Origin: Cupriavidus taiwanensis LMG 19424
GTDB lineage: Bacteria; Pseudomonadota; Gammaproteobacteria; Burkholderiales; Burkholderiaceae
Length of the DNA stretch: 64,000 nucleotides
NCBI RefSeq assembly: GCF_000069785.1
Contig: NC_010528.1
Location: 1,054,001 to 1,118,000 of the forward strand
Direction: 5' to 3'
Made by a program: the position numbers and the translations under genes. Below, piece after piece: positions 1 to 64,000 of the stretch; within the stretch, counting starts at the first letter, position 1, and every line of letters starts with the position of its first letter. The notes beneath the pieces were generated by a model. That model saw only the letters and a program-made list of their open reading frames with translations, made no database searches and had not been told where the DNA came from.

Positions 1-1
1 C

Positions 2-865
2 AACGGTTCGTCGTCGATGGCTTCGGTCTGCGGCGGCTGCCTGGCACTGATGGACGCCGGCGTTCCGGTCAAGGCGCACGTGGCCGGCGTGGCCATGGGC
101 CTGATCCTGGAAGGCAACAAGTTTGCCGTGCTGACCGACATCCTGGGCGATGAAGACCACCTGGGCGACATGGACTTCAAGGTGGCGGGTACCGACAACG
201 GCATCACCGCGCTGCAGATGGACATCAAGGTGCAGGGCATCACCAAGGAGATCATGCAGGTTGCGCTGGCGCAGGCCAAGGAAGGCCGCCTGCATATCCT
301 GTCGAACATGCAGGAAGCGATGGGCCACGCCCGCACCGAACTGTCGGCGCACGCCCCGCGTATGATCACCATGAAGATCCATCCGGACAAGATCCGCGAA
401 GTGATCGGCAAGGGCGGCTCGACCATCCAGGCGCTGACCAAGGAAACCGGCACCACCATCGACATCCAGGAAGACGGCACCATCACCATCGCCTCGACCT
501 CGACCGAAGGCATGGCCGAAGCCAAGCGCCGCATCGAGGGCATCACCGCGGAAGCCGAAGTGGGCAAGATCTACGCCGGTACCGTGCTGAAGCTGCTGGA
601 CTTCGGCGCCATCGTCAACATCCTGCCGGGCAAGGATGGCCTGCTGCACATCTCGGAAATCGTCAACGAGCGTGTGAAGGACATCAAGGACTGGCTGAAG
701 GAAGGCCAGCAGGTTCGCGTCAAGCTGATCCAGGCCGACGAGAAGGGCCGCCTGCGCCTGTCGCTGAAGGCCGCGCTGGCGGAAGAGGGCGGCAGCATCA
801 GCCCGATCAACGCTGGCGAGAGCGCCGCGCCGGCAGCGCCGGCCGGTGGCTCGGAACAGCAGTAA
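2..865 (+). CDS. pnp: Polynucleotide phosphorylase, C-terminal part (truncated by window edge)
   Basis: Polynucleotide phosphorylase is a 3'-to-5' exoribonuclease that uses phosphate to degrade RNA and acts in the RNA degradosome. Only the last ~287 codons are present; the frame is open from base 2. The end of the second RNase PH-like core is followed by a KH domain (IGKGGSTIQ near base 400) and an S1 domain (about bases 560-770, containing [11 protein letters not shown]). The tail is Ala/Pro/Gly-rich, as in many PNPases. A strong terminator follows at once, so this is the end of its transcript. The identification is secure from the KH-S1 order and the core sequence. Confidence 0.97.
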
Positions 866-919
866 TCTCACGGGCAGTTCTGCCCGCCGGCGCCTCCGGA
901 TGGCGGCGCCACCAGAAAG

Positions 920-947
920 CGGCTGGACCATGTCCAGCCGTTTTTTT
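920..947 (+). terminator. Rho-independent terminator after pnp
   Basis: A perfect 9-bp stem (CGGCTGGAC / GTCCAGCCG) with a 3-nt loop is followed directly by seven T residues. It separates pnp from the downstream oxidoreductase gene. Confidence 0.93.
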
Positions 948-1017
948 GTTTACACTGCCGGCAACCCTATCGAGCGCAAGCTCACACCGACCCGACAGAA
1001 GACAAGGAGCAGCAAGC

Positions 1018-2022
1018 ATGCAAGCCATCGAGATCCGCGAATACGGCGCCCCCGAGGTCCTCCAGCTGACCGAGCGTCCCGATCCCGTGCCGGGCGCGGG
1101 CGAAGTCCTGATCCGCGTGGCTGCCGCCGGCGTCAACCGTCCCGACGTGTTCCAGCGTACCGGCAACTACCCCGTGCCGCCGGGCGCATCCGACCTGCCC
1201 GGCCTGGAAGTGGCCGGCGTGGTGGTGGGCGGCGACCTCGGCCACGCCGACAATCGCTTCGGCCTCAAGGTGGGTGACCGCGTCTGTGCGCTGGTGCAGG
1301 GCGGCGGCTATGCGCAGCTGTGCACCGCGCCGCTGGCGCAGGTCCTGCCCGCGCCGCAAGGCCTTAGCGATATCGAGGCCGCGGCGCTGCCGGAGACGTT
1401 CTTCACCGTGTGGAGCAATGTGTTCGACCGCGGCTATCTGGGCCAGGGCCCGCGCGGCAAGGAGGAAACCCTGCTGATCCAGGGCGGCTCCAGCGGCATT
1501 GGCACCACTGCGATCCAGGTCGCCAAGGCGCTGGGCTTCAAGGTGTTCGTCACCGCCGGCACCGACGAAAAGTGCAAGGCCTGCGAAGACCTCGGCGCCG
1601 ATCGCGCGATCAACTACAAGACCCAGGACTTCGTCGCCGAAGTGGCCGCGTTGACCGGCGGCAAGGGCGTCGACGTGATCCTCGACATGGTCGCCGGCCC
1701 GTACCTGGCGCGCGAGCTCAAGTGCATCGCCGATGACGGCCGCATCGTCATCATCGCGCTGCTGGGCGGCGCCAAGGCGGAGATTCCGCTGGGCGACATC
1801 CTGCGCCGGCGCATCACGGTGACCGGCTCCACGCTGCGCCCGCGCCCGGCATCGTTCAAGGGCAAGATTGCCGCGGCGCTGCATGAGCAGGTGTGGCCGC
1901 TGCTGGCGGCAGGCAAGATCAAGCCGGTGATCCACAAGGTGTTCCCGGCCGCGCAGGCCGCCGACGCGCACCGCCTGATGGAGTCCAGCGAGCACATCGG
2001 CAAGATCGTGCTGACCTGGTAA
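1018..2022 (+). CDS. NAD(P)H:quinone oxidoreductase, zeta-crystallin/PIG3 type
   Basis: This 334-aa protein belongs to the zinc-free medium-chain dehydrogenase/reductase superfamily and probably reduces quinones or other reactive carbonyls with NADPH in the cytoplasm. An N-terminal GroES-like fold (residues ~1-130) precedes a Rossmann domain containing the nucleotide-binding loop QGGSSGIGTTAIQ (about residues 157-169). No structural zinc Cys cluster is visible. The ATG at 1018 begins the conserved MQAIEIREYGAPEVL and follows an AAGGAG-like ribosome site (GACAAGGAGCAGC); the frame is open further upstream but that part shows no family similarity. The gene lies between pnp and tpiA, a conserved order in related genomes. 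Confidence 0.92.
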   Translation: MQAIEIREYGAPEVLQLTERPDPVPGAGEVLIRVAAAGVNRPDVFQRTGNYPVPPGASDLPGLEVAGVVVGGDLGHADNRFGLKVGDRVCALVQGGGYAQLCTAPLAQVLPAPQGLSDIEAAALPETFFTVWSNVFDRGYLGQGPRGKEETLLIQGGSSGIGTTAIQVAKALGFKVFVTAGTDEKCKACEDLGADRAINYKTQDFVAEVAALTGGKGVDVILDMVAGPYLARELKCIADDGRIVIIALLGGAKAEIPLGDILRRRITVTGSTLRPRPASFKGKIAAALHEQVWPLLAAGKIKPVIHKVFPAAQAADAHRLMESSEHIGKIVLTW

Positions 2023-2102
2023 GCCCGGGCGTCGCCGTGGCGCATCGATGTGCTGCGCCCGCCGCCAGTGGGCGGCGGTAGCGCCTTGCCCCTGCCACAC
2101 GC

Positions 2103-2108
2103 TACAAT
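2103..2108 (+). promoter_or_regulatory. Possible -10 element before tpiA
   Basis: TACAAT lies 28 bases before the tpiA GTG. No convincing -35 hexamer sits at the right distance, so this is a weak promoter call. Confidence 0.4.
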
Positions 2109-2136
2109 AGCGGGTTTGATTTGGGAGGGGCACCTC

Positions 2137-2880
2137 GTGAGACAAAAGCTCGTCATCGGCAATTGGAAGATGCACGGCAGCCTAGCTGCCAACGCGGCTC
2201 TGCTGGAAGGCATCCAGGCTGGCGCGGGTGTGGCCCGCGCGACGCTGGCAGTCTGCGCGCCGTTCCCCTATCTTGCACAATGCCAGGCGCTGCTGAATGG
2301 CTCGAAGGTGGCCTGGGGTGCACAGGACGTGTCAGCGGAAGCGCGCGGCGCCTTCACCGGCGAAGTGGCGGCCTCCATGCTGGGGGAGTTCGGCTGCACC
2401 TATGTGCTGGTCGGCCACTCCGAGCGCCGCACCTACCATGGCGAGACCGACCAGGCCGTCGCGGCCAAGGCGCTGCGCGCGCTGGAATTCGGCATCGTCC
2501 CGGTGGTCTGCGTGGGCGAGACGCTGGCCCAGCGCGAGGCGGGCGAGACCGAGGCCGTGGTCGGCAGGCAGCTGCAGGCGGTGCTCGAAGCCCTGACCGT
2601 GGAGCAACTCGGCCGCGTGGTGCTGGCTTATGAGCCGGTCTGGGCCATCGGTACCGGCAAGACTGCCACCAGCGAGCAGGCGCAGGCGGTGCATGCCTTC
2701 CTGCGCGGCCAGGTTGCCGCGCGCGATGCGGGCGTGGCCGGGCGCATGGCAATCCTGTACGGCGGCAGCGTCAAGCCCGACAATGCGGCCGAACTGTTTT
2801 CGATGACCGATATCGACGGGGGCCTGATTGGCGGCGCCTCGCTCAAGTCGGAAGATTTTCTCGCGATCGGCAACGCCTGA
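2137..2880 (+). CDS. tpiA: Triosephosphate isomerase
   Basis: The enzyme interconverts dihydroxyacetone phosphate and glyceraldehyde 3-phosphate in glycolysis and gluconeogenesis. The 247-aa length is normal. Signatures are the N-terminal NWKMHGS with the catalytic Lys, the catalytic His in VGHSERR, the catalytic Glu in [10 protein letters not shown], and the phosphate-binding YGGSV near the C terminus. The start is a GTG preceded by a strong GGGAGGGG Shine-Dalgarno; the ATG further upstream would add 29 unrelated residues. secG follows 51 bases downstream, so the two may share a transcript. Confidence 0.96.
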
Positions 2881-2931
2881 ATGCCGGCCGTTCCGATCGA
2901 CCGATCAGGCAAGTAAGCTTATTTAAATCAA

Positions 2932-3306
2932 ATGGCAATCTTCAAGACTTTGTTGGTGGTGCTGCAGGTGTTGTCGGCGCTGGGCGTAATCGGCCTGGTG
3001 CTGATCCAGCATGGCAAGGGCGCCGATGTGGGCGCGGCCTTTGGCTCCGGCGCCTCCGGCAGCCTGTTCGGCGCCACCGGCTCGGCAAACTTCCTGTCGC
3101 GCACCACCGCCGTGCTGGCCACGCTGTTCTTCGTCTGCACGCTGGCGCTGACGCTGCTGGGCAACTACAAGCCCGCGGCCTCGCTGGGCGTGATGGGCGC
3201 GGCGCCGGCATCGGCGCCCGCCGCGGCCGGTGCCTCGGCACCCGCCGCAGCGCCGGCTGCCGCCGCGGACGCCTCGGCGCCGGCAGCTCCCGCGGTACCG
3301 AAATAA
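2932..3306 (+). CDS. secG: Preprotein translocase subunit SecG
   Basis: SecG is the small inner-membrane subunit of the SecYEG translocon and helps SecA-driven protein export. The 124-aa product has two hydrophobic helices (about residues 4-22 and 57-76), flanking the conserved loop LIQHGKGADVGAAFGSG. The C-terminal tail from about residue 85 is Ala/Pro-rich and low-complexity, which is common in beta-proteobacterial SecG. The position between tpiA and a tRNA-Leu next to nuoA matches the usual arrangement in this group. Confidence 0.96.
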   Translation: MAIFKTLLVVLQVLSALGVIGLVLIQHGKGADVGAAFGSGASGSLFGATGSANFLSRTTAVLATLFFVCTLALTLLGNYKPAASLGVMGAAPASAPAAAGASAPAAAPAAAADASAPAAPAVPK

Positions 3307-3341
3307 TCCGATTGCCTTGCGGCGGATTCCTGAGTTTTTTT
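3305..3341 (+). terminator. Possible terminator after secG
   Basis: A 6-bp stem (AATCCG / CGGATT) with a 12-nt loop overlaps the secG stop. A run of seven T follows, but six bases after the stem, so it is weaker than a standard intrinsic terminator. Confidence 0.4.
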
Positions 3342-3352
3342 GCAGTTGTGCG

Positions 3353-3382
3353 TTGAACAAAGCAAGAAATTTGGGTTAGAAT
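3353..3382 (+). promoter_or_regulatory. Sigma-70-type promoter upstream of tRNA-Leu and nuo
   Basis: TTGAAC at 3353-3358 and TAGAAT at 3377-3382 are separated by 18 bases. This is a good match to -35/-10 elements and lies in a relatively AT-rich stretch. It would drive the tRNA gene and possibly read into nuoA, since no clear terminator separates them. Confidence 0.65.
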
Positions 3383-3493
3383 GCAAGGCTTGAAACGATT
3401 CCCCAGCGATGGGTTCCGCGCAAAGACGAAAGCCTTTGTAACGGACCTGAAGGGCCTGAAAACCCGGCGCCAGGCAATATTGTTTCTCCCCCA

Positions 3494-3578
3494 GCCGACG
3501 TGGTGAAATTGGTAGACACGCTATCTTGAGGGGGTAGTGGCGAAAGCTGTGCGAGTTCGAGTCTCGCCGTCGGCACCA
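3494..3578 (+). tRNA. tRNA-Leu (anticodon GAG)
   Basis: The acceptor arms GCCGACG (3494-3500) and CGTCGGC (3568-3574) pair fully and are followed by A and an encoded CCA (3576-3578). The D-loop region has AAATTGGTAGAC. The anticodon stem CTATC/GGTAG encloses the loop TTGAGGG, with anticodon GAG at 3528-3530, reading CUC/CUU. The T loop GTTCGAGTC is present. The long variable arm (TGGCGAAAGCT region) is as expected for a class II leucine tRNA. It sits between secG and nuoA. Confidence 0.96.
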
Positions 3579-3744
3579 AACAACTTGATCGGAGTCCCTG
3601 GCCGGGCAATGCACCCGCGCATGGGGCTCCGGCAGTCCGCAAGGCGGCGCGCCATGATTCTCGTGGCTTAGCGCCTGGGGTGGGCAACAGGACGCCGCTT
3701 CAGCTGGTGCTGTTGACAACATTCCAGATAAGGCTGGCCGTACC

Positions 3745-4104
3745 TTGAATCTCGAAGCCTACTTCCCCGTTCTCATCTTCATCATCTTCGGTGTCGTGCT
3801 TGGCGTGGCACTGATGTCGATCGGTCGGATCCTCGGTCCGAACAAGCCCGATCCCGCGAAGCTGTCTCCTTACGAGTGCGGCTTCGAAGCGTTCGAGGAC
3901 GCGCGCATGAAGTTCGACGTGCGCTACTACCTCATCGCCATCCTGTTTATCCTGTTCGATCTCGAAACCGCCTTCCTGTTTCCGTGGGGTGTTGCCCTGA
4001 AGGATATCGGCTGGCCGGGTTTCATCGCCATGGGCGTGTTTCTGCTGGAATTCATCGTGGGCTTCGTCTACATCTGGAAAAAGGGCGCGCTCGATTGGGA
4101 GTGA
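3745..4104 (+). CDS. nuoA: NADH-quinone oxidoreductase subunit A
   Basis: NuoA is a small membrane subunit at the junction of the peripheral and membrane arms of proton-pumping complex I. The 119-aa protein has three hydrophobic helices (about residues 7-28, 63-84 and 92-113) and the conserved loop [23 protein letters not shown]. The start is a TTG, judged from the conserved [14 protein letters not shown] terminus; no ATG lies near it in frame. It is the first gene of nuoA-N, and nuoB starts 6 bases after its stop. Confidence 0.95.
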
Positions 4105-4110
4105 TGTGAA

Positions 4111-4593
4111 ATGGCAATCGAAGGCGTTCTCAACGAAGGCTTTGTCACGACTACCGCTGACAAGCTGATCAACTGGACCCGCACCGGGTCGCTGTGGCCG
4201 ATGACCTTCGGCCTGGCCTGCTGTGCCGTGGAAATGATGCATGCCGGCGCCGCGCGCTACGACATGGACCGCTTCGGCGTGATCTTCCGCCCGTCGCCGC
4301 GCCAGTCGGACGTGATGATCGTGGCCGGCACGCTGTGCAACAAGATGGCCCCCGCGCTGCGCAAGGTCTACGACCAGATGGCGGAACCGCGCTGGGTGAT
4401 CTCGATGGGCTCGTGCGCCAACGGCGGCGGCTACTACCACTATTCGTATTCGGTGGTGCGCGGCTGCGACCGCATCGTGCCGGTGGATATCTACGTGCCG
4501 GGCTGCCCGCCGACGGCCGAGGCGCTGATCTACGGCGTGATCCAGCTGCAGAACAAGATCAAGCGTACCAACACCATCGCGCGCAAGGGCTGA
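4111..4593 (+). CDS. nuoB: NADH-quinone oxidoreductase subunit B
   Basis: NuoB carries the N2 [4Fe-4S] cluster, the last electron carrier before quinone. In this 160-aa protein the expected ligands are the tandem C37-C38 ([10 protein letters not shown]), C102 (MGSCANGGG) and C132 (VPGCPP). Length and motif spacing are normal. The stop is one base away from the nuoC start, indicating tight co-translation. Confidence 0.97.
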
Positions 4594-4594
4594 A

Positions 4595-5194
4595 ATGGCG
4601 AAGCTCGATACCCTGAAGGCCGCGCTCGAGAAGGCTCTCGGCAAGCGCGTGCAGAACCTGGTCGAGGCGACCGGCGAACTGACGCTGATCGTCAAGGCGG
4701 ATGACTACCTCGACGTGGCGCAGATCCTGCGCGACGATCCGTCGCTGCGCTTCGAACAGCTGATCGACCTGTGCGGCGTCGATTATTTGGAATATGCCGA
4801 CGGCGCGTGGGACGGCCCGCGCTTTGCCGCCGTGTCGCAGCTGCTGTCGGTCACGCACAACTGGCGCCTGCGCCTGCGCGCGTTTGCCAGCGACGATGAC
4901 TTCCCGGTGCTGCCGTCGCTGATCAACGTGTGGAACTCGGTCAACTGGTTCGAGCGCGAAGCCTTCGATTTCTACGGCATCGTGTTCGACGGCCATCCGG
5001 ACCTGCGCCGCATCCTGACCGACTACGGTTTCGTCGGCCATCCGTTCCGCAAGGACTTCCCGGTGTCCGGCTTTGTCGAGATGCGCTACGACCCCGACCA
5101 GAAGCGGGTCATCTACCAGCCGGTCACGATCGAGCCGCGCGAACTCACGCCGCGCGTGATCCGCGAGGACAAGTACGGCGGCGTGGAGCACTGA
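4595..5194 (+). CDS. nuoC: NADH-quinone oxidoreductase subunit C
   Basis: NuoC (the 30-kDa subunit) is part of the hydrophilic connecting module of complex I and has no redox cofactor. At 199 aa it is a stand-alone subunit, not the NuoCD fusion found in enterobacteria. The family motif region [25 protein letters not shown] (about residues 122-147) followed by GHPFRKDFP is clear. nuoD follows after nine bases. Confidence 0.96.
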
Positions 5195-5203
5195 GAACGC
5201 GTC

Positions 5204-6457
5204 ATGGCAGATATCAAGAATTACACCCTGAACTTCGGCCCGCAGCACCCGGCCGCGCACGGCGTGCTGCGCCTGGTGCTGGAACTGGACGGCGAAGTCA
5301 TCCAGCGCGCCGACCCGCATATCGGCCTGCTGCACCGTGCCACCGAAAAGCTGGCCGAGCAGAAGACCTGGATCCAGAGCGTGCCGTACATGGACCGCCT
5401 CGACTATGTGTCGATGATGGTCAACGAGCACGCCTACGTGATGGCGATCGAGCGGCTGCTGGGCCTCGAGGTGCCGGTGCGCGCGCAGTACATCCGCGTG
5501 ATGTTTGACGAGATCACCCGCCTGCTGAACCACCTGATGTGGATCGGCTCGCACGCGCTGGACGTCGGCGCGATGGCGGTGTTCCTGTACGCCTTCCGCG
5601 AACGCGAGGACATGTTCGACATGTACGAGGCGGTGTCGGGCGCGCGCATGCACGCGGCCTACTACCGCCCGGGCGGCGTGTACCGCGACCTGCCTGACAC
5701 GATGCCGCAATATCGCGCGTCCAAGGTACACAACGAGCGCGCCATCAAGGCCATGAACGAGGCCCGTTCGGGCTCGCTGCTCGATTTCATCGAGGACTTC
5801 ACCAACCGCTTCCCGAAGTACGTCGACGAATACGAGACGCTGCTGACCGACAACCGGATCTGGAAGCAGCGCCTGGTGGATATCGGCGTGGTCAGCCCGG
5901 AACGCGCGCTGCAGATGGGCTTTACCGGCCCGATGCTGCGCGGCTCGGGCATTGCCTGGGACCTGCGCAAGAAGCAGCCGTACGAGGTGTACGACAAGCT
6001 GGACTTCGACGTGCCGGTGGGCGTGGGCGGCGACTGCTACGCGCGCTACCTGGTGCGCGTGGAAGAAATGCGCCAGTCCAACCGCATTATCAAGCAGTGC
6101 GTGGACTGGCTGCGCCGCAACCCGGGCCCGGTGATCACCGAGAACCACAAGGTGGCGCCGCCCTCGCGCGTGGACATGAAGTCCAACATGGAAGAACTGA
6201 TCCACCACTTCAAGCTCTTCACCGAAGGCATCCACGTGCCCGAAGGCGAGGCGTACGCAGCGGTGGAACACCCCAAGGGCGAGTTCGGCATCTACGCGAT
6301 CTCGGACGGCGCGAACAAGCCGTACCGCCTGAAGATCCGGGCCCCCGGCTTTGCCCACCTGGCCGCGCTGGACGAAATGGCCAAGGGACACATGATTGCT
6401 GACGCGGTAACGATCATCGGCACGCAAGACATCGTCTTCGGCGAGATCGACCGCTAA
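5204..6457 (+). CDS. nuoD: NADH-quinone oxidoreductase subunit D
   Basis: NuoD (49-kDa subunit) forms the quinone-binding site together with NuoB. The 417-aa protein starts with the conserved [15 protein letters not shown] (residues ~9-23) and has the [13 protein letters not shown] segment that corresponds to the large subunit of NiFe hydrogenases. The active-site nickel Cys residues of hydrogenases are absent, as expected. The C terminus ends in the typical DIVFGEIDR. The following 178 bases before nuoE hold only structured GC-rich sequence. Confidence 0.97.
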
Positions 6458-6470
6458 TCACGGACCGCCG

Positions 6471-6490
6471 GCCCGGACGACGATCCGGGC
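6471..6490 (+). other. Hairpin in the nuoD-nuoE gap
   Basis: GCCCGGA and TCCGGGC form a perfect 7-bp stem with a 6-nt loop just after nuoD. There is no T-run, so it is unlikely to terminate; it may protect the 3' end of a processed nuoABCD message. The whole 6458-6635 gap is GC-rich with no gene. Confidence 0.5.
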
Positions 6491-6635
6491 GCTTTCCGAG
6501 GGGCTCCGCCGGGCGGAGCGGCCCGGAAGACCCGCGGCGGACCGGCACGGCCTCAGGCCCGCCGGCGGAACGGCAGCGACGGCTGCAAACCTGCGGAGAG
6601 ACGCCCGGTGGCGCTGTCTCCGGCGTTTTACTGCA

Positions 6636-7139
6636 ATGACCATGCTATCAGCAGAAGCTCTCAAGGAAATCGATCGCGCGATCGCGAAGTATCCGGCCGA
6701 CCAGAAGCAGTCGGCCGTGATGGCGGCGCTTGCCGTGGCGCAGGGCGAGGTGGGCTGGGTTTCCCCCGAAGTCATGCAGTTCGTTGCCAACTACCTCGAG
6801 ATGCCGCCCGTGTGGGTGGAAGAGGTGGCGACCTTCTACAACATGTACGACACCAAGCCGGTGGGCAAGTACAAGCTCACCGTCTGCACCAACCTGCCGT
6901 GCGCCCTGTCGGGCGGCGAGCGGGCTGGCGAATACCTGAAGCGCAAGCTCGGCATCGACTACAACGAAACCACCGCGGACGGCTGCTTCACGCTGAAGGA
7001 AGGCGAGTGCATGGGCGCCTGCGGCGACGCCCCGGTGATGATCGTCAACAACACCCGCATGTGCAGCTGGATGAGCGACGACAAGCTCGACGCCCTGGTC
7101 GAAGAGCTCAAGGCCGAGGCTGCCAAGGGGGGCAAGTAA
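6636..7139 (+). CDS. nuoE: NADH-quinone oxidoreductase subunit E
   Basis: NuoE (24-kDa subunit) belongs to the NADH dehydrogenase module and holds the N1a [2Fe-2S] cluster. In the 167-aa protein the four ligands fit C84 and C89 (CTNLPC) and C125 and C129 (CMGAC). The ATG at 6636 is used here, but the ATG at 6642 ([11 protein letters not shown]) is equally plausible; neither has a clear Shine-Dalgarno. nuoF begins one base after the stop. Confidence 0.95.
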
Positions 7140-7140
7140 C

Positions 7141-8436
7141 ATGACCTGTCTGCACGACCGCCATATCCAGCCGCTGATCCTGGCCGGCCTGGACGGCAAC
7201 AACTGGCACCTGGAAGACTACGTCAAGCGCGGCGGCTACCAGCAGCTGAAGCGCATCCTGACCGAGAAGATCCCGCCCGAGCAGGTGATCGCCGACGTCA
7301 AGGCCTCGGGCCTGCGCGGCCGCGGCGGTGCGGGCTTCCCGACCGGCCTGAAGTGGAGCTTCATGCCGCGCACCTTCCCGGGTCAGAAATATCTGGTCTG
7401 CAACACCGATGAGGGCGAGCCCGGCACGTTCAAGGACCGCGACATCATCCGCTACAACCCGCATGCGCTGATCGAGGGCATGGCCATCGGCGCGTACGCG
7501 ATGGGCATCACCGTGGGGTACAACTACATCCACGGGGAGATCTGGAACGAATACAAGATCTTCGAGGAAGCCCTCGAAGAGGCGCGCGCGGCCGGCTTCC
7601 TGGGCGACAACATCCTGGGCTCGGGCTTCAGCTTCCAGCTGCACGCCCATCACGGCTACGGCGCCTATATCTGCGGCGAGGAAACCGCGCTGCTCGAATC
7701 GCTGGAAGGCAAGAAGGGCCAGCCGCGCTTCAAGCCGCCGTTCCCGGCCAGCTTCGGCCTGTACGGCAAGCCGACCACCATCAACAACACCGAGACCTTC
7801 GCCGCGGTGCCGTTCCTGCTGGCCGTCGGCCCCGAGAACTACCTGAAGATGGGCAAGCCGAACAACGGCGGCACCAAGATCTTCTCGATCTCGGGCGACG
7901 TCGAGCGCCCCGGCAACTACGAGATCCCGCTGGGCACGCCGTTCGCCAAGCTGCTGGAACTGGCCGGCGGCATGCGCGGCGGCAAGCGCATCAAGGCGGT
8001 GATCCCGGGCGGCTCGTCGGCGCCGGTGGTGCCGGGCGACCTGATGATGGCGTCCGACATGGACTACGACTCGATCGCCAAGGCCGGCTCGATGCTGGGC
8101 TCGGGCGCGGTGATCGTGATGGACGAGACGCGCTGCATGGTCCGCTCGCTGCTGCGCCTGTCGTACTTCTACTTTGAGGAATCGTGCGGCCAGTGCACGC
8201 CGTGCCGCGAAGGCACCGGCTGGCTGTACCGCATGGTCAATCGCATCGAACACGGAGAAGGGCGCCAGGAAGACCTGGACCTGCTCAACAACGTCGCGGA
8301 AAACATCATGGGCCGCACCATCTGCGCGCTCGGCGATGCCGCGGCGATGCCGGTCCGCGGCATGCTCAAGCACTACTGGAAAGAGTTCGAGTATCACGTC
8401 GAACACAAGCAGTGCATGGTTCCGGCCTACATCTAA
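7141..8436 (+). CDS. nuoF: NADH-quinone oxidoreductase subunit F
   Basis: NuoF (51-kDa subunit) binds NADH and FMN and holds the N3 [4Fe-4S] cluster; it is where electrons enter complex I. The 431-aa protein has the glycine-rich NADH/FMN motif [15 protein letters not shown] (about residues 58-72) and the cluster motif [11 protein letters not shown] (about residues 348-358), with a further Cys in ICALGD. A GGGGGC ribosome site overlaps the end of nuoE. Confidence 0.97.
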
Positions 8437-8448
8437 GCGTGGCAGAAC

Positions 8449-10812
8449 ATGGTTGAACTAGAGATCGACGGCAAGAAGGTTGAGGTTGCTGAGGGCAGCC
8501 TGGTGATGGAAGCGGCCCGCAAGCTGGGCACCTACATCCCGCACTTCTGCTACCACCGCAAATTGTCCATCGCGGCCAACTGCCGCATGTGCCTGGTCGA
8601 GGTCGAGAAGGCCCCGAAGGCGCTGCCTGCCTGCGCCACGCCGGTGACCCCCGGCATGAAGGTCTTCACCAATTCGGAGAAGGCAGTCAAGGCGCAGAAG
8701 TCCGTGATGGAATTCCTGCTGATCAACCACCCGCTGGACTGCCCGATCTGCGATCAGGGCGGCGAGTGCCAGCTGCAGGACCTGGCCGTGGGCTACGGTG
8801 CCTCGGAGTCGCGCTACAAGGAAGAGAAGCGCGTGGTGTTCCACAAGAACGTGGGCCCGCTGATCTCCATGGAGGAGATGACCCGCTGCATCCACTGCAC
8901 CCGCTGCGTGCGCTTCGGCCAGGAAGTGGCCGGCGTGATGGAGCTGGGCATGCTCAACCGCGGCGAGCACTCGGAAATCACCACCTTCGTCGGCAAGACC
9001 GTCGACTCGGAACTGTCGGGCAACATGATCGACCTGTGCCCGGTCGGCGCGCTGACCAGCAAGCCGTTCCGCTACTCGGCCCGTACCTGGGAACTGGCGC
9101 GCCGCAAGTCGGTGTCGCCGCACGACGGCCTGGGCGCCAACCTGGTGGTGCAGACCAAGAACCAGCGCGTGATGCGCGTGCTGCCGCTGGAAAACGAAGA
9201 CATCAACGAGTGCTGGATCTCCGACAAGGACCGCTTCTCGTATGAAGGCCTGAACAGCGCCGACCGCCTGACCCGCCCGCTGCTGAAGCAGGGCGGCGAA
9301 TGGATGGAAACCGACTGGCAGACCGCGCTGGAGTACGTGGCCAATGGCCTGGCCGGCATCAAGCGCGAACACGGCGCTGACCAGATCGCCGCGCTGGCCA
9401 GCCCGCACAGCACGCTGGAAGAGCTGTTCCTGCTGGGCAAGCTGATGCGTGGCCTGGGCAGCGACAACGTCGACTTCCGCCTGCGCCAGACCGATTTCTC
9501 GGCCGCGCTGAAGGGCGCGCCGTGGCTGGGCATGCCGGTGGCCGACGTGACCACGCTGCAACGCGCGCTGGTGATCGGCTCGTCGCTGCGCAAGGACCAT
9601 CCGCTGCTGGCCTCGCGCCTGCGCCAGGCGGCCAAGAAGGGCGCCCGCGTGACCGTGCTGGGTGCCGGCGGTGAAGACCTGCTGATGCCTGCCACCCGTA
9701 TCGACGTGGCCCCGTCGGGCTGGACCGCCGCGCTGGCCGGCGTGGCCCGTGCCGTGGCCGCCGCCAAGGGCGTGGCCGCCCCGGCCGGCACCGAAGGCTT
9801 CGATGGCGGCGATACCGCCGCCAAGGCCGCCGAAGCGCTGCTGTCCGGCGAGCGCCGTGCCGTGTTCCTCGGCAACGAGGCCGTGCGCCATCCGCAGTTC
9901 TCGGCGCTGCACGCGCTGGCACAGTGGATCGCCACCGAAACCGGCGCCACGCTGGGCTTCCTGACCGAAGCGGCCAACACCGTCGGCGGCTATATCGCCG
10001 GCGCGCTGCCGCAGCAGGGCGGCGCCAATGCGCAGGCCATGCTGGCCACGCCGCGCAAGGCCTACATCCTGCTGAACACCGAACCCGAGTTCGACGCCGC
10101 CGACCCGCGCCAGGCGCTGGCCGCGCTGGCCCAGGCCGGCACCGTGGTGGTGCTGTCGCCGTTCCGCTCGGAAGCGGCCATGCAGTACGCCGACGTGATC
10201 CTGCCGGTGACGCCGTTCACGGAAACCGCGGGCACCTTCGTCAACTGCGAAGGCAAGCCGCAGAGCTTCAACGGCGTGGTGCGCGCGCTGGGCGAATCGC
10301 GCCCGGGCTGGAAGGTGCTGCGCGTGCTGGGCAACCTGCTGGACGTGACCGGCTTCGACTACGAAACCGCCGAATCGGTGCGCGCCGAAGTGCTGTCGGC
10401 CCCGGTCGAGGCGCAACTGGACAACGCCACCGATGCGCCGATCCGCGTGGCAGCCGCTGCCGCCAACGGCATCGAGCGCATCGCCGACGTGCCGATCTAC
10501 CATGCCGACCCGATCGTGCGCCGCGCCGAGTCGCTGCAGCTGAGCGCCGCCGCGCGCCGCGCCATGCAGATCGCGCTGCCGGCCGACCTGTTCGCCAGCC
10601 TGGGCATCCAGTCCGGCGATCCGGTGCGGGTCACGCAAGGGCAGGGCAGCGTGGTGCTGCCGGCCGTGCTCGAAGCCACGCTGCCGGCCAATACCGTGCG
10701 GGTGCCGGCGGCGACGCCGGCGGCGATGAGCCTGGGCGCGATGTTCGGCACCGTCACCGTAGAGAAGGCCATTGACCTGGCGCCGGCCACCGGCACCGTG
10801 GCCACGGCGTAA
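8449..10812 (+). CDS. nuoG: NADH-quinone oxidoreductase subunit G
   Basis: NuoG (75-kDa subunit) relays electrons through several Fe-S clusters. In the 787-aa protein an N-terminal ferredoxin domain has C34, C45, C48 and C62 for a [2Fe-2S] cluster. It is followed by the His/Cys motif of N5 (INHPLDCPICDQGGEC) and the N4 motif (CIHCTRC, later LCPVGAL). The remainder is a molybdopterin-oxidoreductase-like domain without a recognisable Mo site. The C-terminal third is Ala-rich. nuoH follows after 21 bases. Confidence 0.97.
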   Translation: MVELEIDGKKVEVAEGSLVMEAARKLGTYIPHFCYHRKLSIAANCRMCLVEVEKAPKALPACATPVTPGMKVFTNSEKAVKAQKSVMEFLLINHPLDCPICDQGGECQLQDLAVGYGASESRYKEEKRVVFHKNVGPLISMEEMTRCIHCTRCVRFGQEVAGVMELGMLNRGEHSEITTFVGKTVDSELSGNMIDLCPVGALTSKPFRYSARTWELARRKSVSPHDGLGANLVVQTKNQRVMRVLPLENEDINECWISDKDRFSYEGLNSADRLTRPLLKQGGEWMETDWQTALEYVANGLAGIKREHGADQIAALASPHSTLEELFLLGKLMRGLGSDNVDFRLRQTDFSAALKGAPWLGMPVADVTTLQRALVIGSSLRKDHPLLASRLRQAAKKGARVTVLGAGGEDLLMPATRIDVAPSGWTAALAGVARAVAAAKGVAAPAGTEGFDGGDTAAKAAEALLSGERRAVFLGNEAVRHPQFSALHALAQWIATETGATLGFLTEAANTVGGYIAGALPQQGGANAQAMLATPRKAYILLNTEPEFDAADPRQALAALAQAGTVVVLSPFRSEAAMQYADVILPVTPFTETAGTFVNCEGKPQSFNGVVRALGESRPGWKVLRVLGNLLDVTGFDYETAESVRAEVLSAPVEAQLDNATDAPIRVAAAAANGIERIADVPIYHADPIVRRAESLQLSAAARRAMQIALPADLFASLGIQSGDPVRVTQGQGSVVLPAVLEATLPANTVRVPAATPAAMSLGAMFGTVTVEKAIDLAPATGTVATA

Positions 10813-10833
10813 GTACAAGAGCGAGAACAAGAC

Positions 10834-11898
10834 ATGATTGACTGGATTACCTCGCAAGGGCAGGGCGTACTGGGGGCGTACTGGACGCCGCTGTGGATCC
10901 TGATCCGCGCCGTGATCATCGTGGTGCCGCTGCTGCTGTGCGTGGCTTACCTGATCCTGTGGGAGCGCAAGCTGATCGGCTGGATGCACGTCCGTATCGG
11001 CCCGAACCGCGTCGGCCCGCTCGGCCTGCTGCAGCCGATCGCCGACGTGCTGAAGCTGCTGCTCAAGGAAGTCATGATGCCCACGCAGGTCAGCCGGGGC
11101 ATGTACCTGATCGCCCCGCTGATGGTGCTGATGCCGGCCGTGGCGATCTGGGCGGTGATTCCGTTCCAGGCCGAGGTGGTGATGGCCGACGTCAACGCCG
11201 GCCTGCTGTACGTGATGGCGATCAGCTCGGTCGGCGTGTACGGCGTGATCCTGGCCGGCTGGGCCTCGAACTCCAAGTACGCCTTCATCGGCGCGATGCG
11301 CGCCGCGGCGCAGATGGTGTCGTATGAAATCGCCATGGGCTTTGCCCTGGTGACGGTGCTGATGGTTGCCGGCAGCCTGAACCTGTCGGCCATCGTCAAC
11401 GGCCAGAACACCGGCTACTTCGCCGACATGGGCATCAACATCCTGTCGTGGAACTGGCTGCCGCTGCTGCCGATGTTCGGGGTGTACTTCATCTCGGGCG
11501 TGGCCGAAACCAACCGCCACCCGTTCGACGTGGTCGAAGGCGAATCGGAAATCGTGGCCGGCCACATGATCGAATACTCGGGCATGGGCTTCGCGCTGTT
11601 CTTCCTGGCCGAGTACATCAACATGATCATCATCTCGACGATGACCGCGCTGATGTTCCTGGGCGGCTGGGCGCCTCCGTTCGAGAGCGTGGTGACCAAC
11701 GCCATCCCCGGCTTCTTCTGGCTGCTGATCAAGGTATTCCTGCTGCTGTCGGTGTTCATCTGGATTCGTGCCTCGTTCCCGCGCTACCGCTATGACCAGA
11801 TCATGCGCCTGGGCTGGAAGGTGTTCATTCCCCTGACCGTGGCCTGGCTGATCATCGTGGCGATCTGGATCAAGTCGCCGTGGAACATCTGGCACTGA
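10834..11898 (+). CDS. nuoH: NADH-quinone oxidoreductase subunit H
   Basis: NuoH (ND1) is the membrane subunit that builds the quinone access channel against NuoB/D. The 354-aa protein has about eight hydrophobic segments. Conserved sequences are [19 protein letters not shown] (about residues 47-65), the loop [26 protein letters not shown] stretch (here [15 protein letters not shown]) with its acidic quinone-channel residues, and the C-terminal [19 protein letters not shown]. Length is normal. Confidence 0.97.
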
Positions 11899-11962
11899 AC
11901 GGCCAAACGACGGTGCGCCTGCCCGGCAGGGCGCGCGCCGTGTGGAAATACTAGGAAGCATC

Positions 11963-12454
11963 ATGCTGCTCGCCATCAAGGACTTCTTCAACAGCCTGCT
12001 CCTGAAGGAACTCTTCAAGGGCATGGCCCTGACCGGCCGCTATCTCTTCGCGCGCAAGATCACGGTCCAGTTCCCGGAAGAGAAGACGCCGATCTCGCCG
12101 CGTTTCCGCGGGCTGCACGCGCTGCGCCGCTACCCCAACGGGGAAGAGCGCTGCATCGCCTGCAAGCTGTGCGAGGCGGTGTGCCCGGCGCTGGCCATCA
12201 CGATCGAGTCCGACGCGCGCGCCGACGGCACGCGCCGCACCACGCGCTATGACATCGACCTGACCAAGTGCATCTTCTGCGGCTTCTGCGAAGAGGCCTG
12301 CCCGGTCGACGCCATCGTCGAAACCCAGATCCTGGAATACCACGGCGAAAAGCGCGGCGACCTGTACTTCACCAAGGACATGCTGCTGGCCGTGGGCGAC
12401 CGCTACGAGCCGCAGATCGCGGCGGCCAAGGCTGCCGACGCGAAGTACCGCTAA
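11963..12454 (+). CDS. nuoI: NADH-quinone oxidoreductase subunit I
   Basis: NuoI (TYKY) carries the N6a and N6b [4Fe-4S] clusters. The 163-aa protein has the two ferredoxin motifs [12 protein letters not shown] (about residues 64-75) and [12 protein letters not shown] (about residues 103-114). The ATG at 11963 has AGGAAG just upstream and starts the conserved [11 protein letters not shown]; a GTG at 11942 would add seven residues and is less likely. A 199-base gap with a hairpin follows before nuoJ. Confidence 0.96.
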
Positions 12455-12464
12455 GCCGGATGCC

Positions 12465-12481
12465 GGCCGGAGCTTCCGGCC
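12465..12481 (+). other. Hairpin in the nuoI-nuoJ gap
   Basis: GGCCGGA and TCCGGCC form a perfect 7-bp stem with a 3-nt loop eleven bases after nuoI. No T-run follows. The 12455-12653 gap otherwise shows no gene. It may be an RNA-processing or stability element. Confidence 0.45.
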
Positions 12482-12653
12482 ACAGAAGTACCGCCGGTTG
12501 GCGGCTGCCGCAAGCAGCAGACCTGGCAGCCGCCGCCACCGAATTGAAATGCGGTCCCTGCAATGCAAGGGGCCAATGCAAGGATGCCGCAGGAGCGGGC
12601 CACCCGAGGGGGTGGCTTGTGCCGGGCGGCCCAGAGAGGATCCGATAGGGACC

Positions 12654-13298
12654 ATGGAACTCACGACCACCATCTTCTACGTCTTTGCGCTGGTGCTGGT
12701 GCTCTCCGCACTGAAAGTCATCACCGCGAAGAACCCGGTGCACGCCGCACTGTTCCTCGTGCTGTCGTTCTTCACGGCAGCGGCGATCTGGATGCTGCTG
12801 CAGGCGGAATTCCTCGCCATCCTGCTGGTGCTGGTCTATGTCGGCGCGGTGATGGTGCTGTTCCTGTTCGTGGTGATGATGATCGATATCGACATCGAGC
12901 ACCTGCGCCGCGACTTCTGGACCTACGTGCCGATGGCCTCGATCGTGGGCGCGCTGATCATCGCCGAGATGGCGATCGTGCTGGTGCGCAACTTCGTCGG
13001 CACCACCACGCCGGTGGCACCGGCCGGCTCGCAGGAGCCGGGCTACTCGAACACCGCGGCGCTGGGCAAGCTGATCTACACCGACTACATCTACGCCTTC
13101 GAAGTGGCCGGCATCATCCTGCTGGTGGCCATCATCGCCGCCGTGGCGCTGACCCTGCGCCGCCGCAAGGACGTCAAGGCCCAGGACGTGTCGGCGCAGC
13201 TGCGCACCCGCCGCGACGAACGCGTGCGCCTGGTGCCGATGGCCGCCGAAGGCCAGACCCAGCAGACGGAAGCCGCGGCTGCCGCCAATAAGAACTAA
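12654..13298 (+). CDS. nuoJ: NADH-quinone oxidoreductase subunit J
   Basis: NuoJ (ND6) is a membrane subunit near the quinone-proton coupling region. The 214-aa product has five hydrophobic helices, the conserved [15 protein letters not shown] (about residues 24-38) and the broken helix [17 protein letters not shown]. The ATG at 12654 starts [17 protein letters not shown]; the frame is open for 52 codons upstream without family similarity. The cytoplasmic tail (residues ~170-214) is charged and Ala/Gln-rich. Confidence 0.96.
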
Positions 13299-13315
13299 AG
13301 CCCGGAGAAATCGCT

Positions 13316-13621
13316 GTGCTCTCTCTCGCTCATTTCCTCGTGCTCGGTGCGATCCTGTTTGCGATCAGCATCGTCGGCATCTTCCTGAACCGCAAGAACG
13401 TGATCGTGCTGCTGATGGCGATCGAACTGATGCTGCTTGCGGTGAACATCAACTTCGTCGCCTTCTCGCATTACCTGGGCGACCTGGCAGGACAGGTTTT
13501 CGTTTTCTTCATCCTCACGGTGGCCGCCGCCGAGTCGGCAATCGGTCTCGCCATCCTGGTTGTGCTGTTCCGCAACCTGGATACGATCAACGTGGACGAC
13601 CTGGACACCCTCAAGGGCTGA
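13316..13621 (+). CDS. nuoK: NADH-quinone oxidoreductase subunit K
   Basis: NuoK (ND4L) is a three-helix membrane subunit with conserved intramembrane glutamates used in proton pumping. Here they lie in [13 protein letters not shown] and [16 protein letters not shown]. The 101-aa length is exact for the family. It starts with GTG after a CCCGGAGAAA ribosome site and gives the standard [15 protein letters not shown] terminus. Confidence 0.96.
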
Positions 13622-13679
13622 GCCGTGGCGCACTACGTAGATACCCAAGACTCACCGACCGCACACCACTAAGCGTCCT

Positions 13680-15767
13680 ATGGCAACCACGCTCAACCCC
13701 AACCTGCTGCTTGCGATCCCGCTGGCGCCGCTAGTCGGCTCCGCGATCGCCGGCCTGTTCGGTACCAAGTTCTTTGGCCTGTTTTCCTCGGAGTCGCGCG
13801 GCGGCCGGATCGTGGCCCACACCTCGACGATCCTCGGCGTGGCCATTGCCTGCGTGCTGTCGGTGATGGTGCTGCTCGACGTGATGAACGGCGCGGGCTA
13901 CAACGGCACCGTCTACGAGTGGATGGCCATCGGCAGCCTGAAGATGGAGGTCGGCTTCCTGGTCGACTCGCTGACCGCGATGATGATGGTCGTGGTGACC
14001 TTCGTGTCGCTGATGGTGCATATCTACACCGTCGGCTACATGGACGGGGACCCCGGCTACAACCGCTTCTTTGCCTACATCTCGCTGTTCACCTTCTCGA
14101 TGCTGATGCTGGTGATGAGCAACAACTTCCTGCAGCTGTTCTTCGGCTGGGAAGCGGTGGGCCTGGTGTCGTACTTGCTGATCGGCTTCTGGTACACCCG
14201 CCCGACGGCGATCTTCGCCAACCTGAAGGCGTTCCTGGTCAACCGCGTCGGCGACTTCGGCTTCATCCTGGGCATCGGCCTGCTGCTGGCCTACGCCGGC
14301 AGCATGAACTACACCGAAGTATTCGCCGCGCGCGACCAGCTGGCTACCGTGGTTTTCCCGGGCACCGACTGGATGATGATCACCGTCGCCTGCATCTGCC
14401 TGTTCATCGGCGCGATGGGCAAGTCGGCGCAGTTCCCGCTGCACGTCTGGCTGCCTGACTCGATGGAAGGCCCGACCCCGATCTCCGCGCTGATCCACGC
14501 CGCCACCATGGTGACGGCCGGCATCTTCATGGTCGCGCGCATGTCGCCGCTGTTCGAACTGTCGGATACGGCGCTGTCGTTCGTGCTGGTGATCGGCGCG
14601 ATCACGGCCCTGTTCATGGGCTTCCTGGGCATCATCCAGAACGACATCAAGCGCGTGGTCGCTTACTCGACGCTGTCGCAGCTGGGCTACATGACCGTGG
14701 CGCTGGGCGCTTCGGCGTACTCGGTGGCCGTGTTCCACCTGATGACGCACGCGTTCTTCAAGGCACTGCTGTTCCTCGGCGCGGGCTCGGTCATCATCGG
14801 CATGCACCACGACCAGGACATCCGCAACATGGGCGGCCTGCGCAAGTACATGCCGATCACCTGGATCACCTCGCTGGTGGGTTCGCTGGCGCTGATCGGC
14901 ACGCCGTTCTTCGCGGGCTTCTACTCCAAGGACTCGATCATCGAGGCCGTGGCCGAGTCGCATATCGCCGGTTCGGGCTTTGCCTACTTCGCCGTGCTGG
15001 CGGGCGTGTTCGTCACCGCGTTCTACTCGTTCCGGATGTACTTCCTGGTGTTCCATGGCAAGTCGCGCTGGGGCCAGAACCACGCTCACCAGCACCATGA
15101 GGGCGACCACGAGGACGAGGAAGTCTCGCACGACCATCACCATGGCCTGTCCGCCGGCGAGACGCCGCACGAGTCGCCGTGGGTGGTGACGCTGCCGCTG
15201 GTGCTGCTGGCGATCCCGTCGGTGATCATCGGTGCCATCGCGATCGAGCCGATGCTGTTCGGCAACTTCTTCAAGATGGGCGTCGCGTTCAAGGACGTGA
15301 TCTTCGTCGGCGAGAATCACCACGCCATGGCCGAGCTGAAGGAAGCCTTCCACGGCTGGGTGCCGATGGCGATTCATTCGCTGACCACGCCTGTGCTGTG
15401 GCTGGCGATCGCCGGTGTGGTGCTGTCCTGGTTCTTCTACATGAAGCGCCCGGACATTCCGGAAGCGATCAAGAACCGCTTCTCGGGCCTGTACAAGCTG
15501 CTGGACAACAAGTACTACATGGACGCCATCAACCAGGCCGTGTTCGCCCGCGGCGCACGCCTGCTCGGTACCGGCCTGTGGAAGGGCGGCGACCAGAGCC
15601 TGATCGACGGCCTGTTCGTCAACGGCGCGGCGCGCGTGGTGGCATCGTTTGCTTCGGCCAGCCGCTACCTGCAGTCGGGCTATATCTACCACTACGCGTT
15701 CGCGATGATCGTCGGCATGCTGGTGCTGCTGACGCTGACGGTCACGGGCGTGATCGGCACCAAGTGA
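13680..15767 (+). CDS. nuoL: NADH-quinone oxidoreductase subunit L
   Basis: NuoL (ND5) is the distal antiporter-like proton pump of complex I, with the long lateral helix. The 695-aa protein has the antiporter core with FFGWEAVGLVSYLLIGFW, LHVWLPDSMEGPTPISALIHAATMV and KRVVAYSTLSQLGYM. A His/Asp/Glu-rich loop (about residues 465-490: HAHQHHEGDHEDEE then HDHHHG) lies between helices and might bind metal, though such loops vary within the family. No strong Shine-Dalgarno precedes the ATG. Confidence 0.97.
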   Translation: MATTLNPNLLLAIPLAPLVGSAIAGLFGTKFFGLFSSESRGGRIVAHTSTILGVAIACVLSVMVLLDVMNGAGYNGTVYEWMAIGSLKMEVGFLVDSLTAMMMVVVTFVSLMVHIYTVGYMDGDPGYNRFFAYISLFTFSMLMLVMSNNFLQLFFGWEAVGLVSYLLIGFWYTRPTAIFANLKAFLVNRVGDFGFILGIGLLLAYAGSMNYTEVFAARDQLATVVFPGTDWMMITVACICLFIGAMGKSAQFPLHVWLPDSMEGPTPISALIHAATMVTAGIFMVARMSPLFELSDTALSFVLVIGAITALFMGFLGIIQNDIKRVVAYSTLSQLGYMTVALGASAYSVAVFHLMTHAFFKALLFLGAGSVIIGMHHDQDIRNMGGLRKYMPITWITSLVGSLALIGTPFFAGFYSKDSIIEAVAESHIAGSGFAYFAVLAGVFVTAFYSFRMYFLVFHGKSRWGQNHAHQHHEGDHEDEEVSHDHHHGLSAGETPHESPWVVTLPLVLLAIPSVIIGAIAIEPMLFGNFFKMGVAFKDVIFVGENHHAMAELKEAFHGWVPMAIHSLTTPVLWLAIAGVVLSWFFYMKRPDIPEAIKNRFSGLYKLLDNKYYMDAINQAVFARGARLLGTGLWKGGDQSLIDGLFVNGAARVVASFASASRYLQSGYIYHYAFAMIVGMLVLLTLTVTGVIGTK

Positions 15768-15794
15768 TAGGCACCAAGCAAGGAAAACATAGAA

Positions 15795-17261
15795 ATGGTT
15801 CTGTCTTTCTCAATCTGGCTGCCTGTCTTTTTCGGCCTGCTGATCCTCGCCTTCGGCTCGGACCGCAGCCCCGGCTTCGTGCGCTGGATGTCGCTGTTCG
15901 GCTCCATCGCCAGCTTCGTCGTCACGCTGCCGCTGGTGTTCCACTTCGATCGCGCCACCGCGGCGATGCAGTTCGTCGAGAAGGCGAGCTGGATCGAGCG
16001 CTTCAACATCCACTACCTGCTGGGCGTTGACGGCCTGTCGATGTGGTTCGTGGTGCTGACCGCCTTCATCACGGTGATCGTGGTGATCTCGGCCTGGGAA
16101 GTGATCACCGAACGCGTGGCCGAGTACATGGCGTCGTTCCTGATCCTGTCGGGCCTGATGGTCGGCGTGTTCTGCGCGCTGGACGGCATGCTGTTCTACG
16201 TGTTCTTCGAGGCCACGCTGATCCCGATGTACATCATCATCGGCGTCTGGGGCGGCCCGAACCGTGTCTACGCGGCCTTCAAGTTCTTCCTGTACACGCT
16301 GCTGGGCTCGCTGCTGACGCTGGTCGCGCTGCTGTACCTGTACAACAAGACCGGTACCTTCGACATCCTGCAATGGCACCAGGCCAAGCTGTCGATGAAC
16401 GAGCAGATCGCGCTGTTCCTGGCGTTCTTCGTCGCCTTCGCGGTTAAGGTGCCGATGTGGCCGGTGCACACCTGGCTGCCGGACGCCCACGTCGAAGCGC
16501 CGACCGGCGGCTCGGTGGTGCTGGCGGCGATCATGCTGAAGCTGGGCGCCTACGGCTTCCTGCGCTTCTCGCTGCCGATCGCGCCTGACGCCAGCCACTA
16601 CCTGGCCCCGTTCATCATCACCATCTCGCTGATCGCGGTGATCTACATCGGCCTGGTGGCACTGGTGCAGGCCGACATGAAGAAGCTGGTGGCGTATTCG
16701 TCGATCGCCCACATGGGCTTCGTCACGCTGGGCTTCTTTATCTTCAGCGACATCGGCGTCGAAGGCGGCATCATCCAGATGATCTCGCACGGCTTTATCT
16801 CGGGCGCGATGTTCCTTTGCATCGGCGTACTGTATGACCGTGTGCATTCGCGCCAGATCGCCGACTACGGCGGCGTGGTCAACACCATGCCCAAGTTCGC
16901 CGCGCTGTCGGTGTTCTTCGCCATGGCCAACTGCGGCCTGCCGGCCACCTCGGGTTTCGTCGGTGAATTCATGGTGATCCTGGGCGCGGTCAAGTTCAAC
17001 TTCTGGATCGGCCTGCTGGCCGCCACCGCGCTGATCCTGGGCGCCGCCTACTCGCTGTGGATGGTCAAGCGCGTCATCTTTGGCGACGTCGTGCACCAGC
17101 ACGTGCGCGAGCTGGCCGACCTGAACAAGCGCGAGTTCGTCATGCTCGGCCTGCTGGCCATCATGACGCTGTACATGGGCCTGCACCCGAAGCCCTTTAC
17201 CGACGTGATGCACCCGTCCGTGGTCAACCTGCTGCAGCACGCGGCGCAGTCGAAGCTGTAA
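15795..17261 (+). CDS. nuoM: NADH-quinone oxidoreductase subunit M
   Basis: NuoM (ND4) is the second antiporter-like proton-pumping subunit. The 488-aa protein has the family sequences YVFFEATLIPMYIIIG, HTWLPDAHVEAPTGGSVVLA and KKLVAYSSIAHMGFVTLG, with the expected intramembrane Glu and Lys. An AGGAAA site precedes the ATG. nuoN follows 18 bases after the stop. Confidence 0.97.
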   Translation: MVLSFSIWLPVFFGLLILAFGSDRSPGFVRWMSLFGSIASFVVTLPLVFHFDRATAAMQFVEKASWIERFNIHYLLGVDGLSMWFVVLTAFITVIVVISAWEVITERVAEYMASFLILSGLMVGVFCALDGMLFYVFFEATLIPMYIIIGVWGGPNRVYAAFKFFLYTLLGSLLTLVALLYLYNKTGTFDILQWHQAKLSMNEQIALFLAFFVAFAVKVPMWPVHTWLPDAHVEAPTGGSVVLAAIMLKLGAYGFLRFSLPIAPDASHYLAPFIITISLIAVIYIGLVALVQADMKKLVAYSSIAHMGFVTLGFFIFSDIGVEGGIIQMISHGFISGAMFLCIGVLYDRVHSRQIADYGGVVNTMPKFAALSVFFAMANCGLPATSGFVGEFMVILGAVKFNFWIGLLAATALILGAAYSLWMVKRVIFGDVVHQHVRELADLNKREFVMLGLLAIMTLYMGLHPKPFTDVMHPSVVNLLQHAAQSKL

Positions 17262-17279
17262 TCGGGGAGAGATATCAAC

Positions 17280-18755
17280 ATGCAACCGTCCTCGACACTC
17301 GCCCCCGTGGCGCCGATCATCTTCCTGGCGATCGCCATCGCCGCGATCAACTGGATCGACCTGGCCCGCGGCAAGGGCAAGCAGAGCGTGGCGTATCCGC
17401 TGTCGCTGCTGACCACGCTGGTGCTGACCGCCTGGTTCGGCATGAACGCCGCCACCGGCGAGACGCACTACGCGTTCGCCAACCTGGTCGTGATCGACCC
17501 GATGGCCAACGTGCTGTCGGCATTCTGCGCCGCCGGCCTGTTCGTCACGCTGGTCTATACGCGCCGCTATCTGGCCGAGCGCGACATGTTCGCCGGCGAG
17601 TTCTACATGCTGGCGCTGTTCACGCTGGGCGGCCAGATCGTGATGATCACCGGCAACAACTTCCTGACCCTGTACCTGGGCCTGGAACTGCTGTCGCTGT
17701 CGTCGTACGCGCTGGTGGCGCTGCGCCGCGAGTCGCGCGTGACTTCCGAATCGGCGATGAAGTACTTCGTGCTGGGCGCGCTGGCTTCGGGCTTCCTGCT
17801 GTACGGCATTTCGATGATGTACGGCGCCACCGGGTCGCTGAACCTGGGCGAGGTGTTCCGCGCGGTCGAGTCCGGCCGCATCAACACCACCATGCTGGCC
17901 TTCGGCGTGGTCTTCATCGTCGCCGGCCTGTCGTTCAAGCTGGGCGCCGCGCCGTTCCACATGTGGATTCCGGACATCTACCAGGGCTCGCCGACCGCGG
18001 TGACGCTGCTGATTGCCGGCGGCCCGAAGGTGGCGGCGTTCGCGCTGTTCATCCGCGTGCTGGTCGAGGGCCTGCTGCCGCTGGCCAGCGACTGGCAGAT
18101 GATGCTGGTGGTGCTGTCTATCATCTCGCTGGCGATCGGCAACCTGACCGCCATCGTGCAGAGCAACCTGAAGCGGATGCTGGCGTACTCCACCATCTCG
18201 CACATGGGCTTTGTGCTGCTGGGCCTGCTTTCCGGCGTGGTCGCCAACAAGGCCGACGGCGCCGCCGATGCCTACAGCTCGGCGATGTTCTACTCGGTGA
18301 CCTACCTGCTGACCACGCTGGGCACCTTCGGCATCATCCTGCTGCGCACCAGCAAGGGCTTCGAGGCCGAGACGCTGGAAGACCTGAAGGGCATGTCGCG
18401 CCGCAACCCGTGGTTCGCCTTCCTGATGCTGGTGATGATGTTCTCGCTGGCCGGCATCCCGCCGACCGTGGGCTTCTACGCCAAGCTTGCCGTGCTCGAC
18501 GCGGTGGTCCAGGCCGGCATGACGTGGCTGGCGGTGGTGGCCGTGCTGTTCTCGCTGATCGGCGCGTTCTACTACCTGCGCATCGTCAAGCTGATGTACT
18601 TCGATGCCCCCGTCGGCGAAGAGCAACTGGAAGCCACCTTTGGCCTGCGTTCGATGCTGAGCGTGAACGGCGCCGCGGTGATCCTGCTGGGCCTGTTCCC
18701 GGCCGCGCTGATGAACCTGTGCTACCAGGCCATCCGCTCGACCCTGGGCTCCTGA
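17280..18755 (+). CDS. nuoN: NADH-quinone oxidoreductase subunit N
   Basis: NuoN (ND2) is the third antiporter-like subunit and the last classical gene of the operon. The 491-aa product has LTLYLGLELLSLSSYALVAL, GAAPFHMWIPDIYQGSPTAVT and LKRMLAYSTISHMGFVLLGL, with about 14 hydrophobic helices. A GGGGAGA ribosome site lies ten bases before the ATG. All fourteen subunits nuoA-N are therefore present and intact in this window. Confidence 0.97.
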   Translation: MQPSSTLAPVAPIIFLAIAIAAINWIDLARGKGKQSVAYPLSLLTTLVLTAWFGMNAATGETHYAFANLVVIDPMANVLSAFCAAGLFVTLVYTRRYLAERDMFAGEFYMLALFTLGGQIVMITGNNFLTLYLGLELLSLSSYALVALRRESRVTSESAMKYFVLGALASGFLLYGISMMYGATGSLNLGEVFRAVESGRINTTMLAFGVVFIVAGLSFKLGAAPFHMWIPDIYQGSPTAVTLLIAGGPKVAAFALFIRVLVEGLLPLASDWQMMLVVLSIISLAIGNLTAIVQSNLKRMLAYSTISHMGFVLLGLLSGVVANKADGAADAYSSAMFYSVTYLLTTLGTFGIILLRTSKGFEAETLEDLKGMSRRNPWFAFLMLVMMFSLAGIPPTVGFYAKLAVLDAVVQAGMTWLAVVAVLFSLIGAFYYLRIVKLMYFDAPVGEEQLEATFGLRSMLSVNGAAVILLGLFPAALMNLCYQAIRSTLGS

Positions 18756-18768
18756 TCCGCCACGCCAC

Positions 18769-19077
18769 ATGAGCGCCTCCGCAAGCGGCTGGTTTGTCAT
18801 CCTGCTGGCACTGGTCTGTGCGAACCTGCCGTTCGTGAACCAGCGCCTGTTCGCGGTGATCCCGCTGCGGCAGGCGCGCAAGCCGCTGTGGCTGCGCCTG
18901 CTCGAACTGATCGTCTGGTTCGGGGTGGCCGGCGCCGCCGGCTTCGCGGTGGAGGCCAACCTGGGCGGCACGTTTACGCAGGGCTGGCAGTTCTACGCCA
19001 TCACGGCCTGCATGATGCTGGTGTTTGCCTTTCCGGGCTTCACCTGGCAATACCTCGTCAAACACCGCACGGCCTGA
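18769..19077 (+). CDS. DUF2818 family small membrane protein
   Basis: This 102-aa protein has three hydrophobic segments (about residues 6-24, 43-60 and 72-92) and matches the DUF2818 family that is commonly found directly after nuoN in beta-proteobacteria. No catalytic motif is visible. It begins 13 bases after nuoN and has the same orientation, so it is probably part of the nuo transcript. A role in complex I assembly or stability is only suggested by location. Confidence 0.85.
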   Translation: MSASASGWFVILLALVCANLPFVNQRLFAVIPLRQARKPLWLRLLELIVWFGVAGAAGFAVEANLGGTFTQGWQFYAITACMMLVFAFPGFTWQYLVKHRTA

Positions 19078-19121
19078 AGCCGGTCTTGTCGGCGCCGGGC
19101 CCTGCCTGATCCGGAGCGTCC

Positions 19122-19775
19122 ATGACCGACAAGATCTCACGCGGCACCCAACCCGCCGCCGCCTCCGCCGGCCTGTCCGAGAACGACGACGCACTCAAGG
19201 AAGTGTGCGTCGCGTCGGCCACGGTCCATCGCGGCAAGTTTCTTACCCTCAAGCAGGACATCGTCAGGCTGCCCGACGGCAAGCAGACCGGGCGCGAGTA
19301 CGTGGTCCATCCCGGCGCGGTCATGATGATCCCGCTGTTCGACGACGGCACCGTACTGCTGGAGCGCCAGTTCCGCTACCCGATCGGCGAGGTGATGCTG
19401 GAATTTCCCGCGGGCAAGCTGGACCCCGAAGAGGGCGCGCAGCGTTGCGGCGAACGCGAGCTGCTGGAAGAAACCGGCTACCGCGCCGCGCGCTGGGATT
19501 ACCTGACGCGCATCCATCCGGTCATTTCGTATTCGACGGAATTCATCGACATCCTGCTGGCGCGCGAGCTGACGCATGGCGAGGCGCAGCTTGACGACGG
19601 CGAGTTCCTGGAAACATTCATCGCGCCGGCCGGACAAGTCATAGACTGGGTGCGTAGCGGCCGCATCACCGATGTGAAGACGATCATCGGCGCGTTCTGG
19701 CTGGAAAAAGTGATCTCCGGTGCGTGGCAACCGGGCGAGCAGCCCATGCCCGAGTACGGGGCGGCACAACGGTGA
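19122..19775 (+). CDS. NUDIX hydrolase, ADP-ribose pyrophosphatase type
   Basis: The 217-aa protein carries a complete Nudix box G-x5-E-x7-REUxEExGU at GKLDPEEGAQRCGERELLEETGY (about residues 102-124; given here as its key residues G, E, RE, EE, G). The order of strands and the LERQFRYPIGEVMLEFPAGK lead-in match ADP-ribose pyrophosphatases, which cleave ADP-ribose to AMP and ribose 5-phosphate. It follows the DUF2818 gene by 44 bases and may be the last gene of the extended nuo transcript. Substrate is inferred from subfamily appearance only. Confidence 0.88.
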   Translation: MTDKISRGTQPAAASAGLSENDDALKEVCVASATVHRGKFLTLKQDIVRLPDGKQTGREYVVHPGAVMMIPLFDDGTVLLERQFRYPIGEVMLEFPAGKLDPEEGAQRCGERELLEETGYRAARWDYLTRIHPVISYSTEFIDILLARELTHGEAQLDDGEFLETFIAPAGQVIDWVRSGRITDVKTIIGAFWLEKVISGAWQPGEQPMPEYGAAQR

Positions 19776-19805
19776 GCTGCACGGCGCACGCCGCCGCAAG
19801 CGTTA

Positions 19806-19842
19806 CGAACGGTCGTTCTAAAAAATTTAGCACGACCGTTCA
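19806..19842. promoter_or_regulatory. Paired operator-like motif upstream of the DUF1178/acyl-CoA dehydrogenase operon
   Basis: GAACGGTCGT (19807-19816) and ACGACCGTTC (19832-19841) are a perfect 10-bp inverted repeat around an AT-rich 15-nt spacer. Each arm sits in a copy of a longer motif: TTAGCACGACCGTTCA on the plus strand (19827-19842) and TTAGAACGACCGTTCG on the minus strand (19806-19821). A third copy, TTAGCACGATCGTACG, lies at 60058-60073 before another acyl-CoA operon. Such sites are typical of TetR-family repressors of fatty acid degradation; the actual regulator is not in this window. Confidence 0.7.
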
Positions 19843-19867
19843 CAAAATTTGGATTCGCGGATAATAT
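19839..19867 (+). promoter_or_regulatory. Probable promoter of the DUF1178/acyl-CoA dehydrogenase operon
   Basis: TTCACA (19839-19844) and TAATAT (19862-19867) are spaced by 17 bases. The -35 overlaps the right arm of the inverted repeat, so a bound repressor would block polymerase. Confidence 0.5.
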
Positions 19868-19891
19868 AGCTTTTGACGGGCTGGAAAGATC

Positions 19892-20338
19892 ATGAAGGTG
19901 CTCGACCTGCGCTGCGCGCATGACCATCGTTTCGAGGGCTGGTTTGCCTCGGAGGAAGAGGCGCAGTCGCAAATCTCGCGTGACCTGGTCCAATGCCCGG
20001 TCTGTGGCGACCACGCCGTGACCCGGCTGCCCAGCGCGCCGCGCCTGAACCTGTCAGGCGCGACCACGCGCGAAGGCAAGACCAGGCCGGCGCAGCCGGC
20101 TGCCGCACCGGTGACACTGCAAGCGCTCTATATGAAGGCAGTGAAGCAGGTGCTGGCGCAGACCGAGGACGTTGGCGACCGCTTTGCCGAAGAGGCAAGG
20201 CGCATGCACTATGACGAGGCGCCGGAACGCGGCATCCGCGGTTCGGCCTCGCCGGAGGAAGTGCAGGCGCTGGCCGAGGAGGGCATCGAGACTTTTCCGC
20301 TCGTGTTGCCGGATGCGCTGAAGCAGACGGCTCACTGA
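19892..20338 (+). CDS. DUF1178 family protein (zinc-ribbon-like)
   Basis: A 148-aa protein of the DUF1178 family, of unknown function. The N terminus MKVLDLRCAHDHRFEGWFAS contains a Cys-x-His-x-His group, and CPVCGDH (about residues 36-42) adds a Cys pair, so a zinc-ribbon-like fold is likely. The central part (residues 50-85) is low-complexity, and the C-terminal half is predicted helical. A GGAAAG ribosome site precedes the ATG. It leads an operon with two acyl-CoA dehydrogenase genes, starting 93 bases before the first. Confidence 0.85.
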   Translation: MKVLDLRCAHDHRFEGWFASEEEAQSQISRDLVQCPVCGDHAVTRLPSAPRLNLSGATTREGKTRPAQPAAAPVTLQALYMKAVKQVLAQTEDVGDRFAEEARRMHYDEAPERGIRGSASPEEVQALAEEGIETFPLVLPDALKQTAH

Positions 20339-20431
20339 ATTGCGTCCTGTGCCCGTTGCTGTCGGCGCATGACGCGCAGGCAGAACAAACCGCCGGCGGC
20401 CCGCGCCATGCCGGCACCACTGGAGACGGGC

Positions 20432-21634
20432 ATGGATCTCAACTACTCGGCGTCCGACGACGCCTTCCGCGAGGAAGTGCGTAGCTGGCTCGAAGCCAAC
20501 TTGCCGGCGGACATCCGCAGCAAGATTCTCAACCACCGCCGTCCGAACCGCGACGACCTGGTGCGCTGGCACAAGCTGCTCGCCGGCAAAGGCTGGTCGG
20601 CGCCGCACTGGCCGGTCCAGTACGGCGGCACCGGCTGGAACGCCACCCAGCGCCATATCTGGGACGAAGAGAATGCCCGCGTCGGCGCGCCCGGCGTGCT
20701 GCCGTTCGGCGTGGCGATGGTCGCGCCGGTGATCATGAAGTACGGCAACGAGCAGCAGAAGTCGTACTACCTGCCGCGCATCCTGGACTGCACCGACTGG
20801 TGGTGCCAGGGCTATTCGGAGCCGGGCTCGGGTTCGGACCTGGCCTCGCTGAAGACCCGCGCCGAGCTGACCCCGGACGGCAAGCACTACATCGTCAACG
20901 GCCAGAAGACCTGGACCACGCTCGGCCAGCACGCCGACATGATCTTCTGCCTGGTCCGCACCGACCCCGAGGCCAAGAAGCAGGAAGGCATCTCGTTCCT
21001 GCTGATCGACATGAAGACCCCGGGCATCACCGTGCGCCCGATCATCATGCTCGACGAAGAGCACGAGGTGAACGAAGTCTTCTTCGACAACGTCAAGGTG
21101 CCGGTCGAAAACCGCGTCGGCGAAGAGAACAAGGGCTGGACCTACGCCAAGTACCTGCTCGGCCACGAGCGCACCGGCATCGCCCGCGTCGGCAATTCCA
21201 AGCGCGAGCTGGGCTTCCTCAAGCGCGTGGCGCGCCAGCAGCAGAAGAACGGCAAGCCGCTGCTCGAAGATCCGGTGTTCGGCGCCAAGGTGGCCGCGCT
21301 CGAGATCGAGCTGATGGCGCTCGAGATCACCGTGCTGCGCGTGGTGTCGAGCGAAGCGGCGGGCAAGGGCCCCGGCCCCGAGGCATCGATGCTGAAGATC
21401 AAGGGCACCGAGATCCAGCAACTGCTGACCGAGCTGATGGTCGAGGCCGTCGGCCCGTACGCGCAGCCGTTCGACACCGCCTACCTGGAGTGCGAGACCG
21501 AGCACGCCGTGACCGGCTATGACGACGCCGCGCCGCTGGCCGCGTACTACTTCAACTATCGCAAGACCTCCATCTACGGCGGGTCCAACGAAATTCAGAA
21601 GAACATCATCAGCCAGATGATTCTGGGGCTGTGA
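20432..21634 (+). CDS. Acyl-CoA dehydrogenase, probable larger partner of a two-gene pair
   Basis: A 400-aa FAD enzyme of the acyl-CoA dehydrogenase family that would introduce an alpha-beta double bond into an acyl-CoA. Visible features are the flavin/substrate segment YSEPGSGSDLASLKTRA (about residues 130-146), WTTLGQHAD, and the C-terminal YGGSNEIQKNIISQMILGL. Its neighbour, 13 bases downstream, encodes a 372-aa dehydrogenase. This large/small pairing resembles heteromeric enzymes such as pimeloyl-CoA dehydrogenase or the FadE pairs of actinobacteria. The ATG at 20432 follows GGAGACGG; 21 upstream in-frame codons show no similarity. Chain-length specificity cannot be read from sequence. 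Confidence 0.88.
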   Translation: MDLNYSASDDAFREEVRSWLEANLPADIRSKILNHRRPNRDDLVRWHKLLAGKGWSAPHWPVQYGGTGWNATQRHIWDEENARVGAPGVLPFGVAMVAPVIMKYGNEQQKSYYLPRILDCTDWWCQGYSEPGSGSDLASLKTRAELTPDGKHYIVNGQKTWTTLGQHADMIFCLVRTDPEAKKQEGISFLLIDMKTPGITVRPIIMLDEEHEVNEVFFDNVKVPVENRVGEENKGWTYAKYLLGHERTGIARVGNSKRELGFLKRVARQQQKNGKPLLEDPVFGAKVAALEIELMALEITVLRVVSSEAAGKGPGPEASMLKIKGTEIQQLLTELMVEAVGPYAQPFDTAYLECETEHAVTGYDDAAPLAAYYFNYRKTSIYGGSNEIQKNIISQMILGL

Positions 21635-21647
21635 GGAGACACGCATC

Positions 21648-22766
21648 ATGAACTTCAATCTCAGCGACGAACAGAAGCAACTGGCCGACGCCGTCCGCCG
21701 TTTCATCGACAAGGATTACGGTTTCGAAGAGCGCAAGAAGCGCTACGAGAGCGCCGCCGGCTACGGCGAGGCCGCATGGGGCGCGCTGGCCGAACTGGGC
21801 CTGACCGCGCTGCCGGTGCCGGAAGCGCAGGGCGGTTTTGCCGGCAAGGCCCTGGACATGATGGTGGTGCAGCAGGAACTGGGCCGCGGCCTGATCGTCG
21901 AGCCCTACCTGGCGACGGTGGTGGGCGCCTACGCACTGGGCCTGGCTGGCGGCCAGGACGCGCTGCTGGAGCAGGTGGCCGGCGGCGAACTGAAGCTGGC
22001 GGTGGCGTTCAACGAGCCGCAGGCGCGCTATGAGCTGAACAACGTGCGCGTCACCGCGCGCGACGGCAAGCTCAACGGCCGCAAGACCGTGGTGGTGCAC
22101 GGCGGCCAGGCCGACAAGCTGATCGTATCGGCGCGCAGCAGCGGCGGCGATGCCGACCAGGACGGCATCTCGCTGTTCCTGGTGGATGCCAAGGGCGCCG
22201 GTGTCAGCATCAAGGACTATCGCACCATCGACAACCTGCGCGCGGCCGACATCACCTTCCAGGACGCGCCGGCGCAGCTGCTGGGCGAGGCCGGCAAGGG
22301 CTTCGCGCTGGTCGAGCAGGTGGCCGACTACGCCGCGGTGCTGCTGTGCGCCGAGGCCGTGGGCGTGATGGATACGCTCAACGCGGCGACGCTGGAATAC
22401 GCCAAGACGCGCCAGCAGTTCGGCCAGCCGATCGCACGCTTCCAGGCGCTGCAGCACCGCATGGTCGAGATGTTCATCCACGCCGAGCAGTCGCGCTCGA
22501 TCACGCTGCTGGCCGCGGCGCGCTTCGAGGAGGCGATGCCGGAAGAGCGCCGCCGCTACGTCTCGGCCGCCAAGGCGCGCGTGGGGCAGGCGGCGCGCAC
22601 GGTGGGCCAGGAGGCGGTGCAGATCCACGGCGGCATGGGCGTGACCAACGAACTTCCGGCCGCGCACATGTTCAAGCGGCTGACGATGATCAACACCACC
22701 TTCGGCGACGTGGACCATCACCTGGGCAGGTTTGCCGCCCAGCCCGGGTTCCAGGAAGCTGCCTGA
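21648..22766 (+). CDS. Acyl-CoA dehydrogenase, probable smaller partner
   Basis: A 372-aa acyl-CoA dehydrogenase family protein starting 13 bases after the previous one, preceded by GAGGAGA. It has the N-terminal helical domain (LSDEQKQLADAVRRFI), a shortened middle domain with GRKTVVVHGGQADKLIVSAR, and the C-terminal helical domain ending in the EAVQIHGGMGVTNE motif common to the family. Key flavin residues look weaker than in the larger partner, as usual in heteromeric pairs where one subunit is catalytically degenerate; this is an inference. A strong terminator follows. Confidence 0.87.
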   Translation: MNFNLSDEQKQLADAVRRFIDKDYGFEERKKRYESAAGYGEAAWGALAELGLTALPVPEAQGGFAGKALDMMVVQQELGRGLIVEPYLATVVGAYALGLAGGQDALLEQVAGGELKLAVAFNEPQARYELNNVRVTARDGKLNGRKTVVVHGGQADKLIVSARSSGGDADQDGISLFLVDAKGAGVSIKDYRTIDNLRAADITFQDAPAQLLGEAGKGFALVEQVADYAAVLLCAEAVGVMDTLNAATLEYAKTRQQFGQPIARFQALQHRMVEMFIHAEQSRSITLLAAARFEEAMPEERRRYVSAAKARVGQAARTVGQEAVQIHGGMGVTNELPAAHMFKRLTMINTTFGDVDHHLGRFAAQPGFQEAA

Positions 22767-22782
22767 TCCGGCCAGTCCAGTC

Positions 22783-22815
22783 AAAACCGCGCTGCAGTCC
22801 AGGCGCGGTTTTTTT
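22783..22815 (+). terminator. Rho-independent terminator after the acyl-CoA dehydrogenase pair
   Basis: AAAACCGCGC and GCGCGGTTTT pair over 10 bp with a 10-nt loop, followed by more T. It ends the DUF1178-dehydrogenase transcript. Confidence 0.92.
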
Positions 22816-22922
22816 CTTTGGGCGCTGTTAGGGGCGGGTTCGGCAAATACGGACGCGCGCGCCGGCCTGCCATGCGATCATCGTGCGGACAAGTCAACCG
22901 CATCCACAACGGAGACACCCCC

Positions 22923-23366
22923 ATGCTGTATTTCGAGGATTTTGAAGTCGGCAGCCGCCGCGAGCTGGGCTCCTACCTCGTCACCGAGGAAGAGATCCTG
23001 AACTTCGCGCGCCAGTACGATCCGCAGCCGTTCCATATCGACAAGGAAGCCGCCGCCAACAGCATCTACGGCGGCCTGATCTCGAGCGGCTGGATGACGT
23101 GCTCGATCATGATGCGCCTGCTGGTGCTGAGCACCACCGGCAAGTCTGCCAGCATGGGTTCGCCGGGCGTCGACGAGATCCGCTGGCTCAAGCCGGTCTA
23201 TGCCGGCGACACGCTCACCGTGGTGCTGAACGTGCTCGACAGCCGGCCGTCGCAATCCAAGCCGGACCGCGGCGTGGTCCATACCCAGTGGGAGGCCACC
23301 AACCAGCGCGGCGAGCTGGTGTGTACCGTCAAGGGCATGGGCATGTACGGCCGCCGGCCGGCGTAA
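22923..23366 (+). CDS. MaoC-like hotdog dehydratase (first copy)
   Basis: A 147-aa single hotdog-fold protein of the MaoC/(R)-specific enoyl-CoA hydratase family, which adds water to a trans-2-enoyl-CoA to give an (R)-3-hydroxyacyl-CoA. The hydratase active-site pair appears in [13 protein letters not shown] (about residues 24-36), with Asp and His in the expected D-x4-H spacing. The ATG at 22923 follows GGAGACACCCC and begins [16 protein letters not shown]. It is followed 32 bases later by a second MaoC protein, so the two may form a heterodimer or serve different chain lengths. Confidence 0.88.
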
Positions 23367-23398
23367 CAACACTTAACCGTCACGAGGAGACGATCGAC

Positions 23399-23875
23399 AT
23401 GCGTACCATCGCAACGCTGGAAGAGCTGGAAGGGCTGCAGGGGCAGGAAGTCGCGGTCAGCGACTGGATCGAGGTAACCCAGCATCAGGTCAACCAGTTT
23501 GCCGAGGCTACCGGCGACCACCAGTGGATCCACATCGACGTGGAGCGCGCGAAAAAGGAGTCGCCCTATGGCGGCCCGATCGCGCACGGCTTCCTGACGC
23601 TGTCGCTGCTGCCCAAGTTCATGCACAACGCACTGAGCATGCCCTCCAAGATCGGCGTCAACTACGGGCTGAACCGGGTGCGCTTCACGGCACCGGTGCC
23701 GGTTGGGAGCAAGCTGCGCGCACGCATCAAGCTGCTCAAGGTCGAGCGCCTGGACCCGCTGCCGAAGTCGCCCGAACTGGTCGGCGCGCAGTCCACCTGG
23801 GAGGTCACCGTGGAGCGCGAGGGCAGCGAGCGGCCGGTGTGCATCGCCGAGTCCATTACCCGCCGCTACGGCTGA
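23399..23875 (+). CDS. MaoC family (R)-specific enoyl-CoA hydratase (second copy)
   Basis: A 158-aa hotdog protein with the classical hydratase-2 motif FAEATGDHQWIHID (about residues 40-53) and the following YGGPIAHGFLTLSLLP. This is closer to well-studied MaoC/PhaJ-type proteins than the first copy. The start at 23399 has GAGGAGA upstream; the open frame before it overlaps the previous gene and is a shadow. In Cupriavidus-like organisms such enzymes can link beta-oxidation to polyhydroxyalkanoate precursors, but that role is not shown here. Confidence 0.9.
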   Translation: MRTIATLEELEGLQGQEVAVSDWIEVTQHQVNQFAEATGDHQWIHIDVERAKKESPYGGPIAHGFLTLSLLPKFMHNALSMPSKIGVNYGLNRVRFTAPVPVGSKLRARIKLLKVERLDPLPKSPELVGAQSTWEVTVEREGSERPVCIAESITRRYG

Positions 23876-23936
23876 GCCGCAGCGCCGCTTGCGGCACTGC
23901 GACAATATGCCACAGCGCCATGTCGCACCCCTGAGG

Positions 23937-23957
23937 GCCGCGCAAAGCGCGGCTTTC
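23937..23957 (+). terminator. Rho-independent terminator after the MaoC pair
   Basis: GCCGCGC and GCGCGGC form a 7-bp stem with an AAA loop, followed by TTTCT. The short T-run makes it moderately strong. Confidence 0.7.
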
Positions 23958-24480
23958 TGCATATTTATGCGCGTTTTTGTGATGTTGACGTGGATCAAGG
24001 GCAACGCGCTGCACCAAAGCCCTGATTGTCCGTTTAAATGAACAGTGTGTTCCGAAGCGTTGGGTTTACCCCTAATGTTGCGTTGCGGTACAGTCGCGCC
24101 CACGATGTTTTACGTGTTGCGCTCCCCGGCCGAAAACCGCGCCTGTCATGACGGCAGGTCTGTCGGGAGGCGCAAAAGCCTCGTATTCCAACGCTACCCG
24201 GCCGCAGTATCCAGCCGGGACCGTTCGCGGTTTCGGCCATCAGGTGCCGCAGCGCCGGCAAGGTCCCACAGGGCCTGCAGCGCGCGCAGTCAGTTGTCCT
24301 TCCGTGTTCATGGCGTTGCAAGGCCGCATGGTCCTCCGGCGTTAGATCCGCCGCCCGACCGCAACGCCAGCTAAGGACACGTCCTTCCGGTTTTCCCATA
24401 GCCCCACGCCTCTTGCGCGAGCATCAGGCGGTTTAGCCACGCTTTTGCCCAAAGCGCGGTGTAACCAAACCAGTCGTGAC
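23958..24480 (+). other. Long gene-free leader upstream of cyoA
   Basis: About 520 bases without a convincing gene. It holds an FNR-like site (23985-23998), an inverted repeat GAACA-GTG-TGTTC (24040-24052) and a weak TTTACC-18-TACAGT promoter-like pair (24065-24094). Short open frames in it have no recognisable product. If transcription starts in this promoter region, the cyo message would have an untranslated leader of nearly 400 bases. No clear Shine-Dalgarno precedes the cyoA ATG. Confidence 0.5.
23985..23998. promoter_or_regulatory. FNR/ANR-like site upstream of cyo
   Basis: TTGAC-GTGG-ATCAA matches the FNR consensus TTGAT-N4-ATCAA at nine of ten positions. Its position in the intergenic region before a terminal oxidase operon makes oxygen-responsive control plausible, although it lies almost 490 bases before the cyoA start. 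Confidence 0.55.
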
Positions 24481-25443
24481 ATGAAGAAACCCATACTGCC
24501 GCGTTGGACGCGGTTCCTGCCTTGCCTCGGCCTGCTCCTGCTGGCCGGCTGCAACATGACGCTGCTCGACCCGAAAGGGCAGGTCGGCGTCGACATCAAG
24601 AACATCATCCTGATCGCCACCTGGCTCATGCTGCTGGTGGTGGTGCCGGTGATCGTGCTCACGCTGGTGTTCGCCTGGAAGTACCGCGCATCCAATACCA
24701 AGGCCCGCTACGAGCCGGACTGGTCGCACTCGACCGCGATCGAAGTGGTGGTGTGGCTGATCCCGTGCCTGATCATCATCGCGCTGGGCATCATCACCTG
24801 GAAGTCCTCGCACGACCTGGACCCGTACAAGCCGCTGGAATCGAACAAGAAGCCGGTCACCATCGAGGTGGTCGCGCTGAACTGGAAGTGGCTGTTCATC
24901 TATCCGGAACTGAAGATCGCCACCGTCAACCAGATCGCGTTCCCGGTCGACACCCCGGTGAACTTCAAGATCACCTCGGATTCGATCATGAATTCGTTCT
25001 TCATCCCGCAACTGGGCAGCCAGGTTTACGCCATGGCAGGGATGGAGACCAAGCTGCACCTGATCGCCAATCATGCCGGCTCGTATGACGGCGTGTCCGC
25101 CAACTACAGCGGCGGCGGTTTCTCGGGCATGAAGTTCAAGGCGGACGCCATGTCGAACTACGAGTTCGACCAGTGGGTGGCCAAGGTTCGCGCTTCGTCG
25201 ACCGAACTGGGCGTCGAAGGCTACAAGACGCTGGCACAACCCAGCGAGAAGGAGCCGGTCACGTACTACGGCAAGGTGGAAGACCAGCTCTTCCACAACA
25301 TCCTGCACAAGTACATGGGCCACGGCGGTGCCGCACTGGCCGCCGACGGGTTCAAGGGCGGCCCGATCTGCACGTCGCGCAACACCCTCGGTGAAGAGCA
25401 GCTGTCCTTGACCACGCCGGCCGCGCTGCCGGCGGGCGCGTAA
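24481..25443 (+). CDS. cyoA: Cytochrome bo3 ubiquinol oxidase subunit II
   Basis: CyoA is the membrane-anchored subunit II of the proton-pumping quinol oxidase. The 320-aa protein has a lipoprotein signal with lipobox LLLAGC (Cys at about residue 22) and two transmembrane helices (about residues 41-64 and 82-102), then a periplasmic cupredoxin domain. The CuA Cys/His ligand set of cytochrome c oxidases is absent, and the sequence [21 protein letters not shown] is typical of quinol oxidases. This settles it as CyoA, not CoxB. Start chosen at MKKPILPRW because it gives the signal peptide. Confidence 0.94.
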
Positions 25444-25454
25444 TCCTGGGAGCA

Positions 25455-27431
25455 ATGATGTTTGGCAAGTTGAGTTTGTCGGCGATTCCGTTTCATGAGC
25501 CGATCATCATGGTCGTGCTGGCCGGTGTCGCCCTGGGCGGTGCCGCGCTGCTGGGCGCGATCACCTATTTCAAGAAGTGGGGCTACCTCTGGAACGAGTG
25601 GTTCACCTCTGTCGACCACAAGAAGATCGGCGTGATGTACTGCCTGGTGGCGCTGATCATGCTGCTGCGCGGCTTCGCCGACGCGGTCATGATGCGCACC
25701 CAGCTGGCGCTGGCCACCAATGGCGCCACCGGCGTGCTGCCGCCGGAGCACTACGACCAGATCTTCACCGCCCACGGCGTGATCATGATCTTCTTCGTGG
25801 CCATGCCGCTGATGACCGGCCTGATGAACCTGGTCGTGCCGCTGCAGATCGGCGCGCGCGACGTGGCCTTCCCGTTCCTGAACACGCTGTCGTTCTGGCT
25901 GTTCGTGGCGGGTGCCATGCTGGTCAACATCTCGCTGGGCGTCGGTGAATTCGCCAAGACCGGCTGGCTGGCCTACCCGCCGCTGTCGGGCCTGGACTAC
26001 AGCCCGGGCGTGGGGGTGGACTACTACCTCTGGAGCTTGCAGATCTCAGGCCTGGGCACCTTGCTGACGGGCGTGAACTTCCTGGTGACGATCCTGCGCA
26101 TGCGCGCGCCTGGCATGACGCTGATGCGCATGCCGGTGTTCACCTGGACCGCGCTGTGCACCAACGTGCTGATCGTCGCCGCCTTCCCGGTGCTGACCGT
26201 GACCCTGGCGCTGCTGGGCCTGGACCGCTACCTCGGCATGCACTTCTTCACGAACGACGGTGGCGGCAACGCCATGATGTACGTGAACCTGATCTGGATC
26301 TGGGGCCACCCCGAGGTGTACATCCTGATCCTGCCGGCGTTCGGCATCTTCTCTGAAGTCATTGCCACGTTCTCGGGCAAGAAGCTGTTCGGCTACAAGG
26401 GCATGGTGTACGCGACCGCCGCGATCATGGTGCTGTCGTTCATCGTATGGCTGCACCACTTCTTCACGATGGGCTCGGGCGCCAACGTCAACGCGTTCTT
26501 CGGCATCACCACCATGATCATCTCCATCCCGACCGGGGTGAAGATCTTCAACTGGCTGTTCACCATGTACCGCGGCCGCGTGCAGATGACCTCGCCGGTG
26601 CTGTGGACGCTGGGCTTCATGATCACCTTCGTGATCGGCGGCATGACCGGTGTGCTGATGGCGGTGCCGGCGGCTGACTTCGTGCTGCACAACAGCCTGT
26701 TCCTGATCGCCCACTTCCACAACGTGATCATCGGCGGCGTGCTGTTCGGTTACCTGGCCGGCATCACCTACTGGTGGCCGAAGGCGTTCGGCTTCAAGCT
26801 GAACGAGCGACTGGGCAAGGCTTCGTTCTGGTGCTGGCTGGTGGGCTTCTACTTCGCCTTCATGCCGCTGTACGTGCTGGGCCTGATGGGCATGACCCGC
26901 CGCCTGAACCATACCGACAACCCGGCCTGGACGCCGTGGCTGTACCTGGCCGTGGTGGGCGTGGTGTTCGTCGCGCTGGGCATCTTCTTCCAGGTGCTGC
27001 AGATCGTGGTGTCGATCCGCGACCGCAAGAAGCTGGCCGACGTGACCGGCGACCCGTGGGGCGGCCGCACGCTGGAGTGGGCCACTTCGTCGCCGCCGCC
27101 GTTCTACAACTTCGCGCACACCCCGGTGGTGCGTGACCTGGACGCGTTCGCCGACATGAAGGCCCGTGGCGAGACCCTGCCGACCGAAGGCTACGAGAAG
27201 ATCCACATGCCCAAGAACACGGGCGCGGGCTTCATCATCGGCGCCTTCAGCCTGGTGTTCGGCTTCGCCCTGACCTGGCATATCTGGTGGCTGGCCATCG
27301 TTGGCCTGGTGGGCATGATCTGGGCGTTCATCCACCGCAGCAACGACGACCATATCGACTACTACGTGCCGGCCACCGAGGTCGAGCAGATCGAAACGCG
27401 CCATCTGCAGCGCATTGCTTCGCAAGCCTGA
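25455..27431 (+). CDS. cyoB: Cytochrome bo3 ubiquinol oxidase subunit I
   Basis: CyoB is the catalytic heme-copper subunit reducing O2 to water. At 658 aa with about 15 helices it has the bo3 length, longer than CoxA. Cu_B ligands lie in WGHPEVY (His about residue 285) and the tandem His of WLHHFFTMG; heme ligands lie in [11 protein letters not shown]. The N-terminal helix before [11 protein letters not shown] is a CyoB trait. Two adjacent ATG codons (25455 and 25458) follow TGGGAGCA; either can be the start. Confidence 0.96.
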
Positions 27432-27436
27432 GAACC

Positions 27437-28081
27437 ATGTCGACTCAAGTCCTAGACCGCATCCCCGCGCAGGCCGGCGCGCCGGCTCACGCCGACGCCC
27501 ATGGCCACGACCATGCGCACCACGATACCAGTGCCAATACGGTGTATGGCTTCTGGATCTACCTGATGAGCGACTGCATCATCTTCGCCGGACTGTTCGC
27601 GGCCTTCGCCGTGCTGCGCGGCGAACTGGCAGGCGGCCCGTCGGCGAAGGAGCTGTTCGAGCTCAACTACGTGCTGGTGGAGACCTTCATCCTGCTGTTC
27701 TCCTCGATCACGTACGGCATGGCGATGATCTCGCTGCAGAACCGCAGCCTCAAGCACGTGCAGACCTGGCTCGGCATCACCTTCCTGCTGGGCCTGGCGT
27801 TCATGGCGATGGAAATCAACGAGTTCCACCACCTGATCGCCGAAGGCGCCGGCCCGGGCCGCAGCGCGTTCCTGTCGTCGTTCTTCACGCTGGTCGGCAC
27901 CCACGGCCTGCACGTCGCCAGCGGCATGCTGTGGATGATCGTGCTGATGTGGCAGCTGGGCAAGAAGGGCATCACCCCGACGCTCAGCAAGCGCCTGATG
28001 TGCCTGTCGCTGTTCTGGCACTTCCTGGACGTGGTCTGGATCGGCGTGTTTACCGTGGTCTACCTGATGGGACATCTGTGA
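27437..28081 (+). CDS. cyoC: Cytochrome bo3 ubiquinol oxidase subunit III
   Basis: CyoC is the five-helix subunit III of the quinol oxidase. The 214-aa protein starts with a His/Ala-rich leader (residues ~17-30) and has [34 protein letters not shown] and [15 protein letters not shown], which are family landmarks. The gene begins five bases after cyoB and its stop overlaps the cyoD start by one base (TGATG). Confidence 0.95.
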
Positions 28082-28449
28082 TGGCACAACACAACGCACC
28101 GGCGGCGCACGGCGCCCACGACTCGCACGCGCACGACAGCCACGCTGGCGGCCACGCCAGCTTCAAGGGCTACGCAATCGGCTTCATCCTGGCCGTGATC
28201 CTGACCGTGATCCCGTTCAAGATCGTGATGGACGGCACCATGGACAAGGGCACCATCCTGTGGACCATCCTGGGCATGGCCGTGGTCCAGATGATCGTGC
28301 ACCTGAAGTACTTCCTGCACCTGGATTCGTCGTCCGAACAGCGCAGCAACGTGATCGCGCTGCTGTTCACGGCGCTGATCCTGGTGATCGTGGTGGCGGG
28401 TTCGCTGTGGATCATGCACAACCTGAACGCCAACATGATGGTGATGTAA
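28081..28449 (+). CDS. cyoD: Cytochrome bo3 ubiquinol oxidase subunit IV
   Basis: CyoD is the three-helix subunit IV that stabilises the Cu_B site assembly of the bo3 oxidase. The 122-aa protein has a His/Ala-rich N terminus (residues 4-26) and helices at about 30-50, 60-78 and 92-112 with VVQMIVHLKYFLHLD between the second and third. It is the last gene of the operon here; cyoE (heme O synthase) is not present in the window. Confidence 0.95.
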   Translation: MAQHNAPAAHGAHDSHAHDSHAGGHASFKGYAIGFILAVILTVIPFKIVMDGTMDKGTILWTILGMAVVQMIVHLKYFLHLDSSSEQRSNVIALLFTALILVIVVAGSLWIMHNLNANMMVM

Positions 28450-28469
28450 GGACTGCCGTCCTGCATCGG

Positions 28470-28496
28470 AAAAGGGGCCCCGCGGGGCCCCTTTCT
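28470..28496. terminator. Strong terminator between cyoD and ggt (probably bidirectional)
   Basis: AAAGGGGCCCC and GGGGCCCCTTT pair over 11 bp with a 2-nt loop. A-rich sequence on the left and T-rich on the right let it act on both strands, serving the convergent cyoD and gamma-glutamyltransferase genes. Confidence 0.93.
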
Positions 28497-28515
28497 CATT
28501 GCTGCAACGGCATCG

Positions 28516-30567
28516 TCAGGGCTTGAACGTGTCCCCCAGCACCACGCCCTCGCGCCGCGGGTCGGCGCCGCCCACCAGCACCGCCGAGCCGCCGATGGTG
28601 GTGCGGATGATCGCGCTCAGCCCGCTGGACTGCGCCGCCGTGTTGACGGTGTGGCCCAGGTTGCGCAGGCCCTTGACCAGCGGGTCGTTGTCGCCTGGCA
28701 GGCCGCCGGCCGGGGTGCTGGTGTCGACGTTGGGATGCTCGCCGCCGACCACCATGGGCGAGCCCGCGCTCGCGTTATTGCCGCCGAAGTCGATCATCGA
28801 GACCGCCTGCTGCGCATCCAGGCCCCAGTCCAGCGAAGCCACCAGGGTCTTGGCGACGAACTGGATGATGGTGGCGCCGCCCGGCGAGCCGGTGGTCATG
28901 TAGAAGTCGCCGCGCGAGCCGTCGCTGTTGCGCCGGAACACCAGGGTCGGCGCCATCGAGCTGCGCGGGCGCTTGCCCGGTTGCAGCCGGTTGGCCACCT
29001 TCACGCCGCCCGGCGCGGGATCGGCATTGAAGTCGGTCAGCTCGTTGTTGAGCAGGAAGCCGTTGGTCATGTGGAACGAGCCCAGGCCGGCCTCGATGGT
29101 GGTGGTCATCGCCACCACGTTGCCGTACTTGTCATGCAGCGACAGGTGCGTGGTGCCGCGCTCCTCCACCATCGACGGCGCCAGCGGCACGTCGCCGAGG
29201 TTGCCCGCCGCCACCGGCGTGACCATCGAGCCGGTGGTGCTGATCAGGCTGGCGCGCTGGCTCAGGTAGGCCTTGTTCAGCATGGTGTCCGGGCTGCCGC
29301 CGGGCAACGGAATGAAGTCGGTGTCGGCCACGTACTTGTTGCGGTCGGCATAGGCCAGGTGGCCGGCCTCGCCCATCAGGTGGGCGCCCAGCACGCTGGG
29401 CCGGCCGCCGTTCTGGTCGACCAGCGTGGGCTTGTGCGCCGCCATGTCGAAGTTCTCGACGATGCCCAGGATCTGCGCCACCGCGATCCCGCCCGAGGAC
29501 GGCGGCGGCATGCCGCACACCTCGTACTGCCGGTAGGTGGTGCACACCGGCGTGCGCTTCTTGGCCTGGTAGTTGGCCAGGTCGTCCAGCGTGGTCACGC
29601 CCGGCGTGGTGTTGCCGTCGTAGGTGGTCTGGATCTTGGCGACGATGGCCTGCGCGATCGGGCCGTTCTTGTAGAAGGCGTCGGCGCCGTCCGCGGCGAC
29701 GGCGCTGAAGACCGCTGCCAGCGCGGGGTTGCGCAGCACGGTGTTGACCGCGCGCGGGGTGCCGTCGGGATTGAGGAAGTAGGCGGCCATTTCCGGATCG
29801 CGCTTGATATTGGCCACGGTGGCGCTGTCCGAGATCGCGGCGGCCATGCGAGGCGGGATCGCAAAGCCGTCGGTGGCCAGCTTGATCGCCGGCGCGAACA
29901 GTTCCTTCCACGCGGTCTTGCCGTAGTCGCGGTGGGCCAGCTCGAGCACGCGCAGCGTGCCGGGGGTGCCGATGGAGCGGCCGCTACGCTGGGCATTGGG
30001 CAGGGGCGTGGTCGGGTCGGCCGCGGACTTCCAGCGCAGGTAGTTCTCGTCGGCGGCGGCCGGGGCGGTCTCGCGGCCGTCGTAGGCGGTGAGCTGCCGC
30101 GTCGCCGCGTCGAAATGCAGGATGAAGGCGCCGCCGCCGATGCCGGACGATTGCGGCTCGACCAGGTTCAGCACCATCTGCGCCGCCACCGCGGCGTCGA
30201 TCGCCGTGCCGCCGGCCTTCAGCACGTCGCATGCCGCCTTGGTCGAGACCGGGTTGTTGGTCACCGCCATATAGGTCTTGCTGTAGACCGTGACCTTGGG
30301 CGCATAGCCGGTTGCCTGCTCCGGCGCGTTGGGGTCGCCCGGCAGCACCACGGCCTGGCCGCCGGTGCTGCCGTCCAGCTCGCAGCCGGCGGTGGGCGTG
30401 ACCGCCGGTGGCGGAGGCGGGGGCGGGGAGTCGTCGCCGCCGCCGCAGGCGCCAAGTGTCAGCGCCAGTGCCGCCAGCGCCAGCTTGCCGCGGCGCGGGC
30501 GCCGGTACGGGTTGGCGTGCGATTGCGGCTCGGCGGTGGATGCGTTGGGGTCGGCAGCGTACGGCAT
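28516..30567 (-). CDS. ggt: Gamma-glutamyltransferase, lipoprotein form (copy 1)
   Basis: Gamma-glutamyltransferases hydrolyse or transfer the gamma-glutamyl group of glutathione and similar compounds outside the cytoplasm. The 683-aa precursor would self-cleave before a Thr. The catalytic motif is GTTHLSLHDKYGNVVAMTTT (Thr near residue 472), and DGRETAP, the SSGIGGGAF loop and CGMPPPSSGGIAVAQ are family sequences. A lipobox LGACGGG (Cys about residue 41) followed by a run of prolines indicates anchoring to a membrane. GGAAGGAG lies upstream of the ATG. A second copy lies at 52897-54777. Confidence 0.92.
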   Translation of the reverse strand: MPYAADPNASTAEPQSHANPYRRPRRGKLALAALALTLGACGGGDDSPPPPPPPAVTPTAGCELDGSTGGQAVVLPGDPNAPEQATGYAPKVTVYSKTYMAVTNNPVSTKAACDVLKAGGTAIDAAVAAQMVLNLVEPQSSGIGGGAFILHFDAATRQLTAYDGRETAPAAADENYLRWKSAADPTTPLPNAQRSGRSIGTPGTLRVLELAHRDYGKTAWKELFAPAIKLATDGFAIPPRMAAAISDSATVANIKRDPEMAAYFLNPDGTPRAVNTVLRNPALAAVFSAVAADGADAFYKNGPIAQAIVAKIQTTYDGNTTPGVTTLDDLANYQAKKRTPVCTTYRQYEVCGMPPPSSGGIAVAQILGIVENFDMAAHKPTLVDQNGGRPSVLGAHLMGEAGHLAYADRNKYVADTDFIPLPGGSPDTMLNKAYLSQRASLISTTGSMVTPVAAGNLGDVPLAPSMVEERGTTHLSLHDKYGNVVAMTTTIEAGLGSFHMTNGFLLNNELTDFNADPAPGGVKVANRLQPGKRPRSSMAPTLVFRRNSDGSRGDFYMTTGSPGGATIIQFVAKTLVASLDWGLDAQQAVSMIDFGGNNASAGSPMVVGGEHPNVDTSTPAGGLPGDNDPLVKGLRNLGHTVNTAAQSSGLSAIIRTTIGGSAVLVGGADPRREGVVLGDTFKP

Positions 30568-30708
30568 GGTTTCTCCTTCCTTTTATGGGGGTCCGGGAAA
30601 TGCGCCACGGCCGGGTCGCAAGGCGCGACCACGGCCAGCTTTCACCGTAGTGCCGCGGAGCGCCGGCCTTAATCATTGAATGTACGGATTTACATGCATT
30701 CGAATCCG

Positions 30709-30730
30709 GGTTTAAGCGTTCGCTTAAACC
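30709..30730. promoter_or_regulatory. Perfect palindrome, candidate operator near ggt
   Basis: GGTTTAAGCG and CGCTTAAACC are exact inverted repeats separated by TT. The symmetry and length suit a dimeric repressor of the TetR or similar type. It is about 140 bases before the ggt start and over 100 bases before the urt enhancer sites, so ggt is the likelier target. Confidence 0.55.
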
Positions 30731-30831
30731 GTGCGCGCCGCCGTGCCGGCACGGCAGCGGGCGCCACGCTGGCGCAAGCTGCGAGCGCGATGCAAGCGCC
30801 ATGCACCGACATCGCCCGCGTCGGCCGATAC

Positions 30832-30846
30832 GCACTGACTCAGTGC
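30832..30846. promoter_or_regulatory. NtrC-like enhancer site 1
   Basis: GCACTGACTCAGTGC matches the NtrC pattern GCACY-N5-RGTGC completely and is a perfect palindrome around a single central base. Its centre is about 130 bases before the predicted sigma-54 start point. Confidence 0.75.
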
Positions 30847-30857
30847 GAGCCAGTGTG

Positions 30858-30872
30858 GCACGGCGATGGTGC
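30858..30872. promoter_or_regulatory. NtrC-like enhancer site 2
   Basis: GCACGGCGATGGTGC matches GCACY-N5-RGTGC at nine of ten positions. Its centre is 26 bases from that of site 1 and about 104 bases before the predicted start point. Confidence 0.6.
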
Positions 30873-30942
30873 GCACGCGCGCGGCAGGCTAGCTTCCGCC
30901 GTACGCGCCGCCTGTGGCCGCGCCGCGGGCGCCATATCGCCG

Positions 30943-30958
30943 TGGCACGCTAGTTGCA
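30943..30958 (+). promoter_or_regulatory. Sigma-54 promoter of the urt-ure operon
   Basis: TGGCACGCTAGTTGCA matches the sigma-54 consensus TGGCACG-N4-TTGCW exactly, with GG (30944-30945) and GC (30956-30957) ten bases apart. Transcription would start near 30969, giving a leader of about 45 bases to urtA, which carries GGGAGC before its ATG. Confidence 0.88.
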
Positions 30959-31014
30959 GATGCATCACCCCGGGGAGCGTAGTCCCTGACCAACACCATA
31001 AACGGGAGCTGCAA

Positions 31015-32271
31015 ATGCAACGACGTGACATGCTGAAGCTGTCGGCGATAGCCGCCGCGGCGATGATCGGTACCAGCCCGCTGGCGCTGGCGCAGTCCAA
31101 GGAGCCGATCAAGGTCGGCATCCTGCATTCGCTGTCCGGCACCATGGCGATCTCCGAGACGTCGCTGAAGGACGTGGCGCTGATGACCATCGACGAGATC
31201 AACAAGAGCGGCGGCGTGCTCGGGCGCAAGCTGGAGCCGGTGGTGGTGGACCCGGCGTCGAACTGGCCGCTGTTCGCCGAGAAGGCGCGCCAGCTGGTGA
31301 GCAAGGACAAGGTCGCGGTGACCTTCGGCTGCTGGACCTCGGTATCGCGCAAGTCGGTGCTGCCGGTCTACGAAGAGCTCAACTCGCTGCTGTTCTACCC
31401 GGTGCAGTATGAAGGCGAGGAAATGTCGAAGAACGTCTTCTACACCGGCGCGGCCCCCAACCAGCAGGCCATCCCCGCGGTCGAGTACCTGATGAGCAAG
31501 GAAGGCGGCGGCGCCAAGCGCTTCTTCCTGCTCGGCACCGACTACGTCTACCCGCGCACCACCAACAAGATCCTGCGCGCCTTCCTGAAGAGCAAGGGCG
31601 TGGCCGACAAGGATATCGAAGAGGTCTACACCCCGTTCGGCCACAGCGACTACCAGACCATCGTCGCCAATATCAAGAAGTTCTCGCAGGGCGGGAAGAC
31701 CGCGGTGATCTCCACCATCAACGGCGATTCCAACGTGCCGTTCTACAAGGAACTGGGCAACGCCGGGCTCAAGGCCAAGGACGTGCCGGTGGTGGCGTTC
31801 TCGGTCGGCGAAGAAGAGCTGCGCGGCATCGACACCAAGCCGCTGGTGGGTCACCTGGCCGCGTGGAACTACTTCATGTCGGTCAAGAACCCCGAGAACG
31901 ATGCGTTCCGCAAGCAGTGGGCGGCGTGGGTCAAGGCCAACACCCTGCCCGGCGGCGACAAGCGCGTGACCAACGACCCGATGGAAGCCACCTACGTGGG
32001 CATCCACATGTGGGCACAAGCGGTGAAGAAAGCCGGCAGCACCGACACCGCCAAGGTGCGCGCGGCCATGTATGGCCAGACCTTCAAGGCGCCGGACGGC
32101 TTCACCCTGACCATGGGCGAGAACCACCACCTGTACAAGCCGGTGATGATCGGCGAGGTCAAGGGCGACGGTCAGTTCGCGGTGGTGTGGAAGACGCCGA
32201 AGCCGGTGCGCGCGCAGCCGTGGAGCCCGTTTATCGCGGGCAATGAAGGGAAGCCGGACAAGGTGATGTAA
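31015..32271 (+). CDS. urtA: Urea ABC transporter, substrate-binding protein
   Basis: UrtA is the periplasmic urea receptor of the high-affinity UrtABCDE importer. The 418-aa precursor starts with a twin-arginine-type signal (QRRDMLKLSAIAAAAMIG, cleavage expected after ALA near residue 26). The mature part has the family sequences LHSLSGTMAISETSLKDV, NSLLFYPVQYEGEE and NYFMSV-PEN, distinguishing it from leucine-binding homologues. The ATG at 31015 was chosen for the signal peptide and the GGGAGC site; the frame is open 113 codons upstream through the promoter region. Confidence 0.95.
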   Translation: MQRRDMLKLSAIAAAAMIGTSPLALAQSKEPIKVGILHSLSGTMAISETSLKDVALMTIDEINKSGGVLGRKLEPVVVDPASNWPLFAEKARQLVSKDKVAVTFGCWTSVSRKSVLPVYEELNSLLFYPVQYEGEEMSKNVFYTGAAPNQQAIPAVEYLMSKEGGGAKRFFLLGTDYVYPRTTNKILRAFLKSKGVADKDIEEVYTPFGHSDYQTIVANIKKFSQGGKTAVISTINGDSNVPFYKELGNAGLKAKDVPVVAFSVGEEELRGIDTKPLVGHLAAWNYFMSVKNPENDAFRKQWAAWVKANTLPGGDKRVTNDPMEATYVGIHMWAQAVKKAGSTDTAKVRAAMYGQTFKAPDGFTLTMGENHHLYKPVMIGEVKGDGQFAVVWKTPKPVRAQPWSPFIAGNEGKPDKVM

Positions 32272-32295
32272 GCCTCGTTTGCTTGCCACCATCCG

Positions 32296-32327
32296 GCGCC
32301 CCTCTCCCGCTTGCGGGAGAGGGGCGC
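32296..32327. repeat. REP-like inverted repeat between urtA and urtB
   Basis: A perfect 15-bp stem, GCGCCCCTCTCCCGC and its complement, encloses a TT loop. No T-run follows, so it is not a standard terminator. The CCCTCTCCCGC/GCGGGAGAGGG core resembles dispersed intergenic repeats I recall from many beta- and gamma-proteobacterial genomes. Confidence 0.75.
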
Positions 32328-32368
32328 AAACAAACAGCGCGCTTCATTCCTGACAATCGCAAGCTCCT

Positions 32369-34012
32369 ATGCGCAATCCCTTATCCGTTCGAGTCGTGCC
32401 CTGGCTGCGCGCCCTGCTGGCAGCGTTGCTGCTGGCCTCAGCGCCATGGGCCGCCGCGCTGACGCAGGCCGACCTCAAGCCGCTGGCCGGGGACGACTTC
32501 GACGCCAAGACCGCCGCGCTGTCGGCCCTGGCCAAGGCCGCTCCCGCCGCAGCCGGCCCGATCCTGAAAGCGCTGCAGGACGACGCCCTGCAATACGCCC
32601 CGTCGGCCGGCATGGTGCGCCAGGATGGCGACAAGATTGTCGATGCGATCACCGGCCAGCCAGTCACGGTCAAGGCCGACGAACTCGAGTCGCTGACGCT
32701 GAACAACAGCCTGCGCGCGCTGGTCGACAGCGCCGCCAGCAGCCTGCTGCTGCAGTCGCCAGACATCGCCGTGCGCGCGCAGGCGGTGGCCACGCTGCGC
32801 GACCAGCCGGAAAGCGCGTCGCTGCCCGCGGTCGAAGCCGCGCGCAAGACCGAGGCCGATGCCGGCCTGCGCGCCAGCCTGGACGTGATCTGGGCCAACC
32901 TGGTGCTGGCCGGCACGCCCGAGCCCGCCGCGCGCGAAGCGCGCCTCGAAGCCATCGGCATCCTGGGCCGCGACAGCAACCCGCAAAACCGCCAGAAGCT
33001 GGCGCCGCTGGTGGAGCGCGACAGCGCCGGCCGCTACCGCGAGCCCGATAGCAGCGTGCGCCTGGCGGCGCAGCAGGCGCTGGACACGCTGCAGGGCGGC
33101 CAGCGCCGCGCCGAAGTGATCGGCAACCTGTTCGCCGGCCTCAGCCTGGGCAGCGTGCTGCTGCTGGCCGCGCTCGGCCTGGCCATCACCTACGGGCTGA
33201 TCGGCGTCATCAACATGGCCCACGGCGAATTCCTGATGATCGGCGCCTATGCCACCTACGTGGTGCAGTCGCTGTTCCGTGCGCATGCGCCGGGCGCATT
33301 CGACTGGTACCTGCCCGCGGCGCTGCCGGCTTCGTTCCTGGCGGCCGCCCTGGTGGGCTTCGTGCTGGAACGGCTGGTGCTGCGCCACCTGTACGGCCGC
33401 CCGCTGGAAACGCTGCTGGCCACCTTCGGCATCAGCCTGCTGCTGATGCAGGCGGTGCGCACGCTGTTCGGCGCGCAGAACGTGGAAGTGGCCAATCCCG
33501 CATGGATGAGCGGCGGCTTCGAATGGATGCCGGGCCTGGTGATCCCCTACAACCGCGTGGTCATCATCCTGTTCGCGCTGGCGGTGGTGGCGGTGGCGTG
33601 GGCGGTGCTCAACCGCACGCGGCTGGGGCTGTTCGTGCGCGCGACGACGCAGAACCGGACCATGGCGGCGTGCGTCGGCGTGCGTACGTGGCAGGTCGAC
33701 AGCTACGCCTTTGCCTTCGGTGCCGGCATCGCCGGGCTCGGCGGCTGCGCGCTGTCGCAGATCGGCAATGTCGGCCCCGACCTGGGCCAGGCCTACATCA
33801 TCGATTCGTTCATGGTGGTGGTGCTGGGCGGGGTGGGGCAACTGGCCGGCACCATCGTCGGCGCGTTCGGGCTGGGCATCCTCAACAAGTTCATCGAACC
33901 TTTCTATGGCGCGGTGCTGGCCAAGATCCTGGTCCTGGTGCTGATCGTGCTGTTTATCCAGAAGCGGCCGCAGGGACTGTTCGCGCTCAAGGGGCGCAGT
34001 GCGGAGGCATGA
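32369..34012 (+). CDS. urtB: Urea ABC transporter, permease UrtB
   Basis: UrtB is one of the two inner-membrane permeases of the urea importer and belongs to the LivH family. The 547-aa protein has a signal-like N terminus (residues ~1-31), a soluble extension of about 220 residues rich in Ala/Leu repeats resembling HEAT-type helices, and then the permease core from about residue 250 (LITYGLIGVINMAHGEFLMIG, ATTQNRTMAACVGV, VVVLGGVGQLAGTIVGA). The long periplasmic extension is a known trait of UrtB as against LivH. A 97-base gap with the REP-like element separates it from urtA. Confidence 0.94.
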   Translation: MRNPLSVRVVPWLRALLAALLLASAPWAAALTQADLKPLAGDDFDAKTAALSALAKAAPAAAGPILKALQDDALQYAPSAGMVRQDGDKIVDAITGQPVTVKADELESLTLNNSLRALVDSAASSLLLQSPDIAVRAQAVATLRDQPESASLPAVEAARKTEADAGLRASLDVIWANLVLAGTPEPAAREARLEAIGILGRDSNPQNRQKLAPLVERDSAGRYREPDSSVRLAAQQALDTLQGGQRRAEVIGNLFAGLSLGSVLLLAALGLAITYGLIGVINMAHGEFLMIGAYATYVVQSLFRAHAPGAFDWYLPAALPASFLAAALVGFVLERLVLRHLYGRPLETLLATFGISLLLMQAVRTLFGAQNVEVANPAWMSGGFEWMPGLVIPYNRVVIILFALAVVAVAWAVLNRTRLGLFVRATTQNRTMAACVGVRTWQVDSYAFAFGAGIAGLGGCALSQIGNVGPDLGQAYIIDSFMVVVLGGVGQLAGTIVGAFGLGILNKFIEPFYGAVLAKILVLVLIVLFIQKRPQGLFALKGRSAEA

Positions 34013-35220
34013 TGCAGCGATTCCAATCCAACTCTTCCGCCACGCCGTTCCGGCTTGCCGTACCCGAGCGCCAGTCGCTGTTTTCTCCGCGAGGCTGGCT
34101 CGTGCTGCTGGCGCTGACGGCGATTGTCGGCATCGGCGTGCCGGTCTGCGCGCTGCTGGTGCCGGAAGGCCATCCGCTGCACCTGTCGGCGTATGCGCTG
34201 ACGCTGGTCGGCAAGATCATGTGCTTTGCGCTGGCGGCGATCGCGCTCGACCTGGTGTGGGGCTACTGCGGTATCCTCAGCCTCGGCCACGGCCTGTTCT
34301 TCGCGCTGGGCGGCTATGCCATGGGCATGTACCTGATGCGTTCGATCGGGCGCGAAGGCGTGTACAAGAGCGACCTGCCGGACTTCATGGTGTTCCTCGA
34401 CTGGAAAGAGCTGCCGTGGTTCTGGCACGGCACCGACCATCTCGGCTATGCGCTGCTGCTGGTGGTGCTGGTGCCCGGCGTGCTGGCGTGGCTGTTCGGC
34501 TTCTTTGCCTTCCGCTCGCGCATCAAGGGCGTGTACCTGTCGATCATCACGCAGGCGATGACGTACGCGGCCATGCTGCTGTTCTTCCGCAACGAGACCG
34601 GCTTCGGCGGCAACAACGGCTTTACCGACTTCAAGCGCATCGCCGGCTTTGCCATCGCCGCGCCGCAGACGCGCGCGGCGCTGTTCGTGCTGACCTTCCT
34701 CGCACTGCTGGGCGGCTTCGTTGCCTGCCGCTACATCGTGACGTCCAAGCTGGGCCGCGTGGTGACCGCGGTGCGCGATGCCGAGATGCGCGTCATGTTC
34801 TCCGGCTACAGCCCGCTCGGCTACAAGCTGTTCGTGTGGACCTTCTCGGCCGTGCTGTGCGGCATCGCCGGCGCGCTCTACGTGCCGCAGGTCGGCATCA
34901 TCAACCCGGGCGAGATGTCGCCCGGCAACTCGATCGAAATGGCGGTGTGGGTGGCCGTTGGCGGGCGCGGCACGCTGATCGGACCGGTCATCGGCGCGTT
35001 CCTGGTCAATGGCGCCAAGACGCTCTTCACCGCGCACTTTGCCGAATACTGGCTGTTCCTGCTGGGCGCGATGTTCGTGCTGGTGACGCTGTACCTGCCC
35101 GATGGCGTGACCGGCCTGTGGCAGCGCTGGCGCGAGCGCCGCGCGCACGCCGCCACACCCGTGCCAACCGAAGCGGCCGCCACGCCGGCGGTCGCGGGCC
35201 GCACCGGAGGTGAAGCATGA
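34012..35220 (+). CDS. urtC: Urea ABC transporter, permease UrtC
   Basis: UrtC is the second permease (LivM family) of the urea importer. The 402-aa product has about eight to ten hydrophobic helices and the signatures LDLVWGYCGILSLGHGLFFALG, GVYLSIITQAMTYA, ETGFGGNNGFTDF and VAVGGRGTLIGPVIGAFLVN. Two ATG codons in tandem (34009 and 34012) overlap the urtB stop; the second gives better spacing from GGAGG. The C-terminal 30 residues are low-complexity. The gene overlaps urtD by four bases (ATGA). Confidence 0.94.
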   Translation: MQRFQSNSSATPFRLAVPERQSLFSPRGWLVLLALTAIVGIGVPVCALLVPEGHPLHLSAYALTLVGKIMCFALAAIALDLVWGYCGILSLGHGLFFALGGYAMGMYLMRSIGREGVYKSDLPDFMVFLDWKELPWFWHGTDHLGYALLLVVLVPGVLAWLFGFFAFRSRIKGVYLSIITQAMTYAAMLLFFRNETGFGGNNGFTDFKRIAGFAIAAPQTRAALFVLTFLALLGGFVACRYIVTSKLGRVVTAVRDAEMRVMFSGYSPLGYKLFVWTFSAVLCGIAGALYVPQVGIINPGEMSPGNSIEMAVWVAVGGRGTLIGPVIGAFLVNGAKTLFTAHFAEYWLFLLGAMFVLVTLYLPDGVTGLWQRWRERRAHAATPVPTEAAATPAVAGRTGGEA

Positions 35221-36065
35221 ACGCCGCACTCGAACACGGCCAGGCCGAAAGCGGCGATGCCACCGGGCTGGGCCGCGTGCTGGAGCCGGACACCATCGAC
35301 GTGTCGCACGGCCCGATCCTGTACCTGGAAGACCTCACCGTCCAGTTCGACGGCTTCCGCGCGCTCAACAAGCTGAACCTGTCGATCGACCATGGCGAGC
35401 TGCGCTGCGTGATCGGCCCCAACGGCGCGGGCAAGACCACGATGATGGATGTCATCACCGGCAAGACCGGGCCGCGCAATGCCAATGTCAGCGGGCGCGT
35501 GTTCCTCGGGCAGACCATCGACCTGATGCGGATGACCGAGCCGCGCATCGCGCAGGTCGGCATCGGGCGCAAGTTCCAGAAGCCGACCGTGTTCGAGCAG
35601 CACGCGGTGTGGGAGAACCTGGAGCTGGCGATGAAGGCCGACAAGCGCTGGTGGTCGTCGCTGCGCGCGCGGCTCACCGGCGACGGCCATCGCCGCATCG
35701 AGGAGACGCTGGCGCTGACCGGCCTGGAGGACGAGGCGTACCGGCCCGCCGGCCTGCTGTCGCACGGGCAGAAGCAGCGGCTGGAGATCGGCATGTTGCT
35801 GATGCAGCAGCCGCAACTGTTGCTGCTCGATGAACCCGTGGCAGGCATGACCGATGAAGAGACCATGCAGCTGGCCAGCCTGCTCAACGGCCTGCGCGGC
35901 AGCTGCTCGATGATGGTGGTGGAGCACGACATGGAATTCGTCGCCGCGCTGGCCGGCGCTGGCGGCAAGGTCACCGTGCTGGCCGAAGGCAGCGTGCTGG
36001 CCGAAGGCACGCTCGACAGCGTCAAGCGCGACGAACGCGTGATCGAATCCTACCTGGGGAGATAG
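35217..36065 (+). CDS. urtD: Urea ABC transporter, ATP-binding protein UrtD
   Basis: UrtD is one of two ATPase subunits (LivG family). The 282-aa protein has Walker A GPNGAGKTTMMD (about residues 67-78), the signature LSHGQKQRLEIG (about 178-189) and Walker B LLLLDEPVAG (about 198-207). An N-terminal extension of about 30 residues precedes the ABC core. Start at 35217 has GGAGG upstream and overlaps urtC by four bases, indicating translational coupling. Confidence 0.95.
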   Translation: MNAALEHGQAESGDATGLGRVLEPDTIDVSHGPILYLEDLTVQFDGFRALNKLNLSIDHGELRCVIGPNGAGKTTMMDVITGKTGPRNANVSGRVFLGQTIDLMRMTEPRIAQVGIGRKFQKPTVFEQHAVWENLELAMKADKRWWSSLRARLTGDGHRRIEETLALTGLEDEAYRPAGLLSHGQKQRLEIGMLLMQQPQLLLLDEPVAGMTDEETMQLASLLNGLRGSCSMMVVEHDMEFVAALAGAGGKVTVLAEGSVLAEGTLDSVKRDERVIESYLGR

Positions 36066-36067
36066 GC

Positions 36068-36760
36068 ATGCTGCAGGTCAATGCACTGAACCAGTTCTAC
36101 GGCGGCAGCCATATCCTGCGCAACGTTTCCTTCGACGTGCCGGCGGGCAAGCTTACCACGCTGCTCGGCCGCAACGGCGTCGGCAAGAGCACGCTGCTGA
36201 AATGCCTGATGGGCGTGGTGCCGACGCGCAGCGGCAGCATCCACTGGGACGGCAAGCCGCTGGAGAAGAAGGCGCCATACGATCGCGTCTCCGCCGGGCT
36301 GGCCTATGTGCCGCAAGGCCGCGAGATCTTTCCGCGTCTGACGGTCGAAGAGAACCTGCTGATCGGCGCCGCCAGCCGCGCGCGGCCCTCGGGCGTGCCG
36401 GATCGTATCTATCAGCTGTTCCCGGTGCTGCGCACCATGCGCCAGCGCCGCGGCGGCGACCTGTCCGGCGGACAGCAGCAGCAACTGGCGATCGGCCGGG
36501 CGCTGATGAGCGAACCGCAACTGCTGATCCTCGACGAGCCGACCGAGGGTATCCAGCCATCGATCATCCAGGACATCGGCCGCGCGCTGCGGCTGCTGGT
36601 GGACGAGTTCGGCATGACGGTGCTGCTGGTCGAGCAGTATTACGAGTTCGCGCGCCATATCGCCGACCACTATGTGGTAATGAGCCGGGGCGAGGTGGTC
36701 GCGCGCGGTGCCGGGGCCAGCATGGAGCAGGACGGCGTACGGGAGCTGATTGCCGTGTAA
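36068..36760 (+). CDS. urtE: Urea ABC transporter, ATP-binding protein UrtE
   Basis: UrtE is the second ATPase subunit (LivF family). The 230-aa protein has Walker A GRNGVGKSTLLK (about residues 34-45), signature LSGGQQQQLAIGRAL (about 135-149) and Walker B LLILDEPTEGI. It starts two bases after urtD with GGGGAGA upstream. ureD follows after 110 bases without a visible terminator, so the transporter and urease genes are probably co-transcribed. Confidence 0.95.
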   Translation: MLQVNALNQFYGGSHILRNVSFDVPAGKLTTLLGRNGVGKSTLLKCLMGVVPTRSGSIHWDGKPLEKKAPYDRVSAGLAYVPQGREIFPRLTVEENLLIGAASRARPSGVPDRIYQLFPVLRTMRQRRGGDLSGGQQQQLAIGRALMSEPQLLILDEPTEGIQPSIIQDIGRALRLLVDEFGMTVLLVEQYYEFARHIADHYVVMSRGEVVARGAGASMEQDGVRELIAV

Positions 36761-36870
36761 GGGTGGAACGGGGATTGCGCACCGCACATCGCTTTTCGCC
36801 CAGGCGGGCGACGCGTTATGATTGCCTGCAACCCCCGCCATCGCGCGCCCGCCGCCGGCATTGCCACGCC

Positions 36871-37740
36871 ATGCGTCATCCCGATTTTCCTTCGTCACTC
36901 GCCGTGACTGCCGCATGGCAGGCCAGCCTGCGGCTGCGCTTTGCGCAACGCGGCGACCGCACCGCGCTGGTCGAGCGCCGCCACCAGGGGCCGCTGCTGG
37001 TGCAGAAGCCGCTGTACCCGGAAGGCCCCATCTGCCATGCCGTGATCCTGCATCCGCCCGCTGGCGTGGCGGGTGGCGACAGCCTGGATATCGAAGTGAC
37101 GGTCGAGGCCGGCGCCCACGCGGTGCTGGCCACGCCGGGCGCTACCAAGTGGTACAAGTCGCTCGGCCGCGACGCGGCGCAGCAGGTGCGGCTGACGGTC
37201 GGGGCCGGCGCGCGGCTGGACTGGCTGCCGCAGGAGAACATCGTCTTTGACGATGCGCGCGCGCGGATTTCGACCGTGCTCGACGTGGCGCCGGGCGGCA
37301 GTGCGATCGGCTGGGATGCCGTGGTGCTGGGCCGGCAGGCATCGGGCGAGCAGTGGGCACGCGGCGCGCTGTGGCTCGATACACGCGTCGGCGCCGGCGA
37401 GCGCGCGTTGTGGATCGAACAGTCGCATCTCGATGCGCAATCGCCGCTGCGCACGGCGGTGGCGGGACTGGACGGGCTCAATGTGCTGGGCACGCTATGG
37501 GCGGTGGGCGAGGGCGCCACGCAGCAACTGGCGGAAGCGCTGGCGGAGCAGTTGCCCTATGGGCCGGAACTGCGCGCGGGCGTGACCTGCCTGGCAGCCC
37601 ATGGCCGCTCGATGCTGCTGGTGCGCGTGCTCGGCCGGCAGATGGAGGCCGTGCGCCATGTGATGGTCGACAGCTGGAGCGCGCTGCGCGAGCCGATGCA
37701 CGGCGTGGCGGCGCGGCCGCTGCGGCTGTGGGCAACTTAG
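36871..37740 (+). CDS. ureD: Urease accessory protein UreD
   Basis: UreD is a scaffold of the nickel-insertion complex (UreD-UreF-UreG) that binds the urease apoenzyme. The 289-aa protein has the family stretches EGPICHAVILHPPAGVAGGD and ATKWYKSLG followed by WLPQENIVFD. The ATG at 36871 begins MRHPDFPSSLAVTAAW; the open frame upstream is a shadow of urtE. A weak TATGAT element at 36817-36822 could give a secondary promoter but has no good -35. ureA follows after 39 bases. Confidence 0.93.
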   Translation: MRHPDFPSSLAVTAAWQASLRLRFAQRGDRTALVERRHQGPLLVQKPLYPEGPICHAVILHPPAGVAGGDSLDIEVTVEAGAHAVLATPGATKWYKSLGRDAAQQVRLTVGAGARLDWLPQENIVFDDARARISTVLDVAPGGSAIGWDAVVLGRQASGEQWARGALWLDTRVGAGERALWIEQSHLDAQSPLRTAVAGLDGLNVLGTLWAVGEGATQQLAEALAEQLPYGPELRAGVTCLAAHGRSMLLVRVLGRQMEAVRHVMVDSWSALREPMHGVAARPLRLWAT

Positions 37741-37779
37741 GCCACGACCGGACAACAAGACAGACAGGGAACGAGAGAG

Positions 37780-38082
37780 ATGGAACTGACGCCGAGAGAG
37801 AAGGACAAGCTGCTGATCTTTACCGCCGCGCTGCTGGCCGAACGGCGCAAGGCGCGCGGGCTCAAGCTCAACTATCCGGAAGCGGTGGCGCTGATCACCG
37901 CCGCCATCATGGAGGGCGCGCGCGACGGTCGCACCGTGGCCGAGCTGATGCACGAAGGCACCACCGTGCTGACGCGAGAAGACGTGATGGACGGCATCGC
38001 CGAGATGATCCCCGAGATCCAGGTGGAAGCGACGTTCCCCGACGGCACCAAGCTGGTGACCGTGCACCACCCCATTGTCTGA
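37780..38082 (+). CDS. ureA: Urease subunit gamma
   Basis: UreA is the small gamma subunit of the nickel urease (UreABC)3. The 100-aa length is standard and the sequence [20 protein letters not shown], the [21 protein letters not shown] helix and the C-terminal [14 protein letters not shown] are canonical. A GGGAACGAGAGAG stretch lies before the ATG. It is separated from ureB by a hupE/ureJ-type gene. Confidence 0.97.
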
Positions 38083-38128
38083 GTATGCATTGATCACCGA
38101 AGCCGATAACACTTCCAATTCCAATCCG

Positions 38129-38749
38129 ATGACCGCGATGACCCGTACCGCTTGCCTGCGCCTTGCCCTGGGCGCTTCCCTGACCGTTGCCGCCGGCGCC
38201 GCGCTGGCGCATCCCGGCCACGACGCCGCCACCGTCGGCGCCAGCCTGTGGGCGGGCCTGGCGCACCCGTTCACCGGCGCCGACCACCTGCTGGCGATGG
38301 CCGCGGTGGGCGTATGGAGCGCACTGGTGGCGCGCTCCGCCGCCGATACGCTGCGCCTGCCGCTGGCTTTCGTGGGCTTGATGCTGGTGGGCGCCGCGCT
38401 CGGCCTCTCCGGCATGGCGCTGCCCGCGGTGGAGCCGATGATCGCGGCTTCGCTGCTGGTGATCGGTGTGCTGCTGGCGCTGCGCGCAAAGTTGCCGGCA
38501 TGGGCCGGCACGCTGCTGGTGGGCGGCTTTGCCGTGTTCCATGGCTACGCGCATGGCGCCGAACTGCCCGCCAGCGCGGGCGCGCTGCCGGCGGTGCTGG
38601 CCTACGTGGGCGGCTTCGCCGCGGCGACCATGGCGTTGCACCTGCTGGGCATCGGCGCCGGCACGCTGCTGCGCCGCCGTGCCGGCTGGCTGGCGCGCGC
38701 GGCCGGCGCCGGCGTGGCGCTGTACGGCGCCGGCCTGCTGGTGGCCTGA
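38129..38749 (+). CDS. HupE/UreJ family membrane protein, probable nickel transporter
   Basis: A 206-aa membrane protein with an N-terminal signal ending in LAHPGHD and about six further hydrophobic helices. The motif [16 protein letters not shown] (about residues 43-58) is the metal-binding signature of the HupE/UreJ family, thought to move Ni2+. Location between ureA and ureB supports a role in nickel supply to urease. The start is uncertain: ATG codons at 38129 and 38138 both fit, and neither has a Shine-Dalgarno; a TTG at 38075 overlapping ureA is also open. Confidence 0.85.
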
Positions 38750-38760
38750 GGAGGACCGCC

Positions 38761-39065
38761 ATGATCCCCGGTGAACTGATGCCCGCCGACGGCGAGATCG
38801 AACTCAACGCCGGCCGCGCCACCGTCAGCGTGACCGTGGCCAATACCGGCGACCGGCCGATCCAGGTCGGCTCGCACTTCCACTTCTACGAAACCAACGC
38901 CGCACTGGCATTCGAGCGCGAGGCCGCGCGCGGCTTCCGCCTGAACATCGCCGCGGGCACCGCCGTGCGGTTCGAGCCCGGGCAGACCCGCACCGTGGAA
39001 CTGGTGGCGCTGGCGGGCGACCGCATCGTCTACGGCTTCAACGGCAAGATCATGGGAGCGCTGTG

Positions 39066-39066
<1 letters not shown>
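38761..39066 (+). CDS. ureB: Urease subunit beta
   Basis: UreB is the beta subunit of urease. The 101-aa protein starts [16 protein letters not shown] and has the canonical [11 protein letters not shown] motif (about residues 36-46) and the [17 protein letters not shown] segment. A GAGGAG site is seven bases before the ATG. The stop overlaps the ureC start by one base (TGATG), so the two are translationally coupled. Confidence 0.97.
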
Positions 39067-40781
<1,715 letters not shown>

Positions 40782-40807
40782 ACGGCCGCGGCCCGTGCCG
40801 CGGAAAA

Positions 40808-41428
40808 ATGCCGATGCTGAAGATCGATAAAGTCCTCGCCGCTCCGCACGGCATTGCCAGCGTGCTGGTGCGCCGCGCACCCAAGCTGGTGCTGCCGTTC
40901 GCCGACCGCAGCAAGAGCCGCCTGCGCGCGGTGCTCGACAACGGTGCAGACGCCGCGCTGTTCCTGCCTCGCGGCACCGTGCTGCGCGGCGGCGACCTGC
41001 TGGTGGCGGAAGACGGCAGTTTCGTCGAGGTCCGGGCCGCCGCCGAGTCCGTGCTGGAAGTCCGCGCGCAAGATCCGCACGCGCTGATGCGCGCGGCCTA
41101 CCACCTCGGCAACCGCCACACGCCGGTGGAGATCGGCCGCGACTACCTGCGGCTCGAATACGACGCGGTGCTGGCCGACATGCTGCGGCGGCTGGGCGTG
41201 CTTGCGGAGCGTGCCGAACTGCCGTTCGAGCCGGAGGCGGGCGCCTATGGCGGCGGGCACAAGCATGGACACGATGCGACGTTCGCGGAGGATTATGCGG
41301 CGGCGCAGGCGGTGTTTCATGAGCATCATGGGCACTCGCACTCGCACTCGCACTCGCACTCGCATGGTCATGAGGGCGAGCATGTCCATGGGGAGCAAAC
41401 CGTCGCCGATCCCCCGACCCGCCCATGA
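40808..41428 (+). CDS. ureE: Urease accessory protein UreE (nickel chaperone, His-rich tail)
   Basis: UreE delivers Ni2+ to the UreG/UreDF complex. The 206-aa protein has the peptide-binding N-terminal domain (residues ~1-75), a metal-binding domain with [13 protein letters not shown] (about residues 97-109), and a long His-rich tail. Within the tail, five exact copies of the hexanucleotide CACTCG (41333-41362) encode alternating His-Ser. It overlaps ureF by four bases (ATGA). Confidence 0.95.
41333..41362 (+). repeat. Tandem hexanucleotide repeat in ureE
   Basis: Five perfect units of CACTCG in frame, giving five His-Ser pairs in the nickel-binding tail. Such repeats can change copy number by slippage without a frameshift. 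Confidence 0.9.
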
Positions 41429-42117
41429 CCGGCCTCCACCAACTCATCTCCCTTCTGCACCTCGCATCCCCCGCCTTGCCCATCGGCGGCTTCAGCTATT
41501 CGCAAGGCCTCGAGGCCGCGATCGAATGCGGCAGCGTGCATGACGCCCCCACGGCCGAGCGCTGGATCGGCGACAACCTGCGGCATGTCCAGGCGCAATG
41601 CGAGGCGCCGTTATGGCTGCTGCTGCATCGCCACTGGCAGGCGGGCGATGCCGTGCGGGTGCGGAGCTGGAACGACTGGTTCCACGCCACCCGCGAGACC
41701 TCCGAGTTGCGGCTGGAGACCGAGCAGATGGGCTGGTCGCTGGCCCGGCTGATCGCGCAGATGGAATGGGGTACGCCCGCATTGCGCGAGACCCTGGCCG
41801 CGCTGTCGCCCGTGTGCCTGCCGACCGCCTTCACCGCTGCCTGCGTGGCGCTGGAGATCGGCGCGCGCGACGGTCTGGCCGCCTACTGCTTCAACTGGGC
41901 CGAGAACCAGGTGGCCGCGGCGATCAAGGCGGTGCCGCTGGGGCAGGTGGCGGGGCAGCACATGCTGCGCCGGCTGCATGGCGCCGTGCTCGACACCGTC
42001 GACGAAGCCTGTCGCCGCGCCGAGGCCACGCCGCCGCAACTGTCGACGTTTTCCCCGATGCTGGGCCTGCTGTGCGCACGCCACGAAACGCAGTACTCCC
42101 GGCTGTTCCGATCCTGA
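41425..42117 (+). CDS. ureF: Urease accessory protein UreF
   Basis: UreF joins UreD and UreG in the nickel-insertion complex and gates GTP hydrolysis. The 230-aa all-helical protein begins with [24 protein letters not shown], a family signature, and has [15 protein letters not shown] and [22 protein letters not shown] at the C terminus. It overlaps ureE by four bases; ureG starts 13 bases after its stop. Confidence 0.95.
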
Positions 42118-42130
42118 ACCGATTACCACC

Positions 42131-42756
<626 letters not shown>

Positions 42757-42760
<4 letters not shown>

Positions 42761-43206
42761 CCGTCCTGGCTGGGGTCGGCATCGGGTGCCGGCCTGGGGC
42801 CGGCACTGCCGTGCCCGAGCGCCGGGCGGAAGCTGCCCTTGCCCGCCAGCGCCCGTGCCACCGCGGCGACCAGGTTCAGCTCCGGCTCGGTGAGTTCGGT
42901 CATGTGGTGCACCGTGGCTTCGATCGCCGCGCGCTGGCGGTTGCCGAACGGCGCGCGCGATTGCTCGACCTGCAGCTGGCTGGCGTCGTGGCGGCTGAAG
43001 TCCAGCATCTCGGCGGTGGGCACGGCCAGGGTCTCGGCCAGCCTGCAGATGTTGGCCAGCGCCAGGTTGCGCTTGCCGCTTTCAATGCCGCTCAGGTACG
43101 AGCGCGACAGCCCGCTTTCGAGCGAAAGGGTCTCCTGGGACCAGCCTCTTTGCTTGCGCAGCCAGGCAAGATGCAATCCGAAAAGTCTGAGATTTCGAGA
43201 AGTCAT
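42757..43206 (-). CDS. XRE-family helix-turn-helix regulator
   Basis: A 149-aa protein with an N-terminal HTH domain of the Cro/C1 (XRE) type (about residues 8-62: [20 protein letters not shown], then [20 protein letters not shown]). The C-terminal part has no recognisable sensor domain and ends in a Pro/Gly/Ala-rich tail. The start at 43206 is chosen from the HTH position; an upstream extension of 119 codons is open but looks non-coding. It is convergent with ureG, overlapping by four bases, and divergent from the next gene, which it may control. Confidence 0.82.
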
Positions 43207-43245
43207 GGGATCAACAAAAGTTCGGAGTGGTCTGAGGCTAAGGGT

Positions 43246-43273
43246 TTGACCTTGAGGCCACGACAACTTATCC
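43246..43273 (+). promoter_or_regulatory. Possible promoter before the cupin-like hypothetical gene
   Basis: TTGACC (43246-43251) and TTATCC (43268-43273) are 16 bases apart on the plus strand, in the divergent region between the XRE regulator and the gene at 43473. Confidence 0.4.
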
Positions 43274-43472
43274 TCATCCTCACTATCGGTGTCCGATCCG
43301 CAAACTGAGGGGCGCGCCAGGCATGGGCGCGGCACGATGGCATCAACCGGGCGGCCTGCATCGCAGCGCCGCGCCAGACGGGTTATTGCGCAGGACCGAG
43401 CGTCACGCCGCCAGGCGTGCGCGGGCTGCGCGGACAGGCGCGTGTTGCCTGTCGCCCTGCAGGGGGATTGCC

Positions 43473-44306
43473 ATGCAGATCTTCTCGCTGTTCGAGGCGC
43501 GCATGCGCGCCTTCGATGCCGACCGCCGCGCGCCGTCGGATTTGATTCCCGGATTCCAGTCACGCTTGCTTGCCGCTGCTGCCGGTCTCGGCTGCACCTG
43601 CGACTACATCTTCCTCTGCGCCGGCGAGCGCCAGCCCGAATTTTCAGCGAATTGCCATGAATGGTGGGGATGCCTGCGTGGCGGCGTGCGGCTGAGTTCG
43701 CCGGGGCGCGGCAGCCTGCTGGTGGGCGGCGGCGAACTGTTCGCGCCAGCGCCGGGGGTGCCGATGCAGGTGCAGGCGGTGGCCGACACCATCATGGTGC
43801 GCGCCGTGCCGCAAGGCCCTGCCGAGGCCGCGCGCGCCGTGGCCATGCCCGCGGGCGCGTGGCATGGCGCGCTGGGCGCGATGGCCCCCGCCGGCGCCGA
43901 GGGCGCAACGGCAGCGCAGGCGCCGGCGGACGCGCCGGAGACGGAGGACCGGCCGGCGCAGCAGGCTGTTCGCCCGGAGTTCGTCCAACTGGATGGATCG
44001 GCGGATGACTGGGGCCCGCGGCTGCGCGCGCGCGGCTTGCGCTGGGCGCTGTGTTACCAGGGTGCCGTCGCCCTGCACTGGCATGGCGCGTTGGCGCTGG
44101 CCGGGGGCGACATGGCCTTGCTGCAGCCCGGATCGCTCTACGCGCCGGACCCGCAGGAGTCATGCCGGCTCGACCTGCTTTCGCCGGGCGCCGGCCTGCT
44201 GTGCTGCTTCGGTCCGGGCGATGCCCCGCATGACGGCGTGGCCGCGCGCGGCGGCCGGCGCGCGGATGGCCGCGCCGTGGCGCGCGATGCGCTGGCATCG
44301 GCCTGA
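43473..44306 (+). CDS. Uncharacterised protein, possible two-barrel (cupin-like) fold
   Basis: A 277-aa protein with no family I can name. An AGGGGG site precedes the ATG. Two similar-looking beta-rich blocks are visible: residues ~25-105 (YIFLCAGERQPEF, then GGGELFAPAPGVPMQVQ) and residues ~180-255 (ALCYQGAVALHWHGALALAGGDMALL, then DLLSPGAGLLCCF). Each has a strand, Gly-rich turn and -GG-D/E- pattern reminiscent of a cupin half. The linker (residues ~125-170) is Ala/Pro/Glu-rich. No signal peptide or membrane helix is seen. It is divergent from an XRE regulator, so a small-molecule sensor or enzyme under its control is possible. Confidence 0.6.
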   Translation: MQIFSLFEARMRAFDADRRAPSDLIPGFQSRLLAAAAGLGCTCDYIFLCAGERQPEFSANCHEWWGCLRGGVRLSSPGRGSLLVGGGELFAPAPGVPMQVQAVADTIMVRAVPQGPAEAARAVAMPAGAWHGALGAMAPAGAEGATAAQAPADAPETEDRPAQQAVRPEFVQLDGSADDWGPRLRARGLRWALCYQGAVALHWHGALALAGGDMALLQPGSLYAPDPQESCRLDLLSPGAGLLCCFGPGDAPHDGVAARGGRRADGRAVARDALASA

Positions 44307-44371
44307 CGGCCCGCGTGGCTGCCGGCCAGCGCACTGCGCAAGCCGCGCAGCGGCCGGCCGGCGTACCGCCC

Positions 44372-45064
44372 TCAGTGACGCTTGTACTGCGTGGCGCCGA
44401 ACAGCACTTCGCGCGCCTTGTCGTCCTGCAGCGCCTTGCGCGCGCTGGCCAGCACCTCCACGCCGCGCTTGACCGCGGGACGCTCGGCGATCTCGTTGAA
44501 CCAGCGCTTCAGGTGAGGGTAGTCGTCCAGCTCCACGCCCTGGTTCTGCCAGCTGCGCAGCCACGGGAAGGTGGCGATGTCGGCGATGGTGTACTGGTCG
44601 CCGGCCAGCCATGGATGCTTCGACAACTGCGTGTCGATCACGCCGTACAGGCGCTTCGCTTCATTGGTGTAGCGGTTGACCGCGTACGCGATCTGCTCGG
44701 GCGCATAGATGCGGAAGTGATGCGCCTGTCCAAGCATCGGACCCACGCCGCCCATCTGGAACATCAGCCACTGCAGGGTCTCGTACTTGCCGCGCACGTC
44801 TTCGGGCAGGAACTTGCCGGTCTTGCCCGCCAGGTAGAGCAGGATGGCGCCCGATTCGAACAGCGAGATCGGCTTGCCGTCGGGTCCGTGCGGGTCGACG
44901 ATGGCGGGAATCTTGTTGTTGGGGCTGATCTTCAGGAAGTCCTCGCCGAACTGGTCGCCGGCGCCGATGTTGATCGGGTGGACCTTGTACTCCAGTCCGC
45001 ACTCCTCCAGCATGATGTGGACTTTGTGGCCATTGGGCGTGGCCCAGGTGTAGACGTCGATCAT
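44372..45064 (-). CDS. Glutathione S-transferase family protein (nu-class-like)
   Basis: A 230-aa two-domain protein with an N-terminal thioredoxin-like domain (MIDVYTWATPNGHKVHIMLEE, PNNKIPAIVD, SLFESGAILLYLA) and a C-terminal helical domain (GDQYTIADIATFPWLR). The TPNGHK active-site region resembles bacterial YfcG/YghU proteins, which act as disulfide reductases with glutathione. It lies downstream of an acyl-CoA dehydrogenase on the same strand but is separated by a terminator. A GGAGATTCCTG stretch precedes the ATG. Confidence 0.9.
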   Translation of the reverse strand: MIDVYTWATPNGHKVHIMLEECGLEYKVHPINIGAGDQFGEDFLKISPNNKIPAIVDPHGPDGKPISLFESGAILLYLAGKTGKFLPEDVRGKYETLQWLMFQMGGVGPMLGQAHHFRIYAPEQIAYAVNRYTNEAKRLYGVIDTQLSKHPWLAGDQYTIADIATFPWLRSWQNQGVELDDYPHLKRWFNEIAERPAVKRGVEVLASARKALQDDKAREVLFGATQYKRH

Positions 45065-45144
45065 TGCAGGAATCTCCTGGCTGCTGTCATGGGAACGGCC
45101 ACATCAACCACTGACGTGGCGAACCGCGCGATTTAAGCACAGAA

Positions 45145-45175
45145 GAAAAAAACGCGCAGGCAAGCTGCGCGTTTT
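45145..45175 (-). terminator. Rho-independent terminator after the ACAD11-like gene
   Basis: On the minus strand AAACGCGCAG and CTGCGCGTTT pair over 10 bp with a 5-nt loop and run into seven or more T. It lies between the dehydrogenase stop (45220) and the glutathione transferase start (45064). Confidence 0.88.
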
Positions 45176-45219
45176 CCACATTGCCGTCAGGGCCAGGCCC
45201 CGCCGGCGCGGCCAGGCGC

Positions 45220-46482
45220 TCAGAAGCCGCGCGCCACCGGCATCTTGATCGTGTCCGGGTTGACGTTCATGTGCTTGGCCAGCTCCAGCTTGGCGATGGC
45301 GTTGCGGTGCACCTCGTCCGGGCCGTCGGCCAGGCGCAGCGTGCGCTGGTGCGCCCACCAGCTGGCCAGCGGGAAATCGCTGGAAACGCCGGCGGCGCCA
45401 TGCACCTGGATGGCCCAGTCGATTACCTTCAGCGCCACGTTGGGAGCCACCACCTTGATCATGGCGATCTCGGCCTTGGCCACCTTGTTGCCGACCGTGT
45501 CCATCATGTACGCGGCCTTGAGCGTCAGCAGGCGCGCCATCTCGATCTCGCAACGGGCTTCGGCGATGCGCTCCTGCGTCACACCCTGGGCCGACACCGG
45601 CTTGCCAAAGGCCACCCGCGACAGCGCGCGCTTGCACAGCAGTTCCAGCGCGCGCTCGGCCACGCCGATGCTGCGCATGCAGTGGTGGATGCGGCCCGGG
45701 CCCAGGCGGCCCTGCGCGATCTCGAAGCCGCGGCCTTCCCCCAGCAGGATGTTCGAGGCCGGCACGCGCACGTTCTTCAGCTCGATCTCCATGTGGCCGT
45801 GCGGCGCGTCGTCGTAGCCGAACACCGGCAGGAAGCGCTTGATGGTGATGCCCGGGGTATCGGCCGGCACCACGATCATCGACTGCTGCTCATGGCGGCC
45901 GGCCTCGGGATCGGTCTTGCCCATCACGATGTAGACCTTGCAGCGCGGATCGCCGGCGCCCGACGACCACCACTTGGTGCCGTTGATCACGTAGTGGTCG
46001 CCATCGCGCTCGATGCGGCACTCGATATTGGTGGCATCCGACGAGGCCACCGCCGGCTCGGTCATCAGGAAGGCCGAGCGGATCTCGCCGGCCAGCAGCG
46101 GCTCCAGCCACTGGTCTTTCAGTTCTTCCGACGCATAGCGCTCCAGCGTCTCCATGTTGCCGGTGTCCGGGGCTGCGCAGTTGAACACCTCGGCCGACCA
46201 GGGTACCCGCCCCATGATCTCGCACAGCGTGGCGTATTCCAGGTTCGACAGGCCCTGCGGCGCGCGCGGCGAACGCGGCAGGAACAGGTTCCACAGCCCG
46301 GCTTCGCGTGCCAGCGGCTTCAGTTCCTCGATCACCCTGGTCGGGATCCAGGCATTGCCGGCGCGGCGGTTGGCATCGATCTCCTCGGCGAAGCGCTTTT
46401 CGTTCGGATAGATGTGCTGGTCGAAGAAGGCCAGCAGCTTGGCCTGCATCTCCTTGACCTTCGGGCTGTACTCGAAATCCAT
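45220..46482 (-). CDS. Acyl-CoA dehydrogenase, ACAD10/ACAD11-like
   Basis: A 420-aa FAD-dependent acyl-CoA dehydrogenase. The sequences [53 protein letters not shown] and [16 protein letters not shown] match the dehydrogenase half of animal ACAD11 as I recall it. That enzyme acts on 4-phosphorylated acyl-CoA made by its own N-terminal kinase domain; here the kinase-like protein is a separate gene at 55737-56813. A divergent LysR gene is probably its regulator. GAGGAGA precedes the ATG. Exact substrate is inferred. Confidence 0.9.
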
Positions 46483-46595
46483 GTGGTCTCCTCGCTACGG
46501 AATCGGTGGGCGCCGGGTGTCGACAGCGCCGGGTGGCTTCGTCTTCAGGCAATAACTTTGCCGATGGAATGCACTCTATCTGAAAGCTATTAATT

Positions 46596-46612
46596 AGAAA
46601 AATGAATTTTCT
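46596..46612. promoter_or_regulatory. Inverted repeat in the LysR/acyl-CoA dehydrogenase divergent region
   Basis: AGAAAA-N5-TTTTCT is an exact inverted repeat in a locally AT-rich stretch of the 176-base intergenic region. It is a candidate binding site for the LysR-type regulator encoded on its right. Confidence 0.5.
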
Positions 46613-46658
46613 GGATTTGCCAGTATCAATTCCCTGCATTCCGTGCCAGAATCCCAGC

Positions 46659-47597
46659 ATGCAGCTCTCCCGCATCGACCTCAACCTCTTCGTCGTGTTC
46701 GACGCCATCTACAGCGAAGGCAGCATCACCGCGGCCGCGCGCCAGCTCAACCTGACGCAGCCCGCGGTCAGCCATGCGCTGGGGCGGCTGCGCACGCTGT
46801 TCGACGATCCGCTGTTCGAGCGGCGCGGGCAGGGCATGGCGCCCACGCCGCTGGCCCGTTCGCTCGCGGCCGAGGTGCGCAGCGCGCTGCAGTCGTTCGC
46901 GCGCACGCTGCAGGACACGCCGCACTTCGATCCCACCAACACCGTGCGCCGCTTCACCATCGGCATGCGCGATGCGCTCGAGTCGACGCTGCTGCCGCCG
47001 CTGATGAGCCGCGTCACGGCGATGGCGCCGCAGGTGGAGATTGCCGCGATCCGCTTCGACCGGCGTGAAATGGAATCGGAACTGCTGGCCGGCACGCTCG
47101 ACGCCGCGCTCGACATCCTGCTGCCGGTCTCGCCGGCCATCCACCATGCACCATTCATGGCCGACCCGATGGTGGTGCTGGCGCGGCGCGACCATCCGCT
47201 GGTGAAGAAAGAGCTGACGCTGGAGCGCTACCTGGCGGCCGAGCACGTGCATGTGTCGTCGCGCCGCCGCGGGGCCGGACTGGAAGACCAGGCCCTGCAT
47301 CGCATGGGCCTGACCCGGCGCGTGCGGCTGCGCTGCCAGCATTACGCCGCGGCGTGCCGAGTGGTCAGCTGCACGGACCTGCTTGCCACGCTGCCGCTGC
47401 GCTACGCGCGCATCGCCAATGAGCCCTATGCCAACCGCCTGCTGTCGCTGCCGTTCAAGGTGCCGTCGCTGGAGCTGCATCTGTACTGGCACGCGGGCGG
47501 CGAAAACGACGGCGCCAACCGCTGGCTGCGCGAGCAGCTGATGGCGGTGATGGCCTCGCTCGGCAGCGGCATGGCCGACGTGGCCGCTGCGGGCTGA
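46659..47597 (+). CDS. LysR-type transcriptional regulator
   Basis: A 312-aa LysR-family regulator. The N-terminal winged HTH (residues ~5-65) has FVVFDAIYSEGSITAAARQLNLTQPAVSHALGRLR, here quoted as its key part ITAAARQLNLTQPAVSHAL; the rest is a periplasmic-binding-like effector domain. The NodD/NahR-like opening (RIDLNLFVVFDAIY) suggests an activator of catabolic genes. The ATG at 46659 fits the usual N terminus. It is divergent from the ACAD11-like gene, its most probable target. Confidence 0.9.
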   Translation: MQLSRIDLNLFVVFDAIYSEGSITAAARQLNLTQPAVSHALGRLRTLFDDPLFERRGQGMAPTPLARSLAAEVRSALQSFARTLQDTPHFDPTNTVRRFTIGMRDALESTLLPPLMSRVTAMAPQVEIAAIRFDRREMESELLAGTLDAALDILLPVSPAIHHAPFMADPMVVLARRDHPLVKKELTLERYLAAEHVHVSSRRRGAGLEDQALHRMGLTRRVRLRCQHYAAACRVVSCTDLLATLPLRYARIANEPYANRLLSLPFKVPSLELHLYWHAGGENDGANRWLREQLMAVMASLGSGMADVAAAG

Positions 47598-47887
47598 CGG
47601 GCCTCAACGGACACTGCCGCAGCGGGAATCGCCGCCAGGTGCGGCGCGCGCGGGTCACACGTAAGCAATTGTTCAAGCGCTAGACCCTCGCGGTCCCGGC
47701 CCATACCATCGTGCGGTCTTCCTGCCCCCGGCAAAGCCACAGCGGGCCCGTGCTGCACGGTGCCCGTGAATGGTTGTCGCGCCGGCTGTCCGCGATGGCG
47801 GATCCCCCGGGCAGACCAATTCGCCGAACTTCACCACGACGACTCAGACCGATGATTGGGAAACGCTTGCCTGCCGATTGCACGTCC

Positions 47888-49069
47888 ATGCCACCGCGCC
47901 GCGCGCGGCACACCGCGCTGGCGCTGACCTCGCTATGTACCGCCGTTGCGCTGGCGCTGGCTGCCTGCGGCGGTGGCGATGGCGGCGACGGTGGAACGAC
48001 TGCCGGTGCCGCGCCTGGCGCAGCGGCCCCGTCCGGTGCGCAACCCAGCGCGCCGGCTGGTGGCCAGAGCGCAGCCACGTCCCCGACTTCCCCAACCTCC
48101 CCGAGCGGTTCCGCCACCACGACCACGGCCGGGGCCTGCTATACCGTCAGCGGTCCGGCGCCGGCCGCCGCGCGGGGCAGCGGCGTCTCGCTGCTGCCGG
48201 CGCGCGGCAGCGCGGTCAACAACTACCGCGTGCTGGAAGAGCCGCGCACCGCGGGCCTGTGCTATGCCAACTATCGCCGCGTGCAGGTAGGCTTGCCGCC
48301 GCTGACGGCGCGCGACCCGCTCAATGCCGCCGCGCAGGCGCATACCGATTACATGCTGGCCAATGCCACGCTGACGCACGACGAAAGCAGCGGCAACCCG
48401 GGCTACACCGGCGCCACCGCCTACGAGCGCATCCAGGCGGCCTATCCGACCGATGCCACCGCCGAAGTGGTGGCCGGCGCCAACCGCTGGACCTCGGTGG
48501 CCAATGCGCAGCTGTCGATGTCGCCCAAGGACGCACTGGTGTCGGACCTGGTCGACGCGCCGTTCCACCGTGCCGCGCTGCTGGGCAGCTATGGCTCTGC
48601 CGGCAGCGGCTTTGCCGAGCGCGTTGGCGCCAACGGCAGCGGCACCTCGGCCAGCTACTACCAGACCGTCGACCTCGCCGACCGGGTCAAGAGCGGCAGC
48701 GACAACCAGATGGTGGCCTATCCGTTCGACGGCCAGAACGACGTGCCGGTCAACTGGGTCAACACCGAAAGCCCCAACCCGGCGCCCGGCTATGAAAACC
48801 GCACCATGGGCTATCCGGTATCGCTGCAGGCGATCAATACCTCGCCGCAGTTCGATGCCGACAACTTTGTCATCACCGATGCGCAAGGCGGCAACGTCGA
48901 CTGCATCAAGGTCGACAGCCGTTCCTCGGGCCTGAGCAGCGCGGCGCGCGGCCTGGCCGTGTGCACGCCGGTGGCGCCGCTGGCCAGCCAGCAGCGCTAT
49001 ACCGTGCGGGTCACGGGCCGGCTCGGCGCGCAGCCGGTGGACCTGAGCTGGTCGTTCACCACGCGCTGA
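47888..49069 (+). CDS. CAP/SCP-domain lipoprotein
   Basis: A 393-aa protein with a lipoprotein signal (MPPRRARHTALAL... ending LALAAC, Cys about residue 27), then a low-complexity Gly/Ala/Ser/Thr linker (residues ~30-75), and a CAP domain of the SCP-like family (about residues 100-245: NYRVLEEPRTAGLCYANYRR, AAQAHTDYMLANATLTHDE). The C-terminal 120 residues form an Ig-like or beta-rich domain. The usual His/Glu set of CAP proteins is partly present (HTDYM, THDES). An ATG at 47852 would add 12 residues. Function is unknown; bacterial CAP proteins are surface or secreted. Confidence 0.8.
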   Translation: MPPRRARHTALALTSLCTAVALALAACGGGDGGDGGTTAGAAPGAAAPSGAQPSAPAGGQSAATSPTSPTSPSGSATTTTAGACYTVSGPAPAAARGSGVSLLPARGSAVNNYRVLEEPRTAGLCYANYRRVQVGLPPLTARDPLNAAAQAHTDYMLANATLTHDESSGNPGYTGATAYERIQAAYPTDATAEVVAGANRWTSVANAQLSMSPKDALVSDLVDAPFHRAALLGSYGSAGSGFAERVGANGSGTSASYYQTVDLADRVKSGSDNQMVAYPFDGQNDVPVNWVNTESPNPAPGYENRTMGYPVSLQAINTSPQFDADNFVITDAQGGNVDCIKVDSRSSGLSSAARGLAVCTPVAPLASQQRYTVRVTGRLGAQPVDLSWSFTTR

Positions 49070-49088
49070 CCCTCGCGCCGCGGCGCGC

Positions 49089-50279
49089 TCATTGCGGCGC
49101 GCCCCGCGGCAACTCTTCACGCAGGTCGATCCGCACCTGGCCCGGCGCCAGCGCGGGATCGGCCTGTACCGCAACCGGCACGGGCGGGCGCTGTCCCGCC
49201 GGCATCGCCTGCCACAGCCGTTGCGCCCATTCCCGGATTTCCACATGCTCGGGCTCGGCTGCCCACAGCCTGAGCGGGTTTGCCGTGCCCAGGCGCGCCG
49301 CGATGGCGGCGGGATCGTCCCGGGTCGATACCGTCATGGTGGACGCGGCCGCCGGTGGGCGCGCAGCCATGGCGGGGGCGGGCTTGCGCGCATAAACCGA
49401 CGGAGCGGCAGGCGCAGGCGCGGACGGTACCGCTTCCGCGATGGCGGCGTCAGCAGGTGCCGGCGGCGCGGCCGCGATCGCAGGCGCGGGCGGCGGAGCT
49501 GGGCTTGCCTGTGCCGGCGCCTGGCTGTCCGGCGCGGATTCGCGCCGAGCGCTTCGCGCCGGCTCCGTGCCGGGTGCCGCGCGCTGTGCCGGGCGGGCCG
49601 AAGGCGCAGGCGCCTTGGCGGCGGGCGGTGCGGGTTGCGGGGGCGGCGCGGCGGCGGGTTCCGGCCCGGGCGGCGATGGTGCAGTCGCCGCTGCCGGAGA
49701 TGGCGCGGGCGCGGCCATCTCGGTCGACGCCATCTCGGCTGTCCCCATCGGCGACAGCGCGCCATCGTCGATCTGCCGCAGCACGATGCTGGTGGTCAGC
49801 CCGGCCACCGCCGCGACGCTGGCGACCAGTCCGAGCGAACGCCACCACCGGCGGGCGCGCGCCGCATGCGTGGACGGATCCATCGTGCAGGGTGGTGCGG
49901 CGTTTCGTGTCGAATCCGCAGCCTGTGCCCGCAGCCACGCCGCCGCATCCGCACCGAGGCGCGCGCCGAGCACGTCCTCCGCCGCCGCGCCGGCGGCGAT
50001 GCGCGCCAGCACCGCATCGCGCCGCGCCGACTGGGCTGCCTGCAGGCGCGCGGCTTCTTCCAGCACGGCGGCGGCCAGCGCCGGCGGCGCCGCAAACGGC
50101 AGGGCCCCGGTCTGTTGGCGCCCGACGTCCTGCTGCGCGGCCCGCGCGGCGGCAAGTACGGAGGCTTCCAGCGCAGCCGGCGGCAGGTAGGGCGGCAGCG
50201 CTTGCAACAGTGCCGAAAGCCGGTCCTCACCCGCGATGAAACGTTCGGCCGCGTGCGATGCGGCGTGGCCCGCGCTCAT
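49089..50279 (-). CDS. Putative membrane anti-sigma factor, Pro/Ala-rich
   Basis: A 396-aa protein coupled to the upstream ECF sigma gene by a four-base overlap (ATGA). Residues 1-145 are helical and cytoplasmic in appearance, and one transmembrane segment lies at about 148-167 (LGLVASVAAVAGLTTSIVL). A long Pro/Ala-rich spacer (about 185-320) leads to a periplasmic C-terminal domain (EIREWAQRLWQAMPAGQRPP). The arrangement fits an anti-sigma factor, though no zinc-binding HxxxCxxC anti-sigma motif is present. The assignment rests on context and topology. Confidence 0.65.
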   Translation of the reverse strand: MSAGHAASHAAERFIAGEDRLSALLQALPPYLPPAALEASVLAAARAAQQDVGRQQTGALPFAAPPALAAAVLEEAARLQAAQSARRDAVLARIAAGAAAEDVLGARLGADAAAWLRAQAADSTRNAAPPCTMDPSTHAARARRWWRSLGLVASVAAVAGLTTSIVLRQIDDGALSPMGTAEMASTEMAAPAPSPAAATAPSPPGPEPAAAPPPQPAPPAAKAPAPSARPAQRAAPGTEPARSARRESAPDSQAPAQASPAPPPAPAIAAAPPAPADAAIAEAVPSAPAPAAPSVYARKPAPAMAARPPAAASTMTVSTRDDPAAIAARLGTANPLRLWAAEPEHVEIREWAQRLWQAMPAGQRPPVPVAVQADPALAPGQVRIDLREELPRGAPQ

Positions 50280-50899
50280 GGCCGCGACTCCGGCACGCCG
50301 CCGGCCAGGTCCGCGCGCAGGCGCGCGAACGCATAGCGCAGCCGGCTCTTCACGGTCTCGAACTTCTCGCCCAGCATCGCGGCAATCTCTTCGACGCTCA
50401 TATTGCTGAAGAAGCGCAGCACCACCACTTCGCGCTGCGCGACCGGCAACTGCAGCAGCGCGCGGTGGACGTGCTGCGCATGCTGTCGCAACTGCAGTTC
50501 CGCTTCGGGCGACAGGTCGTCAGCGGGCAGTTCGGGCAGGTGTTCGTCCAGCGCGTCGCGCTGGCGCGCCTCGGCGCCGCGCACCTGGTCGAGCCAGGCA
50601 TTGCGCGCGATCTGGAACAGGAAGGTGCGGAACGCCGCGCTTGGCTGGTAGTCGCCGCAGCGGGTCATCAGCTTGACCCAGGTCTTCTGCGCGAGGTCCT
50701 CGGCTTCGCCGGTATTGCCCTGGCAGAGCCAGGCCAGGTAGTTGTAGAGGCCCGCGTTGTGCCGGCGGAACAGCTCGGTGACGGGCTGCTCGATAATGCC
50801 GCCCGCGACCAGCAGCATCAGGTCGTGGTCGGGCAGCGCGCCCAGCGCGTCGGCCGGGGCAGCGCAATTTGCGGAGGGAGCGTAGGCTGGAGCCTGCAT
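50276..50899 (-). CDS. RNA polymerase ECF-type sigma factor
   Basis: A 207-aa extracytoplasmic-function sigma factor. Region 2 covers about residues 40-110 (HNAGLYNYLAWLCQGNTGEA, EDLAQKTWVKLM, AFRTFLFQIARNAWLDQVR) and region 4 about 145-195 (LLQLPVAQREVVVLRFF, MSVEEIAAMLGEKFETVKSR). The ATG at 50899 has no clear ribosome site, and a TATACT sequence lies only eight bases upstream, so a leaderless start is possible. It is followed directly by its putative anti-sigma gene. Confidence 0.9.
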   Translation of the reverse strand: MQAPAYAPSANCAAPADALGALPDHDLMLLVAGGIIEQPVTELFRRHNAGLYNYLAWLCQGNTGEAEDLAQKTWVKLMTRCGDYQPSAAFRTFLFQIARNAWLDQVRGAEARQRDALDEHLPELPADDLSPEAELQLRQHAQHVHRALLQLPVAQREVVVLRFFSNMSVEEIAAMLGEKFETVKSRLRYAFARLRADLAGGVPESRP

Positions 50900-50917
50900 G
50901 CGCCGGAGTATAGGAGA

Positions 50918-50953
50918 GCGCAGGGTGGCGCGACAGTCCGCGCCACCCTGCGC
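50918..50953. repeat. Perfect 15-bp inverted repeat upstream of the ECF sigma gene
   Basis: GCGCAGGGTGGCGCG and its exact complement are separated by six bases, between the vWA gene stop (50976) and the sigma start (50899) on the minus strand. No T-run follows, so termination is doubtful; it could stop readthrough partially or be a regulator site. Confidence 0.7.
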
Positions 50954-50975
50954 CGGCTGCGCGCCGCGGTGCGGC

Positions 50976-52688
50976 TCAGCGTGCCGCATGCCCGGCCGGT
51001 GCGCCGCCTTGAGCGGCGGCCGGCGCCGCGGTGGACAGGCTCTGCGCCAGGTCCACCAGCTTGACGAATTCCCCGCGGTAGCCGAAGCGGTCGGCACCGC
51101 GCGCGCCTTGCGCCAGTGCGCGCGCGTCGGCGTAGCGCCAGTCGCCGGTGAACTTGCCGCCGCGCAGCACCTGGCCGAAGCCGGCCACCGCCGCGGCAAA
51201 GCGGAAGTCGTCGTCGCCCTGCGCCAGCGGGCGCAGCGCCTGCCGCGCCACGGTGACATCGAGCAACTGGCTGGTACTGGCGGAAGGCAGCTTGTAGCGC
51301 AGCCGCACATGCGCCAGTTCGCCATCGCGCCCCGTTGCCGGCGCCGCGCGCTGGTAGCGCAGCGGGTCGACCAGCCCGCGCTGACCCGCCAGCGTCAGCT
51401 CGTACAGCGCAGTCACGGTGTGGCCCGCGCCGATATCGCCGGCATCGACCTTGTCGTTGTTGAAGTCCTCGCGTGCCAGCATGCGGTTCTCATAGCCGAT
51501 CAGCCGGTACTCGGCCACCGTGGCCGGATTGAACTCGACCTGTATCTTCACGTCGCGCGCGATGGTGGCGAGCGTCGAGCTGATCTCGCTGACCAGCACC
51601 TTGTTGCCTTCCATCAGGTTGTCGATGTAGGAGTACGCGCCGTCGCCGGCATCGGCCAGCTGCTCCATCAGCTGCTCGTTGTAGTTGCCGGTGCCGAAGC
51701 CCAGCGTCGACAGCGAGACCCCGGACTTGCGCTTGTCCTCGACCATGCTCTTGAGCTGGCGGAAGTCGGTCACGCCCACGTTGAAATCGCCGTCGGTGGC
51801 CAGCAGCACGCGGTTGATGCCGCCGGCGATATAGCTTTGCTGCGCGGCCTGGTAGGCCAGCGCAATGCCGCTGGCGCCGGCGGTGCTGCCGCCCGCCACC
51901 AGCTGGTCGATGGCGGCGACGATGGCGCCCTTGTCGCTGCCCGGCGTGGGCGGCAACGCCACGCGCGTGCCGCTGGCGTAGGTGACCAGCGTGATGCGGT
52001 CCTGGGCGCGCAACTGGTTCACCAGCAGCTTCAGCGACGATTTCAGCAGCGGCAGCTTGTCCGGCGTGTTCATCGAGCCCGACACGTCGACCAGGAACAC
52101 CAGGTTGGCCGCGGGCAGCGCGCCGCTGGCCATGTCCTTGCCCTTGATGCCGATGCGCAGCAGCACATTGGACGGATGCCAGGGCGCCGGCGCCAGCGCG
52201 GTGTGCACGGCGAACGGGCGGCCATCGGTGGGCTGGGCATAGTCGTAGGGGAAGTAGTTCAGCAGTTCCTCCACGCGTACCGCATCGGCCGGCGGCACGC
52301 GGCCGGCATTGAGCAGGCGCCGCACATTGCTGTAGCTGCCGGTATCGACATCGATGCTGAAGGTGGATACCGGCGCCTGGGCCACCAGCCTGATGCCGTT
52401 CTCGTCGATGGTGCCGTAGCGTTCGCGATCTTCCGGCGCCGGCAGCGGGTACGGGTGCGGCAGCGCCAGCGCGGCGTGCGGTTCGATCCGGTGCATTTCC
52501 GCCGCCGATCTGGACTGGGCTGCCCGGGCCGCGTGGCCGGGGTCCGGTGGCGGAGCCGGGGCAATCGCCGGGGACACCGGCTGGGACATCGGCTCGGGCA
52601 GCGGCCGCGAAGGGCCGCCGCATGCCGCCAGTACAAGCGCCAGGGCGGCGGCGAGGCTGGCAAGAAGGACCGGTGCGCGTGGTTGCAT
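50976..52688 (-). CDS. YfbK-like von Willebrand factor A lipoprotein
   Basis: A 570-aa lipoprotein (lipobox LVLAAC, Cys23). Domains in order: a proline-rich linker, the N-terminal vWF-type module (TFSIDVDTGSYSNVRRLLNAG, about residues 108-155), a VWA domain with an intact MIDAS motif DVSGSM (D201), and a C-terminal DUF3520-type region. The same domain order occurs in E. coli YfbK. GGAGAA precedes the ATG. It lies directly upstream of the ECF sigma/anti-sigma pair on the same strand. Function is not established; VWA domains usually mediate metal-dependent protein binding. Confidence 0.88.
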   Translation of the reverse strand: MQPRAPVLLASLAAALALVLAACGGPSRPLPEPMSQPVSPAIAPAPPPDPGHAARAAQSRSAAEMHRIEPHAALALPHPYPLPAPEDRERYGTIDENGIRLVAQAPVSTFSIDVDTGSYSNVRRLLNAGRVPPADAVRVEELLNYFPYDYAQPTDGRPFAVHTALAPAPWHPSNVLLRIGIKGKDMASGALPAANLVFLVDVSGSMNTPDKLPLLKSSLKLLVNQLRAQDRITLVTYASGTRVALPPTPGSDKGAIVAAIDQLVAGGSTAGASGIALAYQAAQQSYIAGGINRVLLATDGDFNVGVTDFRQLKSMVEDKRKSGVSLSTLGFGTGNYNEQLMEQLADAGDGAYSYIDNLMEGNKVLVSEISSTLATIARDVKIQVEFNPATVAEYRLIGYENRMLAREDFNNDKVDAGDIGAGHTVTALYELTLAGQRGLVDPLRYQRAAPATGRDGELAHVRLRYKLPSASTSQLLDVTVARQALRPLAQGDDDFRFAAAVAGFGQVLRGGKFTGDWRYADARALAQGARGADRFGYRGEFVKLVDLAQSLSTAAPAAAQGGAPAGHAAR

Positions 52689-52896
52689 GTTGTTCTCCTG
52701 GAAGGCCGCTGGGCAGGGCGCCGGCATGACGGCCTGTCGATGTAACGGGCCATGCGGACCGGCGGGGTTGAGGCGGGCGAAATATTTTTTCGGCCGTCGG
52801 TTGTCCGATACGGCTGTGGCGAGCGCCAGACTTCCATCCTCGCGGTATGCCCGGATCGCCACTACAATCGTTGGATCCTTCTGCCGGAGATCTCGC

Positions 52897-54777
52897 ATGG
52901 CTATCCCTGACCTCACTTCGATGGCGTGGCGCGGCGCGCTGGCGCTGGCCCTGTCGGCGCTGCTCGGTGCCTGTGGTACCCCGGGCGGAAGCACGGCGAC
53001 CCCGGACGCCTCCGCTGCGCCGGCAGCAGCGGCTCCGCCCGCGGCGATGCCGCCGGCGCCGGAAGTGGCGTCGGGCTACCGCCCCGGCATGGCTACGGTC
53101 TACGCGCAGCGCCATATGGCCGCCGCGGCCAATCCGCTCGCCACCGAGGCCGGACGCGCCATGCTGCGCCAGGGCGGCTCCGCCATCGATGCCGCCATCG
53201 CCATGCAGGCGGTGCTGACGCTGGTCGAGCCGCAGGCCACCGGCATCGGCGGGGGCGCCTTCATCATGTACTGGGACGGCAAGAACGTGCAGGCCTTCGA
53301 CGGCCGCGAGACCGCTCCCGCCGGCGCCACCGAAAACCTGTTCATGCGCCCCGACGGCAAGCCGATGTCGTTCAGCGAGGCCCAGATCGGCGGTCGCTCG
53401 GTCGGCACGCCGGGCGTGATGCGCGCGCTGGAGATGGTCCACCGCAAGCACGGCCGCCTGCCATGGGCCAGGCTGTTCCAGCCCGCCATCGACCTGGCGG
53501 AGAAGGGCTTTCCGATCTCGCAGCGGCTCTATACGCAGGTCGCGGCCGACAAGTTCCTGGCCAATTCGCCGGAGATGGCCGCCTACTTCCTCGATGCCCA
53601 GGGCAAGCCCAAGCCGGCCGGCACGGTGCTGAAGAACCCGAAGCTGGCGCAGACGCTGCGCGACATGGCGCGGCGCGGCGCGGGCGTGCTCTACGGCGGC
53701 CCGATCGCGCGCGATATCGTGGCCAAGGTCAACAGTGGCAGCAATGCCGGCTCGCTGTCGATGGCGGACCTGGACAGCTACCGCGCCAAGCAGCGCGTGC
53801 CGGTGTGCACCGATTACAAACGCTGGAAGATCTGCGGCATGCCGCCGCCGTCGTCCGGCGGTATCGCCATCGCGCAGATCCTCGGCACGCTGCAGGCGCT
53901 GGAAACCAAAAATCCCAAATACGCGCTCGCGGCACTCAAGCCGCAGGCGGTGAACACGCCGGCGCAGCTGGAAGCCCATCCCGACGCCGTCCATGCGATT
54001 GCAGAGGCCGACCGCCTGGCTTATGCCGACCGCGGCCTGTACGTCGCCGACGCGGATTTCGTTCCGGTCGACGTCAGCGGCATGGTCAACCCGTCCTACC
54101 TCGCCGCGCGCGCCGAGCTGATCGGCGAGCAGAGCATGGGCAAGGCCCAGCCGGGCACGCCGCCCGGCGCCACGCTGGCCTACGCACCGGACCGCTCGCC
54201 GCCGCGCATTTCCACCTCGCAGATCGTCGCGGTCGACGACCGCGGCGGCGCCATCTCGATGACTACCACGATCGAGTCGTACTTCGGCTCGCATCTGATG
54301 GTGCGAGGTTTCATGCTCAACAACCAGCTCACCGACTTCTCCTTCGTGCCGAGCGAAAACGGCAAGCCGGTGGCCAACCGCGTGCAGCCGGGCAAGCGCC
54401 CGCGCTCGTCGATGGCGCCGACGCTGGTGTTCGACCGCGAGAGCGGCCAGCTGGTGGCAACGGTCGGTTCGCCGGGCGGCTCGCAGATCATCGAGTACGT
54501 ATCCAAGGCCCTGGTCGGCATGCTCGACTGGAACCTGGACCCGCAGGCGGCGATCGGCATGGGCAACTTCGGCAGCCGCAACGGCCCGACCGAAGTGGAG
54601 CAAGGCCTGGTGTCGCCGGGGCTGGTGCAGGCACTGCAGGCGCGCGGCCACCAGGTGACGGCGATCGAGATGACCAGCGGCACGCAGGCCATCGTGCGCC
54701 GCCAGGGGCCGGATGGGAAGACGGTGTGGGCTGGCGGGGCGGATCCGCGGCGTGAGGGGGTGGCGCTGGGGGATTGA
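52897..54777 (+). CDS. Gamma-glutamyltransferase-like lipoprotein (copy 2)
   Basis: A 626-aa member of the gamma-glutamyltransferase family with a lipobox LGACGTP (Cys about residue 26). It shares with copy 1 the ATGIGGGAF loop, DGRETAPAGATEN, the CGMPPPSSGGIAIAQILG block with two nearby Cys, and PGKRPRSSMAPTLVF. The catalytic Thr is at about residue 440, but the surrounding motif is TSQIVAVDD rather than TTHxS-xD, so activity may differ. GGAGA lies before the ATG. It is divergent from the vWA lipoprotein gene. Confidence 0.88.
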   Translation: MAIPDLTSMAWRGALALALSALLGACGTPGGSTATPDASAAPAAAAPPAAMPPAPEVASGYRPGMATVYAQRHMAAAANPLATEAGRAMLRQGGSAIDAAIAMQAVLTLVEPQATGIGGGAFIMYWDGKNVQAFDGRETAPAGATENLFMRPDGKPMSFSEAQIGGRSVGTPGVMRALEMVHRKHGRLPWARLFQPAIDLAEKGFPISQRLYTQVAADKFLANSPEMAAYFLDAQGKPKPAGTVLKNPKLAQTLRDMARRGAGVLYGGPIARDIVAKVNSGSNAGSLSMADLDSYRAKQRVPVCTDYKRWKICGMPPPSSGGIAIAQILGTLQALETKNPKYALAALKPQAVNTPAQLEAHPDAVHAIAEADRLAYADRGLYVADADFVPVDVSGMVNPSYLAARAELIGEQSMGKAQPGTPPGATLAYAPDRSPPRISTSQIVAVDDRGGAISMTTTIESYFGSHLMVRGFMLNNQLTDFSFVPSENGKPVANRVQPGKRPRSSMAPTLVFDRESGQLVATVGSPGGSQIIEYVSKALVGMLDWNLDPQAAIGMGNFGSRNGPTEVEQGLVSPGLVQALQARGHQVTAIEMTSGTQAIVRRQGPDGKTVWAGGADPRREGVALGD

Positions 54778-54868
54778 GCGAAGCCGGGGCCTGCGCGACT
54801 TCACAACGCCTGGGCGTTCCAGGATGCCGCAGGTCCAGGCGTCGCCGTTTGGCGCCCGGCATCGGCTG

Positions 54869-55618
54869 CTAAACGTTCATATAGCTCTGGTACTCATACC
54901 TCGCGCCAAGAACCCCGGCAATCTCGACAAATGCCGCAGTGATGGCATCAGAGCGTGACGCCGAATAGTCGAACAACAGGTTGAATCCGCTCGACCGCCA
55001 GGCCCCGGCGCTCGTTCCCGGCGGCCGGTTCCTGGCAGGAACTTTGAACTCAAGCGTTACCGCGTAGTAGCCGCCGCCCTTGGCGGGGAGGATCTCCGTG
55101 AAGCGTATTGTGGAGATCGACCAGCAGGGGAAGCGGAAGCTATCGCCGCCGAAGCGGAAGCCCGACCATGCGCGGTCACGCGAGCGGAACACCACAAGCG
55201 AATCGCCAGGATGCGTCGTCGCATCGTGCTGGTCGGCCAGTTCCGTGCTGGAAACCATCGAGGCGTCGGAACCCTCGCCACCCGACTCGACGTCCAGGTA
55301 TTGCCCGATCGTCACCATCAGGTCGTCATAGAGGCGGCGGGTGCCTTCACGCCGGCCTTCCGCTTCATCCGTCAGGAAAAGTCGCTTGAACCGTGCCTTT
55401 TCTCCGCCCTGGAGGGGCACTTCGAGCCGTTGGCGCGGCGTCTCTTTGGCGGGGGCAGTGGCGAGCATGCCGTTGGTGCGGTCCGCCAGCCAGAACAGCA
55501 AGACCGTCTGCGCGGCAGGCACTGCGACCAGGGTGGCCAGGCCGGCGAGGGCGCCATAGTCTGACCACACCATAGACGCGGCGATGGCTGCAGGGAGCAA
55601 GTAGTAAAGCCAGAACAT
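54869..55618 (-). CDS. Uncharacterised membrane protein
   Basis: A 249-aa protein I do not recognise. Two hydrophobic segments lie at the N terminus (about residues 3-19 and 23-45), followed by a soluble region with a beta-rich stretch (SLVVFRSRDRAWSGFRFGGD, ISTIRFTEILPAKGGGYYAVTLEF). It lacks Cys pairs or catalytic motifs. The codon use is a little less GC-biased than the neighbours. It stands alone, downstream of a terminator on the same strand, and convergent with the second gamma-glutamyltransferase gene. Confidence 0.65.
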   Translation of the reverse strand: MFWLYYLLPAAIAASMVWSDYGALAGLATLVAVPAAQTVLLFWLADRTNGMLATAPAKETPRQRLEVPLQGGEKARFKRLFLTDEAEGRREGTRRLYDDLMVTIGQYLDVESGGEGSDASMVSSTELADQHDATTHPGDSLVVFRSRDRAWSGFRFGGDSFRFPCWSISTIRFTEILPAKGGGYYAVTLEFKVPARNRPPGTSAGAWRSSGFNLLFDYSASRSDAITAAFVEIAGVLGARYEYQSYMNV

Positions 55619-55675
55619 CCTGCGATTTCGTTGCTTCTGTGGATTCTGGCAATTATGCCGCGCTTTGCCGCGCCG

Positions 55676-55715
55676 AAAAGAAAACGCCCCTGCAAGCCTT
55701 CCGCTTGCAGGGGCG
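55676..55715 (-). terminator. Rho-independent terminator after the phosphotransferase operon
   Basis: CGCCCCTGCAAGC (55685-55697) and its exact complement form a 13-bp stem with a 5-nt loop. On the minus strand it is followed by TTTTCTTTT. Confidence 0.93.
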
Positions 55716-55736
55716 CGGCGATAGGCCGCTCAGCCC

Positions 55737-56813
55737 TCAGCCCTTCGCCTTCTTCGCATACTCCCACCCCATCTCTGCCATCGGCCGCGCGCGTTTGCCG
55801 GCGTCGGTGGCCTGCGCCGACGAGGCGGTGCCGTCGACCACGCGCTTCATGATGCCCTGGAGGATGCCGGCGATGCGGAACATGCTGAAGGCCAGGTAGA
55901 AGTTCCAGTCGCCGGTGATGGGGCGGCCGGTGCGCTGCTCGTACAGGCGGCGGTAGCTGGCTTCGTCGGGGATGCCGAGCGCGGCGAAGTCGAGGCCGGC
56001 GATGCCGCGGAACTGGCCCGGGGCGATATGCCAGCTCATGCAGTGGTAGCTGAAGTCGGCCATCGGGTGGCCCAGCGTCGACAGCTCCCAGTCCAGCACC
56101 GCCAGCACGCGCGGCTCGGTCGGATGGAACATCAGGTTGTCGAGCCGGTAGTCGCCATGCACGATCGAGGTCAGGTCGGCGTCTTCCTGCGGGATATGCT
56201 GCGGCAGCCAGTCCATCAGCGCGTCCATGGCCGGGATCGACTCGGTCTCGGACAGCTTGTACTGCTTGGTCCAGCGCTCGATCTGGCGCTGGAAGTAGTT
56301 GCCGGGCTTGCCGTAGTCGCCCAGGCCGATGGCGTTGTAGTCGACCGAATGCAGCGCGGCGATGACGCGGTTCATCTCGTCATAGATGGCGCTGCGCTCG
56401 GCAGGGCTCATGCCTGGCAGCGACTGGTCCCACAGCACGCGTCCGGCGACGAACTCCATGATGTAGAAGGCGCGCCCGATCACGGATTCGTCCTCGCACA
56501 GCGCATACATGCGCGCCACCGGCACATCGGTGCCGGCCAGCGCGGCCATCACGCGGTATTCGCGCTCGATCGCGTGCGCAGACGGCAGCAGCTTGCTCTT
56601 GGGGCCGGGCTTGGCGCGCATCACGTAGGTCTGGCCCGGCGTGACCAGCTTGAAGGTCGGATTGGACTGCCCGCCCTTGAACTGCTCCACGGTCAGCGGG
56701 CCGGCAAAGCCCTCCACGTGCTGGCGCATCCAGGCCTCCAGCGCGGCGGTGTCGAAGCGCTGCTGGTCGGCCACCGGGCGCGTGCCTTCGAAGTGCGATA
56801 CGTTGCTCGTCAT
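55737..56813 (-). CDS. ACAD10/11-type phosphotransferase (APH family)
   Basis: A 358-aa aminoglycoside-phosphotransferase-fold kinase. The catalytic loop HGDYRLDN gives D221 as catalytic base and N226 as metal ligand, and DWELSTLGHP is the second metal motif. GGQSNPTF, LLPSAHAIEREYRVM and WNFYLAFSMFRIAGILQG match the kinase domain of animal ACAD11 as I recall it. Such kinases phosphorylate the 4-hydroxyl of acyl-CoA, and the paired dehydrogenase then removes the phosphate. It is the last gene of a four-gene beta-oxidation operon; the ACAD11-like dehydrogenase is at 45220-46482. Confidence 0.9.
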   Translation of the reverse strand: MTSNVSHFEGTRPVADQQRFDTAALEAWMRQHVEGFAGPLTVEQFKGGQSNPTFKLVTPGQTYVMRAKPGPKSKLLPSAHAIEREYRVMAALAGTDVPVARMYALCEDESVIGRAFYIMEFVAGRVLWDQSLPGMSPAERSAIYDEMNRVIAALHSVDYNAIGLGDYGKPGNYFQRQIERWTKQYKLSETESIPAMDALMDWLPQHIPQEDADLTSIVHGDYRLDNLMFHPTEPRVLAVLDWELSTLGHPMADFSYHCMSWHIAPGQFRGIAGLDFAALGIPDEASYRRLYEQRTGRPITGDWNFYLAFSMFRIAGILQGIMKRVVDGTASSAQATDAGKRARPMAEMGWEYAKKAKG

Positions 56814-56867
56814 GCTGTCTCCGTTGGTTTTCTGTTCGGTTGCAATAAGGAATCGGGGCCGGGCGCG

Positions 56868-57596
56868 TCAGCCGGGCGGCTGGCGTCCGCGCAAATACTG
56901 GTGCAGCAGCACTTCCATGGTGGTATGGCGCGAGCCGCTGTGCACGGGCGTGGGGGGCGAGTAGTTGGTCATGCGCACCACCCAGTCGAGCGGGCCGTCG
57001 CCCATGTCGAGCACATTGATGCAGCCGGCGGTCTGCAGCAGCGAGCCGAAGAACACGCGCCGCCCGCAGGTGATCGCTTGCGACAGGATGGCGCGGTTGG
57101 TGCCGCCATGCAGCACCATCAGCACGGTATCCCAGTCGGGGTCGTCGCGCAGGCGCGCCAGCGCGGGCAGCACGCGGTCGAGGAAGGCACCGATGGTCTC
57201 GCCGTTGAGAAAGCGCTTGTCTTCGGGCACCTCGCCTTCGAAGGCGCCGACGAAGGCATCGCGCAGGTTCTCGCTGGCAATCGCGGCCAGGTCGCCGCCG
57301 CGGATTTCCTGCAGTTCCGGCCAGACTTCGGGGGCGATGCCGTCCATCTCAGGCAGCTCCGCCAGCACGCGTTGCGCGGTCTCCACGGTACGCGGCAGGC
57401 CGCTGACGATGACGCGGTCGAAGCGGACCTGCTCCGCGGCGAAGGCACGGCCGGCCGCGGTGGCCTGCATGCGGCCCGTCTCGTTCAGCGGCACCAGTTC
57501 GGGCAGGGCGGTGCGGCGGCCGGCGTCGTCGAAGTAAGACACGGCGCCATGCCGCATCAGGTAGATGCGGCGGCGCGAGGACGGCGGCAATTCCAT
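56868..57596 (-). CDS. Histidine phosphatase family protein
   Basis: A 242-aa phosphatase of the phosphoglycerate-mutase-like (histidine phosphatase) superfamily. The RHG motif with the phosphorylated His is at residues 15-17, and the second His is in MVLHGGTNRAIL (about residues 161-172). ERETVE-type contacts appear as PRTVETAQRV. GGAGACC precedes the ATG. It lies 54 bases before the phosphotransferase gene, and between it and the enoyl-CoA hydratase. It may dephosphorylate an acyl-phosphate intermediate, but this is inference. Confidence 0.85.
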   Translation of the reverse strand: MELPPSSRRRIYLMRHGAVSYFDDAGRRTALPELVPLNETGRMQATAAGRAFAAEQVRFDRVIVSGLPRTVETAQRVLAELPEMDGIAPEVWPELQEIRGGDLAAIASENLRDAFVGAFEGEVPEDKRFLNGETIGAFLDRVLPALARLRDDPDWDTVLMVLHGGTNRAILSQAITCGRRVFFGSLLQTAGCINVLDMGDGPLDWVVRMTNYSPPTPVHSGSRHTTMEVLLHQYLRGRQPPG

Positions 57597-57690
57597 GCGT
57601 GGTCTCCTTGCATTGTGCCGGCATGCCCGTCTGCCGCGGGCTGGCCGTGACGATCCGCGGGGCGAATCCCTTGTCAGGATCGCGGGCGGA

Positions 57691-58470
57691 TCAGCGGTAT
57701 TGCGGCTTGCGCTTCTCCAGGAAGGCGCTGATGCCTTCGCCGCCGTCGGGGTGGTGCAGCGCGGCGACGAAGCTGTCGCGCTCGGCCAGCAGATGCTCGG
57801 CGCGCGACGCGGTGGCGGCGTGGTTGATCAGCGCCTTGATGCGGCCGACCGCGTGCGGCGACTGCCGCGCCAGGCCCGAGGCCAGGCGCAGCGCTTCGTC
57901 CAGCGCCTGGCCCGGCCCGGTGACGCGGTTGACCAGCCCGAACTGCGCCAGCCGGGCGGCGTCGACCGGCTTGCCTTCCATCATCAGCTCGCTCGCCAGC
58001 GGGCGCGGCAGCGCGCGTGCGATTTCGTACGAGCCGCCGCCGTCGGGGGTCAGGCCCACCGAGACGTAGGCCATCACGAATTTGGCATCGCTGGCCGCCA
58101 CCACGAAGTCGCACGCCAGCACCACCGAGAAGCCCGCGCCCGCGGCCGCGCCTTCCACCGCCGCGATGATCGGCTTGGGAAAGGCGTGCAGCGACTCGAT
58201 CCAGCCGTTCAGCAGCGCGATGCTGGCGGCCTGCACTTCCGGCGGCTGGCTGCGGTTGCCCAGCAGCCGGTTCAGGTTGCCGCCGGCGCAGAAGATGCCG
58301 TCGGCACCGGTGATGATGACCGCGCGCAGCGAGTCATCCGACGCGGCCTGTTCCAGCGCCTGCTGCGACGCCGCGTAGATGTCCGGGTGCAGCGCGTTGC
58401 GCGCCTCGGGGTTCGAGATGGTCAGCACCAGCGTCGAATCGACGCGGCGGGAAAGCAGCTGTGCGGGCAT
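57691..58470 (-). CDS. Enoyl-CoA hydratase/isomerase family protein
   Basis: A 259-aa crotonase-fold protein for (S)-hydration of trans-2-enoyl-CoA or a related reaction. The oxyanion-hole sequences are IITGADGIFCAGGNLNRLLG and AVEGAAAGAGFSVVLACDF. The catalytic Glu expected before the helix is less clear (VSVGLTPDGGGSYEI has Asp), so an isomerase or other activity is possible. The start at 58470 avoids an unrelated upstream extension; no Shine-Dalgarno is obvious. It is 37 bases after the 3-hydroxyacyl-CoA dehydrogenase. Confidence 0.87.
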   Translation of the reverse strand: MPAQLLSRRVDSTLVLTISNPEARNALHPDIYAASQQALEQAASDDSLRAVIITGADGIFCAGGNLNRLLGNRSQPPEVQAASIALLNGWIESLHAFPKPIIAAVEGAAAGAGFSVVLACDFVVAASDAKFVMAYVSVGLTPDGGGSYEIARALPRPLASELMMEGKPVDAARLAQFGLVNRVTGPGQALDEALRLASGLARQSPHAVGRIKALINHAATASRAEHLLAERDSFVAALHHPDGGEGISAFLEKRKPQYR

Positions 58471-58507
58471 GGGCGGGGGCTCGGTGTGGGGACGGACGAC
58501 TGGCCGG

Positions 58508-60031
58508 TTACTGCTCTTCGGCCAGCAGCGACAGGCCCAGGCCGGCACGGCGCCACAGCCACGGGCTCGGGCGGTAGCGCATGTCGCCGGTCAGCGCTTC
58601 CATGTTGCGCAGCGTCTCCAGCACCAGCTGCGGGCCGACCGCGTCGCCGAGGGCCAGCGGGCCTTTCGGGTAGCCCAGGCCGAGGTTCACGGCCAGGTCG
58701 ATGTCGCCCGGCGTGGCGATGCGCTGCTGCGCGATATCGCTGGCGATGTTGATGATGCAGCAGAGCACGCGCTGGGCAACGAAGCCGGCCGAGTCGCGGA
58801 TCACCGTGACCGGCACGCCGTCGCTGGCAAACAGGCCGTGCGCGGCGTCGCGCGCGGCAGCGCTGGTCGCCGGCGTGGTCATCAGCGTGCGGCGCTTGGT
58901 GGCCTCGAACGGCAGCAGCGTGTCGATGGCGACGGTGCGGGCCGGGTCCAGGCCCTGCTGCAGGGCGCTGGTGGTGGCGTCCAGACCAAGCGGCGTGACG
59001 ATGATCAGCGCGTCGGCCGAGGGCTGGTTGCCGCCTTCCGGGGTCACGCCCAGCGCGCCCAGCAGCTTGGTCACCATGGCATGGCCGCGCTCGCTGGCAT
59101 GGCTGACCCACACGCTCGACGGGCGCGCGGCCGGCACAGCGGCGGCGGCCGGCACTTGCTTCTGGCCATCGGCGTAGGTGTAGAAGCCGGCGCCGGCCTT
59201 GCGCCCGATCAGCCCCCCGACCGCGCGGATCGCGGTGATCGGCGACGGGCGGTAGCGCGGCTCCTGGTAGAACTGGTTGTAGATCGATTCCATCACCGGG
59301 TGCGACACGTCCAGCCCGGTCAGGTCCATCAGTTCGAACGGGCCCATGCGGAAGCCCGCCTGCTCGCGCATGATGTTGTCGATGTCGGCGAATTCCGCCA
59401 CGCCTTCCTGCGCGACCTTCAGGCCTTCGATATTCATGCCGCGGCCGGCATGGTTGACGATGAAGCCCGGCATGTCCTTGCAGCGCACCGGCGTATGGCC
59501 CATGCGGCGCGACAGCGCCATCAGCGCGTCGCCCACCGCCGGGTTGCCCGACAGGCCGTCGATGACCTCGACCACCTTCATCAGCGGCACCGGGTTGAAG
59601 AAGTGGTAGCCGGCGATGCGGCCGGGGTGCTTCGAACCCACGGCGATCGCCGTGATCGACAGCGACGAGGTGTTCGAGGCGATGATGGCGTCGTCGCGCA
59701 GGATCGCTTCCAGCCTGGCGATCAGGTCGCGCTTGACTTCGAGCTTCTCGACGATGGCTTCGAGCACCATGTCGCAGCCGGCCAGGTCTTCCAGCGCGCC
59801 GCACGGCCTGACGCGGGCCAGCGTGGCCTCGGCGTCGGCGGCGCTGATCTTGCCCTTGTCGGCGAGCTTGGCCAGCGTGTCCTGCAGGTACTTGCGAGCG
59901 GCTTCCACCGCCTGCGGGTTGGCGTCGTACAGGTTGACGGTCAGGCCGGCCTGGGCTGCGATCTGCGCGATGCCCCGACCCATGGCGCCGGTGCCGACGA
60001 TACCCAGCGTATCGATGGTGAAAGTGCTCAT
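58508..60031 (-). CDS. 3-hydroxyacyl-CoA dehydrogenase, long (two C-terminal domains)
   Basis: A 507-aa NAD-dependent 3-hydroxyacyl-CoA dehydrogenase. The Rossmann motif GIVGTGAMGRGIAQIA is at about residues 11-26. The first catalytic domain has GYHFFNPVPLMKVVEV, and a second, duplicated C-terminal domain follows from about residue 310 (SAGFVAQRVLCCIINIA, DLAVNLGLGYPKGPLAL). This long form resembles PaaH/PaaC-type enzymes. Two ATG codons (60034 and 60031) are possible; the second has better spacing from GGGAC. It is the first gene of its operon, downstream of the shared operator motif. Confidence 0.92.
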   Translation of the reverse strand: MSTFTIDTLGIVGTGAMGRGIAQIAAQAGLTVNLYDANPQAVEAARKYLQDTLAKLADKGKISAADAEATLARVRPCGALEDLAGCDMVLEAIVEKLEVKRDLIARLEAILRDDAIIASNTSSLSITAIAVGSKHPGRIAGYHFFNPVPLMKVVEVIDGLSGNPAVGDALMALSRRMGHTPVRCKDMPGFIVNHAGRGMNIEGLKVAQEGVAEFADIDNIMREQAGFRMGPFELMDLTGLDVSHPVMESIYNQFYQEPRYRPSPITAIRAVGGLIGRKAGAGFYTYADGQKQVPAAAAVPAARPSSVWVSHASERGHAMVTKLLGALGVTPEGGNQPSADALIIVTPLGLDATTSALQQGLDPARTVAIDTLLPFEATKRRTLMTTPATSAAARDAAHGLFASDGVPVTVIRDSAGFVAQRVLCCIINIASDIAQQRIATPGDIDLAVNLGLGYPKGPLALGDAVGPQLVLETLRNMEALTGDMRYRPSPWLWRRAGLGLSLLAEEQ

Positions 60032-60057
60032 CATTCGTCCCAAAAGTTGTGGTTAAA

Positions 60058-60073
60058 TTAGCACGATCGTACG
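60058..60073. promoter_or_regulatory. Operator-like motif upstream of the 3-hydroxyacyl-CoA dehydrogenase operon
   Basis: TTAGCACGATCGTACG shares 13 of its first 14 positions with TTAGCACGACCGTTCA at 19827-19842 and contains the palindrome ACGATCGT. It lies about 27 bases before the dehydrogenase start on the minus strand, also in the divergent region with a glutathione transferase gene. A TetR-type repressor of fatty-acid genes is the likely binder. Confidence 0.65.
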
Positions 60074-60218
60074 TTTTTTGCACCTTCCGCGACAGACCGG
60101 CAGGGCAGGCGGCGTGCGCTGATCGGCCAGCCGGTTCACTGCAGACGCCGGATGGTCCACAATCCCCCGTTCCACGCGATTCGATGCGGGAACCCATCCC
60201 ATAACGGAGACAGACGAC

Positions 60219-60860
60219 ATGCTGAAGCTCTGCGGATTTGCCGCCAGCAACTACTACAACAAAGTGAAGCTGGCGCTGCTGGAAAAGAACGTGCCGTTCG
60301 AAGAGGTGCTGGCCTGGATCGGCGAGACCGACCCGGCGGCCACGCCCGCAGGCAAGGTGCCCTACATCATCACCGAATCCGGCCCGCTGTGCGAGTCCGA
60401 AGCCATCGCCGAATACGTGGAAGCGACCTACCCGCAGACGCCGCTGCTGCCGGCGGACCCGTACCAGGCGGCCAAGGTGCGCGAGATCATCGTGTTCCTG
60501 GAACTCTACCTGGAGCTGACCGCGCGCGAGCTGTACCCCGAGGCCTTCTTCGGCGGCAAGGTCAGCGACGGCGTCAAGGAGCGCCAGCACAAGCTGCTGA
60601 CCCGCTATATCCCCGCCTTCGCCAGCCTGGCGAAGTTCTCGCCGTACATCGCCGGCGACCGCTTCACGCTGGCCGATTGCGCCGCGGCGGTGCACCTGCC
60701 GCTGGTGTCGTCGTGCACCAAGATCATCTATGGCACCGACATGCTGGCGGAGCTGCCGGTCAAGGACTACCTGAAGACGCTGTCGCAGCGCGAGTCGGTG
60801 CAGAAGGTCAACGCCGACCGCAAGGCGAATACGGAGCTGATGATGAGCCGGAGGAAGTAA
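60219..60860 (+). CDS. Glutathione S-transferase family protein
   Basis: A 213-aa GST-fold protein: thioredoxin-like N-terminal domain (KLCGFAASNYYNKVKLALLEK, AGKVPYIITE, LCESEAIAEYVEATYP) and an all-helical C-terminal domain (GDRFTLADCAAAVHLPLV). The catalytic residue is likely Ser in AASNYYNK. GGAGACAG precedes the ATG. It is divergent from the acyl-CoA operon and may share its operator region. Substrate is unknown. Confidence 0.9.
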   Translation: MLKLCGFAASNYYNKVKLALLEKNVPFEEVLAWIGETDPAATPAGKVPYIITESGPLCESEAIAEYVEATYPQTPLLPADPYQAAKVREIIVFLELYLELTARELYPEAFFGGKVSDGVKERQHKLLTRYIPAFASLAKFSPYIAGDRFTLADCAAAVHLPLVSSCTKIIYGTDMLAELPVKDYLKTLSQRESVQKVNADRKANTELMMSRRK

Positions 60861-60905
60861 GCTCAGGGGGCCAGCGTTGCGCGGTCCTCCGTCGGTGGTG
60901 GAGAT

Positions 60906-60929
60906 ACGCCCGCAATTTGCGGGCGTTTC
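60906..60929. terminator. Terminator between convergent GST and aminotransferase genes
   Basis: ACGCCCGCAA and TTGCGGGCGT pair over 10 bp with a single-base loop (effective loop five bases), followed by TTCC. The T-run is short. Confidence 0.65.
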
Positions 60930-60938
60930 CGCTTCTGC

Positions 60939-62111
60939 TTACAGCTTTCCCAACCGCTCCAGCGCCAGCGCCAGCGTCTCTTCCTTCTTCGCGAAGCAGA
61001 ACCGCACCACGCCGGATTCACGCGGCTGCGAGTAGAAGGCCGAGACCGGAATCGCGGCCACGCCGATCTCGCGCGTCAGCCACATGGCGAAGTCGGCCTC
61101 GCTCAGGTCCGAGATCGCGGAATAATCAACGCACTGGAAATACGTGCCGTCCGAAGGCAGCAGCTTGAAGCGCGAGGCCGCCAGCCCGGCGCGGAAAAAA
61201 TCGCGCTTGGCCTGGTAGAACGCCGACAGCTGCAGGTAGGGCGCGGCATCGGCCATATAGTCGGCCAGGCCATGCTGCACCGGCGTGTTGACCGTGAACA
61301 CGTTGAACTGGTGCACCTTGCGGAACTCAGCCATCAGCGCGGCGGGCGCGGCCACGTAGCCGACCTTCCAGCCGGTCACGTGGTAGGTCTTGCCGAAGCT
61401 GGAGATGACGAAGCTGCGGCGCGCCAGCTCGGGGTGGCGCGACACCGATTCATGGCGCTGGCCGTCGTAGACCATATGCTCGTAGACCTCGTCCGACAGC
61501 AGCAGGATGTCGGTGCCCGCCAGGATCTGCGCCAGCTGGTCCATGTCCCCCGCGCGCCAGATCGTGCCGGTAGGGTTGTGCGGCGTGTTGATGAGGATCA
61601 TGCGCGTGCGCGGCGTGATGGCGGCGGCGAGCTTGTCGAACGGCACGCGGAACGCGGGCGCTTCCAGCGCGACCGGCACCGCGGTAGCACCGGCCAGTTC
61701 GATCGCCGGCAGGTAGCTGTCGTAGCACGGCTCCAGCACGATGACCTCGTCGCCCGGATGCACCGCGCACAGGATCGCGGTCAGGATGCCCTGGGTGGCG
61801 CCCGCGGTGACCGTGATCTCGCTGTCCCAGCTGTACTGGTGGCCATACAGGCTGGCGATCTTGGCGGCGATGGCCTGGCGCAGGCGCGGCACGCCGGCCA
61901 TCGGCGGGTACTGGTTATGGCCGGCGCGCATGGCAGCGGCCACGGCATCGACGATGCCCGGGTCGCATTCGAAGTCGGGGAAGCCCTGGCCCAGGTTGAC
62001 CGCGTTCTTTTCGGCGGCGAGCGCCGACATCACGGTGAAGATGGTGGTGCCGACGCCGGGCAGGCGCGATGGCGGCGGCGTCAGTGGAGCAAGCGTGGTG
62101 TCTGCGGACAT
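60939..62111 (-). CDS. PLP-dependent aminotransferase (methionine aminotransferase-like)
   Basis: A 390-aa class I/II aminotransferase. It has NLGQGFPDFECDP near the N terminus, INTPHNPTGTIW, LLLSDEVYEHMVYDG, and the PLP-binding Lys in ISSFGKTYHVTGWKVGY (about residues 240-256). The overall sequence resembles YbdL/methionine aminotransferase, which uses 2-oxo acids such as 4-methylthio-2-oxobutanoate in the methionine salvage route. No clear Shine-Dalgarno precedes the ATG. Substrate assignment is by resemblance. Confidence 0.9.
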   Translation of the reverse strand: MSADTTLAPLTPPPSRLPGVGTTIFTVMSALAAEKNAVNLGQGFPDFECDPGIVDAVAAAMRAGHNQYPPMAGVPRLRQAIAAKIASLYGHQYSWDSEITVTAGATQGILTAILCAVHPGDEVIVLEPCYDSYLPAIELAGATAVPVALEAPAFRVPFDKLAAAITPRTRMILINTPHNPTGTIWRAGDMDQLAQILAGTDILLLSDEVYEHMVYDGQRHESVSRHPELARRSFVISSFGKTYHVTGWKVGYVAAPAALMAEFRKVHQFNVFTVNTPVQHGLADYMADAAPYLQLSAFYQAKRDFFRAGLAASRFKLLPSDGTYFQCVDYSAISDLSEADFAMWLTREIGVAAIPVSAFYSQPRESGVVRFCFAKKEETLALALERLGKL

Positions 62112-62204
62112 AGGGCAGGGTGTCGATGCGATGGAAACGGGAGGCGCTCGGGCGCCTGCGGCACGGCGGCGGCGCGAGCCGCCACATTCTAAAGCGGATC
62201 GGCC

Positions 62205-62747
62205 TTAAAGCGGATCGCCGGCCGGGCCCAGCGCGGCCAGCCAGGCGCCGAATGCCGGCGGTGTCATCACTTCCACGCCGCTGCTGCGGCGCAGGCGGCT
62301 GCGCAGCTTGAGCACGGCCTTGTCCTTCGACACCAGACAGGCGGCGCCGGCGAAATGGGCCAGTTCGACGAACTTCTGGTCGTCAGTGTCCTTGCAGCGC
62401 GGCAGGCGGATGGCGTCGCAGTCGGCCTGCAGCGGCGCGGCTTGCAGGGTGGCGAGACGGTCGACGGTGGCCAGCGCCGCGCCGATATCGACGTCGAAGC
62501 GTGCGAATTGCGGATAGGCCAGCACCCGACGCAGTTCCTCGCGGCAGTCGGCGCGGATCACCGGGGCGATGGTGCCGGCCTCCAGCGCGGCGCGGATCGG
62601 CTCGACGTGGGGGTCCTGGAAGACCAGCAGGTCCACCCAGATATTGGAGTCCAGCACCACGCGCGGCGCAGATGTGATGCCGGCGGGGCGGCCGGCGTCC
62701 CCGGCAGTGCCGGCGGGCAGGATGGTTGCGGTGGTGTCGAGGCGCAT
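62205..62747 (-). CDS. PIN-domain protein
   Basis: A 180-aa protein with a PIN domain of the toxin-like COG1569 type: acidic residues in [14 protein letters not shown] (about residues 30-43), [13 protein letters not shown], and [18 protein letters not shown] followed by [12 protein letters not shown] domains are Mg-dependent RNases. An N-terminal extension of 28 residues is Ala/Gly-rich, so the true start may be downstream. No small antitoxin gene is adjacent, so a toxin role is doubtful. It is divergent from yaaA with only 49 bases between the starts. Confidence 0.82.
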
Positions 62748-62796
62748 TCGCTACAATCTGGGCTTGTTTGTCCTTGGCTACTGCCGCGATTTTGCC

Positions 62797-63582
62797 ATGC
62801 TCATCGTTTTGTCTCCCGCCAAGTCGCTGGACTACGAGACTCCCGCCCGCATCAAGACTCACACGCTGCCGCGCTTCATCGACCGTTCCGCCGCGCTGAT
62901 CGAGCGCCTGCGCCGGCTGGCGCCGCAGGACGTGGGCGCGCTAATGGACATCTCGGACAAGCTGGCAGTGCTCAACGTGACGCGCTACGCCGACTGGTCG
63001 CCGACGTTCACCGCGGCCAACAGCAAGCAGGCGGTGCTGGCCTTCAACGGCGATGTCTACGACGGTCTCGACGCGAAATCGCTGTCGGCCGACGACCTCG
63101 GCTTTGCGCAAAAGCACCTGCGCATCCTGTCCGGCCTGTACGGGGTGCTGCGCCCGCTGGACTGGATGCAGCCCTACCGGCTCGAAATGGGCACGCGCCT
63201 GGACAACGCCGCCGGCAAGGACCTGTACGCGTTCTGGGGCGACGACGTCACGCAGATGCTCAACGCCGACATGGCCGCGCTCAAGCAGGAAGGCGCGCCG
63301 GTGCTGGTCAACCTGGCTTCGGAAGAATATTTCAAGGTGGTGCGGCCCAAGGTGCTGCAGGCGCGCATCGTCACGCCGGTGTTCGAGGACTGGAAGGGCG
63401 GCCGCTACAAGATCATTTCGTTCCATGCCAAGCGCGCGCGCGGCACCATGGCGCGCTACGCGGTGACGCACCGCGTGACCGACCCAGAGAAGCTCAAGCG
63501 CTTCGCCGAGGACGGCTATGCCTTCGACAAGGCGGCCTCGGACGCGATCCGCTGGGTATTCCGCCGCCGCCTGGAAGACTGA
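62797..63582 (+). CDS. yaaA: YaaA family protein (peroxide stress response)
   Basis: A 261-aa member of the YaaA (DUF328) family; in E. coli it lowers intracellular free iron during peroxide stress. Typical sequences are [14 protein letters not shown] at the N terminus, [23 protein letters not shown] and [16 protein letters not shown] (here [13 protein letters not shown]). The ATG at 62797 is set by the N-terminal motif; the longer open frame overlaps the divergent PIN gene. A TACAAT element lies at 62752-62757. Confidence 0.92.
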
Positions 63583-63620
63583 CCACGCGTCCCGCAACCA
63601 TCGCCACGAGCCCGCCAGCC

Positions 63621-64000
63621 ATGCTGCATATCTCTTCGCATTTCGATTCCGGCGCCATCGAGGTCGAGGCGCTTGACCGCGCCGACGATATCCGCCTGCG
63701 CATCCGTGCCGATTCGCACGCCGACTTCCGCCAGTGGTTCCATTTCCGGCTGCAGGGCGCGGCCGGGCAGGCCTGCCGCCTGCACTTCCTGAACGCGGGC
63801 GATTGCACCTATCCGGACGGCTGGCGCGACTACCGCGCGGTGGCGTCGTACGACCGCGCCAACTGGTTCCGCGTGCCGACGCGTTTCGACGGCCAGGTGA
63901 TGACCGTCGAGGTCACGCCCGAGCACGACAGCATCTGGTTCGCGTATTTCGAGCCGTATCCGGACGAGCGCCACCTGTCGCTGCTGGCAAGCTGCCAGCG
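63621..64000 (+). CDS. M14 family zinc carboxypeptidase, N-terminal part (truncated by window edge)
   Basis: The frame starting at the ATG at 63621 is open to the window end (126 codons). It encodes HISSHFDSGAIEVEALDRAD, an FRQWFHFRLQGAAGQACRLH segment and a DYRAVASYDRANWFRVPTRF segment. This is the beta-sandwich N-terminal domain found in cytosolic-carboxypeptidase-like M14 proteins; the zinc-binding catalytic domain should lie outside the window. It begins 38 bases after yaaA. Confidence 0.85.
   Translation, partial: MLHISSHFDSGAIEVEALDRADDIRLRIRADSHADFRQWFHFRLQGAAGQACRLHFLNAGDCTYPDGWRDYRAVASYDRANWFRVPTRFDGQVMTVEVTPEHDSIWFAYFEPYPDERHLSLLASCQ

Follow-up and report, generated by a model that had tools for sequence, protein, structure and literature searches.

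Two NtrC-type sites about half a helical turn out of phase upstream of the urea genes of Cupriavidus taiwanensis and most of its relatives

Nitrogen control of genes for urea uptake and urease is ordinary and unsurprising, and the type of switch involved is well known. The glnAp2 promoter of Escherichia coli carries two GCAC-N7-GTGC sites ∼90-120 bp upstream of a -24/-12 element. These are 32 bp apart, about three whole helical turns, and the assembly of the NtrC ring on DNA is usually pictured from near-whole-turn pairs such as this one. The need of urea genes for NtrC or RpoN has been described in several other bacteria. In the available portions of the respective papers, an ntrC mutant of Burkholderia cenocepacia did not grow on urea and showed listed urt and ure genes decreased by log2 4.2 to 7.8 (PMC5491218), an rpoN mutant of Paraburkholderia phymatum did not grow on urea and had genes for urea transport among its top-ranked expression changes when starved of nitrogen (PMC5748707), an ntrC mutant of Pseudomonas stutzeri did not grow on urea (PMC8443478), and a comparative study included urt and ure genes in the NtrC regulons of several other orders (PMC5343134). 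For sigma-54 enhancers of a different kind, the accessible text of a further study reports loop lengths ∼11 bp apart at the LuxO-dependent qrr genes of Vibrio, read as tolerance of whole turns (PMC4740811). That observation concerns loop length to a tandem of sites, and pairs of sites half a turn apart, unlike at urt, are not described in that text. The same source describes synthetic enhancers in which the effect on looping differs between proteins bound in phase inside the loop and those bound half a turn away outside it.

The stretch of DNA analyzed here (the window, 64,000 nucleotides) contains a 447-bp intergenic region (30568-31014) with urtA on one side, its ATG at 31015, and a divergent gamma-glutamyltransferase-like gene on the other (28516-30567; TIGR00066, 339.5 bits, just below the cut-off of 357.85). 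Three elements on the plus strand define the predicted control region of urtA. The distal NtrC-type site, site A (GCACTGACTCAGTGC, 30832..30846), is a perfect 15-bp palindrome. The proximal site, site B (GCACGGCGATGGTGC, 30858..30872), has perfect GCAC/GTGC arms and an imperfect middle. Both conform to GCAC-N7-GTGC, as at glnAp2, but here 26 bp separates the start of one from that of the other, about 2.5 helical turns. The sigma-54 promoter (-24/-12), TGGCACG-CTAG-TTGCA (TGGCACGCTAGTTGCA, 30943..30958), begins 72 bp before urtA and is the sole exact match to TGGCACG-N4-TTGC[AT] in the window. The two strict sites start 85 and 111 bp from the -24 element, and 70 bp separates site B from the promoter element. 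Counting ∼12 bases past the GC of the -12 element, the predicted transcription start is ∼30969, which puts the site centers at ∼-104 and ∼-130. A prior sequence-only reading had proposed an exact sigma-54 match preceded by one perfect and one near-perfect palindrome at these distances, and both proposals were borne out. The extent it gave to the control region, 30832-30958, does cover these elements, but a conserved GCACC half-site (30803-30807) falls just upstream. This is the left half of a weak third NtrC-like site on the plus strand (30803..30817; matrix score 7.9), the right half of which is degenerate, located 29 bp upstream of A and 55 bp upstream of B. Elsewhere in the intergenic region, positions 30709-30730 form a 10-bp inverted repeat with a 2-base loop, possibly belonging to the control region of the divergent gene.

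Single GCAC-N7-GTGC sites are unremarkable, with 6 in the window versus 4.69 expected, and sigma-54 matches with two mismatches number 8 versus 16.5 expected. As a group, two sites plus a sigma-54 element exceed chance. When the 447-bp region was shuffled 20,000 times with dinucleotides preserved, 11 shuffles had at least two GCAC-N7-GTGC sites, 23 had the TGGCAC-N5-TTGC core, and none combined the core with two sites. Strict pairs with 0-30 bases between them occur at two places in the whole genome of 6.48 Mb (6,476,522 bases, 3 contigs); the second, at C1:1466955 with a spacing of 23 bp, lies by reading within coding sequence and was not counted as a promoter pair. Another exact sigma-54 element was seen at a separate locus, G000:C1:257614-260628 (L006), before an open frame resembling an exported protein and ∼1.5 kb upstream of an amtB-type gene; the best NtrC-type site there is 277 bp away.

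Control of the urea genes by NtrC and sigma-54 is very likely. The genome has a single TIGR02395 match for RpoN (485.7 bits, cut-off 277.35), and a gene near glnA matches TIGR01818 for NtrC at 687.7 bits (neighbor included in the frame; cut-off 558.6). Mutants of Alcaligenes eutrophus in rpoN (hno) were reportedly described in the 1980s as defective in urea use. An NtrC matrix was built from 84 distinct urt site sequences of the genus, with at most one arm mismatch, and made symmetric. When this matrix was applied upstream of glnA of E. coli K-12, two positions alone scored above 4 upstream of the sigma-54 element (18.2 and 16.8); they are 32 bp apart, 121 and 89 bp from that element, and we take them to be the known NtrC sites of glnAp2. 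The same matrix finds sites upstream of glnA in this genus. The assignment to NtrC and sigma-54 made in the sequence-only reading is thus supported by motif quality and by conservation of the sigma-54 element in the genus, as well as by the NtrC gene, the single RpoN and the ntrC and rpoN mutants of other proteobacteria. Since PF00158 has 24 matches in this genome (18 strong), a different sigma-54 activator might bind the palindromes. This is improbable, however, since the sites resemble those of E. coli glnAp2 and of glnA in the same genome, and since mutation of ntrC lowers the orthologous transcripts in B. cenocepacia, according to the available text of PMC5491218.

The genes flanking the region in the window are divergent, which raises a further alternative: either A or B might serve the gamma-glutamyltransferase-like gene, such that the pair would be two single enhancers placed back to back. 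The divergent neighbor, whole or partial, was found in 15 of the 59 genomes with an examined urtA upstream region (0.3-2.3 kb upstream examined), versus two strict sites in 51 of 59, and the minus strand of the intergenic region in the window holds no sigma-54 consensus match at two mismatches or fewer. The back-to-back explanation is accordingly regarded as very improbable, even more so than a different activator.

Downstream of the promoter, urtABCDE and ureDABCEFG lie on one strand (plus), with a family match for each gene. The transport genes are urtA, for the substrate-binding protein of the urea ABC transporter (31015..32271; TIGR03407, 597.7 bits, cut-off 492.75), urtB (32369..34012; TIGR03409, 426.9 bits, cut-off 250.3), urtC (34009..35220; assigned by position and PF02653, a general permease family, at 132.8 bits, with its start inferred from translation), urtD (35217..36065; TIGR03411, 356.2 bits, cut-off 304.1) and urtE (36068..36760; TIGR03410, 342.6 bits, cut-off 285.8). 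They are followed by ureD (36871..37740; PF01774, 193 bits, start likewise deduced), ureA for the urease gamma subunit (37780..38082; TIGR00193, 177.4 bits, cut-off 82.3), a ureJ-like gene of the HupE/UreJ family (38075..38749; PF04955, 189.4 bits, start codon uncertain), ureB for the beta subunit (38761..39066; NF009682, 169.5 bits, residues 204-304 of frame 38152-39066), ureC for the alpha subunit (39063..40781; TIGR01792, 976.6 bits, cut-off 680), ureE (40808..41428; NF009762, 331.1 bits, cut-off 221), ureF (41425..42117; PF01730, 145.4 bits, no NCBIfam match) and ureG (42164..42760; TIGR00101, 326.8 bits, cut-off 204.2, residues 63-256 of the frame; start approximate, within open frame 41978-42760). 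The gene list of the sequence-only reading was therefore confirmed for the genes it named, but it had omitted the ureJ-like gene at 38075-38749. From the function of its family, this gene between ureA and ureB may be concerned with nickel uptake.

Transcription of all ∼11.8 kb from one promoter is plausible. The gap between urtE and ureD is 110 bp in the window and ∼20-45 bases in 6 of 20 relatives (G056, G018, G021, G023, G057 and G055), as read from the gap sequences; its near loss in these six fits co-transcription, without proving it. A candidate internal sigma-54 promoter for urease in this gap (TGGAACGGGGATTGCG, 36764-36779) has two mismatches and was taken as chance; judged by best gap scores and gap reading, the element is not kept in most of the 20 relatives, with a similar stretch in G025 and G026. 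The same gap (36761-36870) has TATGAT behind a GC-rich stretch, as do 11 of the 20 relatives with gaps read by eye, which makes it a possible sigma-70-type start of urease transcription.

The scan of related genomes covered 60 genomes of the genus. A search with UrtA gave a strong match in 59 and a weak match only in G048 (54% complete), and all 59 urtA upstream regions were examined, including that of G043, in which urtA was matched in two pieces. The sigma-54 element agrees with the consensus at 12 of 12 positions in 52 of 59 genomes and at 11 of 12 in the other 7. Two strict GCAC-N7-GTGC sites were present in 51 of 59, spaced by 26 bp (30 genomes), 46 bp (11), 36 bp (9) or 25 bp (1). The linkers vary widely in sequence and yet have a length of 11, 21 or 31 bases, with one of 10. 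The promoter-side half of site B reads TGGTGC in all 51 two-site genomes and in 2 of the 8 one-site genomes, a count in which GTGC is set by the search rule and TG is not. Six of these eight (G059, G035, G052, G011, G009 and G012) have a second site, with one arm mismatch, at 26 or 36 bp. In the remaining two, G013 and G049, no half-turn pair is evident. The strongest second site lies about seven whole turns from the proximal one, at 73 and 74 bp, and weaker sites lie at 55 and 34 bp. A search for an IHF-like WATCAANNNNTTR in up to 600 bp upstream of urtA (338 bp for G046) gave no hit in any of the 59 genomes.

The strict 26-bp pair was found in 31 of 60 genomes, and a reversed control pattern gave 0 matches. 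It occurs once each in 30 genomes, the same 30 that have the 26-bp spacing at urt. The 26-bp pair mimic in G049 is a 13-bp tandem repeat (G049:C11:487319-487398). Strict pairs spaced by 27-35 bp were detected in 3 of 60 genomes; those of G017 and G049 (30 bp) lie upstream of glnA with a sigma-54 element, and the third, in G036, has only weak sigma-54 matches nearby (8/12).

The arrangement kept by most relatives, in which two NtrC-type sites would face opposite sides of the helix, is unusual. A pair near whole turns is a common, though not strictly defining, trait of NtrC enhancers and is not seen at urt, where the spacings of 25, 26, 36 and 46 bp in the 51 two-site genomes are near half-integral turns. 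The sequence-only reading also called the 26-bp spacing, at ∼2.5 turns, unusual for NtrC. The genus bears this out, with 26, 36 or 46 bp in 50 of the 51 and a 30-bp pair in front of glnA in all 30 genomes examined there. Distances to the promoter are equally structured. The start of the proximal site falls in clusters at 55, 65, 75-76, 84-87, 96-98 and 107 bp from the -24 element, and that of the distal site at 91, 102, 110-113, 121-122 and 132-134 bp. On a maximum-likelihood urtA tree, the spacing class changed at least 5 times (6 if 25 bp is its own class), and the distance cluster at least 11 times for the proximal and 10 times for the distal site. Using one median value per single-state clade, the circular concentration at 10.5 bp per turn was 0.97 for the spacing and 0.93 for each of the proximal and distal distances. 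Simulations under a uniform null, with one draw more than the number of changes, reached the observed concentration in 1.1e-4 of runs for the spacing and in 0 of 400,000 for each promoter distance; at 10.0 and 11.0 bp per turn the fractions were 2.5e-6 to 2.6e-3. These values call for some reserve: the distance measures depend on one another, a simple null was used, and testing came after the pattern had been seen. Sites A and B each keep their helical register with the promoter in the genus, at two values (2.2 and 7.0 bp modulo 10.5) that differ by 4.8 bp, approximately half a turn. The E. coli glnAp2 sites, at 5.0-5.5 bp, lie between these registers and are uninformative as to which face is usual.

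It might be argued that this is an ordinary NtrC enhancer in which facing hardly matters, flexible linkers allowing dimers on either face to enter one ring, and that 26, 36 and 46 bp are an inherited layout without function. All compared genomes do belong to one genus, and a review, in the part available, notes for glnALG that facing may matter less owing to flexible activation domains (PMC7408454). The same text (PMC7408454) nevertheless refers to Minchin et al. 1989 for the NtrC enhancer of Klebsiella pneumoniae nifLA as a case of activation that depends on helical facing. Were facing indifferent, insertions and deletions of 3-8 bp should have spread the spacings, but the changes of spacing on the tree, five at the least, all land 10 or 20 bp apart, and the 10-11 shifts in distance from the promoter end up near whole turns. 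Indifferent facing is therefore considered unlikely, although less so than the explanations discussed above.

The glnA gene offers an internal comparison. It was found in 59 of 60 genomes, and the upstream regions of 30 were read. Like urt, the glnA enhancer of the genus has the same motif and a sigma-54 element; unlike urt, it has a 30-bp pair, present in 30 of 30 examined regions when sites scoring at least 9 are considered. No pair at 25-27, 36 or 46 bp was found among such sites in these 30 regions, and other gaps between neighboring glnA sites include 41, 19, 24, 28 and 13 bp. In the genome of the window, the glnA sites stand at distances of 197 and 167 bp from their -24 element. The NtrC-type sites of glnA occur in exact 30-bp steps, with three in a row in some genomes. 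Given the 30-bp pairs at glnA and the occurrence of strict 26-bp pairs almost only at urt, the same activator probably uses both geometries, near-whole-turn at glnA and near-half-turn at urt.

Weaker half-sites, reading GCACC or, on the right-hand side, GGTGC, recur in the genus at 15-70 bp upstream of site A or its counterpart. GCACC is found 29 bp from the distal site in 16 of the 30 genomes whose pair is spaced by 26 bp, and also in the single genome with 25 bp. Among genomes with 36-bp spacing, 6 of 9 have a half-site 17 bp upstream of the distal site, and for the 46-bp spacing half-sites occur at 18, 39 and 59 bp in 7, 7 and 8 of 11 genomes, those at 59 bp being mostly GGTGC. Measured from the proximal site, recurrent positions are 55 (16 genomes), 53 (6), 64 (7), 85 (7) and 105 bp (8). 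The 69 half-sites of the 51 genomes tend towards whole-turn distances from the proximal site (R 0.70, phase 1.0 bp), as do the 26 unique positions (R 0.54, phase 0.6 bp); that of the window, 55 bp from site B, is 2.5 bp off whole turns. In the clade of G013, G036, G049 and four G009-type genomes, upstream sites are likewise present, 73, 74, 74 and 62 bp from the proximal site, respectively. This suggests that one face would carry B with the weaker sites behind it and the other face A, with the weight of the pattern limited by shared ancestry.

The same half-sites can be explained differently. As the half-sites are near whole turns from B (R 0.70 for all 69), B and these may be the working unit, all on one face, and A an extra with a separate job such as tuning or limiting output. 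G013 and G049 fit such an explanation, in that they keep an upstream site (73 and 74 bp) without a clear half-turn site. By contrast, the half-sites are shared mainly within clades, so that independent cases are few, and the recurrent 62-bp position (3 genomes) and several single ones fit less well. Site A is moreover a strict palindrome in 51 of 59 genomes, which is strong for a minor site. A one-faced working set is a tentative alternative, the most serious of those considered, and we do not favor it over a two-faced enhancer.

Outside the genus, the layout of the control region differs. Burkholderia-type promoters often have one clear site and some have none, and their sites are commonly 91-93, 103, 111-114 or 124-125 bp from the promoter. 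The best sites tend towards one register (R 0.67 for n = 34), less so when unique values are taken (R 0.47, simulated p ∼0.02), and their phase of 8.2 is nearer the distal register of Cupriavidus. Across 71 loci of other genera, 27 gaps between neighboring sites were counted, of which 18 deviated from whole turns by no more than 2 bp and 5 from half turns by the same margin. These figures were obtained at a permissive threshold, with many close relatives among the loci and no more than a weak sigma-54 match at 6 of the 71. This differing layout, together with the 2 of 59 genomes (G013 and G049) that have no clear half-turn pair, counts against a two-faced reading. A literature search of limited coverage turned up no study of NtrC pairs half a turn apart or of this genus's urt promoter, which is weak evidence of novelty, and term searches of the available text of PMC7264223 and PMC10274813 gave nothing on site spacing.

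We assign a probability of roughly 0.7 to the reading of this locus as a nitrogen-control region for urea uptake and urease that works through an NtrC ring and sigma-54, with a two-faced enhancer under selection. The DNA parts and their conservation were observed directly; binding, looping and activation would proceed by analogy with the known mechanism of NtrC and the mutants of other bacteria. When nitrogen is scarce, NtrB would phosphorylate NtrC, dimers of which would bind both palindromes and assemble an AAA+ ring. The DNA from site B to the -24/-12 element, 70 bp in length, would loop out, and sigma-54 RNA polymerase would be remodeled to start at ∼30969, upstream of urtA. Given that the loop is short, fixed angular positions are expected. 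The spacings of 26, 36 or 46 bp leave the two main sites approximately half a turn out of phase with one another, each in a fixed register with the promoter, and selection would keep B with its weaker half-sites about whole turns upstream, and A between them on the opposite face. The dimer on that face could complete the ring across the DNA, or it could sit outside the loop and favor looping. By comparison with the synthetic enhancers (PMC4740811, available text), an NtrC dimer half a turn away fits the outside-loop class, with a ring across the DNA as the other possibility.

That opposite faces are a grammar of the enhancer and not a defect, such that the urea promoter of the genus would have a two-faced NtrC enhancer with selected sites shifting almost only by whole turns, is judged from sequence comparison to stand at about even odds. 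If true, such a grammar would clamp the DNA inside the NtrC assembly or set a dimer outside the loop to promote looping. The spacings of 26, 36 and 46 bp form a natural series beside the 30-bp pairs, with one and the same protein probably acting on both within a cell, so that small insertions could test the geometry, and the turnover of sites in whole helical turns would provide a sequence fingerprint for recognizing working enhancers.
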